Assembly (NCBI GenBank): GCA_012523465.1
Contig: JAAYIK010000014.1
Span: forward strand, 62,001-126,000
Reading direction: 5' to 3'
From: Lysobacteraceae bacterium
Lineage (GTDB): Bacteria > Pseudomonadota > Gammaproteobacteria > Nitrococcales > AK92
Length of the DNA: 64,000 nucleotides
This document shows, one piece after another, positions 1 to 64,000 of this stretch. Position numbers and translations under genes: made by a program. Positions within the stretch are counted from its first letter, which is position 1, and each line of letters starts with the position of its first letter. A model generated the notes under the pieces. It was not told the origin of the DNA, searched no databases, and worked only from the letters and a program-made list of their open reading frames with translations.

Positions 1-1
1 C

Positions 2-88
2 CCCAGCCACCAGGATCACGCCATCGGGGAAGAAGTCGGCATCCGCATCGACGCCCAGCACCTAGTGGTATTCCGCGCCAAGGAGTGA
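2..88 (+). CDS. ABC transporter ATPase, C-terminal fragment (TOBE-like end)
   Basis: Only the last 28 codons and a TGA stop are inside the window; the rest lies to the left. The end reads EEVGIRIDAQHLVVFRAKE, which resembles the final beta-strands of the TOBE domain closing CUT1, sulfate, iron or polyamine importer ATPases (typically '...GIRIDPQHLVVF'). The substrate cannot be told. It converges on phoU, with 22 bases between the stop codons. The call rests on a short tail and is moderate. Confidence 0.5.
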   Translation, partial: PSHQDHAIGEEVGIRIDAQHLVVFRAKE

Positions 89-110
89 CGGCGTAGCGAC
101 CGGCCGCGGG

Positions 111-833
111 CTAGCCCTGCTCCACGCCGGCCCGGATCCCCAGCTGCTCTGGGCTGGTATGCCGCACGGTCTTGCCCTTGACCAGATAGATGACGTGCTC
201 GCAGAGATTGCAGCAGCGATCGCCGATGCGCTCCAGGGAGCGGGCCGCCCACATCAGCTTCATCAGTTCGCGCACCGCTTCCGGCTCCTCCCGCATGCGC
301 TCCATGATGCGAGACAGCAGCTTGGCATAGCGCCGGTCGGTGATGACGTCGCGCCGCACCATCGCCACCGCCTGCTCGGCGTCGAGCCGAGCAAGACTGT
401 CGAGGGCGTCGCGCAGGCTGGCGCGCACGCCGCTGCCCAGCTCGTGCAGACCGGCCAGCAAATCCTTATAAGCGGAGGCCTGGTCGGCGCGCAGCGCCAT
501 GCGCCCGATCCGCTCGGCCTCGTCGCCGATGCGCTCCAAATCCGCGACCGCCTTGATCACCGCGATCACCAACCGCAGGTCGCTAGCCGCCGGCTGGCGG
601 CGGGCCAGGATGGTCACGCAGCGATTGTCGAGCTCCACGTCCATGGCGTTGATGGTCTCGCCGGTCGCCTGCAGCCTCTCCGCGGCATCCATGTCGCCGC
701 TGATCAAGGCGGCCAGGGCATCGCCCAGCTGCTGCTCGACCAGGCCGCCCATGGCCATGACCCGCTCGTGTATCCCTTCCAGCGTCTCATTCAACTGTCG
801 GGAGGTGTGATCCGAAAAGCCGTTCTTTCCCAT
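111..833 (-). CDS. phoU: Phosphate-signalling complex protein PhoU
   Basis: The 240-residue protein has the usual length of PhoU and its two three-helix-bundle repeats. Each repeat carries acidic metal-binding patches; ERIGDEAERI and ERIGDRCCNL are the typical signatures. PhoU sits between the PstSCAB importer and PhoR and keeps PhoR in its phosphatase state when phosphate is plentiful. It is the last gene of the pst operon, 25 bases after pstB. The ATG start is preceded by GGAGG about ten bases upstream. Identification is secure. Confidence 0.96.
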   Translation of the reverse strand: MGKNGFSDHTSRQLNETLEGIHERVMAMGGLVEQQLGDALAALISGDMDAAERLQATGETINAMDVELDNRCVTILARRQPAASDLRLVIAVIKAVADLERIGDEAERIGRMALRADQASAYKDLLAGLHELGSGVRASLRDALDSLARLDAEQAVAMVRRDVITDRRYAKLLSRIMERMREEPEAVRELMKLMWAARSLERIGDRCCNLCEHVIYLVKGKTVRHTSPEQLGIRAGVEQG

Positions 834-858
834 TGCCTCAATTCCTCCGCCGACAGCC

Positions 859-1722
859 TCAGCCGTAGCGGCCTGTGATGTAGTCTTCCGTCTGCTTGTT
901 GGCCGGCGTGGTGAACAGGGTATCGGTGTCGTTCATCTCGACCAGCCGCCCCATGTACATGAAGGCGGTGTAGTCGGAGACCCGTGCCGCCTGCTGCATG
1001 TTGTGGGTGACGATGACGATGGTGTAGTCCTTCTTGAGCTCGCTAATCAGCTCTTCAATCTTGGCGGTGGAGATGGGATCCAGCGCCGAGGCTGGCTCGT
1101 CCAGCAGCAGCACGGTGGGTTTCACCGCCACCGCGCGGGCGATGCAAAGGCGCTGCTGCTGCCCGCCGGAGAGCATGGTGCCGTTCTGCTTGAGCTTGTC
1201 CTTGACCTCATCCCACAGCGCCGCCTTGCGCAGCGCCCATTCCACGCGCTCGTCCATCTCGTAGCGCGACAGCCGCTCGTAGAGCCGCACCCCGAAGGCG
1301 ATGTTGTCATAGATCGACATCGGGAACGGCGTCGGCTTCTGGAACACCATGCCGACCCGGGCCCGCAGCAGGTTGAGATCCTGCCGGCGGTCAAGCACGT
1401 TGCGGCCGTCGAGCAGGAGCTCGCCTTCGGCTCGCTGGCGCGGGTAGAGCTCGTAGATCCGGTTGAAAGTGCGCAGCAGTGTGGACTTGCCGCAGCCCGA
1501 CGGACCGATGAAGGCAGTGACCCGCTGGGCGGGAATATCCAGATTGATGTCGTGCAGCGCCTGGAAGCTGCCGTAGTAAAAATTCAGATTACGCACGCTC
1601 AGCTTGATGGTCGCGGCCTGCGTGCCGGCTGCGGCCCGGGCCTCGGTCGGCTTCGCCTCGACGGCCGCTGCCGTCTGCGGCGGCCGGATCCCTTGGGGTC
1701 GTTGCAAGCTTTGTACGATCAC
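859..1722 (-). CDS. pstB: Phosphate ABC transporter ATP-binding protein PstB
   Basis: This 287-residue ATPase powers high-affinity phosphate uptake through PstA and PstC. Visible motifs are the Walker [10 protein letters not shown], the signature LSGGQQQR, the Walker B LLLDEP and the switch histidine in IVTHNMQQA. The ABC core begins near residue 40 ([12 protein letters not shown]). The first ~38 residues are a Pro/Ala/Glu-rich extension absent from many PstB proteins. The start taken here is a GTG with AGGAG about 12 bases upstream; a later start cannot be excluded. It lies 15 bases after pstA in the same operon. Confidence 0.96.
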
Positions 1723-1737
1723 GGAACCAATCTCCTG

Positions 1738-2577
1738 CTACTGACGCGACCGCGACAGCAGCCGCGCGACGATGTTAAGGGTCAGGACGCTGACGGTGAT
1801 CAGCAGAGCACCAGCCCATGCCAGCCGCTGCCAGTCCTCGTAAGGGCTCATGGCGAACTGGAAGATCACCACCGGCAGGTTGGCCAGCGGCTTGTCCATG
1901 CTGGTGCTCCAGAACTGGTTGTTGAGCGCGGTGAACAGCAGCGGCGCGGTCTCGCCGCTGATGCGGGCGATGGCCAGCAGGATGCCAGTCAGCACGCCCA
2001 CCCGGGCCGAGCGGTAGACCACCGCCAGCACCACCTTCCACATGGGTGCGCCCAGCGCGGCCGCAGCCTCGCGCAGGCTGACCGGCACCAGCCGCAGCAT
2101 GTTCTCGGTGGTCCGCACCACAATCGGCACCACGATCAGGGACAGGGCCAGCGCCCCGGCCCAGCCGGAGAAATGGCCGCTGCTGACAACCACCACCTCG
2201 TAGATGAAGACACCGATGATGATGGACGGCACGCTGAGCAAGATGTCATTGACGAAGCGGATCACCGCGGCCAGCCGCGACTCCTGGCCGAACTCGGCCA
2301 GATAGGTGCCTGCCAGCACCCCGATCGGCGTGCCGATCAGCACGCCGGCGCCCACCATCATCAGGCTGCCGACGATGGCGTTGGCCAAGCCGCCCGTAGC
2401 CCCCGGCGGCGGGGTGCTCTCAGTGAACACCGTCGTCGTGAGCCAGGGCAGGCCGTTCGCGAGCAGCGTCCACAGCAGCCAGCCCAGCCAGAACAGGCCA
2501 AAGGCAGTGGTCAGTACCGCCGCGGTGAGGTTGAAGGCGTTGATCAGGCGGCGGCGAGCGTAGAGTCGCGCATTCAT
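1738..2577 (-). CDS. pstA: Phosphate ABC transporter permease PstA
   Basis: The reading frame stays open well upstream, but the true protein starts at [10 protein letters not shown] (279 residues). There the ATG overlaps the pstC stop as ATGA, implying translational coupling. It has about six hydrophobic segments and the inner-membrane permease loop [15 protein letters not shown] that docks on PstB. PstA forms half of the phosphate channel with PstC. The family and the gene order pstS-C-A-B-phoU leave little doubt. Confidence 0.95.
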
Positions 2578-3560
2578 GTCGTCCGGCCCTCCTGGCGGCT
2601 CAGGCGCAGCAACAGCAGCCTGGCCAGCGCCAGCACGATGAAGGTGATCAGGAACAGCAGCAGCCCCAGCGCGATCAGCGCCGACACGTACAGCTCCCCG
2701 TGCGCTTCGGCGAACTCGTTGGCGAGCGCGGAAGAGATGGTGTTGCCAGGCATGAACAGGGACAGGCCCAGCACGTGGGCGTTGCCGATGACGAAGGTCA
2801 CCGCCATGGTCTCGCCCAGGGCCCGCCCCAGCCCCAGCATGATGCCGCCCACCACGCCGACCTTGGTGTAGGGCAGCACCACATTCCAGGTGACTTCCCA
2901 GGTCGTGCAGCCCAGCCCATAGGCCGATTCCTTCAGCACCGGCGGCACCAGCTCGAACACGTCGCGCATCACCGCGGCGATGAAGGGGATGACCATGATG
3001 GCCAGCACTAGACTGGCGGTGAATAGGCCGATACCCATGGGCGGTCCCTGAAAGAGCGCGCCGATCAGGGGCCAGTTGCCCAGGGTGCTGGTTAGGAAGG
3101 GCTGGATCTCGTCGCCGAACCAGGGAGCGAACACGAACAGGCCCCACATGCCGTAGATGATGCTGGGCACCGCGGCCAGCAGCTCGATGGCGATGCCGAC
3201 CGGCCGCTTGAGCCAGGCGGGCGCCAGCTCGGTGATGAACAGCGCGATGCCGAAGCTCACCGGCACGGCGATCAGCATGGCGATGGTGGACGTCAGCAAG
3301 GTGCCGAAGATGGTCGCCAGGGCGCCGAACTCTTCGGTGACGGGGTTCCACTGCGCGCTGGTGATAAAGCCGGGGCCAAAGCGGGACAGCGCCGGCCACG
3401 CGCCGACCAGCAGCGCCACCAGGATCGCGAACACCAGCACGGCGACGAAGATGGCGAAGAGCAAGGTCAGACGGCGAAACAGCAGGTCGGCTACGGCATT
3501 CCACCGCAGCTGGCGTGCGATTGCCGCTGGAACAGTTAGCTGTTGCAAATGCGTCTCCAT
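2574..3560 (-). CDS. pstC: Phosphate ABC transporter permease PstC
   Basis: This 328-residue inner-membrane permease is PstA's partner in the phosphate channel. After a polar N-terminus come several long hydrophobic helices, and the coupling loop [16 protein letters not shown] contacts PstB. I take the ATG giving [12 protein letters not shown] 18 bases upstream is also in frame, and neither has a strong ribosome site. It starts 69 bases after the pstS stop and overlaps pstA by four bases. Confidence 0.94.
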
Positions 3561-3629
3561 CCGCTGAACAGGAAACAAGCCCAGGGCCGACCAGCGGCCC
3601 CGGACGTCATCGACAGACTGTGCTGATGC

Positions 3630-4700
3630 TTATTTGCCACCGCCGTTCCAGAGCGGAGCGCCGTCCGGTCCAGTCACGGTCTTGGCCCAGTGCCGCTGGA
3701 CGATGGCGTAGACCGACTCGGGAATGGGCACGTAGTCCAGCTCAATGGCCTGCTCGGCGCCGTTGCGGTAGGCCCAGTCGAAGAAGCCCAGGACCGCCTT
3801 GCCGATTTCCGGGTTGTCCTGCTGGCGGTGCATCAAGATGAAGCTGGCGCCGCTGATCGGCCAGGTATCGGCGCCCGGCTGGTCGGTCAGCACGACATAG
3901 AAGCCCGGGGAGTTTTCCCAATCAGCTCCCGCCGCAGCGGCCTGGAAGCTCTTGACATTGGGGCTGACAAAGTTGCCCTCGCGGTTTTGCATCAGGGCAT
4001 AGGTCAGGTTGTTCTGCAGCGCGTAGGCGTACTCGACGTAACCGATGCTGCCGTTGATCCGGGCCACGTAAGAGGCCACGCCCTCGTTGCCCTTGCCGCC
4101 CACGCCGATCGGCCACTGCACGGCGGAGTTATTGCCGACCTGGTCGGCCCAGTCCTTGCTCACCTTGCTCAGGTAGTTGGTGAACATCCAGGTGGTGCCG
4201 GAGCCATCGGAGCGGTGTACCACGGTGATGGCCCGATCCGGCAGGTTCACGTCCGGGTTGAGCTTGCGCAGCACCGGATCGTTCCACTTGGTGATCTTGC
4301 CAAGGTAGATGTCGGCCAGCAGCTCGCCGGTCAGCCGGATCTCGCCCGGCTTGATGCCTTCCAGGTTCATCACCGGCACGACGCCGCCGATGACCATCGG
4401 GAACTGGATCAGGCCCGCATTCTCCAGCTCGTCCTCATTCATGGGAGCGTCGGAGGCGCCGAAGTCCACGGTCTTGGCGGTGATCTGCCGGATGCCACCA
4501 CCGGAGCCGACCGACTGGTAATTGACGCGGATGCCGGTCAACTCGTTGTAGCTAGCGGCCCACTTGACGTAGATGGGGTATGGGAAGCTAGCCCCAGCCC
4601 CGTTGATCTCAGTCGCCTGTTGCGCAGCAACCGTCCCCCCGCTCAACGCCAGACCGGCCAGAGCAAGACAGAGCAGCCTCAGCTTCGTCTTGATTCGCAT
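3630..4700 (-). CDS. pstS: Periplasmic phosphate-binding protein PstS
   Basis: PstS captures phosphate in the periplasm and delivers it to PstCA. The 356-residue protein begins with a Sec signal peptide (MRIKTKLRLLCLALAGLALS, likely cleaved after VAA). The mature part starts with the family hallmark INGAGASFPYPIYVKWA, and SVGSGGGIRQI and HRSDGSGTTW are phosphate-contacting loops. TAGGAGG lies six to seven bases before the ATG. A Pho box and a matching -10 sit 65-100 bases upstream, so this is the PhoB-controlled head of the pst operon. Confidence 0.97.
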   Translation of the reverse strand: MRIKTKLRLLCLALAGLALSGGTVAAQQATEINGAGASFPYPIYVKWAASYNELTGIRVNYQSVGSGGGIRQITAKTVDFGASDAPMNEDELENAGLIQFPMVIGGVVPVMNLEGIKPGEIRLTGELLADIYLGKITKWNDPVLRKLNPDVNLPDRAITVVHRSDGSGTTWMFTNYLSKVSKDWADQVGNNSAVQWPIGVGGKGNEGVASYVARINGSIGYVEYAYALQNNLTYALMQNREGNFVSPNVKSFQAAAAGADWENSPGFYVVLTDQPGADTWPISGASFILMHRQQDNPEIGKAVLGFFDWAYRNGAEQAIELDYVPIPESVYAIVQRHWAKTVTGPDGAPLWNGGGK

Positions 4701-4763
4701 GAAAGCCTCCTAACTGGGTTCGACCTTGTCGCCGGCGCAGCCGCGCAGCGGCGATCGTGGGCC

Positions 4764-4797
4764 AGTCTACGGAGGCAATGTGGCAGTTTTATGACAG
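4764..4797 (-). promoter_or_regulatory. Pho box and -10 of the pstS promoter
   Basis: Read on the minus strand, positions 4797-4780 are CTGTCATAAAACTGCCAC, a near-perfect PhoB box: two 7-base half-sites 11 bases apart with an A-rich spacer. Ten bases later is TAGACT (4769-4764), a reasonable -10. PhoB-activated promoters have the box in place of a -35, at just this spacing. The site lies in the 102-base gap between phoR and pstS. Confidence 0.88.
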
Positions 4798-4802
4798 CGC
4801 CA

Positions 4803-6113
4803 TCAGGTCAGGACGGCCAGGCGGGAGGCCGGGAACAGGCAGCGGAAGCTGCTGCCGACTCCGAGCTCGCTTTCGATCTGCAACCGCCCTTCGTGGCGGT
4901 GCAGCACGTGCTTGACGATGGCCAGCCCCAGGCCGGTTCCCCCGGTGCGGCTGGAGCGGCCGCGGTCGACCCGATAGAAGCGCTCGGTCAGCCGCGGCAG
5001 GTGCTCGGCAGCGATGCCCGGTCCGGTGTCGCACACCTCCAGACAGGCACCGTCGGCGATGCGTCGCCAGTCAATGCGGATCTCGCCACCGGCCGGCGTG
5101 TATTTGACTGCGTTGATGATGAGGTTGGAAAAGGCGCTGCGCAGCTCGCTCTCCTCGCCGCGCAGCGCCAGCGTGGCGTCGGCGTTCAGCTCGATGCGAT
5201 GGCGCCCGTCGCTCAGCGTCTGGGCCTCCTGGCATAGCTGCTGCAACAGCGGCGCGACCGCGACCACCTGCTGATTGGCCGAGGCATCGGTGGTCTCCAG
5301 CCGCGACAGCAGCAGCAAATCCTCCACCAGCCGGCGCATGCGCTGGGTTTGCTGTAGCAGCAGCTCAAGGGCCTCGCGCTGCTCCGCGGCGCCGTCCTCG
5401 TCGCTGTCGACCAGGGTCTCCGCCACACCGTGGATCACCGTCAGCGGCGTGCGCAGCTCGTGCGAGACGTTGGCTACGAAATCCCGCCGCATTCGCTCCA
5501 GCCGCACCAGCCGGGTAACGTCGCGGGCCAGCAGCAGGCGCCGCCGCTCGCCGAAGGGCACCAGGCGGACTTCCAGGATCACGCTCGGCAGCACCGGCGA
5601 CGGGATGGTCAGGGCTTCCCGGTAGCGGTCCGCGGCCAGCAGGGTGCGAAAGTCAGGATGGCGCAGCAGCGCCCCGGCCAACTGACCGGCATCGCGCGGC
5701 GCCTGCAGCCCCAGCAGCCTGGTGGCGGCCACATTCCACCACTCCAGCTCGCCGCGCGGTCCGAGCACCACCACGGCATCGGGCACCGCATCGGCGGCTT
5801 GCTTGGAGCGGGCTAGCAAATCGGCCAGGGTCCGGCGCCGGCGGCGATGGCGCTCCTGGGCGCGCCGCAGGCTGTTGAACACGTCGCCCCAGATGCCCGG
5901 CGCGTCCGGCGGAGCCGCGATGCCGCCCTGGTGCAGCCAGCGGTCCAGCCGCAGGACGTACTGCAGCTGCCAGGCCAGAAAGGCCAACGTCACCAGCCAC
6001 AGCGATAGGAACAGATGGCCGATCGCATAGCCCACGACCGCCGTCGCCGCTTCCAGAGCGGTCACCACGATCAGGGTATCCAGCCAAGGGTTGCCTGCCT
6101 GTACACGAAACAT
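4803..6113 (-). CDS. phoR: Phosphate-regulon sensor histidine kinase PhoR
   Basis: The 436-residue protein has two N-terminal membrane segments (about residues 10-45), a basic linker and a PAS domain (about 95-190). The HisKA phospho-acceptor site is NVSHELRTPLTVIHG, and the ATPase domain shows NLIINAVKYTP (N box) and GTGLGLAIVKH (G2 box). I start it at MFRVQAGNPW, the usual PhoR beginning; the frame is open further up but codes for no sensible protein. PhoR phosphorylates PhoB when phosphate is scarce. It follows phoB with an unusually long 193-base gap. Confidence 0.94.
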   Translation of the reverse strand: MFRVQAGNPWLDTLIVVTALEAATAVVGYAIGHLFLSLWLVTLAFLAWQLQYVLRLDRWLHQGGIAAPPDAPGIWGDVFNSLRRAQERHRRRRRTLADLLARSKQAADAVPDAVVVLGPRGELEWWNVAATRLLGLQAPRDAGQLAGALLRHPDFRTLLAADRYREALTIPSPVLPSVILEVRLVPFGERRRLLLARDVTRLVRLERMRRDFVANVSHELRTPLTVIHGVAETLVDSDEDGAAEQREALELLLQQTQRMRRLVEDLLLLSRLETTDASANQQVVAVAPLLQQLCQEAQTLSDGRHRIELNADATLALRGEESELRSAFSNLIINAVKYTPAGGEIRIDWRRIADGACLEVCDTGPGIAAEHLPRLTERFYRVDRGRSSRTGGTGLGLAIVKHVLHRHEGRLQIESELGVGSSFRCLFPASRLAVLT

Positions 6114-6306
6114 TGCCGCTCCGAAGGGCTCATGCGAGGAAGTATCGAATGCTTTCAGCCTGCCCAGCACGGCTTGCCGCCAGCACGTTACATTACAGCA
6201 AAGCCGTGTTACAGCCGTGCATGCCGCGGGGCAAGCGGCGGCGGATGGCGAGGCAAGGCGGGCGATCGCGGCTGTGGCCGCGGGAGCGTTCCAGCGCGAG
6301 CCGGCG

Positions 6307-6993
6307 CTAGCGCGCCGAGAAGCGGTAGCCGGCGCCACGGACGGTCTGGATCAGGCGGTCGTGGCCGGTCTCGGCCAGGGTCTTGCGCAGGCGGCGGATG
6401 TGCACGTCCACCGTGCGCTCCTCGATGTAGACGTTGGTGCCCCAGACATTGTCAAGCAGCTGGCCGCGGCTGAAGACACGGTCCGGCTGGCTCATGAAGA
6501 AGAGCAGTAGGCGGTATTCGGTCGGCCCCAGCGACAGCTCGCGCCCGTGGGCGGTGACCCGATGGCTGAGCGGGTCCAGGCGCAGCCCGGCGATCTCGAT
6601 GGCCTCGGCGGCGTCGGCGGGCTGGGTGCGACGCAGCACCGCCTTGATGCGAGCCAGCAGCTCGTGTGGCGAAAACGGTTTGACCACGTAATCGTCGGCG
6701 CCCACTTCCAGGCCGCGAACGCGATCGGCCTCCTCGCCGCGCGCCGTGAGCATGATGATGGGGAGATCGCGGGTGCTGGGGTCGCGCTTAAGGGCACGAG
6801 CCAGCTCGATGCCGCTCATGTCCGGCAACATCCAGTCCAGCAGCACCAGGTCGGGCCGTTGTTCATAAATGGCGATGCGGGCTGCGGCCGCGTTCTCCGC
6901 CTCGCTGACGGCGTATCCCCCGCGCCGCAGCGCCATCACCAACATCTGGCGAACCGCGTCGTCGTCCTCAACCGTCAAAATGGTGGCAGACAT
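6307..6993 (-). CDS. phoB: Phosphate-regulon response regulator PhoB
   Basis: At 228 residues it matches PhoB length. The receiver domain has the acidic pocket (EDDD), the phosphorylated Asp in [13 protein letters not shown], and the switch Lys in [15 protein letters not shown]. The winged-helix DNA-binding domain follows from about residue 130 ([24 protein letters not shown]). Phospho-PhoB binds Pho boxes, two sets of which are visible here. Tandem Pho half-sites directly upstream indicate autoregulation. Confidence 0.96.
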
Positions 6994-7039
6994 CGGCTGT
7001 GCTCATAACAGCGGTTGGTTTCATTGCTGTCATCATTAC

Positions 7040-7068
7040 AAGACAGTTTTATGACAGCTTCATGACAG
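7040..7068 (-). promoter_or_regulatory. Tandem Pho half-sites upstream of phoB
   Basis: Read on the minus strand from 7068, three half-sites follow at 11-base intervals: CTGTCAT (7068-7062), CTGTCAT (7057-7051) and CTGTCTT (7046-7040), with spacers GAAG and AAAA. The order is one and a half Pho boxes in tandem. TGTAATGAT lies just after as a possible -10. The first half-site overlaps the last codons and stop of egtD, so promoter and coding sequence are merged. Confidence 0.85.
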
Positions 7069-8061
7069 CCGCGCCAGCACCAGCGAGAACAGATGCTCGC
7101 CGCCTTCGATGTGGCGCACCACCGTGAAGCCGGCCTGCTCCAGCATGGCCGTCAGCGTTCGGCGGGTAAACTTGCGGCTGATCTCGGTCAGTATCGCCTC
7201 ACCTCGCGCGAACTCGAACGCACGCTCCAGGGCGCCGACGTGAACCCGCTGGCGTCGCCGCGCCACCAGGAGCATCTCGATCTGCATCCGGCGCCGGTTG
7301 TAAAGGGCCCGGTGGCAGAAACCGGCGGGATCGAAATCGGCCTGCAACTCCCGGTTAATCACCTGCAGCAGGTTCAGATTGAAGGCCGCGGTCACGCCGG
7401 CGGCATCGTTGTAGGCCGCCTCCAGCACGACGGCGGATTTCACCCTGTCGGCGCCCAGCAGCAGAAAGTCTTCCGGGCCCATGCAAGCGCGCAGATCGGT
7501 CAGAAAGGCCCGTGCCTCCTGCGGGCTGAAATTGCCGATGGTGCCACCGAGAAACAGGAACAACCGCCGCTCGCCCGTCGCAGGCAGATGGCCCAGCCCC
7601 GCCAGATAGTCTCCCACGAGCGCCCGGATGCGCAGCCAGGGATAGCGCCGGGTCAGCCGCTGCCCGGCCTGCTCCAGCGCCTCCCGGCAGACGTCGAGCG
7701 GCCAGTACTCGCGCAAGCCCCCCAGGCGCTCGGCGGCGCTCAGGATATGGCAGGTCTTGCGCGAGTTGCCGCTGCCCAGCTCGACCACGATCCGCGGCTG
7801 CGCCAAGTCGACCAGCTCAGCCGCATGGGCCGCCAGCAGCGCGGCCTCGCTCCGGCAGGGGTAGTACTCGGGGGTCGCGCAAATGCGCTCGAACAGCTGC
7901 GATCCGCGCGCATCGTAGAAATACTTCGGCGGCAGCGAGCGGGGCCTGCGGGCAAAACCCTGCAGCAGGTCTTCTCGCAGTCCGGGCACTGGTCTGACCG
8001 GCGCCAGCGGGCGGCAGGAAAATTCGGCGGCGTCGACGGCGCGTTCCAGGTTGCTGCGCAT
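7060..8061 (-). CDS. egtD: L-histidine N-alpha-methyltransferase EgtD
   Basis: The 333-residue protein belongs to the EgtD/DUF2260 family, which trimethylates histidine to hercynine with S-adenosylmethionine, the first step to ergothioneine. Family signatures are PPKYFYDARGSQLFERIC near the N-terminus, the SAM loop VELGSGNSRKT and FLGGTIGNFSPQEA. The C-terminal strands (ISRKFT, LFSLVLARLS) close the fold. GAAGGAGC lies eight bases before the ATG. It is divergent from egtC-egtB and reads toward phoB, whose Pho boxes overlap its 3' end. Confidence 0.94.
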   Translation of the reverse strand: MRSNLERAVDAAEFSCRPLAPVRPVPGLREDLLQGFARRPRSLPPKYFYDARGSQLFERICATPEYYPCRSEAALLAAHAAELVDLAQPRIVVELGSGNSRKTCHILSAAERLGGLREYWPLDVCREALEQAGQRLTRRYPWLRIRALVGDYLAGLGHLPATGERRLFLFLGGTIGNFSPQEARAFLTDLRACMGPEDFLLLGADRVKSAVVLEAAYNDAAGVTAAFNLNLLQVINRELQADFDPAGFCHRALYNRRRMQIEMLLVARRRQRVHVGALERAFEFARGEAILTEISRKFTRRTLTAMLEQAGFTVVRHIEGGEHLFSLVLARLS

Positions 8062-8222
8062 GCCTTGGCTCCTTCAGGCGGCTGCCTCATTGGCGACTAT
8101 GCTTACTGACGGCGAGCTGGCCGCTCGGCGTTTGTTGCAGGCAGCCGGTGCAGCCATCAATGTAAAAGCTAGGGATGCCGACCCGGCGGGGAAAGCCCCG
8201 CCGGCCGTGGAGTGCGACCATC

Positions 8223-8996
8223 ATGTGTAGGTTTGCCGCCTATCTTGGGCCCGAGCTGCCGCTGGGCCGCTTTCTGCTGGAACCTGACCACAGCCTGGTC
8301 AGGCAATCATGGCAGCCGCGCGAGATGCAGACTGCGATGCTGAATGCCGACGGCTTCGGCGTCGGCTGGTACAACGGCAGCGCGCCGGCGACCTATCGGC
8401 AGATGCTGCCGATCTGGGCCGACCCCAACCTGGCCGATTTGGGCAACAGCCTGGCGCGGCGGCTCTGGCTGGCCCATGTCCGCAGCGCCACCCCCGGCTA
8501 CGCGGCCGGCCATGCCAACACTCAGCCCTTCGCCGACGCCGAGCTGCTGTTCGTCCACAACGGCTTCGTCACCGATTTCGCCTACACGGTGCGGCCACGG
8601 CTACGCCGCTGGCTGCGGCCGGAGATTGAGGCCGGCATTCACGGCGGCACCGACTCCGAGTACCTGTTCGCCGTGGTGCGCCAGCTGCTGGCGGAAGACC
8701 CGGAGCGCGACCTCACCGACGCGTTGCGCCTGCTGCACACGCTGCTGCTGGAATGGGGCGCCGAGCAGGCGCTGCTGAGCATGGCGCTCAGCGACGGCGC
8801 CCGCGTGGTGGCGCTGCGCCATGCCATGGGATGCGACTGTCCCAGCCTTTATTTCACCGCCGACGACGACCTGTTCCCCGATGCCCAGCTGGTAGCCTCC
8901 GAGCCGCTGACCGAGATCGGCTTCTGGCAAGCCATCCCGCCGCACCATCTGCTGGTCCTGGACGAAGACGAACCGCCGCAGCTGCTGCCCCTATGA
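8223..8996 (+). CDS. egtC: Class II glutamine amidotransferase, EgtC type
   Basis: I start at ATGTGTAGG (MCRFAAYLG) because removal of Met exposes the catalytic N-terminal Cys that this family needs; an upstream in-frame ATG would bury it. The 257-residue protein carries NADGFGVGWYN, LAHVRSATPG, NTQPF and FVHNG, the substrate-pocket motifs of EgtC. In mycobacteria EgtC removes the gamma-glutamyl group from the hercynyl-gamma-Glu-Cys sulfoxide. Its stop overlaps the egtB start as ATGA. A YafJ-like amidotransferase is the alternative, but the partners argue for EgtC. Confidence 0.88.
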   Translation: MCRFAAYLGPELPLGRFLLEPDHSLVRQSWQPREMQTAMLNADGFGVGWYNGSAPATYRQMLPIWADPNLADLGNSLARRLWLAHVRSATPGYAAGHANTQPFADAELLFVHNGFVTDFAYTVRPRLRRWLRPEIEAGIHGGTDSEYLFAVVRQLLAEDPERDLTDALRLLHTLLLEWGAEQALLSMALSDGARVVALRHAMGCDCPSLYFTADDDLFPDAQLVASEPLTEIGFWQAIPPHHLLVLDEDEPPQLLPL

Positions 8997-10135
8997 GCCC
9001 AACCGATTCGCTGGCGGCATTACGAACGATTCAAGACGCGCTCTGCGACTTGCTGGCGCCGTTGGCCGAGCGCGATCTCCGCAGCCAATTCCATCCCGAC
9101 CTCAGCCCGCTGGGCTGGCATCTGGGCCACTGCGTCTTCACGGAAGCCCTCTGGCTGAGCCGTGCTCGGGCGGTCCCGGCACCGGCCGCCGCGCTGCGCT
9201 CCCTGTACACGCCCGCGCTGTCGCCTAAACCGGCGCGCGGCGGCCGGCTGCCGACCAAGCCGACGCTGCTGACCTGGGCTCGCCGGCAGCAAGCGCGGCA
9301 CCGGGAGGCGCTGGCCGCGCTGCCGACGGCTGCCCTCACGCGCTACCGCCTCGCTGACCTGCCCCTGTTCCTGGCCCAGCATCATGCCCAGCATCTGGAG
9401 ACCATGCGGATGGCGCTGGCGCAGCGCACCGCTCGCCAGGCCATGCCGCCCGCTGGCGCCACCCTGGAAGCCCTGCCACCGCGGCAGGATGCGGTCCTGC
9501 TGCCAGCCGGCCAATATCGGCTGGGCAGCACCGCCGCGGCCGCCTACGACAACGAGCAGCCGCCGCGCGCGGTGCGCCTGCAGGCCGCACGGCTGGCCCG
9601 CCGCGCAGTCAGCAATGCCGAATTCCTGGGCTTCATGGAGGATGGGGGCTACCGGCGCCGGGAGCTCTGGAGCGAGGCCGGCTGGCGCTGGCGCAGCCGG
9701 CTGCACGCGCTGCGGCCGGAATACTGGCGGCAGGCACCCAACGGCGGCTGGCTGCTGCTGCGGCCAGACGGCTGCCAGCCCCTGCCGGGCGACGAGCCGC
9801 TGCTCGGCATCAGCCGCTACGAGGCCGAGGCCTTTGCCAACTGGGCCGGCGCCAGGCTGGTCCACGAATACGAATGGGAGGCGGCGGCAGGACTGGGCTT
9901 GCTGGAGGATGCCGGCATGGTCTGGGAATGGTGCGGCAACCGCTTTCATCCCTACCCGGGCTTTCGCGCGTTTCCCTACGCCGGCTACTCCCTGCCCTGG
10001 TTCGATGGCCGCCACTACGTCTTGCGTGGCGGCAGCTCCCAGACCGTACCCTGGCTGAAGCGGACCAGCTTCAGGAACTTTTACCCGGCGCACCAGCGTC
10101 ACCTCTTCGCCGGGCTGCGCCTGGCCCTCCCCTAG
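8993..10135 (+). CDS. egtB: Ergothioneine sulfoxide synthase EgtB
   Basis: The 380-residue protein joins an N-terminal DinB-like domain to a C-terminal FGE-sulfatase-like domain. Iron ligands are visible: His in SPLGWHLGHCVFTEALW and the HX3HXE motif HHAQHLE. The second domain shows YDNEQPPRAV, GISRYEAEAFANWAG, WEWCGNRFHPYPGF and the closing HLFAGLRLA. EgtB joins hercynine to cysteine or gamma-glutamylcysteine with oxygen. It is about 50 residues shorter than mycobacterial EgtB. A selenoneine synthase (SenA) is possible, but no senB or senC neighbours are seen, while egtC and egtD are. Confidence 0.88.
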   Translation: MSPTDSLAALRTIQDALCDLLAPLAERDLRSQFHPDLSPLGWHLGHCVFTEALWLSRARAVPAPAAALRSLYTPALSPKPARGGRLPTKPTLLTWARRQQARHREALAALPTAALTRYRLADLPLFLAQHHAQHLETMRMALAQRTARQAMPPAGATLEALPPRQDAVLLPAGQYRLGSTAAAAYDNEQPPRAVRLQAARLARRAVSNAEFLGFMEDGGYRRRELWSEAGWRWRSRLHALRPEYWRQAPNGGWLLLRPDGCQPLPGDEPLLGISRYEAEAFANWAGARLVHEYEWEAAAGLGLLEDAGMVWEWCGNRFHPYPGFRAFPYAGYSLPWFDGRHYVLRGGSSQTVPWLKRTSFRNFYPAHQRHLFAGLRLALP

Positions 10136-10151
10136 GCCGGCAGGACGCTTG

Positions 10152-12290
10152 CTAGAGGCCGGCCCGAGCCGTACGCAGATTGGCGATCACCGCCTCCAGC
10201 GCCCGGTCGAAGAGCTGGTCGTCGTCGAGGATCACGGCCTCGCCGTGGCGCAGCGCCTTGGCCACGTCTTCCCGGCTCCGTTCCAGCATCTTGAAGCCGG
10301 CACGGTTGACGAACACCAGCTGCTGGCCGTCATTGAGCCGCGCCGAGAGCTTGGCCCGCAGGGCGGGGCCATCGCCCTGGGAGAACTCCAGCCAGGTGCC
10401 CAGCGGCAGCTCGTCCACTTTCTGCAGCTGCGATAGGAGCGCCGGATCCGGCTCCGGTTCAGGTTCCGGCTCGGGCGCCTCGCAGGCCGCAGCCGCCTGG
10501 GGCGCAGGCGGCGTCGGCACGGGCTGCTGTTCGGTGGAAGCGGCCAGGCAGCGCACATGCTCCGCCTCCAGCTGCTTGAACAGCTGGTTCATTTCGTAGG
10601 GATTGAACAGAATGGCGTTGAGGCCCTCGCGCAAATCCTGCAGCAGCTGGGGTATCTCCAGCAGCTGCCGGCGTCGCGCCTCCGCCGAACGCTGGGGCTG
10701 GACGCTGGCGATCAGCCGGTCGACCACCTCCAGCTTCTGCCGCCAGTCGCTGCCTTCCTCGCCGGACTTGAGATAGGCCAGGAACAGCACCTTGGACCAG
10801 GCATCGCCCAGCAGCTTGTGGACGACCTCGGGCAGGTCGTAGCCGCGCGTGCGCCGCTGTATTTCGGCGCTCACCCGTGCCTTGGCGCGCTCGATCTTGG
10901 CCTTGCCTTCGGCCGCCTGGCGAGTGCGCTCCTCGACCAGGCGCGCCCGCTCCTCCTCTTCCTCGAGGAAGATTAGGAAATCGTCCAGCAGGTCGGAGAA
11001 CAGCTGCGGATCGTCCTCGAACTCCGCAAGAATCCGCTCGACGGTGAGCTTGATGCGGCTGTAGAGAGGATCGCTGTCCAGCTGCTCGGGCTCCACCCAG
11101 CCGATGGAGGCGCGCGCCATTTCGTTGATCAGGCGCCGGGCCGGATGCTGCTTGTGGCTGAAGAAGGAGCCATCCAGCAGGGCGACCTTGAGCACCGGGA
11201 TTTGCAGCCGGGCCAGCAGGGCCTTGATGCGCGACGGCAGACGGGGATCGTCAAGGATGACGTCGAACAGCATGCCGACGATGTCGATGGCGGCCCCTTC
11301 CAGCGAGCCGATTCGCTGGGCGGTTCCGCCGGGTGCCGCTGCCAAGTACTGGCCCAGGGTCTCCCTGACCTCGGCGCTGCGCCAGGCCCCGGACTGGGTC
11401 TGCATTTGCGACAGGGCGCCGACCAGCGCGTCCAGGCTTGCCGTTGACTCGCTGCCGGCGACCGGCTCCAGCCCGGCAAAGCCGGGAACAGCGTGCTCGC
11501 CCAACAGCTGGCGCAGGCCGTCCAGCAGCGGCTGCTGCGCGGCGCCGGCCGTCGTCGGCGCGCCCCGCCCTGTCCGCACCGGCCCTGCCGCGCCCGACGT
11601 GGAGCGCCGAGCCGCCATGGGAGGCGGACGGATGCCTGCCTGGGCAAATATCTGCAGCGATTCGTCATAGAGGCCGCCCACCCCGCCCAGGACGTGGAGA
11701 TCGAAAAGCTTGTACAGCACCAGTCGGGGGGCGAGCTCGATGTCAATGTCGCTGGTGGCGTCAACGAAGGCCTGCACCAGCTGGGCCGGATCGAAGGGGT
11801 TACTGTCCTCGTCGCTGGGCAGCCGCGGAAAAACCTGCTCCAGACAGCGCTGCAGCTGCAGCAGCCGCCGCGCTTCCCGCGCCCGGGTTTTGGAAATCAT
11901 GCCGTCGATGGCGATGCTGGTCTCCAGGGCTTCGTTGTCGAGCAGCGTCAAGCTGTCCTCGTCCACCGGCGTCGCCGGCTGCTCGCGCCGCTGCCGCGCC
12001 CGGCCCAGGTCGGCGAAGGGACGCTCAAGCGCCTGGCGAAACTCCTGCTCCACTCGGCGCCGCTCCAGCCGCAGCTGGCGCATGGCCATGAAGTAGGCGC
12101 TCTGGATCTGGTTGTTCTCGGCCTTGTCGGCCCGCTCGAAGAAGGCGTCGTCGACCTTGTCCAGCATGGCCGCCAGCGCGCGGCTCAGCCGGTCGACCAC
12201 ATGCTGCCGGATACGACCATAAGCTTCTTGTCCTGCAGCGGCACGGACCGCATTGGAATTCAGGTAGACGACATTGTCCTCCTGACTCAT
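10152..12290 (-). CDS. DUF1631 family protein with C-terminal PilZ-like region
   Basis: This 712-residue soluble protein starts at MSQEDNVVYLN, with GGAGGGA nine bases upstream. It is mostly helical and charged, with probable coiled-coil stretches around residues 440-490 (LEEEEERARLVEER). The last ~90 residues, after a Pro/Glu linker, look like a PilZ beta-barrel (LPLGTWLEFSQGDG, LVFVNRAGFKML). DUF1631 proteins are often mislabelled thymidine phosphorylase; no enzymatic motif is visible. A c-di-GMP-linked role is only inferred. It converges on egtB with a 16-base gap. Confidence 0.78.
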   Translation of the reverse strand: MSQEDNVVYLNSNAVRAAAGQEAYGRIRQHVVDRLSRALAAMLDKVDDAFFERADKAENNQIQSAYFMAMRQLRLERRRVEQEFRQALERPFADLGRARQRREQPATPVDEDSLTLLDNEALETSIAIDGMISKTRAREARRLLQLQRCLEQVFPRLPSDEDSNPFDPAQLVQAFVDATSDIDIELAPRLVLYKLFDLHVLGGVGGLYDESLQIFAQAGIRPPPMAARRSTSGAAGPVRTGRGAPTTAGAAQQPLLDGLRQLLGEHAVPGFAGLEPVAGSESTASLDALVGALSQMQTQSGAWRSAEVRETLGQYLAAAPGGTAQRIGSLEGAAIDIVGMLFDVILDDPRLPSRIKALLARLQIPVLKVALLDGSFFSHKQHPARRLINEMARASIGWVEPEQLDSDPLYSRIKLTVERILAEFEDDPQLFSDLLDDFLIFLEEEEERARLVEERTRQAAEGKAKIERAKARVSAEIQRRTRGYDLPEVVHKLLGDAWSKVLFLAYLKSGEEGSDWRQKLEVVDRLIASVQPQRSAEARRRQLLEIPQLLQDLREGLNAILFNPYEMNQLFKQLEAEHVRCLAASTEQQPVPTPPAPQAAAACEAPEPEPEPEPDPALLSQLQKVDELPLGTWLEFSQGDGPALRAKLSARLNDGQQLVFVNRAGFKMLERSREDVAKALRHGEAVILDDDQLFDRALEAVIANLRTARAGL

Positions 12291-12694
12291 GGCCGTTATC
12301 CCTCCTGCATTGTAGATGCCGCTGCTGCCAGGCGGCACCGGCACAAGTCAAACACGCCTCGTCGGCCCCATATCGTGCATCGCCAACATGAAAATTGGGT
12401 TGCTGGCAAGGAGCTCTCCGGCAGCGAGGACGAATATCCCCACGGATACTCCTAGTCTGCCGAACCAGCACGCCTTTTCGGCGTGATACGGTTCACACTG
12501 TCGGGGTAGCCCCTGGGCGCAAAAGCCTGCTGAAACGGCTGGAAAACCCTATAATCAGCCTGGTGCTGACTTCCGCGCGCCAGGGTCGATCCTGGCCGCG
12601 CGTTACCGACATGCGTTTGCGACGCAAACCGGCCTGCCGCGCCGGCAGCCCACCCCATGAACACGCAAATTACGCGATCTTAGGGAGACCAATC
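12291..12694 (+). other. 404-base intergenic region with fbaB promoter and structured leader
   Basis: The gap separates divergent DUF1631 and fbaB. A perfect TATAAT lies at 12550-12555. Downstream, in the predicted leader, are a GC hairpin (arms 12574-12584 and 12591-12602, one bulge) and a perfect 7-base inverted repeat GTTTGCG-A-CGCAAAC (12615-12629). The ribosome site GGGAGA precedes the aldolase ATG. No protein-coding sequence is evident. Confidence 0.6.
12550..12555 (+). promoter_or_regulatory. -10 element of the fbaB promoter
   Basis: TATAAT matches the sigma-70 -10 consensus exactly. No good -35 is present (TGCTGA with a 16-base spacer is the best), so an activator may be used. Transcription would begin near 12562, giving a leader of about 130 bases. 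Confidence 0.5.
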
Positions 12695-13747
<1,053 letters not shown>

Positions 13748-13756
13748 TCGGTAACC

Positions 13757-13785
13757 GCCCGCCGGCCAGGCCGGCGGGCGCGTTT
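13757..13785 (+). terminator. Terminator of fbaB
   Basis: A perfect GC stem (GCCCGCCGGCC / GGCCGGCGGGC, 13757-13779) is followed by GCGTTTT, ten bases after the fbaB stop. The U run is short but the stem is very strong. Confidence 0.75.
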
Positions 13786-13793
13786 TGCGGGCA

Positions 13794-13837
13794 TAAAAAA
13801 ACCGGTTCGACAATTGGGGGGGGATGGGTCGAACCGG
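13794..13837 (-). terminator. Intrinsic terminator on the minus strand, no close gene
   Basis: A perfect 10-base inverted repeat (CCGGTTCGAC at 13802-13811, GTCGAACCGG at 13828-13837) encloses a 16-base loop containing a run of eight G (C on the minus strand). On the minus strand the stem is followed by TTTTTTTA, a strong U tract. The nearest minus-strand gene, the lipoprotein ending at 14019, stops 180 bases earlier. It may end that mRNA or an unannotated small RNA. Confidence 0.65.
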
Positions 13838-14018
13838 CCATAAAAACACGCTTTGCTGCTGTCTGATTCCCTGGCTAATGCCTCTGCTCAATAAGACCGC
13901 TCGATAGCGCTACGGTTCCCGCAGTTCATCACCTCCCGTCTCGCTGTCCGTGAAACGAGATGGGGACGGTTCACGAAGTTTCAAGGCGGAAGAAGGAAAA
14001 ATTTTCCCCACTAGCCGC

Positions 14019-14171
14019 TCAGCGCTCGGTGGCATCATCGATGGCCCGGCCGGTGTCCTCGGCGGCCCGATCCGCCCGCTCCCCAGCACGCTCGAGCGGC
14101 CCTTCCTGCTCACAGCCGACCAGCCCGCTGACCCCCAACCCTAAGAGCACCAGCATCAGTAATCCGCGCAT
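14019..14171 (-). CDS. Small lipoprotein with charged helical tail
   Basis: The 50-residue product starts at MRGLLMLVLL, with AAAGGAGG seven bases upstream. It has a hydrophobic signal of about 18 residues ending in the lipobox LVGC, so it should be lipid-anchored. The mature part is short and amphipathic (ERAGERADRAAEDTGRAIDD). Such tiny lipoproteins are common and mostly uncharacterised. It is divergent from the amidoligase with 93 bases between starts, and may share regulation with it. Confidence 0.7.
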   Translation of the reverse strand: MRGLLMLVLLGLGVSGLVGCEQEGPLERAGERADRAAEDTGRAIDDATER

Positions 14172-14264
14172 TCCCGGCCTCCTTTCGGCACCCGTTGTCC
14201 CTTCCTCCTTTATCTGCGGGCCGAACGCCGCCATTCAAAAGCCGCAGGGCAGAGCGGGAGCAGA

Positions 14265-15299
14265 ATGGACGCGGTCATGCATGGCTATCCCTTTCCACGG
14301 CGGATGCTGGCTGCCGATGGCACCGAACGCACCGTCGGCATCGAGCTCGAGTTCGCCGGCCTCGAGCTGGAGGACATCGCCCGGATCGTGATCGAGCTCT
14401 ACGGCGGCCACCTGGTGCCCGTCAGTCGCTTCGAATGCCGGGCGGCGGACACCGCCCTCGGCACCTTTCGCATCGAGATCGACCTCATACCGCTCAAGCG
14501 GCGCAGCCATCTGCGGCTGCTGGATCGTCTCGGCCTGGAGCTGGAGCCGGAGTCGCTGCGCCACGCCGAGGACGTGCTGGCGCGGGTGGCAGGAACGCTG
14601 ATTCCGCACGAGATCGCCAGCCCGCCACTGGCCATGCACCTGCTGCCATGCCTGGAGCGGCTTCGCGCTCGCCTGCAGGCCGCCCACGCCCGCGGCACCA
14701 AGGCCTTGCCGCACTATGCCTTTGGGCTGCAGTTCAATCCGGAGATTCCGGCCAGGGACGCGACCACCATCCTCAACTATCTGCGCGCCTTTTTGTTGCT
14801 GGCGGACTGGCTGGAGCAGCAGGGCCGCATCGCCCTGGCGCGCCGCCTGTCGAGCTTCATCAGTGCCTTTCCCCTGGCCTATGCCCGTAGCGTGCTACAG
14901 CCGGACTATGCCCCCGGGCTCGGCCAGCTGATCGACGACTACGCCCTCGCCAACCCGACCCGCAACCGTCCCCTCGATCTGCTGCCCCTGTTCGCCTATC
15001 TGGCTCCCGCCCGGCTGCGGCGCGAGCTGGCCGAGAACCGCATCAAGATCAATCCGCGCCCGACCCTCCACTATCGTCTGCCCAATTGCCTGATCGACGA
15101 GCCCGACTGGACCCTGGCGCGGGAATGGGCCGGCTGGGTCGCGGTCGACAATCTGGCGCAGTCGCCCGGGAAGATCGCGGCCATGAGCGAGGACTTCTTG
15201 GCGCGGCGCGGGCATGTCATGGTCGGCTATGACGAGTCCTGGGCGCAGCGAGTGGCGCAGGAGTGGCTGCAGGCCATCATCGACCCGTCATCGGCGTAA
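14265..15299 (+). CDS. Amidoligase family protein (carboxylate-amine ligase, glutamine-synthetase fold)
   Basis: The 344-residue protein matches the amidoligase family, relatives of glutamine synthetase and glutamate-cysteine ligase predicted to make amide or peptide bonds with ATP. Visible signatures are the metal-binding strand VGIELEFAGLELED, FRIEIDLIPL, the loop HEIASPPLAM and GLQFNPEIPA. The substrate is unknown. GGGAG lies before the ATG. Its end overlaps the next gene, a glutamine amidotransferase, by 37 bases. The pairing suggests the ligase installs an amide that the partner donates or hydrolyses. Confidence 0.82.
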   Translation: MDAVMHGYPFPRRMLAADGTERTVGIELEFAGLELEDIARIVIELYGGHLVPVSRFECRAADTALGTFRIEIDLIPLKRRSHLRLLDRLGLELEPESLRHAEDVLARVAGTLIPHEIASPPLAMHLLPCLERLRARLQAAHARGTKALPHYAFGLQFNPEIPARDATTILNYLRAFLLLADWLEQQGRIALARRLSSFISAFPLAYARSVLQPDYAPGLGQLIDDYALANPTRNRPLDLLPLFAYLAPARLRRELAENRIKINPRPTLHYRLPNCLIDEPDWTLAREWAGWVAVDNLAQSPGKIAAMSEDFLARRGHVMVGYDESWAQRVAQEWLQAIIDPSSA

Positions 15300-16063
15300 C
15301 CGGCCCCGACCGCGGCGGCCTGGCGGCCTGGTGGTTCACGCGGCTGGCGCTTTGGCGCGCTGGCGCCACGGCGGTGCGGATCACGCCCGGCCGTCCCCAG
15401 CCCCTGCAGGGGCTGGACGGACTGGTCATCGGTGGCGGCGCCGACATCGATCCCGCGCTCTACGGCGATGCAAGCAGCCTGCCGCAAAGCTCGCTCAAGC
15501 AGCAGGAGCGCAATCTGGCCCGCTGGCTGCTGTCGCTGCTGCTGTTCCCCCTGATTTATCTGGCCCGCCGCATCCTCAGCACCATGACCCATCCGCCCGG
15601 CGGCGACCCCGACCGCGACCGCCTGGAGACTGCGCTGCTGCGCGAAGCCTTGCAGCACGGACTGCCGGTGCTAGGCATCTGCCGCGGCGCCCAGCTGCTC
15701 AACGTGGTCTGTGGCGGCTCGCTGCACCGGGATCTGGCGGATTTCTACGTGGAAGCGCCGCAGCTGCGCACCATCTGGCCGGAGAAGCTGATTTGCATCG
15801 AAGCCGGCACTCGCCTTGCCGCCATCCTCGACTGCAGCGCCTGCCGGGTCAACTCGCTGCACAGCCATGCCGTCAACGCGCTGGCGCCCGAGCTGCGCTT
15901 CGCGGCCCGCGAACCCAACGGCGTGGTGCAGGCCATCGAGCACCGGCGGCTGCCGTTCGCCATCGGCGTGCAGTGGCACCCGGAATACCTGCCTCAGCGC
16001 CACGAGCAGCAGAACCTGTTCCGGGCCCTGGCGAAGCAAGCGCGCGTCTGCATGGCATCATGA
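15263..16063 (+). CDS. Class I glutamine amidotransferase / gamma-glutamyl hydrolase (peptidase C26-like)
   Basis: The 266-residue protein begins at a GTG inside the amidoligase gene. The triad is present: Cys140 in LGICRGAQLLN, with His and Glu in GVQWHPEY near residues 239-241. The oxyanion region is LVIGGGADIDPALYG. Closest known relatives are PuuD-type gamma-glutamyl-GABA hydrolases. Unlike them it carries a hydrophobic insert near residues 88-103 (RWLLSLLLFPLIYLAR) before the nucleophile elbow, which might bind a membrane. It could trim a gamma-glutamyl product made by the amidoligase. Confidence 0.85.
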   Translation: MAAGHHRPVIGVTGPDRGGLAAWWFTRLALWRAGATAVRITPGRPQPLQGLDGLVIGGGADIDPALYGDASSLPQSSLKQQERNLARWLLSLLLFPLIYLARRILSTMTHPPGGDPDRDRLETALLREALQHGLPVLGICRGAQLLNVVCGGSLHRDLADFYVEAPQLRTIWPEKLICIEAGTRLAAILDCSACRVNSLHSHAVNALAPELRFAAREPNGVVQAIEHRRLPFAIGVQWHPEYLPQRHEQQNLFRALAKQARVCMAS

Positions 16064-16150
16064 ATTCGATACATAAAGACCAGAGCTTGCCCGTGGCATA
16101 ATTCACGGTCACCTTGTCCATCCACTCCTTGGTTCAAGTTCGAGCGCACC

Positions 16151-19843
<3,693 letters not shown>

Positions 19844-19870
19844 CGGACCTGCCGGTCTCGCCGGGGCAGA

Positions 19871-19892
19871 CCTGTCGCCGATCTCCGACAGG
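19871..19892 (+). terminator. Possible hairpin terminator after metH
   Basis: CCTGTCG (19871-19877) and CGACAGG (19886-19892) form a perfect 7-base stem 28 bases after the metH stop. There is no clear U run, so it may act only as an RNA-stabilising or Rho-assisted end. Confidence 0.35.
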
Positions 19893-19983
19893 CAAGAGAG
19901 TTGAAATCTTCTAATGCGGACTAGAGTACATAGCCGCGGCCGCACTCGGCCGCAGCCCGATTTCAGACGTCAAGGAGGACGCA

Positions 19984-20328
19984 ATGAAGCACAAGTCAAC
20001 TCTCGCCTGCATTCTGGTCCTGGCGGCTGCCCCGGCTTTTGCCGCCAGCAGCGGCAGCGGCATGGGCGGCACGCTGTCGTTCGACAGCCTCGACACGGAC
20101 GGCGACGGCTACATCAGCGGGCAGGAAGCCCAGACCGCCGGCATGAGCGTGATGGATCTGGACGCCGACGGCGACGGCCAGGTCTCCCAGGATGAGTTCG
20201 AGACCGCCTCCAGTGCCGGCAGCGGCGCCGGTGGCAGCACCGGCGGCACTACCGGCGGATCCATGGGCAGCGGCTCCTCGGGGAGCAGCACCATGGGCAG
20301 CACCTCCGGCAGCAGCAGTAGCGGCTGA
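19984..20328 (+). CDS. Secreted EF-hand protein with Gly/Ser-rich tail
   Basis: The 114-residue product has a clear signal peptide (residues 1-20, cleaved after AFA). Two canonical EF-hand loops follow: DTDGDGYISGQE (37-48) and DADGDGQVSQDE (60-71), both with full calcium-ligand spacing. From residue 76 the rest is a low-complexity Gly/Ser/Thr tail. It should bind calcium in the periplasm or outside the cell. AGGAGG lies close before the ATG. I do not recognise a specific family, and a partner is not evident nearby. Confidence 0.8.
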   Translation: MKHKSTLACILVLAAAPAFAASSGSGMGGTLSFDSLDTDGDGYISGQEAQTAGMSVMDLDADGDGQVSQDEFETASSAGSGAGGSTGGTTGGSMGSGSSGSSTMGSTSGSSSSG

Positions 20329-20339
20329 GGCCGCGGCCA

Positions 20340-20365
20340 GGCAAGCGTCCCTGCGGACGCTTGCC
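20340..20365. terminator. Bidirectional hairpin between EF-hand gene and ABC permease
   Basis: A perfect 11-base stem, GGCAAGCGTCC / GGACGCTTGCC with loop CTGC, lies between the two convergent stop codons (20328 and 20377). A T-poor tail (CGCCCCTTGCG) makes it a weak intrinsic terminator, but its place suits one for both genes. Confidence 0.6.
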
Positions 20366-20376
20366 GCCCCTTGCGT

Positions 20377-21156
20377 TCAGCCGCGCAGCCGGCGCCGTAG
20401 AATGGCGGTGCACAGCCAGAAGGCGGCGACCGTATAAAGCAGCATCACGAGGAAATGCAGCCCCACGCTGCCGACCTCCCCACCCGTCAGCAACGGCCGG
20501 ATCAGTTCGATGGAATGCACCAGCGGCAGCAGCCGCGCGCCCGCCGCAATCGCTGGCGGCAGCTGCTCCAGGGGGAAAAACACCCCGCTCAGCAGCAGCA
20601 TGGGCGTCAGGACCAGCGTGAAATAGTAGGTGAACACATCGTAGTTGCGCGCCAGCGCGGTCACCACCATGGCCATGCAGGCGAAGCACCCTCCCGTCAG
20701 CAGCACCACCGGCAGCACCCACACCGCCCGCCAATCGGCGATCAGTCCCATGGCGAAAGCCACCAGCAGGATGGCGCCGGAATTGATCAGGGCCTTGGTG
20801 GCGGCCCAGACCACCTCGCCCAGCAGCACATCCTCCACCTCCAGCGGCGCATGCAGCATGGCAGCCCAGGTCTGCTGCATGTGCATGCGGGTAAAGGCCG
20901 AGTACATGGCCTCGAAGCTGGCCGCCATCATGGCGCTGGAGCAGACGATGCCGGTGGCCAGGAACACCATGTAGGGCAGGCCGCCGACCTCGCCGATCAA
21001 CCGGCCGAAGCCGTAGCCCAGCGCCAGCAGATACAGCAGCGGCTCGCCAAAATTGCCGACGATGGAAGGCGCCAGCAGCTTGCGCCAGACGTTGAAGTTG
21101 CGGCGCCAAACGGGAAGAAAGCGCCAGCTCAGGCGTGGCGGTGAGAAATCGAACAT
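20377..21156 (-). CDS. ABC-2 type exporter permease, NodJ-like
   Basis: The 259-residue membrane protein has six hydrophobic segments and the ABC-2/NodJ pattern: WRRNFNVWRKLLAPSIVGNF at the start, ATGIVCSSAMMAASFE, and the late loop PMLLLSGVFFPLEQLP. It pairs with the ATPase just upstream (4 bases apart). NodIJ-type exporters in non-rhizobial bacteria have no agreed substrate; lipid- or saccharide-like molecules are possible. No biosynthetic genes nearby narrow this down. Confidence 0.88.
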   Translation of the reverse strand: MFDFSPPRLSWRFLPVWRRNFNVWRKLLAPSIVGNFGEPLLYLLALGYGFGRLIGEVGGLPYMVFLATGIVCSSAMMAASFEAMYSAFTRMHMQQTWAAMLHAPLEVEDVLLGEVVWAATKALINSGAILLVAFAMGLIADWRAVWVLPVVLLTGGCFACMAMVVTALARNYDVFTYYFTLVLTPMLLLSGVFFPLEQLPPAIAAGARLLPLVHSIELIRPLLTGGEVGSVGLHFLVMLLYTVAAFWLCTAILRRRLRG

Positions 21157-21160
21157 GCGA

Positions 21161-22078
21161 TCAGTCTCTCAATTCGCGGCCGGTCAGCTTGAGGAACACG
21201 TCTTCCAGATCAGCCGGGCGCTGAATAAACTCATGGCCGGCGGCCGCCTGCAACAGCGCCTCACGGTCCGAGCCATAGAGCAGCACCGTCTCGCCGACGT
21301 GCTCGATCCGCACGCCGGGCAGCCGGTGCGGCAGCCGCAGCCAAGCATCGGCCGCGGCGGCGCGCAGCTCGACCACATAGGGCTCGATATGGTTGCGAAT
21401 CAAATTGCCGGGGCTGTCGCAGGCGACGATGCGGCCACCGTCCATGATGGCGATGCGGTCGCACAGCCGCTCCGCTTCTTCCATGTAATGCGTGGTGAGA
21501 ATCAGGGTGCGGCCCTGGTTCAGCAGCCGCCGCAGCCGTTCCCAGATATGCTGGCGCGCCTGCGGATCGAGCCCGGTGGTGGGCTCATCAAGCACGATCA
21601 GGGCTGGATCATTGATGAGGGCCCGCGCCAGCGTCAACCGCCGCTTCATGCCGCCCGACAGGGCGCCGATGGCGGCATCGGCCCGATCGCTGAGCTGGGC
21701 GTACTCGAGCAGCTGCTCGATGCGACCGTCCAGCTGGCGCCGCTTCAGGCCGAAGTAGCTGGCGTAGGTCACCAGGTTCTCGCGCACCGTGAAGTCGGGA
21801 TCCAGATTGTCGAACTGCGGCACCACACCCGCTCGGCGGCGCATCTCGCGCGCCCGCTGCGGCACCGGAAAGCCCAACACCTCGATGCTGCCGCCCGTCG
21901 GCGGCGTCAGCCCCATCAGCATGCGCAGCGTGGTGGTCTTGCCGGCGCCGTTCGGCCCCAGCAGTCCAAAGCATTCGCCGTGGTATATTTCCAGATCGAT
22001 GCCAGCGACGACCAGGGCGTCGCCATAGCGCTTCTCAAGGCCTCGTGCGACCACGGCAGCTTGGCCTGGCGTGCTCAA
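21161..22078 (-). CDS. ABC exporter ATP-binding protein, NodI-like
   Basis: The 305-residue ATPase has Walker A GPNGAGKTTT, the Q loop VVPQFDNLD, signature ALSGGMKRRL, Walker B LIVLDEPTTGLD and switch THYMEE. VVPQFDNLDPDFTVRENL is typical of the NodI/DRA subgroup. The start is a TTG with AAGGAGA nine bases upstream; no in-frame ATG precedes the ABC core. It forms an exporter with the NodJ-like permease downstream and is divergent from the queuosine-precursor transporter. Confidence 0.9.
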   Translation of the reverse strand: MSTPGQAAVVARGLEKRYGDALVVAGIDLEIYHGECFGLLGPNGAGKTTTLRMLMGLTPPTGGSIEVLGFPVPQRAREMRRRAGVVPQFDNLDPDFTVRENLVTYASYFGLKRRQLDGRIEQLLEYAQLSDRADAAIGALSGGMKRRLTLARALINDPALIVLDEPTTGLDPQARQHIWERLRRLLNQGRTLILTTHYMEEAERLCDRIAIMDGGRIVACDSPGNLIRNHIEPYVVELRAAAADAWLRLPHRLPGVRIEHVGETVLLYGSDREALLQAAAGHEFIQRPADLEDVFLKLTGRELRD

Positions 22079-22218
22079 GTTTGCGTTCTCCTTGCTGGTC
22101 TTGCCACCGCGACTGGCCCGCGGCGGCGCAAAGCCTATGCTTGATACGGACGCTGCCGCAATGCGCCGCGGCAGCGCGGGTCCAAGGGACGTTGCTCAAA
22201 ACCGGTCACGGACGCTGC

Positions 22219-22929
22219 ATGAACGATTTGCTTGCCACGACCCCGCCGCCCCGCGGCTACTCCGGCGCCTTCCTCGCGGTGACGGCCGGGTTCGTCACGG
22301 CGCTGCTGGTCTCCAACATCATCGCCGTCAAGCTGGTCCAGTTCGGCCCCTGGGCGGTACCGGCGGCGGTAATCGTCTTCCCCGTCAGCTACATCATCGG
22401 CGACATCCTGACCGAGGTCTACGGCTACCATCGCGCCCGCCTGGTGATCTGGATCGGCTTCGGCTGCAACCTGCTCGCCACCACCGCCATCGCCGCCGCC
22501 ATCGTCCTGCCGCCGGCACCGTTCTGGCCGCACCAGGAAGCTTACGAGCAAATCCTCGGTTTCGCACCGCGGCTGCTGCTGGCCTCGTTCGCGGCCTATT
22601 TGGCGGGCGAATTCGCCAACGCTTACGTGCTGGCCCGGCTCAAGATCCTGACCGCCGGCCGTTGGCTTTGGCTGCGCACCATTGGCTCCACCCTGGTGGG
22701 CCAGGGCCTGGACTCCATGATATTCATGATCGTGGCCTTCAGCGGCATCATCCCAGGGCAGGCCATCGTCGCCGCTGCTGCGACCCAATGGCTGATCAAG
22801 TCCGGCTACGAAGTCCTGGCCACGCCATTGACCTATCTGATCGTCGGCCTGCTGAAGCGGCATGAAGGGGTCGACGTGTATGACGAGGACACCGATTTCA
22901 ACCCGTTCCGGCTGCGCGAGCGGCGCTAA
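22219..22929 (+). CDS. yhhQ: Queuosine precursor transporter (YhhQ/COG1738)
   Basis: The 236-residue membrane protein has six to seven hydrophobic helices and the family signatures SNIIAVKLV, FPVSYIIGDILTEVYGY and IGSTLVGQGLDSMIF. YhhQ proteins import preQ0/preQ1 for queuosine synthesis in tRNA. The start at MNDLLATTPP is the first that leaves a normal N-terminus. It ends 42 bases before the D-amino-acid dehydrogenase. Confidence 0.9.
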   Translation: MNDLLATTPPPRGYSGAFLAVTAGFVTALLVSNIIAVKLVQFGPWAVPAAVIVFPVSYIIGDILTEVYGYHRARLVIWIGFGCNLLATTAIAAAIVLPPAPFWPHQEAYEQILGFAPRLLLASFAAYLAGEFANAYVLARLKILTAGRWLWLRTIGSTLVGQGLDSMIFMIVAFSGIIPGQAIVAAAATQWLIKSGYEVLATPLTYLIVGLLKRHEGVDVYDEDTDFNPFRLRERR

Positions 22930-22971
22930 AACCCGCGGCCGCCCGTGCCGCACCAGAAGGAGCTTGGAGTC

Positions 22972-24234
22972 ATGCACGTGGTGGTGATCGGCGGCGGTGT
23001 CATCGGCACCTGCACCGCCTTCTGGCTCGCCCGGGCCGGCTGCACAGTGACGCTGCTGGAACGTCAGCCGGAGCTGGCGGCGGAAGGTAGCTTCGCCAAC
23101 GGCGGCATGCTGCACGCCAGCCACGGCGAGCCATGGAACTCGCCGCAGGCGGTGGGGCAGCTGCTGGCCTGGATCGGTCGGGAGGACTCGCCGCTGCTGC
23201 TGCGCCCGCGCCGCCTGCCGGCGCTCGTGGGCTGGGGCCTACAGTTTCTCCGCCACAGCAGTCGCTCCCGCCACCAAGCTGCCACTCTGGCCAATACCCG
23301 ACTGGCCCGCTACAGCCTGGAGGTCATGGCCGTCATCCGTCGCGAGGCGGCCATCCAGGACGACGGCGCCCAGGCCGGCATCGCCAAGCTGTTCCGGGAC
23401 CAGGCCCAGCTGGAGGCGGCCACCCGTATGTCGGAGCTGCTGCAGGAGGCGGGCGTACCGTTCGAGCGATGGACCCGGGCGCAGCTGCTGGCGCGCGAAC
23501 CGGCGCTAGCCGGCTGCGCCGATCGGCTGGTCGGCGCCCTCTATTACCCGCAGGATGCCAGCGGCGATGCCTGCCTGTTCACCCGCCAACTGGGCCGCTA
23601 CTGCCAAACCCTCGGCGTAGAATTGCGCACAGGAACCGCGGTCCACGCCCTGGTCGCCACCGGCGACCGCATCGAGGCGGCACTCACCGACCAGGGCCGC
23701 CTGGAAGCCGATCAGTTCGTGCTGGCCAACGGCCCTCATGCGCCCAGGCTGCTGCACCCGCTGGGGTTGCGCCTGCCCATTGAACCGGTCAAGGGCTATT
23801 CCATCACCCTCGACGTTCGCGGCATCGACGGCCTGCCGCGGCTGCCGTTGATCGACGATGCCCGCAAAATCGTCGTCACGCCTCTTGGCGCACGGCTACG
23901 CCTGGCCGGCACTGCCGAGTTCGCCGGCTTCGACGATCGCATTCAGCCCCGCCGCGTGCGGCTGCTCATCGCACAGCTGCGGGAGCTGCTGCCGCAACGC
24001 GAGCACGAGCTGGCGGCGGCACCCAGCAGCGCCTGGGCCTGTCTGCGACCGATGAGCCCGGACGGCGTTCCCATCATCGGTCCTACTCGCTTCCGCAACC
24101 TCTGGCTCAATACCGGCGCCGGCCACATGGGCTGGACCATCGCCGCCGGCGCTGGCCGGCTGCTGTGCGACCTGATGAGCGGACGCCAGCCCGCCCTCTC
24201 CCCCGCCGCCTACCTCCCCGCCCGCTGGCTGTAG
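22972..24234 (+). CDS. dadA: D-amino-acid dehydrogenase, DadA-like FAD enzyme
   Basis: The 420-residue flavoprotein opens with the FAD dinucleotide motif VVIGGGVIGTCTAFWLARAG and SFANGGMLHASHGEPWNSP, the DadA signature. The C-terminus has GHMGWTIAAGAGRLL, where the flavin ring is closed in. It oxidises D-amino acids to 2-oxo acids, passing electrons to the respiratory chain. AAGGAG precedes the ATG. No alanine racemase lies nearby, so the DadA subgroup is likely but the exact substrate is open. Confidence 0.85.
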   Translation: MHVVVIGGGVIGTCTAFWLARAGCTVTLLERQPELAAEGSFANGGMLHASHGEPWNSPQAVGQLLAWIGREDSPLLLRPRRLPALVGWGLQFLRHSSRSRHQAATLANTRLARYSLEVMAVIRREAAIQDDGAQAGIAKLFRDQAQLEAATRMSELLQEAGVPFERWTRAQLLAREPALAGCADRLVGALYYPQDASGDACLFTRQLGRYCQTLGVELRTGTAVHALVATGDRIEAALTDQGRLEADQFVLANGPHAPRLLHPLGLRLPIEPVKGYSITLDVRGIDGLPRLPLIDDARKIVVTPLGARLRLAGTAEFAGFDDRIQPRRVRLLIAQLRELLPQREHELAAAPSSAWACLRPMSPDGVPIIGPTRFRNLWLNTGAGHMGWTIAAGAGRLLCDLMSGRQPALSPAAYLPARWL

Positions 24235-24240
24235 CAAGCC

Positions 24241-24267
24241 TAAACTTTTTCCTCAACCCGCCGCTAT
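24241..24267 (+). promoter_or_regulatory. Candidate FliA (sigma-28) flagellar promoter
   Basis: TAAACTTT (24241-24248), eleven bases, then GCCGCTAT (24260-24267) matches the sigma-28 consensus TAAAGTTT-N11-GCCGATAA at 7/8 and 6/8 with exact spacing. It lies 220 bases before the chemoreceptor gene, the kind of gene FliA controls. The rest of the 253-base gap shows no open frame or strong structure. Confidence 0.55.
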
Positions 24268-24487
24268 TTGACATAGGCGCCGACCAGTGGGGAAGGACCG
24301 TCGGCGCGCTGCAGCGCGAACGCCCGATCGAGGCCATTCCGCAGCAAGGGCCAAGCCGCCTTCTGCTGTCCGTGCATCCCTGGCTTCCATACCGGACTTG
24401 CGGCTGCCCGCGCCTGTGCGTCGCTGGCCGGCAGGCCATTTCGTACAACCCTGGCCCAAACCTTAGGCTTGCCATTAGCGAGAAAAC

Positions 24488-26095
24488 ATGCGACTCAACC
24501 TGCCCGTTACCAACAATGAACAAACCGTCCCTGCCAATGCCCGGCTGATCAGCACCACCAACCTCAAGGGAGTCATCGAAAGCGCGAATCAAGCCTTTGT
24601 GCAAGTGTCCGGATACTCGGAACAGGAGCTATGCGGCCAGCCGCACAACATCGTGCGCCACCCGGACATGCCGGAAGCGGTCTTCCGCAACTTCTGGGAC
24701 ACGCTCAAGAGCGGCCGGCCCTGGATGGGCGTGGTCAAGAATCGCTGCAAGAACGGTGACTATTACTGGGTCAATGCCTTCGTCGCGCCGATCTTCTCCA
24801 ACGGCAAGCCGGTCGGCTACCAGTCGGTGCGCATCGCCGCCACCGCCAAGCAGAAAGCGCGCGCTGAAAAGCTGTACGCCCAGATCCGCCGCGGCCGCCA
24901 GCCCGGCCGCTGGGCCTGGCTGTGCAGCATCCCCGTACGTCAAGGGCTGAGTGCCGCCGCCGCGATCGTCACCGCCTATGGCGCTGGCCATCTGGCCGCT
25001 GCCAACCTGTATCTGCCGGCAGCGCTGGCCGGTGTCCTGAGCCTGGCGGCGGCCGGTGCTGGCGTTGCGCTGACCGCCTGCAGGCTGCGCTACCTCTCGC
25101 GCTTGTCGCGCCGCATCTTCGACAATCGCGTCGGCCAGGCCGTGTACGGCGGCAGTTTCGACGCCGTCGCCGAAGCCGAGCTAGCCCTGGAGATGCGGCA
25201 GGCGCAGCTGCGCGCCCTGCTCGGCCGGGTGGAGGATCTCATCCCAGAGCTGGCCAAGGCCGCCAACGCGACCCGTAACGCGACCAACGAGAGCCTGCAA
25301 GCCTTCAAAGAGCAGAGCCTGGAAATCGATCAAGTGGCGACGGCCATGCATGAGATGGCCAGCACGGTGCAGGAGGTCGCCCGCACCACGGCCGAGGCTT
25401 CCGATGCCGCTGCGACCGCCGCTCAGCAAGCCAGCAGCGGTCGCGCCACCATCGAGCGCACCGTGATCGCCATGCGCAAGCTGGCCGACGACGTGACCGC
25501 CGCCTCGACCTCCATGCAGGCTCTGCGTGAGGAGACCGTCTCCATCCGCGACGTGCTGCAGGTCATCGAGTCCATCGCTGCCCAGACCAACCTGTTGGCC
25601 CTGAACGCCGCCATCGAGGCGGCGCGCGCCGGCAGCGCCGGCCGCGGCTTCGCGGTGGTTGCCAACGAGGTGCGCCAGCTGGCCAATCGGGTAGCCGCCT
25701 CAACGGAAGAGATCTCCGAACTGATCGGTCGCCTGGAAGCGCGGGCCGATGCGGCGGCGCACAGCATGGATCGCAGCGCTCACGCCGCCCAGGAAGTAGC
25801 CGTCGAGTCGGACGGCTCGGCCGAGATCGTGGCTCGAATCGGACAGGCCATCGACTGCATCCGCGACATGAGCATGCAAATCGCCACCGCTGCGGAAGAA
25901 CAATCCGCCGTGGCTGAGGAGATCGACCGTCGTATCGTGGAAATCAATTCTGGCGCCCAGGCGACGCTGCGGCTCGCCGAGAACTCCGGCGAGACCAGCG
26001 AGCAGCTGGTGAAGACGATGGAGACGCTGCGCAGCGTGCTGCTGCAGTTCAAGGACAGCATCGCCGTCAACGACGCCGAGCGTCCGGGCAAATGA
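24488..26095 (+). CDS. Aer-like methyl-accepting chemotaxis receptor with PAS domain
   Basis: The 535-residue receptor begins with a PAS domain (about 20-125) with the Aer signatures [20 protein letters not shown] and [17 protein letters not shown]. Two short membrane helices follow (about 155-200), with no periplasmic domain, as in Aer. The signalling region has the hairpin tip [19 protein letters not shown] and adaptation-type Gln/Glu-rich helices. It probably senses redox or oxygen through FAD in the PAS and signals to CheA/CheW, which are not in this window. Confidence 0.9.
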
Positions 26096-26099
26096 GAGA

Positions 26100-26130
26100 A
26101 CCCATGCGGCACCGGCCGTGCCGCATGGGT
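26100..26130. terminator. Hairpin between chemoreceptor gene and ihfB
   Basis: A perfect 13-base stem (ACCCATGCGGCAC / GTGCCGCATGGGT, loop CGGCC) sits five bases after the receptor stop and 62 bases beyond the ihfB stop on the other strand. There is no strong U tract on either side. Confidence 0.55.
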
Positions 26131-26191
26131 CGAATGCATCAGCGCTTCGCGCTGCTGGCTTGCTCAAGCAGGCTGAAAAAGGTGGACGAGA

Positions 26192-26494
26192 TCAGCCGTT
26201 ATCGGCTTTGTTGCGGCTGTTGTTGACCCGTTCGCGCAGCAGCTTGCCCGGCTTGAAATGAGGCACGTATTTGCCGGGCAACGCGACCGGCTCGCCGGTC
26301 TTGGGATTGCGGCCGATGCGCGGCGGCCGATGATGCAGCGAGAAACTGCCGAAGCCACGAATCTCGATACGCTCGCCATTGGAGAGCGATTCGCTCATCT
26401 GCTCCAGAAGCGTCTTGACGGCCAGCTCCACGTCCTTATAGGCCAGATGCTGCTGCTTGGCCGCGATTGCTTCGATCAGCTGCGATTTCGTCAT
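26192..26494 (-). CDS. ihfB: Integration host factor subunit beta
   Basis: The 100-residue HU/IHF protein starts at [18 protein letters not shown]-beta signatures are [24 protein letters not shown], which bends DNA by intercalating the Pro at the arm tip, and [17 protein letters not shown] sharply bends specific sites and helps recombination, replication and sigma-54 promoters. It is the last gene of the long minus-strand operon, after rpsA, as in other gammaproteobacteria. IHF-alpha is not here. Confidence 0.95.
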
Positions 26495-26617
26495 TGAGGT
26501 CTTCCGGAGCTCGCGGCTTTCTGTCAAATCCGAATCATCCAGCGCTTGTACCATAACAGTCCGCCTGACACTGGCCGGGCGGGCGGCAAAGAGCCGCCCG
26601 CCCGAGGCAGCACGGCA

Positions 26618-28303
26618 TCAGTCGTTGTTGCCGCGCGACGAGGCCATCTGCTCCTTGATCAGGTCGCCGAGCGTGGTGGTGCCAGGGCTGCTGGTACGGC
26701 TGTAGTCCTGCATCACCTCTTGCTCTTCCTGCATGTCCTTGGCCTTGATGGACAGGCTGATGGTGCGGTTCTTGCGGTCGACCGCCATGAACTTGGCCTC
26801 GACCTCGTCGCCCACCTTCAGCGCCTGCCGGGCATCCTCGACCCGATCGCGGGAGATGTCGGAAGCACGAATGTAGCCTTCGATGCCATCGGCCAGCTCG
26901 ACCGTGGCGCCCTTGGCGTCCACTTCCTTGACCACGCCCTTGAGGATGCTGCCGCGCGGGTTGTCGGCTAGCCAGGCGCTGAACGGATCCTGCTCCAGCT
27001 GCTTGATGCCGAGCGAAATGCGCTCGCGCTCGGGATCGACCGACAGCACCACGGCCTCGACTTCTTCGCCCTTCTTGTAGTTGCGCACGGCTTCTTCGCC
27101 GGGCTCGTCCCAGGACAGGTCGGACAGGTGGACCAGGCCGTCGATGCCGCCCTCCAGGCCGACGAAGATGCCGAAGTCGGTGATCGACTTGATGACGCCC
27201 TTGACCTTGTCGCCCTTGTTGTGGGTCGCGGCGAACAGCTCCCACGGGTTGGCCTGGCACTGCTTCATGCCGAGCGAGATGCGGCGGCGCTCTTCGTCGA
27301 TGTCGAGGATCATCACCTCGACCTCGTCGCCAACCTGCACCACCTTGGCCGGGTTCACGTTCTTGTTGGTCCAATCCATCTCGGAGACGTGAACCAAACC
27401 CTCGACGCCCTCCTCGATCTCGACGAAAGCGCCGTAGTCGGTGATGTTGGTCACGCGGCCCATGACCCGGCTGCCTTCCGGATAACGGGAGGAGATGGAC
27501 TCCCACGGGTCCTCGCCCAGCTGCTTCAGGCCCAGCGAGACGCGGTTGCGCTCGCGGTCGAACTTGAGGACCTTGACCTCGATCTCATCGCCGACGTTGA
27601 CCACCTCGGAGGGATGCTTGACCCGCCGCCAGGCCATGTCGGTGATATGCAGCAGGCCGTCGATGCCGCCCAGGTCCACGAAGGCACCGTAGTCGGTGAG
27701 GTTCTTGACGATACCCTTGAGGACCAGGCCCTCCTGCAGCTTCTCGAGCAGCTGCTCGCGCTCGGCGCTGTACTCTTCCTCGACCACCGCGCGGCGCGAG
27801 ACGACGACGTTGTTGCGGCGCGGATCCAGCTTGATCAGCTTGAACTCGAGATCCTTGCCCTCCAGGTAGGTGGTGTCGCGAACCGGACGCACGTCCACCA
27901 GGGAACCCGGCAGGAAGGCGCGGATGTGCTTGAGGTCGACGGTGAAGCCACCCTTGACCTTACCGCTGATGACGCCGGTGACGGTCTCGCCCTTAGCAAA
28001 GGCTTCCTCGAGGTACTTCCACGCATGAGCGCGCTTGGCTTTTTCGCGGGACAGGCGGGTTTCCCCGAAGCCGTCCTCCACCGCGTCCAGAGCGACCTCG
28101 ACTTCGTCGCCGACCTTGACTTCGAGCTCGCCGTTCTCATCGAGGAATTGGTCGCGCGGGATGACGGCCTCGGACTTCAATCCCGCATTGACGATGACGG
28201 AATCGCCGTCGATCGCCACTACCTTGCCCATCACGATCGCGCCGGGGCGCATGTTCGTTTTGGCGAGGCTTTGCTCAAACAGTTCCGCGAAACTTTCGCT
28301 CAT
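26618..28303 (-). CDS. rpsA: 30S ribosomal protein S1
   Basis: The 561-residue protein has six S1 RNA-binding repeats. The first two bind the ribosome ([26 protein letters not shown]), and repeats 3-6 show the pattern [21 protein letters not shown]1 brings mRNA to the 30S subunit. The ATG has no clear Shine-Dalgarno (GGGATTAATTCACAC upstream). E. coli rpsA also lacks one and is repressed by its own product, so the same autocontrol is likely. It follows cmk by 89 bases. Confidence 0.97.
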
Positions 28304-28392
28304 GTGTGAATTAATCCCAGATCGTTGCCGATCCTGAAAGGTTGATGGTTGACCACGAAAGACGAACGACAGCCTGCTGCCGCGCCTTCCCC

Positions 28393-29073
28393 CTACATAG
28401 GGCCGAGCCGTTCGTCGACAATGCGGCGAACCCGCTCGACCACCGCTTCGATACCCATACCAGTGGTATCGACCGTTACCGCATCGGCCGCTGGCCGCAA
28501 TGGGGCCACGGCCCGGGTCGCGTCGCGCCGATCGCGCTCGGCGATATCCCTCAAAAGGGCTGTGAGATTACCACCGCCTCCCTGCTCATTCAACTGCTTA
28601 TAGCGCCGACGGGCGCGTTCCTCCACACTGGCGGTGAGAAAAATCTTGACTTCCGCATCCGGAAAAATCCCAGTGCCCATGTCGCGCCCGTCGGCCACCA
28701 GGCCCGGCGGCTGGCGAAACGCGCGCTGCCGGTCGAGCAAGGCCTCCCGCACCTCGGGAATGGCCGCGACCTGGGAAGCCGCCTTGCCGGCGTCCTCGGT
28801 CCGAATCTGCACCGTCACATCCTCGCCCGCCAGCAGCACCCGCTGCTCCTGGCCTGGATTGACGACGAACGTGACGGGAAGTTCCCGCGCCAGCTGGGCC
28901 AGCTGCGGTGCATCGTCCAAGCCGACGCCGCAGCGCTGGGCGTACAGGCCAAGGACGCGGTAGAGAGCACCGCTGTCCAGCAAGTGCCAGCCCAAGGTCT
29001 CCGCCAGCCAGCGGGCAATGGTGCCCTTGCCGGAACCGCTGGGACCGTCGATGGTGATCACTGGTACTTTCAC
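28393..29073 (-). CDS. cmk: Cytidylate kinase
   Basis: The 226-residue kinase phosphorylates CMP and dCMP. The P-loop is [13 protein letters not shown] at the N-terminus; the CMP-binding region includes [11 protein letters not shown], and [20 protein letters not shown] is a family signature. It starts with GTG overlapping the aroA stop as GTGA, indicating translational coupling. Cmk-rpsA adjacency is conserved in gammaproteobacteria. Confidence 0.95.
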
Positions 29074-30398
29074 ATCGTCGCTCCTGCGGTTTCGATGCGC
29101 AGCCCCGCCTGCCGCGCCAGCTCGGCAAAGCCGGGGAAGGACGTATTGACGATGGCGCAGCCGTCGATGACAATTTCGCCGCTGGCGCGCAGGGCTGCGA
29201 TGGCGAACGACATGGCGATGCGATGATCGTGGTGGCTGGCCAGCCGACCGCCACTCAGTCGTCCGCCCCGAATGCGGATACCGTCTGGCAGCGCTTCGGC
29301 GTCGATGCCCAGGGTACGCAGGCCGTCCGCCATCACTGCGATCCGGTCGCTCTCCTTGACCCGCAGCTCCGCCGCGCCGGTCAAAACCGTCTCGCCCTCG
29401 GCGCAGGCGGCGGCGACGAACAGCGCCGGGAACTCGTCGATGGCCAGCGGCACCAGCTCTTCCGGGATGCGAATCCCACGCAGCAGCGCATGGCGCACCC
29501 GCAGATCGGCCACCGGCTCGCCGCCCACGTCGCGCGGATTCAGCACCTCGATATCGGCGCCCATCAGGCGCAGGATCTCGATCACCCCGGTACGGGTGGG
29601 GTTAATGCCGACGTGCTCGAGGACCAGGTCGGAGCCCTCGGCGATGCTGGCCCCAACCAGGAAGAACGCCGCCGAGGAAATGTCGGCCGGTACGTCGATG
29701 CGGCCGGCTTGCAGCCGACCGCCGCCCTGCAGGCAGACCGTGGTGCCGTCCCGCTGCAACGCATAGCCCATGCCGGCCAGCATGCGCTCGGTGTGGTCGC
29801 GGCTGGGTTGTGGCTCGCTGACGCAGATCCTGCCTTCGGCGTACAGCCCGGCCAGCAGCAGACAGGACTTGACCTGGGCGCTGGCGACCGGGGATTGATG
29901 GGAGATCCCCCGCAGGCGCTGGCCGCCTCGGATGCGGATGGGCGGCGTGCCGGCGGCGCTGAGCTCGATCCGCGCGCCCATCCGCGTCAGCGGGTCGGCA
30001 ATGCGCCGCATGGGCCGGCTGGACAGGGACACGTCGCCGACCAGCTCGCTGTCGAAGGCCTGCCCGGCCAACAGGCCGGCCAGCAAGCGCATCGTGGTTC
30101 CGGAGTTACCGCAATCGATCGGCCCGGCCGGCGCCTGCAGGCCGTGCAGTCCCACGCCGTGCACCGTCACCTGCCCCTGCACGGGCCCGTCGATGCGCAC
30201 CCCCATGGCGCGGAAGGCGGCGATGGTGGCCAGCGCGTCCTCGCCTTCGAGGAAGCCGCTGATCTCGGTGACGCCGTCAGCCAGGGCGCCCAGCATGATG
30301 CTGCGGTGGGAGATGGACTTGTCACCCGGCACCCTCATCCGCCCCTGCAGGCGACCGCCCGGCTGCAGACGGAAGGTCACATCGGCTTGCTGCTGCAT
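29070..30398 (-). CDS. aroA: 3-phosphoshikimate 1-carboxyvinyltransferase (EPSP synthase)
   Basis: The 442-residue enzyme condenses shikimate 3-phosphate with phosphoenolpyruvate in the chorismate pathway. It has RVPGDKSISHRSIMLGALA near the N-terminus and DCGNSGTTMRLLAGLLA. The start MQQQADVTFR has AGGAG upstream. The QSPVASAQVKS stretch marks a class distinct from E. coli AroA. In Pseudomonas the corresponding gene is fused to tyrA; here the two are separate, 19 bases apart. Confidence 0.95.
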   Translation of the reverse strand: MQQQADVTFRLQPGGRLQGRMRVPGDKSISHRSIMLGALADGVTEISGFLEGEDALATIAAFRAMGVRIDGPVQGQVTVHGVGLHGLQAPAGPIDCGNSGTTMRLLAGLLAGQAFDSELVGDVSLSSRPMRRIADPLTRMGARIELSAAGTPPIRIRGGQRLRGISHQSPVASAQVKSCLLLAGLYAEGRICVSEPQPSRDHTERMLAGMGYALQRDGTTVCLQGGGRLQAGRIDVPADISSAAFFLVGASIAEGSDLVLEHVGINPTRTGVIEILRLMGADIEVLNPRDVGGEPVADLRVRHALLRGIRIPEELVPLAIDEFPALFVAAACAEGETVLTGAAELRVKESDRIAVMADGLRTLGIDAEALPDGIRIRGGRLSGGRLASHHDHRIAMSFAIAALRASGEIVIDGCAIVNTSFPGFAELARQAGLRIETAGATM

Positions 30399-30417
30399 GT
30401 TCACTCCTGGGAAACGG

Positions 30418-31299
30418 CTAGGGTTCGAGCATGGCGACGAAGCGGTCGCGAGCCTGCTTGGCGTGCTGGAACACCTGCTCCAGCGCCTGGCCATCGCCGC
30501 TTCGGACCAGCGCCGCCAGCCGCGCCAGGTCCTCAGTATAGCGATCCAGCGCTGCGCTCAAAGCTTCGCGGTTGGCGAGGCAGATGTCCCGCCACATCAC
30601 CGGATCACTGGAGGCGATGCGGGTGAAATCGCGGAAGCCGCCGGCAGCGAACTGGAAGATTTCCTGGCTGCTGTCCCAGCGCGAGAGCGATTCGACCAGG
30701 CCGTAGGCCAACAGGTGCGGCAAATGCGAGGTCGCCGCCAGCACCTCGTCGTGGTGTGCCGCCGACATCTCCACCACCTCGGCGCCGGTAGCCTGCCACA
30801 GCCAGCGCACCCGCTGAAGCGCCGCGGTGGCGGTTTCCGGCAGCGGCGTCAGGATTACCCGGCGCCGCTGGAACAGCTCGGAGAACGACGCCTCGACCCC
30901 GCTACGCTCGGTGCCGGCGATGGGATGGCCGGGCACGAAATTGGGCCACTCGCCGAACACGGCACGGGCGTCCTCGACCACCGAACCCTTGGCGCTGCCG
31001 ACGTCGGTAACGATGGCGGCATCCCTCAGTCCCGGCGCGATCGCTTCGAAGACCGACCGCATCGCTCCCAGCGGCACCCCCACCACCACCATGTCGGCGC
31101 CGGACACCGCTGCTGCCAAATCCAGCTCGTAGCGGTCGATGACGCCAAGCTCGCGCGCCCGCGCCAGGCTGGCCTCGCTGCGACCGCCGCCGACGATGGT
31201 CTTGACTACCCCGGCGTTCCGCAGCGCGCGCGCCAGCGAGCCGCCGATGAGACCGACGCCGATGATGGCCAGCTGCTCGATCGCCGCAGACGGCCTCAT
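30418..31299 (-). CDS. tyrA: Prephenate dehydrogenase
   Basis: The 293-residue protein has an N-terminal NAD(P)-binding Rossmann motif (IIGVGLIGGSLARALR) and the prephenate-site motifs VTDVGSAKGSVV and FVPGHPIAGTERSGVEAS. It makes 4-hydroxyphenylpyruvate for tyrosine. It lacks the chorismate mutase domain of E. coli TyrA; in this operon that activity is in PheA. Its ATG overlaps the hisC stop (ATGA). Confidence 0.94.
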   Translation of the reverse strand: MRPSAAIEQLAIIGVGLIGGSLARALRNAGVVKTIVGGGRSEASLARARELGVIDRYELDLAAAVSGADMVVVGVPLGAMRSVFEAIAPGLRDAAIVTDVGSAKGSVVEDARAVFGEWPNFVPGHPIAGTERSGVEASFSELFQRRRVILTPLPETATAALQRVRWLWQATGAEVVEMSAAHHDEVLAATSHLPHLLAYGLVESLSRWDSSQEIFQFAAGGFRDFTRIASSDPVMWRDICLANREALSAALDRYTEDLARLAALVRSGDGQALEQVFQHAKQARDRFVAMLEP

Positions 31300-32453
31300 G
31301 GGCTCACCTCCAGCAGCCCCTGATCACGCAGCGAGGCCAACGCTGCTAGGAAGCGGTCGTTCTCCCGCGGCAGGCCGACGCTGACGCGCAGGAACTCGTC
31401 CAGCTGATAGCCACCGCCGACTGGCCGCACGATCACGCCCTGCCGCAGCAGGGCCTGGTAAATGTCCCCGGCCCGGGGCCCCACCCGCAGGCAGAGGAAA
31501 TTGCCGGCCGACGGCAGCCAGCTCAGCCCCATGGCGCCCAGCACGTCTTGCAGCCGCGCCATTTCCTTGCGGTTCAGCTCCACCGAGGTCTGCACGTGCA
31601 CTTGGTCGGTCAGGGCGGCGATGGCCGCCGCCTGAGCCGGGATGCTGACGTTGAAGGGCATGCGCACCCGGTCCAGCAGATCCGCCACCTCCGGGCTGGA
31701 CAACCCGTAGCCGACCCGCAGCCCGGCCAGGCCATAAGCCTTGGAGAAGGTGCGGGTGACGACCAGATTGGGGTAGCGGCGCACCCAATCCGCCCCCTGC
31801 CGATAACCCGGCGCCGCTTCGGCGTACTCAACATAGGCTTCGTCCAGCACGATGATGACGTCGCGCGGCACGCTCGCGAAGAAGCGCTCCAGCTCCTCCG
31901 CCGTCAGCCAGGTCCCGGTCGGATTGTTGGGGTTGGCGATGAACACCACCCGCGTGTTGGCCGTGATCGCGGCCTGCATGGCGTCCAGATCGTGGCCGCA
32001 GGGCTGGGCGTGGTCCGGCGGATTGGCCGGCGTTTGCACCAGGGTGGCGCCTACCGCCTGGCTGGCGATGGCGTAGATGGCGAAGGCATGCCTGGCGAAG
32101 CCGGCCTCCCGGCCCGGCCCCAGGAAGGCCCGCGCCACCATCTCTAGCAGGTCGTTGGAGCCGCTGCCCATGGTCACGCAAATGGGATCGATGTCGTGGT
32201 GGGCAGCCAGCGCCTGGCGCAGCAGATAGCCGTTGCCGTCCGGGTAGCGGTGGATTTCCGCCAGCGCTTCCTGGGCAGCGGCGACCGCCTTGGGGCTGGG
32301 CCCCAGCGGGTTTTCGTTAGAGGCCAGCTTGACGATGTCGCTGACGCCAAATTCGCGCTGCAGCTCTTCAATTGGCTTGCCCGGCTGATAGGGCTGCAGG
32401 GCCTGGACGCCGGGCGTGGCGAGGTCGCAGAAAAAATTGCTCGACAAGGACAT
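31296..32453 (-). CDS. hisC: Histidinol-phosphate / aromatic aminotransferase
   Basis: The 385-residue fold-I PLP enzyme resembles HisC2. The lysine that holds PLP is in TRTFSKAYGLAGLRVGYG; SNENPLGPSP and NNPTGTW are substrate and cofactor loops. In this operon context, between pheA and tyrA, it probably also transaminates aromatic 2-oxo acids (the Pseudomonas homologue is hisHb). Other his genes are not present nearby, which supports the aromatic role. Confidence 0.92.
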   Translation of the reverse strand: MSLSSNFFCDLATPGVQALQPYQPGKPIEELQREFGVSDIVKLASNENPLGPSPKAVAAAQEALAEIHRYPDGNGYLLRQALAAHHDIDPICVTMGSGSNDLLEMVARAFLGPGREAGFARHAFAIYAIASQAVGATLVQTPANPPDHAQPCGHDLDAMQAAITANTRVVFIANPNNPTGTWLTAEELERFFASVPRDVIIVLDEAYVEYAEAAPGYRQGADWVRRYPNLVVTRTFSKAYGLAGLRVGYGLSSPEVADLLDRVRMPFNVSIPAQAAAIAALTDQVHVQTSVELNRKEMARLQDVLGAMGLSWLPSAGNFLCLRVGPRAGDIYQALLRQGVIVRPVGGGYQLDEFLRVSVGLPRENDRFLAALASLRDQGLLEVSP

Positions 32454-32484
32454 GGCTTCCGTGGACTCGAGGTATGGGCCGCCC

Positions 32485-33576
32485 CTAGTAGGCGGCGCGC
32501 GGATAGGAGCCGAGGATTTTCAGCAGGCTGGCGCGGGACTGGATTTCCTCCAGCGCCCTTTTCACCGGCTCGTCCTCGACGTGGCCGAGCAGGTCGACGA
32601 AAAACACATACTCCCACATCCCCTGGCGCGACGGCCGCGACTCAATGCGGCTCATGTTGACGCCGTGGCGAGCCAGCGGCTCCAGCAGGCGGTACAGCCC
32701 GCCGGGCTGGTTGGTGCTCGACATCACCAGCGAAGTCTTGTCTTCGCCTGTCGGCGGCGGCGACTGGGTGCCGATGATCAGGAAACGGGTGGTATTGGCG
32801 GCGCCGTCCTGAATCCCGAGCTCCAGGATCGGCACTTCGTAGCGCTGCGCCGCCGCTTCGCTGGCGATGGCGGCGGCGGCGTCATCCTCCGCCGCCAGCC
32901 GCGCGGCCTCAGCAGTGCTGCTGACCGGGATGCGCTCGGCGTGGGGCAGGTGGGTATCCAGCCAGGACCGGCACTGGCCGAGCGCCTGCTGGTGCGAATA
33001 GACCCGGCGGATGTCCTGCAGGCGCTTGGTCTTGCTGACCAGGTTGTGGACCACCGGCAGCTCCACCTCGCCGACAATTTGCAGCGGCGAGCTCAGGAAA
33101 CGATCCAGGGTATGACTGACCGCGCCCTCGGTGGAGTTTTCCACCGGCACCACGCCATAGTTGGCGGCACCTGACTCCACCTCCCGGAACACTAGCCCGA
33201 TGGTGGCCAGCGGCCGCATCTGGGTGGCATGGCCGAAGTGCTTGAGGGCTGCGGCGTGGGTGAACGTCCCCTCGGGGCCGAAGTAGGCCACCTTGAGCGG
33301 CTGCTGCAACGCCAGGCAAGCCGACATCAGCTCCCGATACAGGCGTTGCACCGACTCGTCGCTGAGTGGTCCCCGATTGAGGTCCCGCACCCGCCGCAGG
33401 ACCTCGGCTTCCCGCTCTGGACGATAGAAGTCGGCGACCTCGCCGGCGGCGCGCTTGGCGGCCGCCACCTCCTGGGCAAGCCGGGCGCGCTGGCTGATCA
33501 GCTCCAGGATTTGCTCGTCGATGGCATCGATTTTGGCGCGGATGGCGGCCAGTTGCTTGTCTTCGTCTGCGGCCAT
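32485..33576 (-). CDS. pheA: Bifunctional chorismate mutase / prephenate dehydratase
   Basis: The 363-residue P-protein has an AroQ chorismate mutase domain (1-90: IRAKIDAIDEQILELISQRA), a prephenate dehydratase domain (about 95-275: YFGPEGTFTH, the catalytic TRF in ANTTRFLIIG) and a C-terminal ACT domain (SRIESRPSRQGMWEYVFFVD) for phenylalanine feedback. I start it at MAADEDKQLA, eight bases after the serA stop; the frame runs further up only inside serA. Confidence 0.95.
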   Translation of the reverse strand: MAADEDKQLAAIRAKIDAIDEQILELISQRARLAQEVAAAKRAAGEVADFYRPEREAEVLRRVRDLNRGPLSDESVQRLYRELMSACLALQQPLKVAYFGPEGTFTHAAALKHFGHATQMRPLATIGLVFREVESGAANYGVVPVENSTEGAVSHTLDRFLSSPLQIVGEVELPVVHNLVSKTKRLQDIRRVYSHQQALGQCRSWLDTHLPHAERIPVSSTAEAARLAAEDDAAAAIASEAAAQRYEVPILELGIQDGAANTTRFLIIGTQSPPPTGEDKTSLVMSSTNQPGGLYRLLEPLARHGVNMSRIESRPSRQGMWEYVFFVDLLGHVEDEPVKRALEEIQSRASLLKILGSYPRAAY

Positions 33577-33584
33577 AATCGGAC

Positions 33585-34754
33585 TCAATAAATCACCCGG
33601 ATGTTGAGCACGCCGTCGACGGCACGTATCCGTTCCACTGCCGCCTGCGGCACCTCGCCGTCCACGTCCACCAGCGTGTAGGCGACCTCGCCGCGCGACT
33701 TGTTGTACATATCGAGAATGTTGACCCCCGCCTCGCCCAGGGCCGCCGAGATCTGCCCCAGCATGTTGGGCACGTTGGCGTTGGCGATGGCCAAGCGCGG
33801 ACCGCGGCCGGTGCGCGGCATCACCACGTCCGGGAAGTTGACGGAATTGCGGATGTTGCCGTTTTCCAGGAAGTCGCGGATCTGCTCGGCGACCATGATC
33901 GCACAGTTCTCCTCGGCCTCGCGGGTCGAAGCGCCCAGATGCGGCAGCGCGATCACCCGCGGATGGTCCTTGATGAGGGCGGACGGGAAATCGCAGGCAT
34001 AGGCCCACAGCCGGCCCTCATCAAGGGCGGCGATCACGGCTTCATCATCGACGATGCCGGCGCGGGAGAAATTCAGGATCACCCCATCTCGCGGCATGTT
34101 GCGGATGCGCTCGGCGTTGATCATCCCCCGGGTCGAGTCGGTCAGCGGCACGTGCACGCTGACGAACTGGGAGCGGGTCACAACCTCGTCCACCGAGTGC
34201 GCCTGCCGCACTTCCGAAGACAGCTGCCAGGCACGACTAACGGTGATCTCCGGATCGTAGCCGATGACTTCCATGCCCAGGGCGTGCGCCGCATTCGCCA
34301 CCTGCACGCCGATGGCGCCCAGGCCGATGACGCCCAGCGTACGCCCCGGCAGCTCGAAGCCGACGAACCGCTTCTTACCCGCCTCCACCAGCTGGTCGAT
34401 GGCGGCGTCGCTGCCGCTCAACCCACGGGCAAAATCCCAGGCCTGCGGGATGTTGCGGGCCGCCATCAGCATGGCGGCCAGTACCAGTTCCTTGACCGCG
34501 TTAGCATTGGCGCCGGGAGCGTTGAAGACGACCACGCCCCGCCGGCTCATGGCCTCTACCGGAATGTTGTTCACGCCGGCGCCGGCGCGTCCGATCGCCT
34601 TGACCGTCGGCGGAATCTCCATGTCATGCATGGGAGCCGACCGCACCAGGATGGCGTCCGGGTTGATGATCTCCGAAGCTACCTCGTAGCGGGCGCGGGG
34701 CAGCCGCTCCAAGCCCTTGATGGAAATGTTGTTTAGCGTCTGAATCTTAAACAT
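33585..34754 (-). CDS. serA: D-3-phosphoglycerate dehydrogenase
   Basis: The 389-residue enzyme catalyses the first step of serine synthesis. The NAD-binding motif is GVIGLGAIGVQVANAA. GRAGAGVNNIPVEA and NAPGANANAVKELVLAAM are substrate loops, and ALPHLGASTREAE holds the catalytic His. A C-terminal ACT domain (from about 320: LGQISAALGEAGVNILDM) suggests serine feedback. It lies between serC and pheA, so serine and aromatic synthesis share one transcript. Confidence 0.95.
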   Translation of the reverse strand: MFKIQTLNNISIKGLERLPRARYEVASEIINPDAILVRSAPMHDMEIPPTVKAIGRAGAGVNNIPVEAMSRRGVVVFNAPGANANAVKELVLAAMLMAARNIPQAWDFARGLSGSDAAIDQLVEAGKKRFVGFELPGRTLGVIGLGAIGVQVANAAHALGMEVIGYDPEITVSRAWQLSSEVRQAHSVDEVVTRSQFVSVHVPLTDSTRGMINAERIRNMPRDGVILNFSRAGIVDDEAVIAALDEGRLWAYACDFPSALIKDHPRVIALPHLGASTREAEENCAIMVAEQIRDFLENGNIRNSVNFPDVVMPRTGRGPRLAIANANVPNMLGQISAALGEAGVNILDMYNKSRGEVAYTLVDVDGEVPQAAVERIRAVDGVLNIRVIY

Positions 34755-34789
34755 CGGGCCACTCCAGAGTCTAGCGGGCTGCCTGAGGC

Positions 34790-34834
34790 GCGGCGAGGCG
34801 GCGCTCCGGTCTGCCGGTGGCGCCGCCTCGCCGC
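34790..34834 (-). other. Long GC stem-loop between serC and serA
   Basis: A perfect 15-base inverted repeat (34790-34804 with 34820-34834) encloses a 15-base loop that itself contains CCGG...CCGG. It lies in the 101-base serC-serA gap. With no U tract on the minus strand it is more likely a processing, mRNA-stability or attenuation element than a simple terminator. Confidence 0.65.
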
Positions 34835-34855
34835 ATCACTGCCCGAACCCGCGGC

Positions 34856-35941
34856 TCAGCCATAGCGGCGAGCGAAGTCCTGCATGAACTCCACCAGCCG
34901 ATCCACGCCCTCTTCGGGCATGGCGTTGTAGATGCTGGCGCGCAAGCCGCCCACGCTGCGATGGCCGGACAGCGTGACCAGGCCAGCCTGCTTGGCCTCT
35001 TCCAGGAACTTCTGCTCCAGCTCCTTGGAAGGCAGCAGGAAGGGTACGTTCATCCAGGAGCGGCAGTCAGGATCCACCGGGCTGCGGTAGAAGCCGCCGG
35101 AGTTGTCGATGGCGGCGTACAGCTTATCCGCCTTGCGCTTGTTGATCTCGGCCATAGCCTCCAGGCCGCCCTTGCGCTTGAGCCACTTGAACACCAGCCC
35201 GGCCAGATACCAGGTGTAGGTGGGCGGCGTGTTGACCATGGAGTCGGCCTCGGCCTGCAGCGTGTAGTTGAGGAAAGTCGGGGTGCTGGGCTGCGGCTGG
35301 CCCAGCAGGTCCTCGCGCACGATGACGATGGCCAGCCCGGCCGGGCCGATGTTCTTCTGCGCACCGGCATAGATCAGCCCGAACCTGGTGACGTCGATGG
35401 GCCGCGACAAGATAGTGGAAGACATGTCGGCCACCAGCGGCACGTCGCCAACATCCGGAACCCAGCCGAACTCGACGCCCGAGATGGTCTCGTTGGGCGT
35501 GTAGTGGACGTAGGCGGCGTCGGGATCCAGCTTCCACTCGCTCTGCGGCGGAATGGAGAGGAAGTTGCTGGCCTCGCCGCTGGCGGCAACGTTGACCTCG
35601 CAGTACTTCCGGGCCTCGCTGATGGCCTTGGCCGACCAGGCACCGGTATTGATGTAGTCGGCCCGCTGCTTGCCCCGCAGCAGGTTCATCGGCACCGCGG
35701 CGAACTGCCCGGTGGCGCCGCCCTGCAGGAACAGCACCTTGTAGTTGGCCGGAACGTTGAGCAGGTCGCGCAGGTCCTGCTCGGCCTCCGCGGCGATGGC
35801 GGCGAACTCCTTGCCGCGGTGGCTCATTTCCATCACGGACATGCCAGTGCCCCGCCAGTCCAGCATCTCCTCGCTGGCCTGCTTGAGGACTTCCTCCGGC
35901 ATCATGGCCGGCCCAGCACTGAAGTTGAACACTCGCGACAT
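34856..35941 (-). CDS. serC: Phosphoserine aminotransferase
   Basis: The 361-residue class-V PLP enzyme converts 3-phosphohydroxypyruvate to phosphoserine, and also acts in pyridoxine synthesis. It opens with the invariant [16 protein letters not shown]. The PLP lysine is in [13 protein letters not shown], and [20 protein letters not shown] closes the active site. AGGAG lies eight bases before the chosen ATG (MSRVFNF). It is 51 bases after gyrA, the usual position in gammaproteobacteria. Confidence 0.96.
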
Positions 35942-35992
35942 CGGTTCGCTCCTGCAAATGGTCAAGAAAGACTGCTTCGCCCGACCGCGGGA

Positions 35993-38539
<2,547 letters not shown>

Positions 38540-38611
38540 GAAGAATCAGTACCTGGTCATATTCGGACACGGGCCCGAATCGACGACTACAGGCTCCGCA
38601 GCAAACAACGC

Positions 38612-38617
38612 ATCATA
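38612..38617 (-). promoter_or_regulatory. Possible -10 of the gyrA promoter
   Basis: On the minus strand TATGAT, in the context GTGTTATGATGCG, lies 73 bases before the gyrA ATG. It matches 5/6 of the -10 consensus. A -35 at 17 bases is poor (TGCGGC), which would fit a supercoiling-sensitive gyrA promoter but is not proof. Confidence 0.35.
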
Positions 38618-38712
38618 ACACACGCACAAAACCTGCCGCAGCATGCATCGGGCAGGCCATGGCGCACAAGCCGCCCCGCCTCCCTGCAGCGGCGCCAACT
38701 TCGGGGGATGCC

Positions 38713-39351
38713 GTGACCACCCTGTCCTTCGCCGACTATCTCAAGGTCTTCGTCGGGCTGCTCGCCATCATCAATCCGCTAGGCGTCGCTCCCGTCTTCA
38801 TCGGCCTGACCCGCCACCACACGCCCGCCGAGCGCCGGCGCATCGCCAAGGTCGCAGCGCTGTCCATGACCCTGATCCTGTTGGGCGGTCTACTCGCCGG
38901 TGAGAGCGTGCTGGCCTTCTTCGGCATCACCATGGCCTCGTTCCGGGTCGGCGGCGGGATATTGATCATGCTGATCGCCCTTTCCATGCTGCACGGCCAG
39001 GAAAGCCGCGCCCGCCAGACCACCGCCGAAGTGCAGGAGTCCGCCGAGCGCGACTCGGTCGCGGTGGTGCCGCTGTCCATCCCACTGCTGGCCGGCCCCG
39101 GCGGCATCAGCGCCGTGATCGTCTACGCCCATCTCGACGACAGCCTGGGACACTATCTGCTGCTGGCCCTCAATATCGTCAGCATGGGGGTGCTGGCGCT
39201 GCTGGTGCTGCTGGCAGCGCCGGCGCTGTCCGAGCGCCTGGGCCGCACTGGCATCAACATCGTCACCCGCATCATGGGCCTGATCCTGATGGCCATCGCC
39301 ATCGAGTTCATCGCCGGCGGCCTGCGCGAGCTGTTTCCGGTGCTAGCCTGA
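38713..39351 (+). CDS. MarC family integral membrane protein
   Basis: The 212-residue protein has six hydrophobic helices and the MarC/UPF0056 signatures VGLLAIINPLGVAPVFIGLT, VGGGILIMLIAL and PLSIPLLAGPGGISAVIVY. MarC proteins are membrane proteins of unclear transport function; the old link to multiple antibiotic resistance has not held up. I choose the GTG (VTTLSFADYL), with GGGGGA six bases before it; an ATG 54 bases upstream is the alternative. Its stop is five bases from that of mgtE, which converges. Confidence 0.88.
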   Translation: MTTLSFADYLKVFVGLLAIINPLGVAPVFIGLTRHHTPAERRRIAKVAALSMTLILLGGLLAGESVLAFFGITMASFRVGGGILIMLIALSMLHGQESRARQTTAEVQESAERDSVAVVPLSIPLLAGPGGISAVIVYAHLDDSLGHYLLLALNIVSMGVLALLVLLAAPALSERLGRTGINIVTRIMGLILMAIAIEFIAGGLRELFPVLA

Positions 39352-39356
39352 GGCCC

Positions 39357-40784
39357 TCAGCCGCTGCCGGTCAGCCCCGGCAGCAGCCAGCTGGCGATGG
39401 TGAAATAGATCAACACGCCGACGCCGTCGGCGATGGTGGTAACCAGCGGCGAGCTGGCGGAGGCCGGGTCGGCGTTGAAGCGGCTGAGCAGGAAAGGCAG
39501 CGACATGCCGATCAGGCTGCCGACCACCACCACGATCTGCATAGTCAGCGCCACCACCAGCGCGATCGCCGGCCCGCCGCGGACCAGGCCGATCAGGCTC
39601 ACCGCCAGCGCCGTGGTCAATCCCAGCAGCCCGGCCACCGCCAGCTCCCGCCCCAGCATGGTGGTCCAGTCGCGCAGCTCGACGTCGCCGGTCGCCAGGG
39701 CGCGCACCATGAGAGTGGCCGCCTGCGAGCCGGCATTGCCGCCGCCGGCGATCAGCAGCGGCAAGAAGAACACCAGCGGCACGTGGGATGAGATCAACTC
39801 CTCGAAGAAGGCGATGCCGGCGCCGGAGAAGATGTTGGCGAACACCAGCAGCACCAGCCAGAACACCCGGTGCCGGTAGAGCACGCTGACCGTGGCGTCC
39901 TTCATGCTGTACGCCACCAGCCCCAGCGAGCCGCCGGCTTTGTGGAAGTCCTCGGTGACCTCGCCCTCGACCACGTCCATGGCGTCGTCGGCGGTGACGA
40001 TGCCGACCATGCGCCGGTCGCGGTCAATGACGGGCAAGGCGATGAAGTCGTAGCGGGCGATCTTCTCGGCCGCCTCGATCTGCTCGTCGTCGACGTAGGC
40101 CGTCACCGGATTGGACTCCATCATGTCGCCCACCCGGGTATCGGGATCGGCCAGGATCAGACGGCGCAGCGTGGTCACTCCCAGCAGGCGACGCTCGTCA
40201 TCGATGACGTAGGCGTTGTAGATGGTCTCCCGATCCGGCGCCACCCGGCGCAGCTCCTCGATCGCCTCCGCCGCGGTGAGGTCGGGCGAGAGCGTGGCGT
40301 ACTCGGAGGTCATGATGGCGCCGACCGTGCCTTCCTCGTAGTCCGCCAGCCGGCGGATGTCCTCCCGCTCGGCCTGGGCCAGGGCCGACAGCAGGCGCCG
40401 GCGGCGGTCTTCCGGCAGGGTGTTGAACAGGTCGACGCGCTCGTCGGAGGACATCCGTCCCAGCAGACGAGCCACCGCCGCATGCGACATGCCGGCCGCC
40501 AGCTGCGTCTGCCGCTCCAGCGGCAGATAGCCGAACACGCGCGCCAGCTCGCTCTCGGGAATCAGCGGCAGCGCCGCCGTGAGCTGGTCCGGCTCCAACC
40601 GGTCGAGAGCATCCGCCACGTCCGCCGCCAGCGCCTGCTCGAACCAGGCCTTCAGCGTCTCCAGCTCGCCCTGCTCCAGCAGCTGGGCGACGGCCTGCGC
40701 CGCCAGCGCCGCATCGAAGCGATCTTCGGCATAAGCTAGACGCAGCAGCTGCGCGGGATCGGTTGAGATCGCTTCCATGACCAT
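39357..40784 (-). CDS. mgtE: Magnesium transporter MgtE
   Basis: The 475-residue protein has the N-terminal helical superhelix (about 20-150: LGRMSSDERVDLFNTLPEDR) and two CBS domains (about 150-275: IMTSEYATLSPDLT, VGIVTADDAMDVVEGEV). A five-helix pore domain follows, with PLLIAGGGNAGSQAATLMVR, the ion-path signature. CBS binding of Mg2+ closes the channel. The ATG MVMEAIST is chosen; upstream in-frame sequence is unlikely protein. The divergent 459-base region to kamA may contain a leader. Confidence 0.93.
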   Translation of the reverse strand: MVMEAISTDPAQLLRLAYAEDRFDAALAAQAVAQLLEQGELETLKAWFEQALAADVADALDRLEPDQLTAALPLIPESELARVFGYLPLERQTQLAAGMSHAAVARLLGRMSSDERVDLFNTLPEDRRRRLLSALAQAEREDIRRLADYEEGTVGAIMTSEYATLSPDLTAAEAIEELRRVAPDRETIYNAYVIDDERRLLGVTTLRRLILADPDTRVGDMMESNPVTAYVDDEQIEAAEKIARYDFIALPVIDRDRRMVGIVTADDAMDVVEGEVTEDFHKAGGSLGLVAYSMKDATVSVLYRHRVFWLVLLVFANIFSGAGIAFFEELISSHVPLVFFLPLLIAGGGNAGSQAATLMVRALATGDVELRDWTTMLGRELAVAGLLGLTTALAVSLIGLVRGGPAIALVVALTMQIVVVVGSLIGMSLPFLLSRFNADPASASSPLVTTIADGVGVLIYFTIASWLLPGLTGSG

Positions 40785-41243
40785 GGTTCTCGCAATAGGT
40801 GATGACTGCTTGGGTCGGCTCTGAAGTCGGACAGACGTGGCATACTCTAACCTCTTCGCCCCGGCTTCCGGGAGTGCAGAAGCGCCTGGCCCGGCGCCTC
40901 GATCCCGCCTTCGTCGCTCCCCCAGGCCCTCCCCGGGATAAACCCGGATTTGAGCCGACCGGTTTAATGCCGTACCCTGAAAAAAACGCGAACACATTCC
41001 ACTGGGACGGCTGCACCTGCCTCCGAGTCGCGGCGCGGCGGCGAGCGCATCCCGCCCGCCGATATTTTTTTCATCAGGGCCGGCTGCGTTTCGTCACCAT
41101 CACCGCTGGTCCATCCCCGTGTCGGCAGCTCGGTACAGGCGTGGCTTCAACGCCAGCCCTTCGGCGTCCCGGTCTCTCGCAAGGCGCAGCTGCAGGCGCC
41201 GATTCCCGGGGCCCGAACGGCTGCAAAAGCAAGGGGGGCTGTC
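40785..41243. other. 459-base intergenic region between mgtE and the KamA-family gene
   Basis: No convincing protein-coding frame is seen on either strand. On the plus strand TTGAGC (40950-40955) and TACCCT (40973-40978), 17 bases apart, could be a weak promoter. A hairpin with a T run lies at 41037-41071. Two A/T-rich islands (around 40979 and 41061) stand out from the GC background. I see no known Mg2+ riboswitch signature toward mgtE. Confidence 0.45.
41037..41071 (+). terminator. Intrinsic terminator upstream of the KamA-family gene
   Basis: GGCGGCG (41037-41043) pairs with CGCCCGCC (41053-41060) with one bulge, followed by GATATTTTTTT. It lies 170 bases before the kamA-like start and no gene ends in front of it, so it may be an attenuator of that gene or the end of a small RNA. 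Confidence 0.5.
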
Positions 41244-42632
41244 ATGTCTCGTTTCATGGAAATCCGACCGATGGGGTCCATCGGTGCCGTCGACAACCTG
41301 ACCGCGAACACCCGTTTCCAGGTCTACACCGAGCGTCAGCTGGATCAGATCGAGCCGCTGAAGCGGCTGCCCGAGGAACAGCGGTTCGAGATGCGGGTCG
41401 TCGCTAACGTGCTGCCGTTCCGGGTGAACCAGTACGTCATCGACGAACTGATCGACTGGTCGCAGGTTCCCAATGACCCGATCTTCCAGCTGACCTTCCC
41501 CCAGCGCGACATGCTGGCGCCGGAGGACTTCGAGCGCATGGCCGCGGCCCTGCGCGGCGGTGCCGACCGGACCGAGATCACCCGCCTGGCGCGGGAAATC
41601 CAGGCCGGCCTCAACCCGCACCCGGCCGGCCAGCAGGAGATGAACGTACCCACCCTGGACGGGGTGCCGCTGCCCGGCATGCAGCACAAGTACCGGGAGA
41701 CGGTGCTGTTCTTCCCTAGCCAGGGCCAGGTCTGCCACAGCTACTGCACCTTCTGCTTCCGCTGGGCGCAGTTCGTCGGCGACCGCGAGCTGCGCTTCGC
41801 CAGCAACGAGGCGGACACGCTGCACCGCTATCTCGGCCGGGACCGCGCCATCAGCGACCTGCTGATTACCGGCGGCGATCCCATGGTGATGAAGACCCGC
41901 CACCTGCAGAACTATCTGGAGCCCTTGCTGCAGAAGGACCTGGAGCACGTGCAGACGGTGCGCATCGGCACCAAGTCGCTCACCTTCTGGCCGCAGCGCT
42001 ACGTGACCGACGATGACGCCGACGAACTGCTGCGCCTGTTCGAGAAGATGGTCCGCCATGGCAAGCACGTGGCGCTGATGGCGCACTTCAACCATTGGCG
42101 GGAGCTGGAGACTCCCATCGTCAGGGAGGCCATCCGGCGGATTCGCGACACCGGCGTGGTGATCCGCACCCAAGCGCCGGTGATCCGGCACATCAACGAC
42201 GACCCGGACGTCTGGGCCCGCATGTGGCGCACCCAGGTTGGGTTGGGGCTTGTCCCCTACTACATGTTCGTGGAGCGCGACACCGGCGCCAAGCGCTACT
42301 TCGAACTGCCGCTGGCGCGCGCCTACGAGATTTATCGCGACGCCATCCGGCAGGTCTCGGGACTGGGCCGTACCGCCCGCGGGCCGTCCATGAGCGCCGG
42401 CCCAGGCAAGGTGGAGATCCAGGGGATCACCGAGATCGGCGGCGAGCGCGTCTTTGTGCTGCGCTTCATCCAGGGCCGCAATCCCGACTGGGTGCAGCGC
42501 CCGTTCTTCGCCAAGTTCGACCCCGAAGCCACCTGGCTGGACGATCTCGAGCCGGCCTTCGGCGAGAAGGAGTTCTTCTTCACCCGGGAATACCAAGCCA
42601 TGTGCAAGCGAGCGCTGGCCAAGGCCAGCTAG
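41244..42632 (+). CDS. KamA-family radical SAM protein (lysine 2,3-aminomutase-like)
   Basis: The 462-residue enzyme has the iron-sulfur motif CHSYCTFC (Cys164, 168, 171) that binds SAM, the GGD loop ITGGDPMVMK, and a PLP-lysine candidate in SAGPGKVEI, equivalent to PGGGGK of lysine 2,3-aminomutase. It is larger than EpmB, the EF-P lysine-modifying enzyme (about 340 residues), and lacks a linked epmA or efp here. The substrate is unknown; a beta-amino acid is the family precedent. The strong ribosome site is AAGGGGGG, just before the ATG. Confidence 0.85.
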   Translation: MSRFMEIRPMGSIGAVDNLTANTRFQVYTERQLDQIEPLKRLPEEQRFEMRVVANVLPFRVNQYVIDELIDWSQVPNDPIFQLTFPQRDMLAPEDFERMAAALRGGADRTEITRLAREIQAGLNPHPAGQQEMNVPTLDGVPLPGMQHKYRETVLFFPSQGQVCHSYCTFCFRWAQFVGDRELRFASNEADTLHRYLGRDRAISDLLITGGDPMVMKTRHLQNYLEPLLQKDLEHVQTVRIGTKSLTFWPQRYVTDDDADELLRLFEKMVRHGKHVALMAHFNHWRELETPIVREAIRRIRDTGVVIRTQAPVIRHINDDPDVWARMWRTQVGLGLVPYYMFVERDTGAKRYFELPLARAYEIYRDAIRQVSGLGRTARGPSMSAGPGKVEIQGITEIGGERVFVLRFIQGRNPDWVQRPFFAKFDPEATWLDDLEPAFGEKEFFFTREYQAMCKRALAKAS

Positions 42633-42644
42633 GAGCTCGCCTGG

Positions 42645-42673
42645 CGCGCCTGCCGCAGCTAGCGGCAGGCGCG
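42645..42673. terminator. Bidirectional hairpin between KamA-family gene and channel gene
   Basis: A perfect 12-base stem (CGCGCCTGCCGC / GCGGCAGGCGCG, loop AGCTA) fills the short gap between the convergent stop codons at 42632 and 42675. No U tract follows, so termination efficiency is uncertain. Confidence 0.6.
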
Positions 42674-42674
42674 G

Positions 42675-43961
42675 CTAGGCCTCAGCTTCCAACGCCAGAG
42701 GCTGGGCCGCCGGCAGCGCCCTGAACGCTTCCCCCAGCGCCTGCACGTCGGCGCCCGCCGGCTGCTGGAATACCCGCAGCCCGAACTCCGGCAGTATTGC
42801 CAGCAAGTGGTCGAAGATGTCGGCCTGCACCGCCTCGTACTCCGTCCAGACCACCGATCTGGTGAAGCAGTAGATCTCCAACGGCAGCCCGGTTGCCCCT
42901 GGTGCTAAGTGGCGCACCATCAGAGTCATATTCTGGTTGATGCCGGGATGGTTGCGCAGATAGCGCTCGACGTAAGCACGGAAGGTCCCGAGGTTGGTCA
43001 CCCGCCGCCGATTGGCTGGCTCCTGGCTCCATTCCGCCAAGCGGGCGTTCCATTCCTCCAGCTCCCGCTCCTTCATGCCCAGGTACTCGTGGAGCAGATA
43101 AAAGCGGCGCAGCCGTCGCCGTTCCTCCTCGGAGAGGAAGTACACGCTGTTCTGGTCGAGGTAGAGCGAGCGCTTGATGCGGCGGCCGCCAGACTCGCGC
43201 ATGCCGCGCCAGTTCTTGAACGACTCGCTGATCAGCCGCTTGGTGGGAATGGTGGTGATGGTCTTGTCCCAGTTCTGCACCTTGACCGTGTGCAGCGCGA
43301 TGTCGATGACCTCGCCGTCGGCGTTCAGCTGCGGCATCTCGATCCAGTCGCCCACCCGCACGATGTCGTTGGTGGAGATCTGCACGCTCGCCACCAGCGA
43401 CAGCAGCGTGTCCTGGAACACCAGCATCAGCACCGCGGCCATGGCGCCCAGGCCAGACAGGAGGATGACCGGAGAGCGGTCCAGCAGAGTGGCGATAGCG
43501 AGGATGCTGGCGACCACGTAGAGGGCGATCTTGACCACCTGCAGATAGCCCTTGATGGGACGGCGGGCCGCATCCGGCCGGCGCTGGTAAAGCGCGTTGA
43601 CCAGGCTGAGGAAAGCGCTCAACGCCAGCGCTGCCGTCACGATCACGAACGCGGTGCTGACGTTGCGCACCACCACCACCGCCGCCTCGGGCAGGCCGGG
43701 CACGGCGGCGATGCCATGCCACACCACCAGCGCCGGGACGATGTTGGCAAGCCGCGACACCACGCCGAAGCCGTTCGGCTCCTCCGGCTGCTCGCGCGCC
43801 AGCGGCACATAGCGCAGCACCTGCCGCAGTCCGCGCACCAGCACCCGTTTGGTGAGCCAATTGGCGATCCAAGCGGCGAGCACCACCGCCGCCAGCACCA
43901 GCACCGTCTTGATCCAGGGGTAGGCCGCGAAGACCTCAGCCAGCGCGCTGGATTCGCTCAT
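42675..43961 (-). CDS. Mechanosensitive channel, MscS family (YbdG-like)
   Basis: The 428-residue inner-membrane protein has about five N-terminal helices. The pore helix LLSGLGAMAAVLMLVFQDTLLSL is followed by the beta domain VRVGDWIEMPQLNADGEV and the YbdG-type C-terminal region (TRSVVWTEYEAVQADIFDHL). YbdG/MscM opens on hypo-osmotic stress. The ATG MSESSALAE has AAGGAG seven bases before it. Confidence 0.88.
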   Translation of the reverse strand: MSESSALAEVFAAYPWIKTVLVLAAVVLAAWIANWLTKRVLVRGLRQVLRYVPLAREQPEEPNGFGVVSRLANIVPALVVWHGIAAVPGLPEAAVVVVRNVSTAFVIVTAALALSAFLSLVNALYQRRPDAARRPIKGYLQVVKIALYVVASILAIATLLDRSPVILLSGLGAMAAVLMLVFQDTLLSLVASVQISTNDIVRVGDWIEMPQLNADGEVIDIALHTVKVQNWDKTITTIPTKRLISESFKNWRGMRESGGRRIKRSLYLDQNSVYFLSEEERRRLRRFYLLHEYLGMKERELEEWNARLAEWSQEPANRRRVTNLGTFRAYVERYLRNHPGINQNMTLMVRHLAPGATGLPLEIYCFTRSVVWTEYEAVQADIFDHLLAILPEFGLRVFQQPAGADVQALGEAFRALPAAQPLALEAEA

Positions 43962-44057
43962 TTTTGCTCCTTGTCGCCGATCTCCCAACCTTCAGGATAG
44001 ACCAGACTGCCGCCCGAGAAAGCGGCCGGGTTCACCGCCCGGCGGATGGCGCCGCGC

Positions 44058-44540
44058 TCAGCGCCGGCGTGAATGGTAGCGGCGGTGCAGCGCGCGGACT
44101 TGCTCGGCCAGCTCCGGCACGGGCCCGGCCACCACCGCGCTCGGCACCACGGCTTGTATCGGCAGGGGCTTGACCGGCGACGGCGGGACGCCGAGCTCGC
44201 GCAGCCACTCGACCAGCTGCGCCGATGAGCTGGCATAGACGATGCGTCCCAGCCCGACCCAGCCGTGCGCTGCCGCGCACATCGGGCAATGCTCGCCCGA
44301 GGTATAGACGGTGGCCGCCGCCCGCTCGGCAGGCGTCAGGTTGGCCGCGGCCCAGCGGGCCAGCTCGAACTCGGGATGCCGGGTGCGATCGCCGGAGGCC
44401 ACGCGGTTGTGATCCTCGGCCAGGATCCGGCCATCGGCCGCCACCAGCACCGAGCCGAACGGCTCGTCGCCGGCCTCCAGGGCCGCCTCCGCCAGCTCCA
44501 GGCAGCGGCGCAGATAGCGCAGATCGGCATCGGTCAGCAT
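44058..44540 (-). CDS. Nucleoside/guanine deaminase, CMP/dCMP deaminase fold
   Basis: The 160-residue zinc enzyme carries HPEFE and CPMCAAAH, which hold the zinc and the catalytic Glu, as in guanine deaminase and TadA-like proteins. GDEPFGSVLVAADGRILAED is the usual strand before them. Guanine deaminase is the closest guess; tRNA adenosine deaminase is less likely because the C-terminus is different. AGGAG precedes the ATG. An FNR-like box lies just upstream but belongs more likely to azurin. Confidence 0.72.
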   Translation of the reverse strand: MLTDADLRYLRRCLELAEAALEAGDEPFGSVLVAADGRILAEDHNRVASGDRTRHPEFELARWAAANLTPAERAAATVYTSGEHCPMCAAAHGWVGLGRIVYASSSAQLVEWLRELGVPPSPVKPLPIQAVVPSAVVAGPVPELAEQVRALHRRYHSRRR

Positions 44541-44549
44541 GCTCTCCTC

Positions 44550-44563
44550 TTGATCTAGGTCAA
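44550..44563 (+). promoter_or_regulatory. FNR/Anr/Dnr-type box upstream of azurin
   Basis: TTGATCTAGGTCAA matches the consensus TTGAT-N4-ATCAA with a single mismatch. It sits in the 175-base gap between the deaminase and azurin, 153 bases before the azurin ATG. It overlaps the deaminase ribosome site, so azurin is the natural target. Azurin in Pseudomonas aeruginosa is known to be controlled by Anr. The -10 is not clear; TATGGT at 44615 is one candidate. Confidence 0.65.
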
Positions 44564-44715
44564 GCCGCAACCTCGTGCGCGTTGCTTCTTCAGCCTGGCT
44601 TCAGCACCATCTTGTATGGTTCGCGGAGCAGCGGGCCCATTCGGTTCTTGCTCTGCACACCCCATCCTAACAATTCAGCATGTCTTGACGACCTTTCCAT
44701 TCGGAGGTGTAAAAG

Positions 44716-45174
44716 ATGCTCTACAGGCCCCTCTTGCTCGCCGCCCTTGGCGCCCTGTCCCTGTCGCTGAACACCGCCCTGGCGCAAAACTGCGAAGTCA
44801 CCATCGACAGCAACGACCAAATGCGCTACGACACCGACCGCGTCGAGGTGCCTAAGAGCTGCAGCGAGTTCACCGTCAATCTGACTCACTCGGGCCAGCT
44901 GCCCAAGAACGTCATGGGCCACAACTGGGTGCTGACCAAGTCCGAGGACATGCAGGGCGTGGTTAGCGACGGCGTCGCTGCGGGCCTGGACAACGACTAC
45001 CTCAAGCCCAATGACGAGCGGGTCATCGCTGCAACGCCCATGATCGGCGGCGGTGAGCAGACCTCCGTCACCTTCTCGGTGTCCGCTCTGCAGGAAGGGC
45101 AGGACTACACCTTCTTCTGCTCCTTCCCCGGCCACTCGGCGCTGATGAAGGGCAGCCTGGTCCTGGTCGACTGA
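44716..45174 (+). CDS. azu: Azurin, periplasmic type I copper protein
   Basis: The 152-residue precursor has a signal peptide cleaved after residue 23 (NTALA). In the mature protein the copper ligands fall at the canonical azurin positions: His46 (GHNW), Cys112, His117 and Met121 ([14 protein letters not shown]). The disulfide cysteines NCEV and SCSEF are present. It shuttles electrons in the periplasm, for example in denitrification or stress. GGAGG precedes the ATG. An FNR-type box lies upstream. Confidence 0.96.
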
Positions 45175-45195
45175 GCGCCCCGCCTCGCGACCTGC

Positions 45196-45229
45196 CGACG
45201 GCCCGCACTCCGCGGGCCGTCGCCGTTTT
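45196..45229 (+). terminator. Terminator of azurin
   Basis: A perfect 11-base stem (CGACGGCCCGC / GCGGGCCGTCG, loop ACTCC) followed by CCGTTTT lies 21 bases after the azurin stop. It overlaps the end of the convergent cyclophilin gene and may serve both. Confidence 0.75.
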
Positions 45230-45819
45230 CACTCCGCCTTTCTGCTGGCTTTATTGATGATGACCGGCTCACGCGGCACGTCGCGATGGCCGGCGCGGAT
45301 GCCGGTGGGCACCGCAGCGATCTTGTCGATCACCTCCATGCCCTCCACCACGCGACCGAACACCGCGTAGCCGAAGTCGCGGACGCCGTGGTCGAGGAAG
45401 GAGTTGTCCTGCAAGTTGATGAAGAACTGCGAGGTGGCGCTGTGGACGTCCATGGTGCGGGCCATGGACAGCGTGCCGCGCTCGTTCTTGAGCCCGTTGT
45501 CGGCCTCGTTCTTGATCGGCGGCCGGGTGGGCTTTTGCTGCATGTCCTCGGTGAAGCCGCCACCCTGGATGACGAAGTCCGGGATCACGCGATGGAAAAT
45601 GGTGCCGTCGTAGAAGCCGGCATCGACGTAGGCGAGAAAGTTCTCCACCGTGACCGGCGCCTTGTCGGGATAAAGCTCAACGGTGAAATCACCGTAGTTG
45701 GTCGAAAACACCACCATGGGATTGCCTCCTTTGGCCTGATCGGCGGCTGTTGCCGGAAAAGCGACGCACATTAGCAGGCCGATGGCGGCAAGAACAGAAT
45801 CTGCAAGCTTGCGGCACAT
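45229..45819 (-). CDS. ppiA: Periplasmic peptidyl-prolyl cis-trans isomerase, cyclophilin type
   Basis: The 196-residue protein has an N-terminal signal peptide (about 1-25, AFPATA), placing it in the periplasm. The cyclophilin core shows [15 protein letters not shown] (catalytic Arg), [12 protein letters not shown] and [18 protein letters not shown]. It speeds proline isomerisation during folding of exported proteins. Its stop lies a few bases from the azurin terminator. Cytoplasmic PpiB is unlikely because of the signal sequence. Confidence 0.93.
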
Positions 45820-45822
45820 CCT

Positions 45823-46881
45823 TCATCCCCCCTGCGCACTGATTTTCTCCCGCAGCCGGGCCATGGTATCCGGCCGCGGCCCGTGGACCACGCCATGCTC
45901 GGTGACGATGGCGTCGATGTATTCGGCCGGCGTGACGTCGAACACCGGATTCCAGGCCGCCACGCCTTCGGCCGCCAATCGCACCCCCTGCACGGTCAGC
46001 AGCTCGTCGTGGGACCGGCTCTCGATGGGGATGTCGTCGCCGGAGGCCAGCTGCCAGTCGATGGTGGAAGTCGGCGCCACCACCATGAACTTCACCCCAT
46101 GAGCCCGGGCCGCGATGGCCAGCCCGTAGGTGCCGATCTTGTTGGCGACATCACCGTTGGCGGCGATGCGGTCGGCCCCGACGATCACCCAGCGCACCTC
46201 GCCACGGCGCATCAGCAGCGGCGCCGCGGCATCGGCAATCAGGGTGACCGGAATAGCGTCCTGGCGCAATTCCCAGGCTGTCAGCCGCGCTCCCTGCAGC
46301 CAGGGCCGGGTCTCGCCGGCATAGACATGGGTGATCTTGCCGCTGGCATAGCCGCTGCGGATGACGCCCAGCGCGGTGCCGTAGCCGGCGGTGGCCAGCG
46401 CGCCGGTGTTGCAGTGGGTGAGCACCGCACAGGGCTCCTGCAGCAACCCGGCCCCCAGCTCCCCCATGCACAAGTTAGCCGCCAGGTCCTCCTCCTGGAT
46501 GGCGCGCGCTTCCTCCAACAGCGCTGCCACCGGATCCCGGCCGGCGGTGGCCAGCCGCTGGCGCATTCGCTCCAGCGCCCAGAACAGATTGACCGCGGTC
46601 GGCCGTGACTCAGCCAGCCGGGTGATCTTCGGCTCCAGCAGCTCGCGCCAGCGCGTGGCGTCCTCGGCCAGCGCCTCCTGCGCGGCCAGCACCACGCCGT
46701 AGGCCGCAGCAATGCCGATGGCCGGTGCCCCGCGCACCACCATCTCGCGGATCGCCTCGGCCACCTCGGCGCTGGTCTTGCAGTCGAGGTAGCGGACTTC
46801 GGTCGGCAGCTCCCGCTGGTCCAGCAGCTGCAGCCCCTGTGGTGTCCAACGGATGGGACGTACGGTATCGTGTGCGTTCAT
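45823..46881 (-). CDS. mtnA: S-methyl-5-thioribose-1-phosphate isomerase
   Basis: The 352-residue enzyme belongs to the eIF2B-alpha/MtnA family. Catalytic Cys and Asp are in [19 protein letters not shown] and [29 protein letters not shown] binds the phosphate. It turns 5-methylthioribose 1-phosphate into the ribulose form in methionine salvage. It is divergent from mtaD, its functional neighbour, and 4 bases separate its start of transcription partner ppiA from its stop. Confidence 0.94.
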
Positions 46882-46968
46882 TGGCTCCGACGGCTCAAGG
46901 GCACGGCCGGGCCGTGCCGAAACTGGGCGAAACGGGCATTATACTGCTGCAATTCCATGGAGGCCGCC

Positions 46969-48297
46969 GTGCAAGAAATCGACACTCTCATCAACGCCCG
47001 CTGGATCGTGCCGATCGAGCCCGCCGGCGCCGTGCTGGATGAGCACGCGCTGGCCATCGACGGCGACCGCATCGTCGCGCTGCTGCCGCAGGGCGAGGCC
47101 AAGGCCCGCTACCGAGCCCGGACGGTGCACCACCTGCCCGACCATGCGCTGCTGCCCGGCCTGGTCAACGCCCACTCGCACGTCGCCATGACCCTGTTGC
47201 GCGGCTATGCCGACGACCTGCCCCTGATGACCTGGCTGTCGGAACACATCTGGCCGGCGGAAGGCCGCCACGTCAGTGCGGACTTCGTGCGCGACGGCAG
47301 CCGGCTCGGCTTCGCCGAGATGCTGCGCGGTGGCGTCACTTGCGTCAACGACATGTACTTCTTCCCCGAGGTCACCGCCGAGGTAGCGACGGAACTGGGT
47401 CTGCGCGTGACGGTGGGTGCGCCCCTGATCGACTTCCCCAGCGCCTACGCCAGCTCCCCGGAGGAGTACCAGAGCAAGGCGCTGGCGCTGCACGACGCCT
47501 ATCGCGACCATCCGCTGGTCCAGATCGCGCTGGCCCCCCATGCCCCCTACACGGTCTCCGACCGCGGCCTGGAGTGGGTGCGAAAAACCGCCGAGGAGCG
47601 CGGCCTGCGCATCCACATGCATATTCACGAAACCGCGGACGAGATCGAACGCGCCGTGGCGGAAGACGGTCGCCGGCCCCTGGCCCGGCTTGAGGCGCTC
47701 GGCCTGCTGTCACCGGCACTGATCGGCATCCACCTGACCCAGCTGACCACGGCCGAGACCGCGCTGCTGGCCGAGCGCGGCGTCCATGCCGTGCACTGCC
47801 CGCACTCCAATCTCAAGCTGGCTAGCGGCTTCTGTCCGGTGCACGCCCTGCGCCAGGCCGGGGTCAACGTCGCCATCGGCACCGACGGCGCGGCCAGCAA
47901 CAACGGTCTGGACCTGTTCGCCGAGCTGCGCACCGCCGCCCTGCTAGCCAAGGCTGTTGCCGGCGACGCCGCCGCCGTCCCCGCCCAGGCCGCCCTGGAG
48001 ATGGCGACCATCAACGGCGCCCGCGCCCTCGGCCTGGATGATCACATCGGCTCGCTGAAGCCGGGCAAGGCGGCCGACGTCATCGCCGTCGACCTGAGTG
48101 GCCTGGAGAGCGCGCCAGTCTACAACCCGCTCTCGCAGCTGGTTTACAGCGGCGACCGCAGCCGGGTCAGCGCGGTTTGGATCGCCGGCCGCCAGCTGCT
48201 GCGCGCGGGACAGTTCACCGAGCTGGAGGCCGGCGAGCTGCTCGGCAATGCCCGCCGCTGGCGTGATAAGATCGTTCCATCTTCCACTACGGCTTGA
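46969..48297 (+). CDS. mtaD: 5-methylthioadenosine / S-adenosylhomocysteine deaminase
   Basis: The 442-residue amidohydrolase has the metal ligands HSH in GLVNAHSHVAMTLLRG, HMHIHET, and Asp in IGTDGAASNN, as in the TRZ/ATZ family. It deaminates methylthioadenosine to methylthioinosine. I start at the GTG, which has GGAGG five bases before it; the ATG 12 bases upstream has no ribosome site. Neighbours mtnA and ubiG match Pseudomonas, where this salvage branch is known. Confidence 0.92.
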   Translation: MQEIDTLINARWIVPIEPAGAVLDEHALAIDGDRIVALLPQGEAKARYRARTVHHLPDHALLPGLVNAHSHVAMTLLRGYADDLPLMTWLSEHIWPAEGRHVSADFVRDGSRLGFAEMLRGGVTCVNDMYFFPEVTAEVATELGLRVTVGAPLIDFPSAYASSPEEYQSKALALHDAYRDHPLVQIALAPHAPYTVSDRGLEWVRKTAEERGLRIHMHIHETADEIERAVAEDGRRPLARLEALGLLSPALIGIHLTQLTTAETALLAERGVHAVHCPHSNLKLASGFCPVHALRQAGVNVAIGTDGAASNNGLDLFAELRTAALLAKAVAGDAAAVPAQAALEMATINGARALGLDDHIGSLKPGKAADVIAVDLSGLESAPVYNPLSQLVYSGDRSRVSAVWIAGRQLLRAGQFTELEAGELLGNARRWRDKIVPSSTTA

Positions 48298-48309
48298 GAC
48301 GGACTTGCA

Positions 48310-49035
48310 GTGACCAATTCCAGCGCCCGTACCGCCAACATCAATCCCGGCGAGATTGAGAAGTTCGATGCCCTGGCCTCGCGCTGGTGGGATCCGGAAG
48401 GCGACTTCAAGCCGCTGCACGACATCAACCCGCTGCGTCTCGACTACATCGAGAGCCGGGTCGGCCCCCTACGCGGTCGCAAGGTGCTGGATGTCGGCTG
48501 CGGCGGCGGCATCCTGTCAGAAGGCATGGCCCAGCGCGGTGCCCAGGTGCTCGGCATCGACATGGCCGGCGCCGCGCTCGAAGTCGCCTCCCTGCATGCC
48601 CTGGAAACCGGCGTCGAGGTGGAGTACCGGCAGGTGACGGTGGAGTCGCTGGCGGCGGAACGCCTCGGCGAATTCGAGGTAGTCACCTGCCTGGAGATGC
48701 TGGAGCACGTGCCCGACCCGGCCTCGGTGATCCGCGCCTGCGCCACCCTGGTCGAACCGGGCGGTCACGTGATCTTCTCCACCCTGAACCGCAATCCGCG
48801 CGCCTATCTGTTCGCCATCGTCGGCGCCGAGTACCTGCTGCGGCTGCTGCCCAAGGGCACCCACGACTACAGCCAGTTCATCCGGCCGTCCGAGCTGGCT
48901 GCCTGGGCTCGGCCGCAGCTGGAGCTGCAGGACTTGCGCGGACTCAGCTACAACCCGCTGACCCGACGCTACAGCCTGAGCCGCGACATCGGGGTGAACT
49001 ACCTGGCCCACTTCCGCCGCGTCGAGGCCTCCTGA
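48310..49035 (+). CDS. ubiG: Ubiquinone 3-O-methyltransferase UbiG
   Basis: The 241-residue SAM methyltransferase does both O-methylation steps in ubiquinone synthesis. Motif I is [34 protein letters not shown] and [15 protein letters not shown] are the UbiG N-terminal signature. The GTG start lies 12 bases after mtaD; the stop overlaps the next gene start (TGATG). Confidence 0.96.
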
Positions 49036-49775
49036 TGCCCGCCCATCACCTGACCCCGTCGCAGGCACGCGGCGTGCTGCTCGATCTCGACGGTACCCTG
49101 CTGGACACCGCCCCAGATCTGATCGGCAGCCTCAACCAGCTGCGCCAGGAGCAGGGCCTGGAGCCGCTGCCGGCCGGTCACCTGCAGCCGGTGGTCTCCC
49201 ACGGCAGCGGGCCGATGATCCAGCGCGGCTTCGACCTCGCGCCGACCGACCCGGACTTCCAGCCCCTGCGCCAGCGCTTCCTCGAGATCTACCGCGACCG
49301 CGTCAGCCACAGCACCCGGCCGTTCGCCGGCATAGATGAACTGCTGCAGGCCCTGGACAGTGCCGGCATCCCCTGGGGCGTGGTCACCAACAAGCCCGGC
49401 TGGCTGACCGAGCCATTGCTGGCCGACCTGGGCTATGCCGAGCGTGCCGCCTGCATCGTCTCCGGCGACACCCTGCCCTGCCGCAAGCCCGATCCGGCCC
49501 CGGTGCTGCTGGCCTGCGAGCGGCTGCAGCTGGCGCCGCAGCAGTGCGTCCTGATCGGCGATGCCGCCCGCGACGTCGAAGCCGGCCGCCGCGCCGGGAC
49601 GCTGACCCTGGTCGCCCTGTTTGGCTACATCGGCGCCGAAGATCGAGTCGCCAGCTGGGGCGCTCACGGTCTGATCGGGCACCCGCTGGAAACCCTGCGC
49701 TGGTTGGCTCCGGAACTGCAAACCGCGGTGCCGGCGAGCGCGGCGGACTGGACCGCCACCGCGGTCGATGGCTGA
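49035..49775 (+). CDS. mupP: HAD phosphatase MupP / phosphoglycolate phosphatase
   Basis: The 246-residue HAD protein has the nucleophile motif LLDLDGTLLDTAPD, VVTNKPG and the metal motif IGDAARDVEAGRRAG. The ubiG neighbour and the length fit MupP, which dephosphorylates N-acetylmuramic acid 6-phosphate in cell-wall recycling in Pseudomonas. Gph phosphoglycolate phosphatase is the alternative. Residues after 225 are a short disordered tail (VPASAADWTATAV). It overlaps ubiG by one base. Confidence 0.85.
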   Translation: MPAHHLTPSQARGVLLDLDGTLLDTAPDLIGSLNQLRQEQGLEPLPAGHLQPVVSHGSGPMIQRGFDLAPTDPDFQPLRQRFLEIYRDRVSHSTRPFAGIDELLQALDSAGIPWGVVTNKPGWLTEPLLADLGYAERAACIVSGDTLPCRKPDPAPVLLACERLQLAPQQCVLIGDAARDVEAGRRAGTLTLVALFGYIGAEDRVASWGAHGLIGHPLETLRWLAPELQTAVPASAADWTATAVDG

Positions 49776-49784
49776 GCTGGCGCC

Positions 49785-50645
49785 ATGGCCTCCGCGTCCC
49801 GGCATGAGCTGATCGAACGCGCCGTCCCGCGCGGCTCCAGCCTGCATTACGCGCTACTGTACACGCCGCGCCAGGCGCAGCCCGGGCTGCGTGCGCTGTT
49901 CGCCTTTCAGCGCGAGCTCACCCGGATTCCGCTGGAGGTGCACGAGCCCGACGTGGCGCTGGCCAAGCTCGAGTGGTGGCGGGGCGAGCTGGAGCGCGCC
50001 GGGCGCGGCCAGGCCCAGCATCCTATCGCGCAGGCGCTGGCGCAGACGCTGCTGGCCGACCACGCCCTCGACCGCGCACCGCTGCTCGGCCTCATCGAAG
50101 GCGTGCGGCTGGATCTCGAGTACGGGCTCTATCCCAGCTTCCGCGAGCTAAGCGACTACTGCCATCGCGTCGGCAGCGGCATCGCCGAGCTAGCGGCTAC
50201 TGTCTGCGGCTGCGAGGATCCGGAAACTCGCCGCTTCGCCCACGACCTGGGCATGGCGCTGCGGTTGTTCTCGCTACTTCGCAACGTGCGGCTGCACCTC
50301 GATGCCGGGCGCCTCTACATCCCCGAGGACGAGCTAGCGCAGGCCGGGGTCGACTACGCCCAGCTGCGAGGTCACCGGACCACCCCTGCCATCCGCGCGC
50401 TGTTCGCCCAGCAGGCGGCCAGGATCCGGGATTTCTTCGCCAGCGCCCTGCAACGCCTGCCAGCGGCAGATTGGCGGCGCCAGCGCGGCGGGGTCGCCCT
50501 GGCCGAGCTGTATCTGGCCCTGCTGACGGAAATGGAAGCCGCCGGCTTCCCGCTGCTCGAGCGACGCATTCACCTGACGCCCATCAACAAATTCTGGATC
50601 GCCTGGCGCGCTACCCGCCGCCGGCGTTTGCGGAGGGATTTCTAG
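49785..50645 (+). CDS. Squalene/phytoene-synthase-fold protein, catalytic motifs degenerate
   Basis: The 286-residue all-helical protein aligns to squalene/phytoene synthase, but both aspartate-rich motifs are lost. Around residue 50 there is FQRELTRIPLEVHEP instead of DDIVDD, and later LLRNVRLHLDAGRLYIP instead of LRDxxED. The pattern resembles NDUFAF6-like proteins, linked in mitochondria to respiratory complex I assembly. It probably binds a prenyl diphosphate-like ligand or acts in assembly rather than making squalene. It sits between mupP and yciK. Confidence 0.75.
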   Translation: MASASRHELIERAVPRGSSLHYALLYTPRQAQPGLRALFAFQRELTRIPLEVHEPDVALAKLEWWRGELERAGRGQAQHPIAQALAQTLLADHALDRAPLLGLIEGVRLDLEYGLYPSFRELSDYCHRVGSGIAELAATVCGCEDPETRRFAHDLGMALRLFSLLRNVRLHLDAGRLYIPEDELAQAGVDYAQLRGHRTTPAIRALFAQQAARIRDFFASALQRLPAADWRRQRGGVALAELYLALLTEMEAAGFPLLERRIHLTPINKFWIAWRATRRRRLRRDF

Positions 50646-50647
50646 CC

Positions 50648-51436
50648 ATGACGCAATCGACGCTGCCCGCCGACTACACCCCGCCGGCGGATCTGTTGCG
50701 GGACAAGGTGGTGCTGATCACGGGCGCGGCCGCCGGCCTTGGCCGCGCCCTGGCGCTGCAGTGCGCGGCCCACGGCGCCACCGTGGTGCTGCTGGATCGG
50801 CAGGTGCGCCAGCTGGAACAGCTCTACGACGAAATCGAGGCCACTGGCGGGCCGCAGCCCGCCATTTATCCGCTCAACCTGGAAGGCGCGACGCCCGACG
50901 ACTACGCTCAGCTGGCGCAGTCATTGGCGGACAACTTCGCCCGCCTGGACGGGTTGGTCCACAATGCCGCCGCGCTCGGCACACCCGCTCCCATCGAGCA
51001 CTACAGCCCGGAAACCTGGCTGCGCACCTTGCACGTCAACCTCAACGCACCGTTTTTGCTCACCCGCGCCTGCCTGCCCCTGCTCAAGCGCACCGCGGGC
51101 GCGACACTGATCTTCGTCAGTGACGAGGTCGGCCGCGGCGGCCGCGCCTACTGGGGTGCCTACGGCGTCGCCAAAGCGGGGCTGGAAGGATTGATGCGCA
51201 TCGTCGCTGCGGAAACGCCGCGCGAACGCTACGGCCTGCGCGTCAACAGCGTCGATCCGGGCCCCATGCGCACCGCCTTGCGGATCAGCGCCTACCCGGC
51301 CGAGGATCCGCGCCGGCTGCCGCTGCCGGATGCAGTCGCCCGCCGTCTGCTGTATCTTTTCGACGATAGCGCCCGGCATCTGCACGGATGCGCGCTGCGT
51401 ATCGATGCGATGGCGCCATCTGCGCCCAAGGCATGA
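50648..51436 (+). CDS. yciK: Short-chain dehydrogenase, YciK family
   Basis: The 262-residue SDR begins DLLRDKVVLITGAAAGLGRAL (NADP-binding TGxxxGxG). It has the active-site Tyr and Lys in YWGAYGVAKAGLEGLM and the strand DGLVHNAAALG. YciK oxidoreductases have no proven substrate; their place next to ubiG and mupP is conserved in Pseudomonas. It starts three bases after the preceding gene's stop. The catalytic Ser in IFVSDEVGRGGRA is present. Confidence 0.87.
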   Translation: MTQSTLPADYTPPADLLRDKVVLITGAAAGLGRALALQCAAHGATVVLLDRQVRQLEQLYDEIEATGGPQPAIYPLNLEGATPDDYAQLAQSLADNFARLDGLVHNAAALGTPAPIEHYSPETWLRTLHVNLNAPFLLTRACLPLLKRTAGATLIFVSDEVGRGGRAYWGAYGVAKAGLEGLMRIVAAETPRERYGLRVNSVDPGPMRTALRISAYPAEDPRRLPLPDAVARRLLYLFDDSARHLHGCALRIDAMAPSAPKA

Positions 51437-51503
51437 ACCAGTACGCAGACACCACTCCCCAGGACTGCTTAGATTACGGACGGTGTCGAGCCAAGGGGGA
51501 CTC

Positions 51504-51947
51504 ATGGACGAAAAACAAAATTTCGAACAAGTGATCGAATCCAGCCACCGCATCGCGGTGATCGAAACCGCCGATCAACTCGGGCTGGTCGCCTATCTAA
51601 AGCACCTGACCCTGCCCAGCGGGCGGGCCATCTACGACTGGAGCGCGGAGCACGGACTCTACCGGCTCGGCATCGAACACATTTTCATCCCGCGCACTCG
51701 CTCGCCCGTCGACGTGCTGGCCTACATCACTAGCAGCCGGCACTACGGCGTTTACCTGCTGCGCGATTTCAATGCGGCGCTCGCCCGCCCTGCCGTCGAG
51801 CGGCAGCTGCTCAAGCTGCTGGAAAAGCAGGACGACGTCCGTCGCCTGGTCTGCTTCGCCGGCCAGGCGGTGCAGCTGCCCGCCTCCATCGCTCCCCACA
51901 GCGCTTACCTGGACTGGGACGCCTCCCAGCAGCGCGCCTCCAACTAA
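51504..51947 (+). CDS. Orphan domain resembling the N-terminus of Ycf46-type AAA ATPases
   Basis: The 147-residue protein reads like the non-catalytic first domain of Ycf46-like AAA proteins: HRIAVIETADQLGLVAYL (in Ycf46 'PLIYIETWEE'), RAIYDWSAEHGLYRLG, YGVYLLRDFNAALARPAV and LVCFAGQAVQLP. In Ycf46 an AAA module follows; here the protein stops after LDWDASQQRASN with no Walker motifs. AAGGGGGA lies before the ATG. No function is known; it could be a stand-alone adaptor. Recognition is by pattern only. Confidence 0.6.
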   Translation: MDEKQNFEQVIESSHRIAVIETADQLGLVAYLKHLTLPSGRAIYDWSAEHGLYRLGIEHIFIPRTRSPVDVLAYITSSRHYGVYLLRDFNAALARPAVERQLLKLLEKQDDVRRLVCFAGQAVQLPASIAPHSAYLDWDASQQRASN

Positions 51948-51980
51948 GCCTGCTACACGCACGAGCCTCCGCGCCGGCGC

Positions 51981-52793
51981 TCAGCGCCGCCTGCGGCGGC
52001 GGGCAGCGGCGCCTCTCCGGAGCCCGGCCGGTGGCGCCTGCGGCGCCTCGGGCTCAAGCCCGACGGCGGCGCACAGCGCTTCGATCTCGGCCTGGGTCAG
52101 CTCGCGCAGGTCGCCCCGGCTCATGCTGCGTGGCAGCGCGATGGGACCGAAGCGCACGCGGATCAGGCGGCTGACGGTCAGTCCCTGGGAGGCGAACAGC
52201 CGCCGCACTTCGCGCTTGCGCCCTTCCCGCAGCACGACGTGGAACCAATCGTTGGCACTGCCGGAATCCGATACCCGCACGATGGACTCGAAGCGGGCCG
52301 GCCCATCCTCCAGCTCCACGCCGCGCTGCAGGCGCTCTATGATCTCCGGCGTCACCTCGCCCAGCACGCGGACGGCGTACTCGCGCTCAATGCGGTACGA
52401 GGGGTGCATCAGGCGATTGGCCAGCTCGCCGTCGGTGGTGAACAGCAGCAGTCCGGAGGTGTTCACGTCCAGCCGGCCGATGGCGATCCAGCGCCCGACC
52501 CGCAGCCGCGGCAGACGCTCGAACACCACCGGCCGCTGCTCGGGATCCTCCCGGGTGGTCACTTCGCCGGTCGGCTTGTAGTACATCAGCACCCGTCGCC
52601 GCGGCTTCAGCTCCACCGGAGCCAGCGGCTTGCCGTCGACCTCGATGCGGTCGTCGGGGCCGACCCGGTCGCCCAGCTGCGCGACAACGCCGTTGACCCG
52701 CACGCGGCCTTCGGCGATCCATTGCTCCATCTGCCGCCGCGAACCGTAGCCGGCCCTGGCCAACACTTTCTGTAGCTTCTCGCTCTCGCTCAT
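51981..52793 (-). CDS. rluB: Ribosomal large-subunit pseudouridine synthase B-type
   Basis: The 270-residue enzyme has an N-terminal S4 RNA-binding domain (LQKVLARAGYGSRRQMEQWI) and the RsuA-family catalytic motif around GRLDVNTSGLLLFTTDG (catalytic Asp). It modifies U2605 (E. coli numbering) of 23S rRNA. An Arg-rich tail (RRGAAARRRRRR) adds RNA contacts. Its ATG overlaps the scpB stop (ATGA), as common in this family cluster. RluE or RluF are less likely. Confidence 0.92.
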   Translation of the reverse strand: MSESEKLQKVLARAGYGSRRQMEQWIAEGRVRVNGVVAQLGDRVGPDDRIEVDGKPLAPVELKPRRRVLMYYKPTGEVTTREDPEQRPVVFERLPRLRVGRWIAIGRLDVNTSGLLLFTTDGELANRLMHPSYRIEREYAVRVLGEVTPEIIERLQRGVELEDGPARFESIVRVSDSGSANDWFHVVLREGRKREVRRLFASQGLTVSRLIRVRFGPIALPRSMSRGDLRELTQAEIEALCAAVGLEPEAPQAPPAGLRRGAAARRRRRR

Positions 52794-53395
52794 GTCCGCT
52801 CGTCGTCGTCCTGGGGCGCCGCCCGGGCGCCCTCTTCAGGAAAGCGCAGGTCCAGCTCCGGGTGGTCGTCCAGGCTGCGCAGCTCCAGCAGGGTAGGCAG
52901 CTCGCTCAGGCTCTTGAGATTGAAATAGTCCAAGAATTGCTTGGTGGTGCCGTACATGGCCGGCCGCCCCGGCACGTCGCGATGGCCAACGACGCGAATC
53001 CATTCCCGCTCCTGCAGCGTGCGGATGATGGGCGTACCGATGGAAACGCCGCGGATCTCCTCGATCTCGGCCCGGGTCACCGGCTGGCGGTAGGCGATCA
53101 CGGCCAGCGTCTCCAGCAGCGCCCGCGAATAACGGGTCGGCCGCTCTTCCCACAGACGCGACACCCAGGGCGAGAATTCCCTGCGCACCTGCAGCCGATA
53201 GCCGCTAGCCACTTCCTTCAGCTCGATGCTGCGGCCGGCCAGCTGCTCGGCCAGTTCGGCCAGGGCCTGCCGCAGCTCCGCGCGCGACGGCCGCTCGGCT
53301 TCCGGGAACAGCTCCTGCAGCCGCTCCAGCGGCAGCGGCTCGCCGGCCGCCAGCAGGGCGGCTTCGAGGATTTTCGTCAAGGGTGGCGATGCCAT
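52790..53395 (-). CDS. scpB: Segregation and condensation protein B
   Basis: The 201-residue protein has the two winged helices of ScpB (KILEAALLAAGEPLPLERL; ALLETLAVIAYRQPVTRAEI) and the signature GHRDVPGRPAMYGTTKQFLD. It binds ScpA and Smc to form the chromosome-organising complex. It follows scpA by 36 bases and overlaps rluB. Smc is not in this window. Confidence 0.94.
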   Translation of the reverse strand: MASPPLTKILEAALLAAGEPLPLERLQELFPEAERPSRAELRQALAELAEQLAGRSIELKEVASGYRLQVRREFSPWVSRLWEERPTRYSRALLETLAVIAYRQPVTRAEIEEIRGVSIGTPIIRTLQEREWIRVVGHRDVPGRPAMYGTTKQFLDYFNLKSLSELPTLLELRSLDDHPELDLRFPEEGARAAPQDDDERT

Positions 53396-53431
53396 CGTCG
53401 GTCGATCGTCTCGCTCGCAGAACAGTCAGGC

Positions 53432-54244
53432 CTAGCCGTCCGCCGCCGCCTTGACATAGATGGCAGCGAAGGGCTCGGCCTGCACCAGCTTGATCAGCGA
53501 CTCCTTCAGCAGCTCGAGGACAGCGAGAAAGGTCACCACCAGCCCCAGCCGCCCTTCCTCGGGCTTGAACAGGCTGGTGAACTCGACGAACTGTTCCCCG
53601 TTGAGTCGGCTCAGGACCTCACTCATGCGCTCCCGCACCGACAGCGCCTCGCGCTGCACCTGATGACTGGAAAACAGCTCGGCCCGCGCCAGCACGTCCC
53701 GCAGCGCCGTCAGCAGCTCGTCCAGGCTCACCTCGGGCGGGCGTCGGACCACGCTGCGGTCCGGGACAAAGGCACTGGCCGGAAAGAGGTCGCGCGCCAC
53801 CCGCGGCAACTGGTCCAGCTCCTGCGCTGCCGCCTTGTAGCGCTCGTACTCCTGCAGCCGCCGCACCAGCTCGGCCCGTGGGTCCTCCTCCTCGTCCTCG
53901 CCGGCGGCCGGCCGCGGCAGCAGCATGCGCGACTTGATCTCGGCCAGCATGGCGGCCATCACCAGGTACTCCGCCGCCAGCTCCAGCCGCAGCTCCTTCA
54001 TCAGGTTGATGTACTCGATGTACTGGCGCGTGACCTCGGCGATGGGAATGTCGAGGATGTCGAGGTTTTGCCGCCGGATCAGATAGAGCAGCAGGTCCAG
54101 CGGGCCCTCGAAGGCCTCCAGAAAGACCTCCAGCGCATCCGGCGGGATGTAGAGGTCCTTGGGCAGCTCGGTCACCGGCTGCCCGCGCACCCGCGCAGCG
54201 GGTGCGCGGGCCGGCGCCGGCGGCGCCATCGCATCGGCTTCCAT
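53432..54244 (-). CDS. scpA: Segregation and condensation protein A
   Basis: The 270-residue kleisin bridges the Smc heads. After a Pro/Ala-rich start it shows FLEAFEGPLDLLLYLIRRQN and the helix ILDIPIAEVTRQYIEYINLM, followed by a C-terminal winged helix (LVVTFLAVLELLKESLIKL). It overlaps the trpS stop by one base (TGATG), and scpB follows. The N-terminal ~30 residues are low-complexity and may be dispensable. Confidence 0.94.
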   Translation of the reverse strand: MEADAMAPPAPARAPAARVRGQPVTELPKDLYIPPDALEVFLEAFEGPLDLLLYLIRRQNLDILDIPIAEVTRQYIEYINLMKELRLELAAEYLVMAAMLAEIKSRMLLPRPAAGEDEEEDPRAELVRRLQEYERYKAAAQELDQLPRVARDLFPASAFVPDRSVVRRPPEVSLDELLTALRDVLARAELFSSHQVQREALSVRERMSEVLSRLNGEQFVEFTSLFKPEEGRLGLVVTFLAVLELLKESLIKLVQAEPFAAIYVKAAADG

Positions 54245-55461
54245 CAGCGGTATTCCAGCCCCATGGCGGAACGGACCTCGGCCATGGTCTCGCGGGCCAC
54301 GGCCCGCGCCCGCTCGCAGCCCTCGGCGACGATGCTGCGCACCAGGTCCGGATCGCTTTCGTACTCCTTGCCCCGCTGCTGGATGGGCGCCAGCTCGGCC
54401 TTGACCGCCTCAATCACCGGCTGCTTGCACTCCAGGCAGCCGATCCCAGCGCTGCGGCAGCCGTTCAGCACCCACTCCTGGGTATCGCTGTCGGAATAGA
54501 CCTTGTGGAACTCCCACACCGGGCACTTGGTCGGCTCGCCCGGATCGCTGCGGCGCACCCGCGCCGGGTCGGTCGGCATGGTGCGGATCTTCTTCTCGAC
54601 CTGCTCCGGCTCCTCGCGCAGCGAGATGGTGTTGCCATAGGACTTGGACATCTTGCGCCCGTCCAGCCCCGGCATCTTGGGGGTCGGCGTCAGCAGCGCC
54701 TGCGGCTCCGGCAGGATGGTCCGGCCGGTGCCGTCGAGGTAGCCGTACAGGCGCTCGCGATCGGCCAGCGTGATGTTGCGCTGCTCCTCCAGCAGAGCCC
54801 GGGCGATGGCCAGCGCCTCAGCATCGCCCTGCTCCTGATAGCGCTTGCGCAGGCTGAAGTACAGTTTGGCGTTCTTCTTGCCCATCTTGGCCGCCGCCGC
54901 CTCGGCCTTGGCCTCGAAGTCCGGCTCGCGGCCGAACATATAGTTAAAGCGCCGGGCGATCTCGCGGGTGATCTCGATGTGCGACAACTGGTCCTCGCCC
55001 ACCGGCACCCCGGTGGCTTTGTACATCAGGATGTCGGAGCTCATCAGCAGCGGATAGCCGAGGAAGCCGTAAGTGGCCAGGTCGCGGTCCTTCAGCTGCT
55101 CCTGCTGGTCCTTGAAGGTCGGCACCCGCTCCAGCCAGCCCAGGGGCGTGATCATGGACAGCAGCAGGTGCAGCTCGGCATGCTCCTTGATGCGTGACTG
55201 CACGAAGATGCAGGCCTGGGAAGGATTGATGCCGCAGGCCAGCCAGTCGACGACCATCTCCCAGACGCTGTCGGCAAGGATGGCGCGCTCCTCGTAATGG
55301 GTGGTCAAGGCATGCCAGTCGGCGACGAAGAAGAAGCACTCGTGCTCCTGTTGCAGCTTGACCCAGTTCTTGAGGACACCATGATAGTGCCCCAGGTGCA
55401 ACCTGCCAGTGGGGCGCATGCCAGAGAGAATGCGACCCTGGGACTGCGGATTGGTGGTCAA
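54244..55461 (-). CDS. trpS: Tryptophanyl-tRNA synthetase, long form
   Basis: The 405-residue class-I synthetase charges tRNA-Trp. The HIGH-like motif is HLGHYHG and the KMSKS motif is GRKMSKSYGN. About 60 residues lie inserted before KMSKS (KNAKLYFSLRKRYQEQGDAE), a form shared with Pseudomonas-type enzymes. The start is a TTG with AAGGAGG five bases upstream, which is better supported than the next ATG, which would cut into the Rossmann strand. Confidence 0.95.
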   Translation of the reverse strand: MTTNPQSQGRILSGMRPTGRLHLGHYHGVLKNWVKLQQEHECFFFVADWHALTTHYEERAILADSVWEMVVDWLACGINPSQACIFVQSRIKEHAELHLLLSMITPLGWLERVPTFKDQQEQLKDRDLATYGFLGYPLLMSSDILMYKATGVPVGEDQLSHIEITREIARRFNYMFGREPDFEAKAEAAAAKMGKKNAKLYFSLRKRYQEQGDAEALAIARALLEEQRNITLADRERLYGYLDGTGRTILPEPQALLTPTPKMPGLDGRKMSKSYGNTISLREEPEQVEKKIRTMPTDPARVRRSDPGEPTKCPVWEFHKVYSDSDTQEWVLNGCRSAGIGCLECKQPVIEAVKAELAPIQQRGKEYESDPDLVRSIVAEGCERARAVARETMAEVRSAMGLEYR

Positions 55462-55470
55462 GATGCCTCC

Positions 55471-56127
55471 TTATGCAATTCCAAGTATCTGTCCGATGCC
55501 GCGCATGATAGCGAACACCGGCGGCAGCAGCAGCTTGCCGAGAATACCGGTGACCATCAAGACCAGCAGGATGGCGAGACCGTACGGCTCCAGCCGCGAG
55601 TAGGCGGCTTCCGGCCCTGGCGGCAGCAGGCTGCTGACAATGCGGCTGCCGTCCAGGGGCGGCAGGGGTAGCAGGTTCAGCACCATCAGGACGATGTTGA
55701 TCTGCAGTCCGGCGATGCCCATCATCACCAGCCCGCGCGCGATCGTCGGCGACGCCACCGCCTCGGCTCCCAGCTTGGCCAGTAGGCCCCAGGCCAGCGC
55801 CATCAGCAGATTGGCGGCCGGCCCGGCGACCGCCACCAGCGCCATGTCGCGCTTGGGCTGGCGCAGGTTCTCCCAGGTCACCGGCACCGGCTTGGCCCAG
55901 CCGAAGATGAAGCCGCCGCTGAAGAACAGCAGCAGCGGCACCAGCACGGTCCCGACGGGATCGATGTGCCGGACCGGATTCAGGCTGATGCGACCGAGCC
56001 GGCGCGCCGTCCTGTCGCCCAGTTTCTCCGCCGCCCAGCCGTGTGCAACCTCGTGCAGGGTGATGGCGAACAGCACCGGCAGCACCCACACGGCGAGCGT
56101 CTGCATTTGCGCAGCCAGCCCTCCCAT
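55471..56127 (-). CDS. Site-2 protease-like intramembrane metalloprotease (M50)
   Basis: The 218-residue membrane protein has the zinc motif HEVAHG in TLHEVAHGWAAEKLG, and a second Asp site in LPLPPLDGSRIV. Four to five hydrophobic segments surround them. M50 proteases cleave membrane proteins; the substrate of this small family (YdiL/Rip1-like) is not known. It lies 9 bases after yciO and 9 before trpS in a conserved cluster. Confidence 0.9.
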   Translation of the reverse strand: MGGLAAQMQTLAVWVLPVLFAITLHEVAHGWAAEKLGDRTARRLGRISLNPVRHIDPVGTVLVPLLLFFSGGFIFGWAKPVPVTWENLRQPKRDMALVAVAGPAANLLMALAWGLLAKLGAEAVASPTIARGLVMMGIAGLQINIVLMVLNLLPLPPLDGSRIVSSLLPPGPEAAYSRLEPYGLAILLVLMVTGILGKLLLPPVFAIMRGIGQILGIA

Positions 56128-56135
56128 GGGACTCC

Positions 56136-56765
56136 TCAGGCGGCCAGGAAGGGCGCGGGATCGCCGGCGCCGGCCCGCAGCAGCTGTGGTTGATCGCCGG
56201 CCAGATCAACCACAGTGCTGGGCTCCAGGGTGGGGCTGGGGCCGCCGTCGATGATGAGGTCGACCTGGCGCAGCAGGCGCTCCCGGATCTCCTCGGGATC
56301 GTTGAGCGGATAGTCGTCGCCGGGCAGAATCAGGCTGGTGGTCATCAGCGGCTCGCCCAGCTGCTCCAGCAGCGCCATGGTGATGGCGTGCTGCGGCAGG
56401 CGGATGCCGATGGTCTTGCGCTTGGGGTGCTGCAGCATGCGCGGCACCTGGCGGGTGGCCGGCAGGATGAAGGTGTAGGGGCCCGGGGTGTAGGCCCGCA
56501 GCAGCCGGTAGTTTTGGTTGCTCACCTTGGCGTAGGTGGAGATATCGGACAAATCGCGACAAGCCAGCGTGAAATTGTGGTTCTGATCCAGCTGCCGGAT
56601 GGCGCGGATGCGGTCCAGCGCCGCCTTTTCACCGATCCTGCAGCCCAGCGCATAGGAGGTGTCGGTCGGGTAGACGATCACCCCGCCGTTGCGTACGGTG
56701 TCCACAGCCTTGGCGATTAGGCGCTGCTGGGGAGAGACGGGATGAATGTGCAAGATCTCGGTCAT
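56136..56765 (-). CDS. yciO: YciO family protein (Sua5/YrdC domain)
   Basis: The 209-residue protein has the YrdC fold: GGVIVYPTDTSYALGCRIG, RIRAIRQLDQNHNFTLACRD and MTTSLILPGDD. YciO is related to TsaC, which makes threonylcarbamoyl-adenylate for tRNA t6A, but its own role is less certain. I take the ATG that gives MTEILHIHP, matching E. coli YciO; a GTG two codons earlier is possible. It is the first gene of the minus-strand cluster and divergent from yciB. Confidence 0.9.
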   Translation of the reverse strand: MTEILHIHPVSPQQRLIAKAVDTVRNGGVIVYPTDTSYALGCRIGEKAALDRIRAIRQLDQNHNFTLACRDLSDISTYAKVSNQNYRLLRAYTPGPYTFILPATRQVPRMLQHPKRKTIGIRLPQHAITMALLEQLGEPLMTTSLILPGDDYPLNDPEEIRERLLRQVDLIIDGGPSPTLEPSTVVDLAGDQPQLLRAGAGDPAPFLAA

Positions 56766-56904
56766 GGGCACTCTGCCTTCAAGCTTGGTGGCTATTGTAC
56801 CGGGTTTGCCGCCCAGGCACCCGTTACCGTGCAGGCCCCTGTGCTAAGCTCCAACGCCTCGAGCCCGGGGAGTTGGCGCCCCCTTCCAACAGAATAGGCC
56901 TTGG

Positions 56905-57456
56905 ATGAAGTTTCTGACAGATTTGCTTCCGGTTTTGGTGTTCTTCGTCGCCTTCAAGTTGGGCGGCATCTTCGTCGCGACGGCGGCCGCCATGGCGGTG
57001 GCGGTGCTTCAGGCCGGCTGGATCTGGCTGCGGCGCGGCCGCCTGGAGCCGATGCAGCTGGCGGTGGTGGGACTGATCGTGGCGCTGGGCGCGCTCACGC
57101 TCATCTTCAACGATCCCGCCTTCTTCTTCTGGAAGCCGACCCTGGTGAACTGGGCCTTCGCCCTGGTCCTGCTGGGCGGCGAGCTGTTCGGCCGCAAGGG
57201 CGTGCTGGAGCGGCTGCTGGCCAGCCAGCTGACACTGCCCCGCCCCGCCTGGAAGCGGCTGACGTACAGCTGGATCGCGTTCTTCGTCGGCATGGGAGCG
57301 CTCAACCTGTTCGTCGCCTACCGCTTCGACCTCGACACCTGGGTCAACTTCAAGCTGTACGGCGTGCTCGGCCTGACGCTGCTCTTCGCCCTGCTGCAGG
57401 GGGTATATTTCAGCCGCTACCTGGAAATCGAGCCCGATAGCGACAAAAAAACCTGA
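56905..57456 (+). CDS. yciB: Inner-membrane septation protein YciB
   Basis: The 183-residue protein has five hydrophobic helices and the YciB signature [20 protein letters not shown] plus [21 protein letters not shown]. It acts in cell-envelope and division processes with DcrB/ZipA-linked proteins; the older name IspA (intracellular septation) is also used. It heads the yciB-yciI-bolA-parvulin cluster. Confidence 0.94.
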
Positions 57457-57467
57457 GGAGACGCACG

Positions 57468-57767
57468 ATGTTCTATGCCATCATCGGCCACGACGCTCCG
57501 GACAGCCTGCCGCGCCGTCAGCAAGCACGCCCGGCGCACCTGGAGCGACTGCAAGCGCTCGCGCAGGAAGGGCGCCTGCTGCTGGCCGGCCCCTTCCCCG
57601 CCATCGACGCCGAGGATCCCGGTCCGGCCGGCTTCAGCGGCAGCCTGATCGTCGCCGAGTTCGAGTCGCTGGAAGCCGCCAAGGCCTGGGCCGAGGCCGA
57701 CCCCTATGTGGCCGCCGGGGTCTATGCAAAGGTCGAGGTTCTGCCGTTCAAGAAGGTGTTGCCATGA
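57468..57767 (+). CDS. yciI: YciI family protein
   Basis: The 99-residue protein is a dimeric ferredoxin-like fold with the expected His and Asp near the start ([16 protein letters not shown]) and [21 protein letters not shown] and [11 protein letters not shown]. Its enzymatic activity is not established. It lies 11 bases after yciB and overlaps bolA by ATGA. GAGGAG precedes its ATG. Confidence 0.9.
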
Positions 57768-58057
57768 GCAGCAGAGTCGACATGATCCGCCAGCGGCTGC
57801 AGGCTGCCCTCCGCATCGAAGCGCTGGACATCATCGATGACAGCCACAAGCACATCGGTCATGCCGGCGCGCGCGCCGGCGGGGGGCATTACCGGGTCCG
57901 CATCGTCAGCCCCGATTTCGAGGGCCGCCGCACCCTGCAGCGCCACCGCATGGTTTACGAGGCCATGGGCGATGCCATGCGCAACGACGTGATCCATGCG
58001 CTAAGCATCGTTGCCCTCACCCCCGCCGAGGCGGCAGACTCCAACCGTGACTCTTGA
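57764..58057 (+). CDS. bolA: BolA family transcription/iron-sulfur regulator
   Basis: The 97-residue protein has the BolA signature [19 protein letters not shown] with the loop histidines, and [21 protein letters not shown]. BolA proteins bind monothiol glutaredoxins and DNA and affect morphology in stress. It overlaps yciI by four bases and is followed 22 bases later by the parvulin gene. Confidence 0.94.
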
Positions 58058-58079
58058 TCCGAAACCTGAAGGAACCCTT

Positions 58080-58958
58080 ATGAAGCGCAAAGCCATCACA
58101 CTCGCCTGCGCGGCCGCCCTCGCCGTGGCCGGCTGCCAGCACAACAGCCAGCCCGAGCCGACCAGCAAGGCCTTCGTCGGCACGCCGATTGCCTACGTCA
58201 ACGACGAGCCCATCAGCCAGGAAATGTTCGACTACCACCTGGAGCGGCGCACCGGCGGCCAGCCCCAGCTGGCGTCGGAAGAGGATCGCCAGGCCCTGCT
58301 GCAGGAATTGGTGGACATGGCCCTGCTCGCCCAGGAAGCGGAGCGCCAAGGCATCGCCAGCCGTCCTGACGTCATCGGCCAGCTGCACAACCTGCGCCTT
58401 GCCGTGCTAGCCCAGGCGCTGGTCACCGGCATGTTGGCCGAGGAGCCCGACGAGGCCGCCATCCAGGCCGAATACGACAAGCACTTCAAGGACCAGCCGC
58501 GCCAGGAGTATCACGCCCGCCACATTCTGGTGGACAGCGAAGAAAAGGCCACGGAGCTGATCGCCCAGCTCGACCAGGGCGCCGACTTCGCCCAGCTAGC
58601 CGAGGAGAACTCCACTGACTCCAGCAGCGCCAACGGCGGCGAGCTCGGCTGGTTCCAGGCCGAACAGATGGTGCAGCCGTTCGCCGAGGCGGTGCAGCAG
58701 CTGAGCACCGGCAGCTACACCAAGACGCCCGTGCAGACCCAGTTCGGCTGGCACGTCATCAAGCTAGAAGACAGCCGCCCGGTCGAGCCGCCGCCGCTGG
58801 AGGCCGTGCGCCAGCAGCTGATCGCCCTGCTGGCCCAGGAGCGGGTGGAGGCGCGCATCGAGGAGCTGCGCCGGCAGGCCAACATCCGCACCGAGCCGCA
58901 AAAGAACGGGACGTCCTCACTTGAGGAAGCGCATAAGGCGCTGGACATGCTGAACTGA
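58080..58958 (+). CDS. Parvulin-type peptidyl-prolyl isomerase, lipoprotein
   Basis: The 292-residue protein begins with a lipoprotein signal (AALAVAGC lipobox), so it is anchored in the envelope. A SurA-like N-terminal helical region precedes a rotamase domain (about 148-245: YHARHILVDSEEKATELI, GGELGWFQAEQMVQPFAEAV, TQFGWHVIKLEDSRP). It may help fold outer-membrane or periplasmic proteins. It starts 22 bases after bolA. The last ~45 residues form a charged tail. Confidence 0.9.
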   Translation: MKRKAITLACAAALAVAGCQHNSQPEPTSKAFVGTPIAYVNDEPISQEMFDYHLERRTGGQPQLASEEDRQALLQELVDMALLAQEAERQGIASRPDVIGQLHNLRLAVLAQALVTGMLAEEPDEAAIQAEYDKHFKDQPRQEYHARHILVDSEEKATELIAQLDQGADFAQLAEENSTDSSSANGGELGWFQAEQMVQPFAEAVQQLSTGSYTKTPVQTQFGWHVIKLEDSRPVEPPPLEAVRQQLIALLAQERVEARIEELRRQANIRTEPQKNGTSSLEEAHKALDMLN

Positions 58959-58968
58959 GCCAGTGCGT

Positions 58969-59007
58969 CGCTGGCCACTGCCGGCCGCGCGCCGGCGGCA
59001 GCCAGCG
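58969..59007. terminator. Bidirectional hairpin between parvulin gene and ligA
   Basis: CGCTGGC (58969-58975) pairs with GCCAGCG (59001-59007), with further inner pairing of CTGCCGGC against GCCGGCGGCAG. It lies in the 58-base gap between convergent stop codons, with no U run. Confidence 0.45.
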
Positions 59008-59016
59008 GCCATCCCG

Positions 59017-61035
<2,019 letters not shown>

Positions 61036-61090
61036 TCATCGCGGAATCCGTCGCTAACGATAACCGATCCACGTCCGCCGCGGCAGCGGC

Positions 61091-62494
61091 TCAGCTTTCC
61101 TCCGCCGCCTGCAGCAGCGGCCGCTCTTCCGCCGCCTCCTCGACCAGCTCGGCCGGCAGCGACTTGGCCGCTCTGGCTCCCAGCGCCTTGATGTCCTCGG
61201 CCGTCTTAACCAGGTTGCCGCGGCCGTGGCTGAGCTTTCTGAAAGCATCCTCGTGGGCCCGCTGCGCGGCCGCCAGCCGCCGTCCCACCTCGTCCAGATC
61301 GGCCACGAAACCGACGAACTTGTCGTACAGCCGACCGGCCTTCTCGGCGATCTCGAGCGCGTGGCGGTTCTGGTGCTCGAAGCGCCAGATGTTGTGGATG
61401 GTGCGCAGCGTGGCCAGCAGCGTCGAGGGAGTGACGATGACGATGTTGCGCTCCAGGGCGTAGCCGAACAGCTCGGGATCGTGACGCACCGCCTCGCTGT
61501 AGGCGGGCTCGATCGGCACGAACAGCAGCACGAAATCCAGGGTCCGTATCCCCAAGTGCTGATAGGACTTGGCCGCCAGGCCCCGGCAGTGGTTACGCAG
61601 CGAGGCGCAATGCTCGCGCAGGGCCGCCATGCGCTCAGCCTCGTCCTCGGCAGTGCAATAGCGCTCGTAGGCAGTGAGCGAGACCTTGGAGTCGATGATG
61701 ACGTGCCGGTCCTCTGGCAGGCGGATGATCACGTCGGGCTGCTGCCGGCGCCCCTGGGCATCGCTGAAGCTGACCTGCACATCGTATTCGCGCCCGCGCA
61801 CCAGGCCGGACTTCTCCAGCAGCCGCTCCAGGATCATCTCGCCCCAGCTGCCTTGCACCTTGTTATCGCCCTTGAGGGCGCGGGTCAGGTTGATGGCGTC
61901 CTCGCTGATGCGCTGGTTCAGCTCCTTGAGGCGGGCGATTTCGTGGAACAGGCTCAACCGGTCGCGCGACTCCTTGTCGTAGACCTCCTGCACCCTTTTC
62001 TCGAACTCCCGGATCTGCTCCCGCAGCGGCGACAGCAGCCCTTCTAGATTGTTCCTGTTCTGCTCGGTGAAGCGCCGGCTCTTGTCCTCCAGGATCTCCT
62101 GCGCCAGATTGCGGAACTGCGCGGTCAGCTGCTCCCGCGCCTCCGCCAGCAGCTGCAGCTTTTCCTCCGTCTGCCGGCGTTCCTGCTCCAGCTGCATGGT
62201 CAGCGCCGCGGCGCGTTCCCGCAGGCGGGCGTTGTCTTCCAGCGCGCCCCGCAGCTGCTCGGCCAGGCGAGCGGCCTGCGCCGCCCGCTCTTCGGCCTGC
62301 GCTCGCAGCGCCAGTTCCCGCCGCAGCTCGGACTCGAGCCGCTCCTGTCGCTGCCCGGCCTGCGCCAGCGCTTCCTCCCGTCCTTGCCGGAAGGCGGCCC
62401 TGACGCGCCCGCGCAGCAGCAGCCAGGTCGCTAGCGCGCCCAGCGCGCCGCCGCCGGCGGCAACGCCCATCAACATCAGGTTCAACTCGTCCAT
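61091..62494 (-). CDS. rmuC: DNA recombination protein RmuC
   Basis: The 467-residue protein has one N-terminal membrane helix (MGVAAGGGALGALATWLLL), a long Arg/Glu/Gln coiled coil (about 30-160) and the RmuC nuclease-like domain (QGSWGEMILERLLEKSGL, RLPEDRHVIIDSKVSL, FVLLFVPIEPAYSEA). It limits DNA inversion in E. coli. AAGGAGC lies before the ATG MDELNLMLM. It lies 64 bases upstream of ligA on the same strand. Confidence 0.92.
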   Translation of the reverse strand: MDELNLMLMGVAAGGGALGALATWLLLRGRVRAAFRQGREEALAQAGQRQERLESELRRELALRAQAEERAAQAARLAEQLRGALEDNARLRERAAALTMQLEQERRQTEEKLQLLAEAREQLTAQFRNLAQEILEDKSRRFTEQNRNNLEGLLSPLREQIREFEKRVQEVYDKESRDRLSLFHEIARLKELNQRISEDAINLTRALKGDNKVQGSWGEMILERLLEKSGLVRGREYDVQVSFSDAQGRRQQPDVIIRLPEDRHVIIDSKVSLTAYERYCTAEDEAERMAALREHCASLRNHCRGLAAKSYQHLGIRTLDFVLLFVPIEPAYSEAVRHDPELFGYALERNIVIVTPSTLLATLRTIHNIWRFEHQNRHALEIAEKAGRLYDKFVGFVADLDEVGRRLAAAQRAHEDAFRKLSHGRGNLVKTAEDIKALGARAAKSLPAELVEEAAEERPLLQAAEES

Positions 62495-62540
62495 GCCATG
62501 TGCTCCTTGGGCAGGGTGGCCAGCGGAATCCGGGGCTGGC

Positions 62541-63269
62541 TCACGCGGCCAACACGATGCCGTGCGCGGCCGCGGCGGCATCCATGTGCGGCGCCCAACC
62601 GCCGTGCGAGCGGGGGTTGGCCGGGCTGGGATGGGTGACGCCGCCGACGGCGATTCCGAGCGGCTCGGCGATCTGCCGCAGCCGCTGCTCGGCGAAGCGG
62701 CCGATGCCGATGGCGACGCGCGGCCGCAGCAACTGCAGGGTTTCTGCCATGGCGCGATCGCAGACGGCGTACAGCGCCTCGCGAGCGGCGCCACGCAGCG
62801 CATCCGGCGTGACGTTCGCTCCATTGGCAGCGAAAAAGCCCAGCGGGCAGTAGTTGGCGACGAAGAACCTGTCGGCGAACGCCTGCGGCGTCCCGAACCG
62901 CTCCTGCGCCCAGCCCCAGACCCGTCGTCCGCTGACCTCCCCTCGGCGGATGGCAAAGCCCTGCACCGGCCGTTTGGGGTGCTGGCGCGACGGCTGTCCC
63001 ACCGGCCCCTCGATGCCCAGCCAGTCGCGCACCATGCCGACATCGCCGAACGGCACGCCGGTCTGCAGCATGCCGTAAGGCCCGGGATTCATGCCCACCA
63101 GAACGGCCTCGACGCCTTCCCGGGCGTAGCGGCGCAGATATTCCGCATGGGGTTCCCAGGCATAGACGAGCGGGTTGTAGACATAGGCCACGGGCGCCTC
63201 GAACCGCAGCGCCTCGCACTCCTGCGCCAGCCGCTGCGTCAGCGCCAGCATTTTCTCCGTCACAGCCAT
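62541..63269 (-). CDS. SMUG1-type single-strand-selective uracil-DNA glycosylase
   Basis: The 242-residue protein has the SMUG1 motif GMNPGPYGMLQTGVPFG and the second motif GVTHPSPANPRSHGGWAP, which grip uracil. It removes uracil and oxidised pyrimidines from DNA. The ATG gives MAVTEKML; a TTG 33 bases earlier is less likely. Mug or UdgB families have different motifs. It lies 46 bases upstream of rmuC. Confidence 0.9.
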   Translation of the reverse strand: MAVTEKMLALTQRLAQECEALRFEAPVAYVYNPLVYAWEPHAEYLRRYAREGVEAVLVGMNPGPYGMLQTGVPFGDVGMVRDWLGIEGPVGQPSRQHPKRPVQGFAIRRGEVSGRRVWGWAQERFGTPQAFADRFFVANYCPLGFFAANGANVTPDALRGAAREALYAVCDRAMAETLQLLRPRVAIGIGRFAEQRLRQIAEPLGIAVGGVTHPSPANPRSHGGWAPHMDAAAAAHGIVLAA

Positions 63270-63335
63270 CGGAATTCGACTCCCAACGTGCACCGCCGCC
63301 AATGGTAACAGGCCTGGCCGTCGCGCCGCCCCTGC

Positions 63336-63989
63336 TCAGGCATCGAGTCCGAGGCGCGTGGAGACGGCGGGATGGGCGGCGGGCGCTGGCGGCTGGCGGA
63401 CCGCGCGGCGGGCCACGCGCAGCTCGGCCCCCAGGCCGAGCAGCATCAGCGCCAGCCCGGCGCAGAGCACTGCGACGCCTTGGCGCACCAGGGCGTAGGC
63501 CGACACGGGCTGGCGGAACAGCCGCAGCTCGGCCTGGATGAGATCGGCGCTGTAGAGCCGATCCGGCAGCAGCACGGCTTCCAACCGCAGCCGCTTGCCG
63601 GGCGGCAGGGGAAAGGGATCGAAACGAACATCGACGGCGAGCGGCCCCGGCACGTCGAGCCCGATGCCGCCGAGCTCGACCTGATCCTGCGACAGCACGC
63701 GGTCGGCGCCGCCTTCCAGCAGCACCCACTGGTCGATCAGCACCTCACCGTCCTCGGCCCGGACCCGATAGTGCAGCGGGAAGCGATACAGCCCGATCAA
63801 CTCGCCGGCGCCGTCAGGGCGCAGCTCTCGGGCCGCAAAGCGGGGCGCGATCACCAGCCCCATGCCGACCCTGGCCGCCGGCGCTCTGGCCTGCAGCCAG
63901 GGCGAAGCAGCGGCCTCGCCGATTAGGATGGCCGTCTGGAACCAGGGGCGTTCGGCCAGGACCGCGCGCAGCACGGGGAATAAGGCCAT
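63336..63989 (-). CDS. Unrecognised protein with one C-terminal membrane anchor
   Basis: The 217-residue frame opens near the window edge, with no stop visible upstream, so the gene may begin further right. It has no signal peptide visible, a beta-rich middle part (YRVRAEDGEVLIDQWVLLEG, PGKRLRLEAVLLPDRL), then one membrane helix (about 170-190: GVAVLCAGLALMLLGLGAEL) and a basic Ala/Pro tail. No family is recognised. Confidence 0.55.
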   Translation of the reverse strand: MALFPVLRAVLAERPWFQTAILIGEAAASPWLQARAPAARVGMGLVIAPRFAARELRPDGAGELIGLYRFPLHYRVRAEDGEVLIDQWVLLEGGADRVLSQDQVELGGIGLDVPGPLAVDVRFDPFPLPPGKRLRLEAVLLPDRLYSADLIQAELRLFRQPVSAYALVRQGVAVLCAGLALMLLGLGAELRVARRAVRQPPAPAAHPAVSTRLGLDA

Positions 63990-64000
63990 ACCGGCGCCGG

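Follow-up and report, generated by a model that had tools for sequence, protein, structure and literature searches.

The amidoligase gene (P0001) and the C26-type hydrolase gene (P0002) that follow each other in the window, the whole stretch of 64,000 nucleotides that was analysed, form a real, co-inherited unit, and we predict, with about an even chance of being right, that this pair is a make-and-cleave module acting on a gamma-glutamyl amide or an amide of another carboxyl group. Both genes could be scored in 47 gammaproteobacterial loci (one of them, L005, is a MAG labelled Desulfuromonadales, and its taxonomic assignment is uncertain), and in every one of them the C26 gene lay immediately 3' of the ligase gene on the same strand. 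A phylum-level search with PF12224 gave 20 further alpha- and gammaproteobacterial loci, and the C26 gene adjoined the ligase in 17 of them. The exceptions were divergent: L125 and L126 were nearest to L084, a ligase without a partner that is the second copy in its genome, and L127 did not match the ligase family of the window any more. On alphaproteobacterial plasmids, besides Dinoroseobacter, the annotation placed a hydrolase or amidotransferase of this type next to the ligase at two loci, and four were without one. The pair is spread across Alpha- and Gammaproteobacteria.

Searches with the ligase found it in 18 of 369 genomes of the class and in 20 of 40 relatives, and a scan of a genome collection gave 12 loci, mostly from Wenzhouxiangella. 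When the same 369 genomes were searched with the C26 protein, 17 of the 18 ligase genomes were recovered together with two that had no recognisable ligase, which meant that 17 genomes had both genes, one had the ligase only at the threshold used, two had C26 only and 349 had neither (p ~4e-26, uncorrected for phylogeny). In G151, a genome with C26 and no recognisable ligase, a stretch of 35 residues just 5' of the C26 gene (L144 2429-2533) was similar to part of the ligase (E 0.002) and is possibly a decayed or divergent ligase. The ligase and C26 trees were congruent, with a distance correlation of r = 0.82 where permutation gave 0.32 at most, the hydrolase tree being computed without the columns of the insert described below; shared species history accounts for part of this congruence. 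One pair (L068, genome G202) comes from the order and family of the genomes with the long, insert-bearing type of hydrolase, yet both trees placed it with the short-clade members from other orders, so it was likely transferred jointly. The operon-like pairing that the first-pass annotation had proposed was therefore borne out by adjacency and by congruent trees.

The layout given there, with a 37-base overlap and a divergent 50-residue lipoprotein gene 93 bases away, was exact, and the open reading frames lie as listed in Table 1. The GTG of P0002 is the first in-frame start downstream of the preceding stop, and in relatives the two genes commonly overlap by 4-49 bases, so the ligase and C26 genes are likely to be translationally coupled. 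A promoter and terminator scan found none. The window genome has a single copy each of the ligase and C26 genes.

Table 1 Features of the ligase-C26 locus and nearby genes in the window
Feature	Position	Strand	Basis or remark
EgtD	7060-8061	-	
EgtC	8175-8996	+	
EgtB/SenA-like protein	~8753-10135	+	Below both equivalog cut-offs
Lipoprotein gene P0003, 50 aa, lipobox LVGC, divergent from the pair	14019-14171	-	Neighbour, judged non-component
Lipoprotein-ligase intergenic gap, 93 bases	14172-14264		
Ligase gene P0001, Amidoligase_2, 344 aa	14265-15299	+	PF12224 match
Overlap of ligase and C26 genes, 37 bases	15263-15299	+	ORF coordinates
Hydrolase gene P0002, Peptidase_C26, PuuD/SpuA-like, 266 aa, GTG start	15263-16063	+	PF07722 match
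P0002 long-loop codons, residues 69-114	15467-15604	+	34 long vs 13 short sequences
Hydrophobic helix in P0002 loop, residues 85-106, P96 and R102 invariant	15515-15580	+	AF2 model, conservation, hydrophobicity
P0002 triad codons C140, H239, E241	15680-15682, 15977-15979, 15983-15985	+	Invariant, 47 homologs
Cobalamin-dependent methionine synthase MetH, full-length	16151-19843	+	HMM match; start 88 bases after hydrolase stop

The ligase matched PF12224 with 177 bits (7.7e-52, curated cut-off 22) over profile positions 2-244 of 245, and P0002 matched Peptidase_C26 (PF07722) with 146 bits (1.6e-42, cut-off 20.5), so the earlier domain calls stood. The AlphaFold2 model of the ligase was confident (pLDDT 92.4), and its top PDB fold matches were glutamine synthetases, YbdK, Dop and GmaS; the match was weak (best E 0.012, TM below 0.4), and a glutamine synthetase (GS)-like fold is predicted from it. 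When solved structures were searched by sequence with the ligase and with its profile, nothing significant was found. Residues E27, E29, E71, D73, N158, R233, R265, H269 and R271 were invariant in 40 homologs, and the charged ones would be those expected of an active ligase. A phage collection contained no homologs of P0001; for the phage amidoligase clusters in the literature, the partners are GATase_6 and others.

For P0002, the best sequence matches were PuuD and SpuA, and its model (pLDDT 87.3) matched the PDB folds of the same two proteins (E 2e-21 and 5e-20) well ahead of GATase subunits. We take both structure entries, from their names and general knowledge, to be gamma-glutamyl-amine hydrolases. 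The Cys-His-Glu triad is intact in P0002 and invariant in 47 homologs, and a caution comes from residue 202, which is His in P0002 and Gln in 46 of the 47. An assignment as PuuD was rejected at the equivalog cut-off of NF008471 (99.3 vs 266 bits), and one as gamma-glutamyl-CDP-amidate hydrolase at that of NF045546 (43.5 vs 250 bits), so the substrate of P0002 probably differs from those of both enzymes.

P0002 also matched class I GATase (4.1e-17), and this match counts in favour of the main rival explanation, a glutamine-dependent amidating complex in which the C26 protein would act as glutaminase and pass ammonia to the ligase, converting a carboxylate to a primary amide, as GatD does with MurT. 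Overlapping genes and near-obligate pairing would fit such a two-subunit enzyme, and MurT-GatD of peptidoglycan amidation (PMC3267633, PMC5871853) is a precedent that likewise joins a ligase to a class I GATase-fold partner encoded by co-transcribed genes. However, the GATase match reached 63 bits, far below the 146 bits of Peptidase_C26, and PuuD and SpuA, which head the fold matches, are hydrolases that act alone rather than GATase subunits. The precedent differs as well, because MurT is a Mur ligase and not GS-like, and because GatD serves as a glutaminase subunit while P0002 stands closer to the C26 hydrolases. We consider the amidating complex unlikely.

In the make-and-cleave reading that we prefer, the ligase and C26 genes would work as a single module with coupled translation. 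With ATP, the GS-like ligase would link an amine to a carboxylate, for which the gamma-carboxyl of glutamate is the likeliest candidate, and the C26 hydrolase would cut the same amide through its triad. Cleavage would either complete a pathway or limit an intermediate, as in PuuA-PuuD or AtdA1-AtdA2, and in the lineage of the window the hydrolase would probably be attached to the inner side of the cytoplasmic membrane by a Pro-containing hydrophobic helix insert. We favour this reading because adjacency, co-occurrence and congruent trees tie both genes, because the hydrolase is nearest to PuuD/SpuA in sequence and predicted fold and matches Peptidase_C26 better than GATase, because the ligase model falls in the GS/YbdK/Dop/GmaS group, because active-site residues are invariant in both proteins, and because of the precedent in aniline degradation, where the GS-like AtdA1 makes gamma-glutamylanilide and the GAT-like AtdA2 hydrolyses it back and keeps its level low (PMC11335346). 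Thus, with P0002 nearest to PuuD/SpuA, the gamma-glutamyl amide chemistry suggested at first is still the best guess.

The likeness to AtdA1-AtdA2 is that one protein would make a gamma-glutamyl amide and its partner would hydrolyse it; beside the window pair, however, no dioxygenase genes were seen, and AtdA1 is described as GS-like. PuuA-PuuD/SpuA, of the gamma-glutamyl-polyamine route, similarly combine a GS-fold ligase with a C26 hydrolase of a gamma-glutamyl amine, but the window ligase belongs to PF12224 and by sequence matches no solved glutamine synthetase, and P0002 scores below the PuuD equivalog cut-off and carries an insert. Several observations count against a make-and-cleave module: the weak fold match of the ligase, the score of the hydrolase below the PuuD equivalog and its His instead of Gln at 202, the two genomes with a C26 protein and no recognisable ligase, and the gene overlap, which suits a physical complex equally.

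Modification of a protein or peptide was also considered, in which the ligase would add an amino acid or amine and the C26 peptidase would remove it. Dop is among the GS-fold relatives of the ligase, and reading by eye found an Anbu-like protease gene upstream of the pair and divergent from it in three relatives of the order (L056, L065 and L066), in L065 with what appears to be a circularly permuted ATP-grasp gene beside it. But this proximity, seen in one order only, may reflect synteny, the hydrolase looks like gamma-glutamyl hydrolases of small molecules, and a tag peptide was not found. Such a role is very unlikely in our view, and both protein tagging and the thiol role discussed below are less likely than the amidating complex.

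The pair appears in two forms, which differ in the hydrolase. Among the 47 C26 proteins, 34 (P0002 included) had a loop of 41-45 residues and the other 13 had one of 8, and the insert of the long clade is about 37 residues. It lies shortly ahead of an RDxxE motif that is invariant in the family. In the AF2 model, insert residues 85-106 formed one continuous helix with moderate confidence, and across the long clade P96 and R102 were conserved in 34/34, R103 in 31/34 and R87 in 25/34. The hydrophobic stretch had a mean Eisenberg hydrophobicity of 0.57 and a low moment of 0.24, values that suit a membrane helix better than an amphipathic one at a surface. Topologically, one transmembrane pass within a cytoplasmic domain would be awkward, so the natural reading is a predicted re-entrant membrane anchor of PglC type; a buried or interface helix is a possible alternative. 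The re-entrant helix of PglC has a Pro break and flanking basic residues (PMC6133551), and the insert resembles it as a predicted lone hydrophobic helix that bears a conserved Pro, has basic residues on its flanks and belongs to a cytoplasmic enzyme. Unlike that of PglC, which is an unrelated enzyme, the helix of P0002 is inserted internally, and where PglC has Ser or a branched residue ahead of the Pro, Phe or Tyr mostly stands here. In three short-type loci (L083, L111 and L113), a second C26-family gene followed the first at a distance of about 1 kb.

A gene for a VTT-domain protein (PF09335, YqaA-like) was directly downstream of the pair in 6 of the 13 short-clade gammaproteobacterial loci and nearby in two more; the 34 insert-bearing loci had none, nor did the 20 further alpha- and gammaproteobacterial loci. 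Many pair-bearing relatives had no such gene anywhere, so the VTT gene is not required by the pair. Together, the insert helix and the VTT neighbours suggest a membrane link, and they give indirect support to the hint of an envelope function in the first-pass annotation. A more specific proposal is that the insert-bearing C26 protein would be a membrane-anchored gamma-glutamyl hydrolase whose helix presents a membrane-borne substrate, that the module would reversibly gamma-glutamylate a lipid- or polyprenyl-linked amine, and that insert-free modules would work beside a VTT-type membrane protein. This is speculative, and we think it distinctly unlikely to hold as a whole.

The divergent lipoprotein had been proposed as a part of the system. 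P0003 is a real gene, its homologs (40-57% identity) retaining the lipobox, and no family of Pfam or NCBIfam matched it. With a lenient threshold, its own family had matches in 31 of 59 genomes, almost always away from the pair, and a clear homolog lay beside the pair only in the window genome and in G072, where it was upstream. A lipobox scan round the pair found small divergent lipoproteins only in the family of the window (L034 and L035), with sequences unlike P0003. Lipobox and homolog searches found no lipoprotein gene near the pair in the remaining scored loci. A three-gene envelope system with this lipoprotein could draw on the divergent placement at 93 bases and on the small lipoprotein genes upstream of the pair in G072, G370 and G371. 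However, those of G370 and G371 have no clear homology to P0003, most P0003 homologs are elsewhere in the genome and the other loci have no such gene near the pair. So the lipoprotein was rejected as a third component, and the three-gene system is largely refuted by missing conservation and extremely improbable. The two genes of the pair, on the other hand, are far from rarely adjacent in relatives, so of the tests named at first, adjacency spoke for the pair, and the lipoprotein was left without a conserved link.

The pair had been put forward as new, and this was not supported. The Pfam entry for PF12224, with reference to Iyer et al. 2009, reportedly notes that proteobacterial members adjoin a glutamine-amidotransferase-like thiol peptidase. 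Both families and their arrangement are those of the window pair, which appears to belong there. The pairing was therefore probably already recognised, but the membrane-like insert of the C26 protein and the VTT neighbours of its sister clade are not known to have been described, and both the subclade with the insert and the association with VTT genes may be new. In the literature searched, we found no experimental study of the bacterial ligase-C26 pair or of its substrate. The search is now narrowed to an inherited pair from which the lipoprotein is excluded and to a large clade whose hydrolase has a membrane-like helix under strict conservation. Not only soluble gamma-glutamyl amides but also membrane lipids should be searched for the product, and the C26 insert offers a simple mutational handle.

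Clustering of neighbours across loci revealed no universal third gene beside the pair. The conserved third gene that the first pass had suggested looking for was thus absent, and MetH, CysQ-like, GroEL, GlnE-like and other neighbours were rejected as partners and reflect lineage-limited synteny. In several genomes of the order of the window, the pair lies amid methionine and sulfur genes with MetH downstream and adjoining it; elsewhere in the order, MetY-, CysQ-, sulfate-adenylyltransferase- or MetK-like genes beside the pair were read by eye, the window MetH being the one among these sulfur neighbours confirmed by HMM. We treat the methionine and sulfur neighbours as vertical synteny.

A role in thiol metabolism was examined because an ergothioneine cluster (7060-10135, with EgtD, EgtC and an EgtB-like protein) lies about 4 kb from the pair, which would then make or trim gamma-glutamyl compounds of ergothioneine or glutathione metabolism. 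EgtD was present in 18 of 20 pair-positive and 7 of 20 pair-negative relatives, and the sulfur-metabolism genes flanking the pair in several relatives of the order point the same way. Across the class, however, EgtD was found in 11 of 18 pair-positive and 124 of 351 pair-negative genomes (p 0.04 without phylogenetic correction), which left it missing from seven pair-positive genomes, and the window genome already has GshA, a GCS2 protein and its own EgtC. With co-occurrence only weak across the class, the thiol role was rejected as highly improbable. In G072, which has the pair and EgtD, the glutamate-cysteine ligase families PF04262 and PF04107 were unmatched. Downstream of MetH, the window encodes a small EF-hand-like secreted protein with a Gly/Ser-rich tail (19984-20328), which matched lanmodulin weakly (30 bits, cut-off 135).
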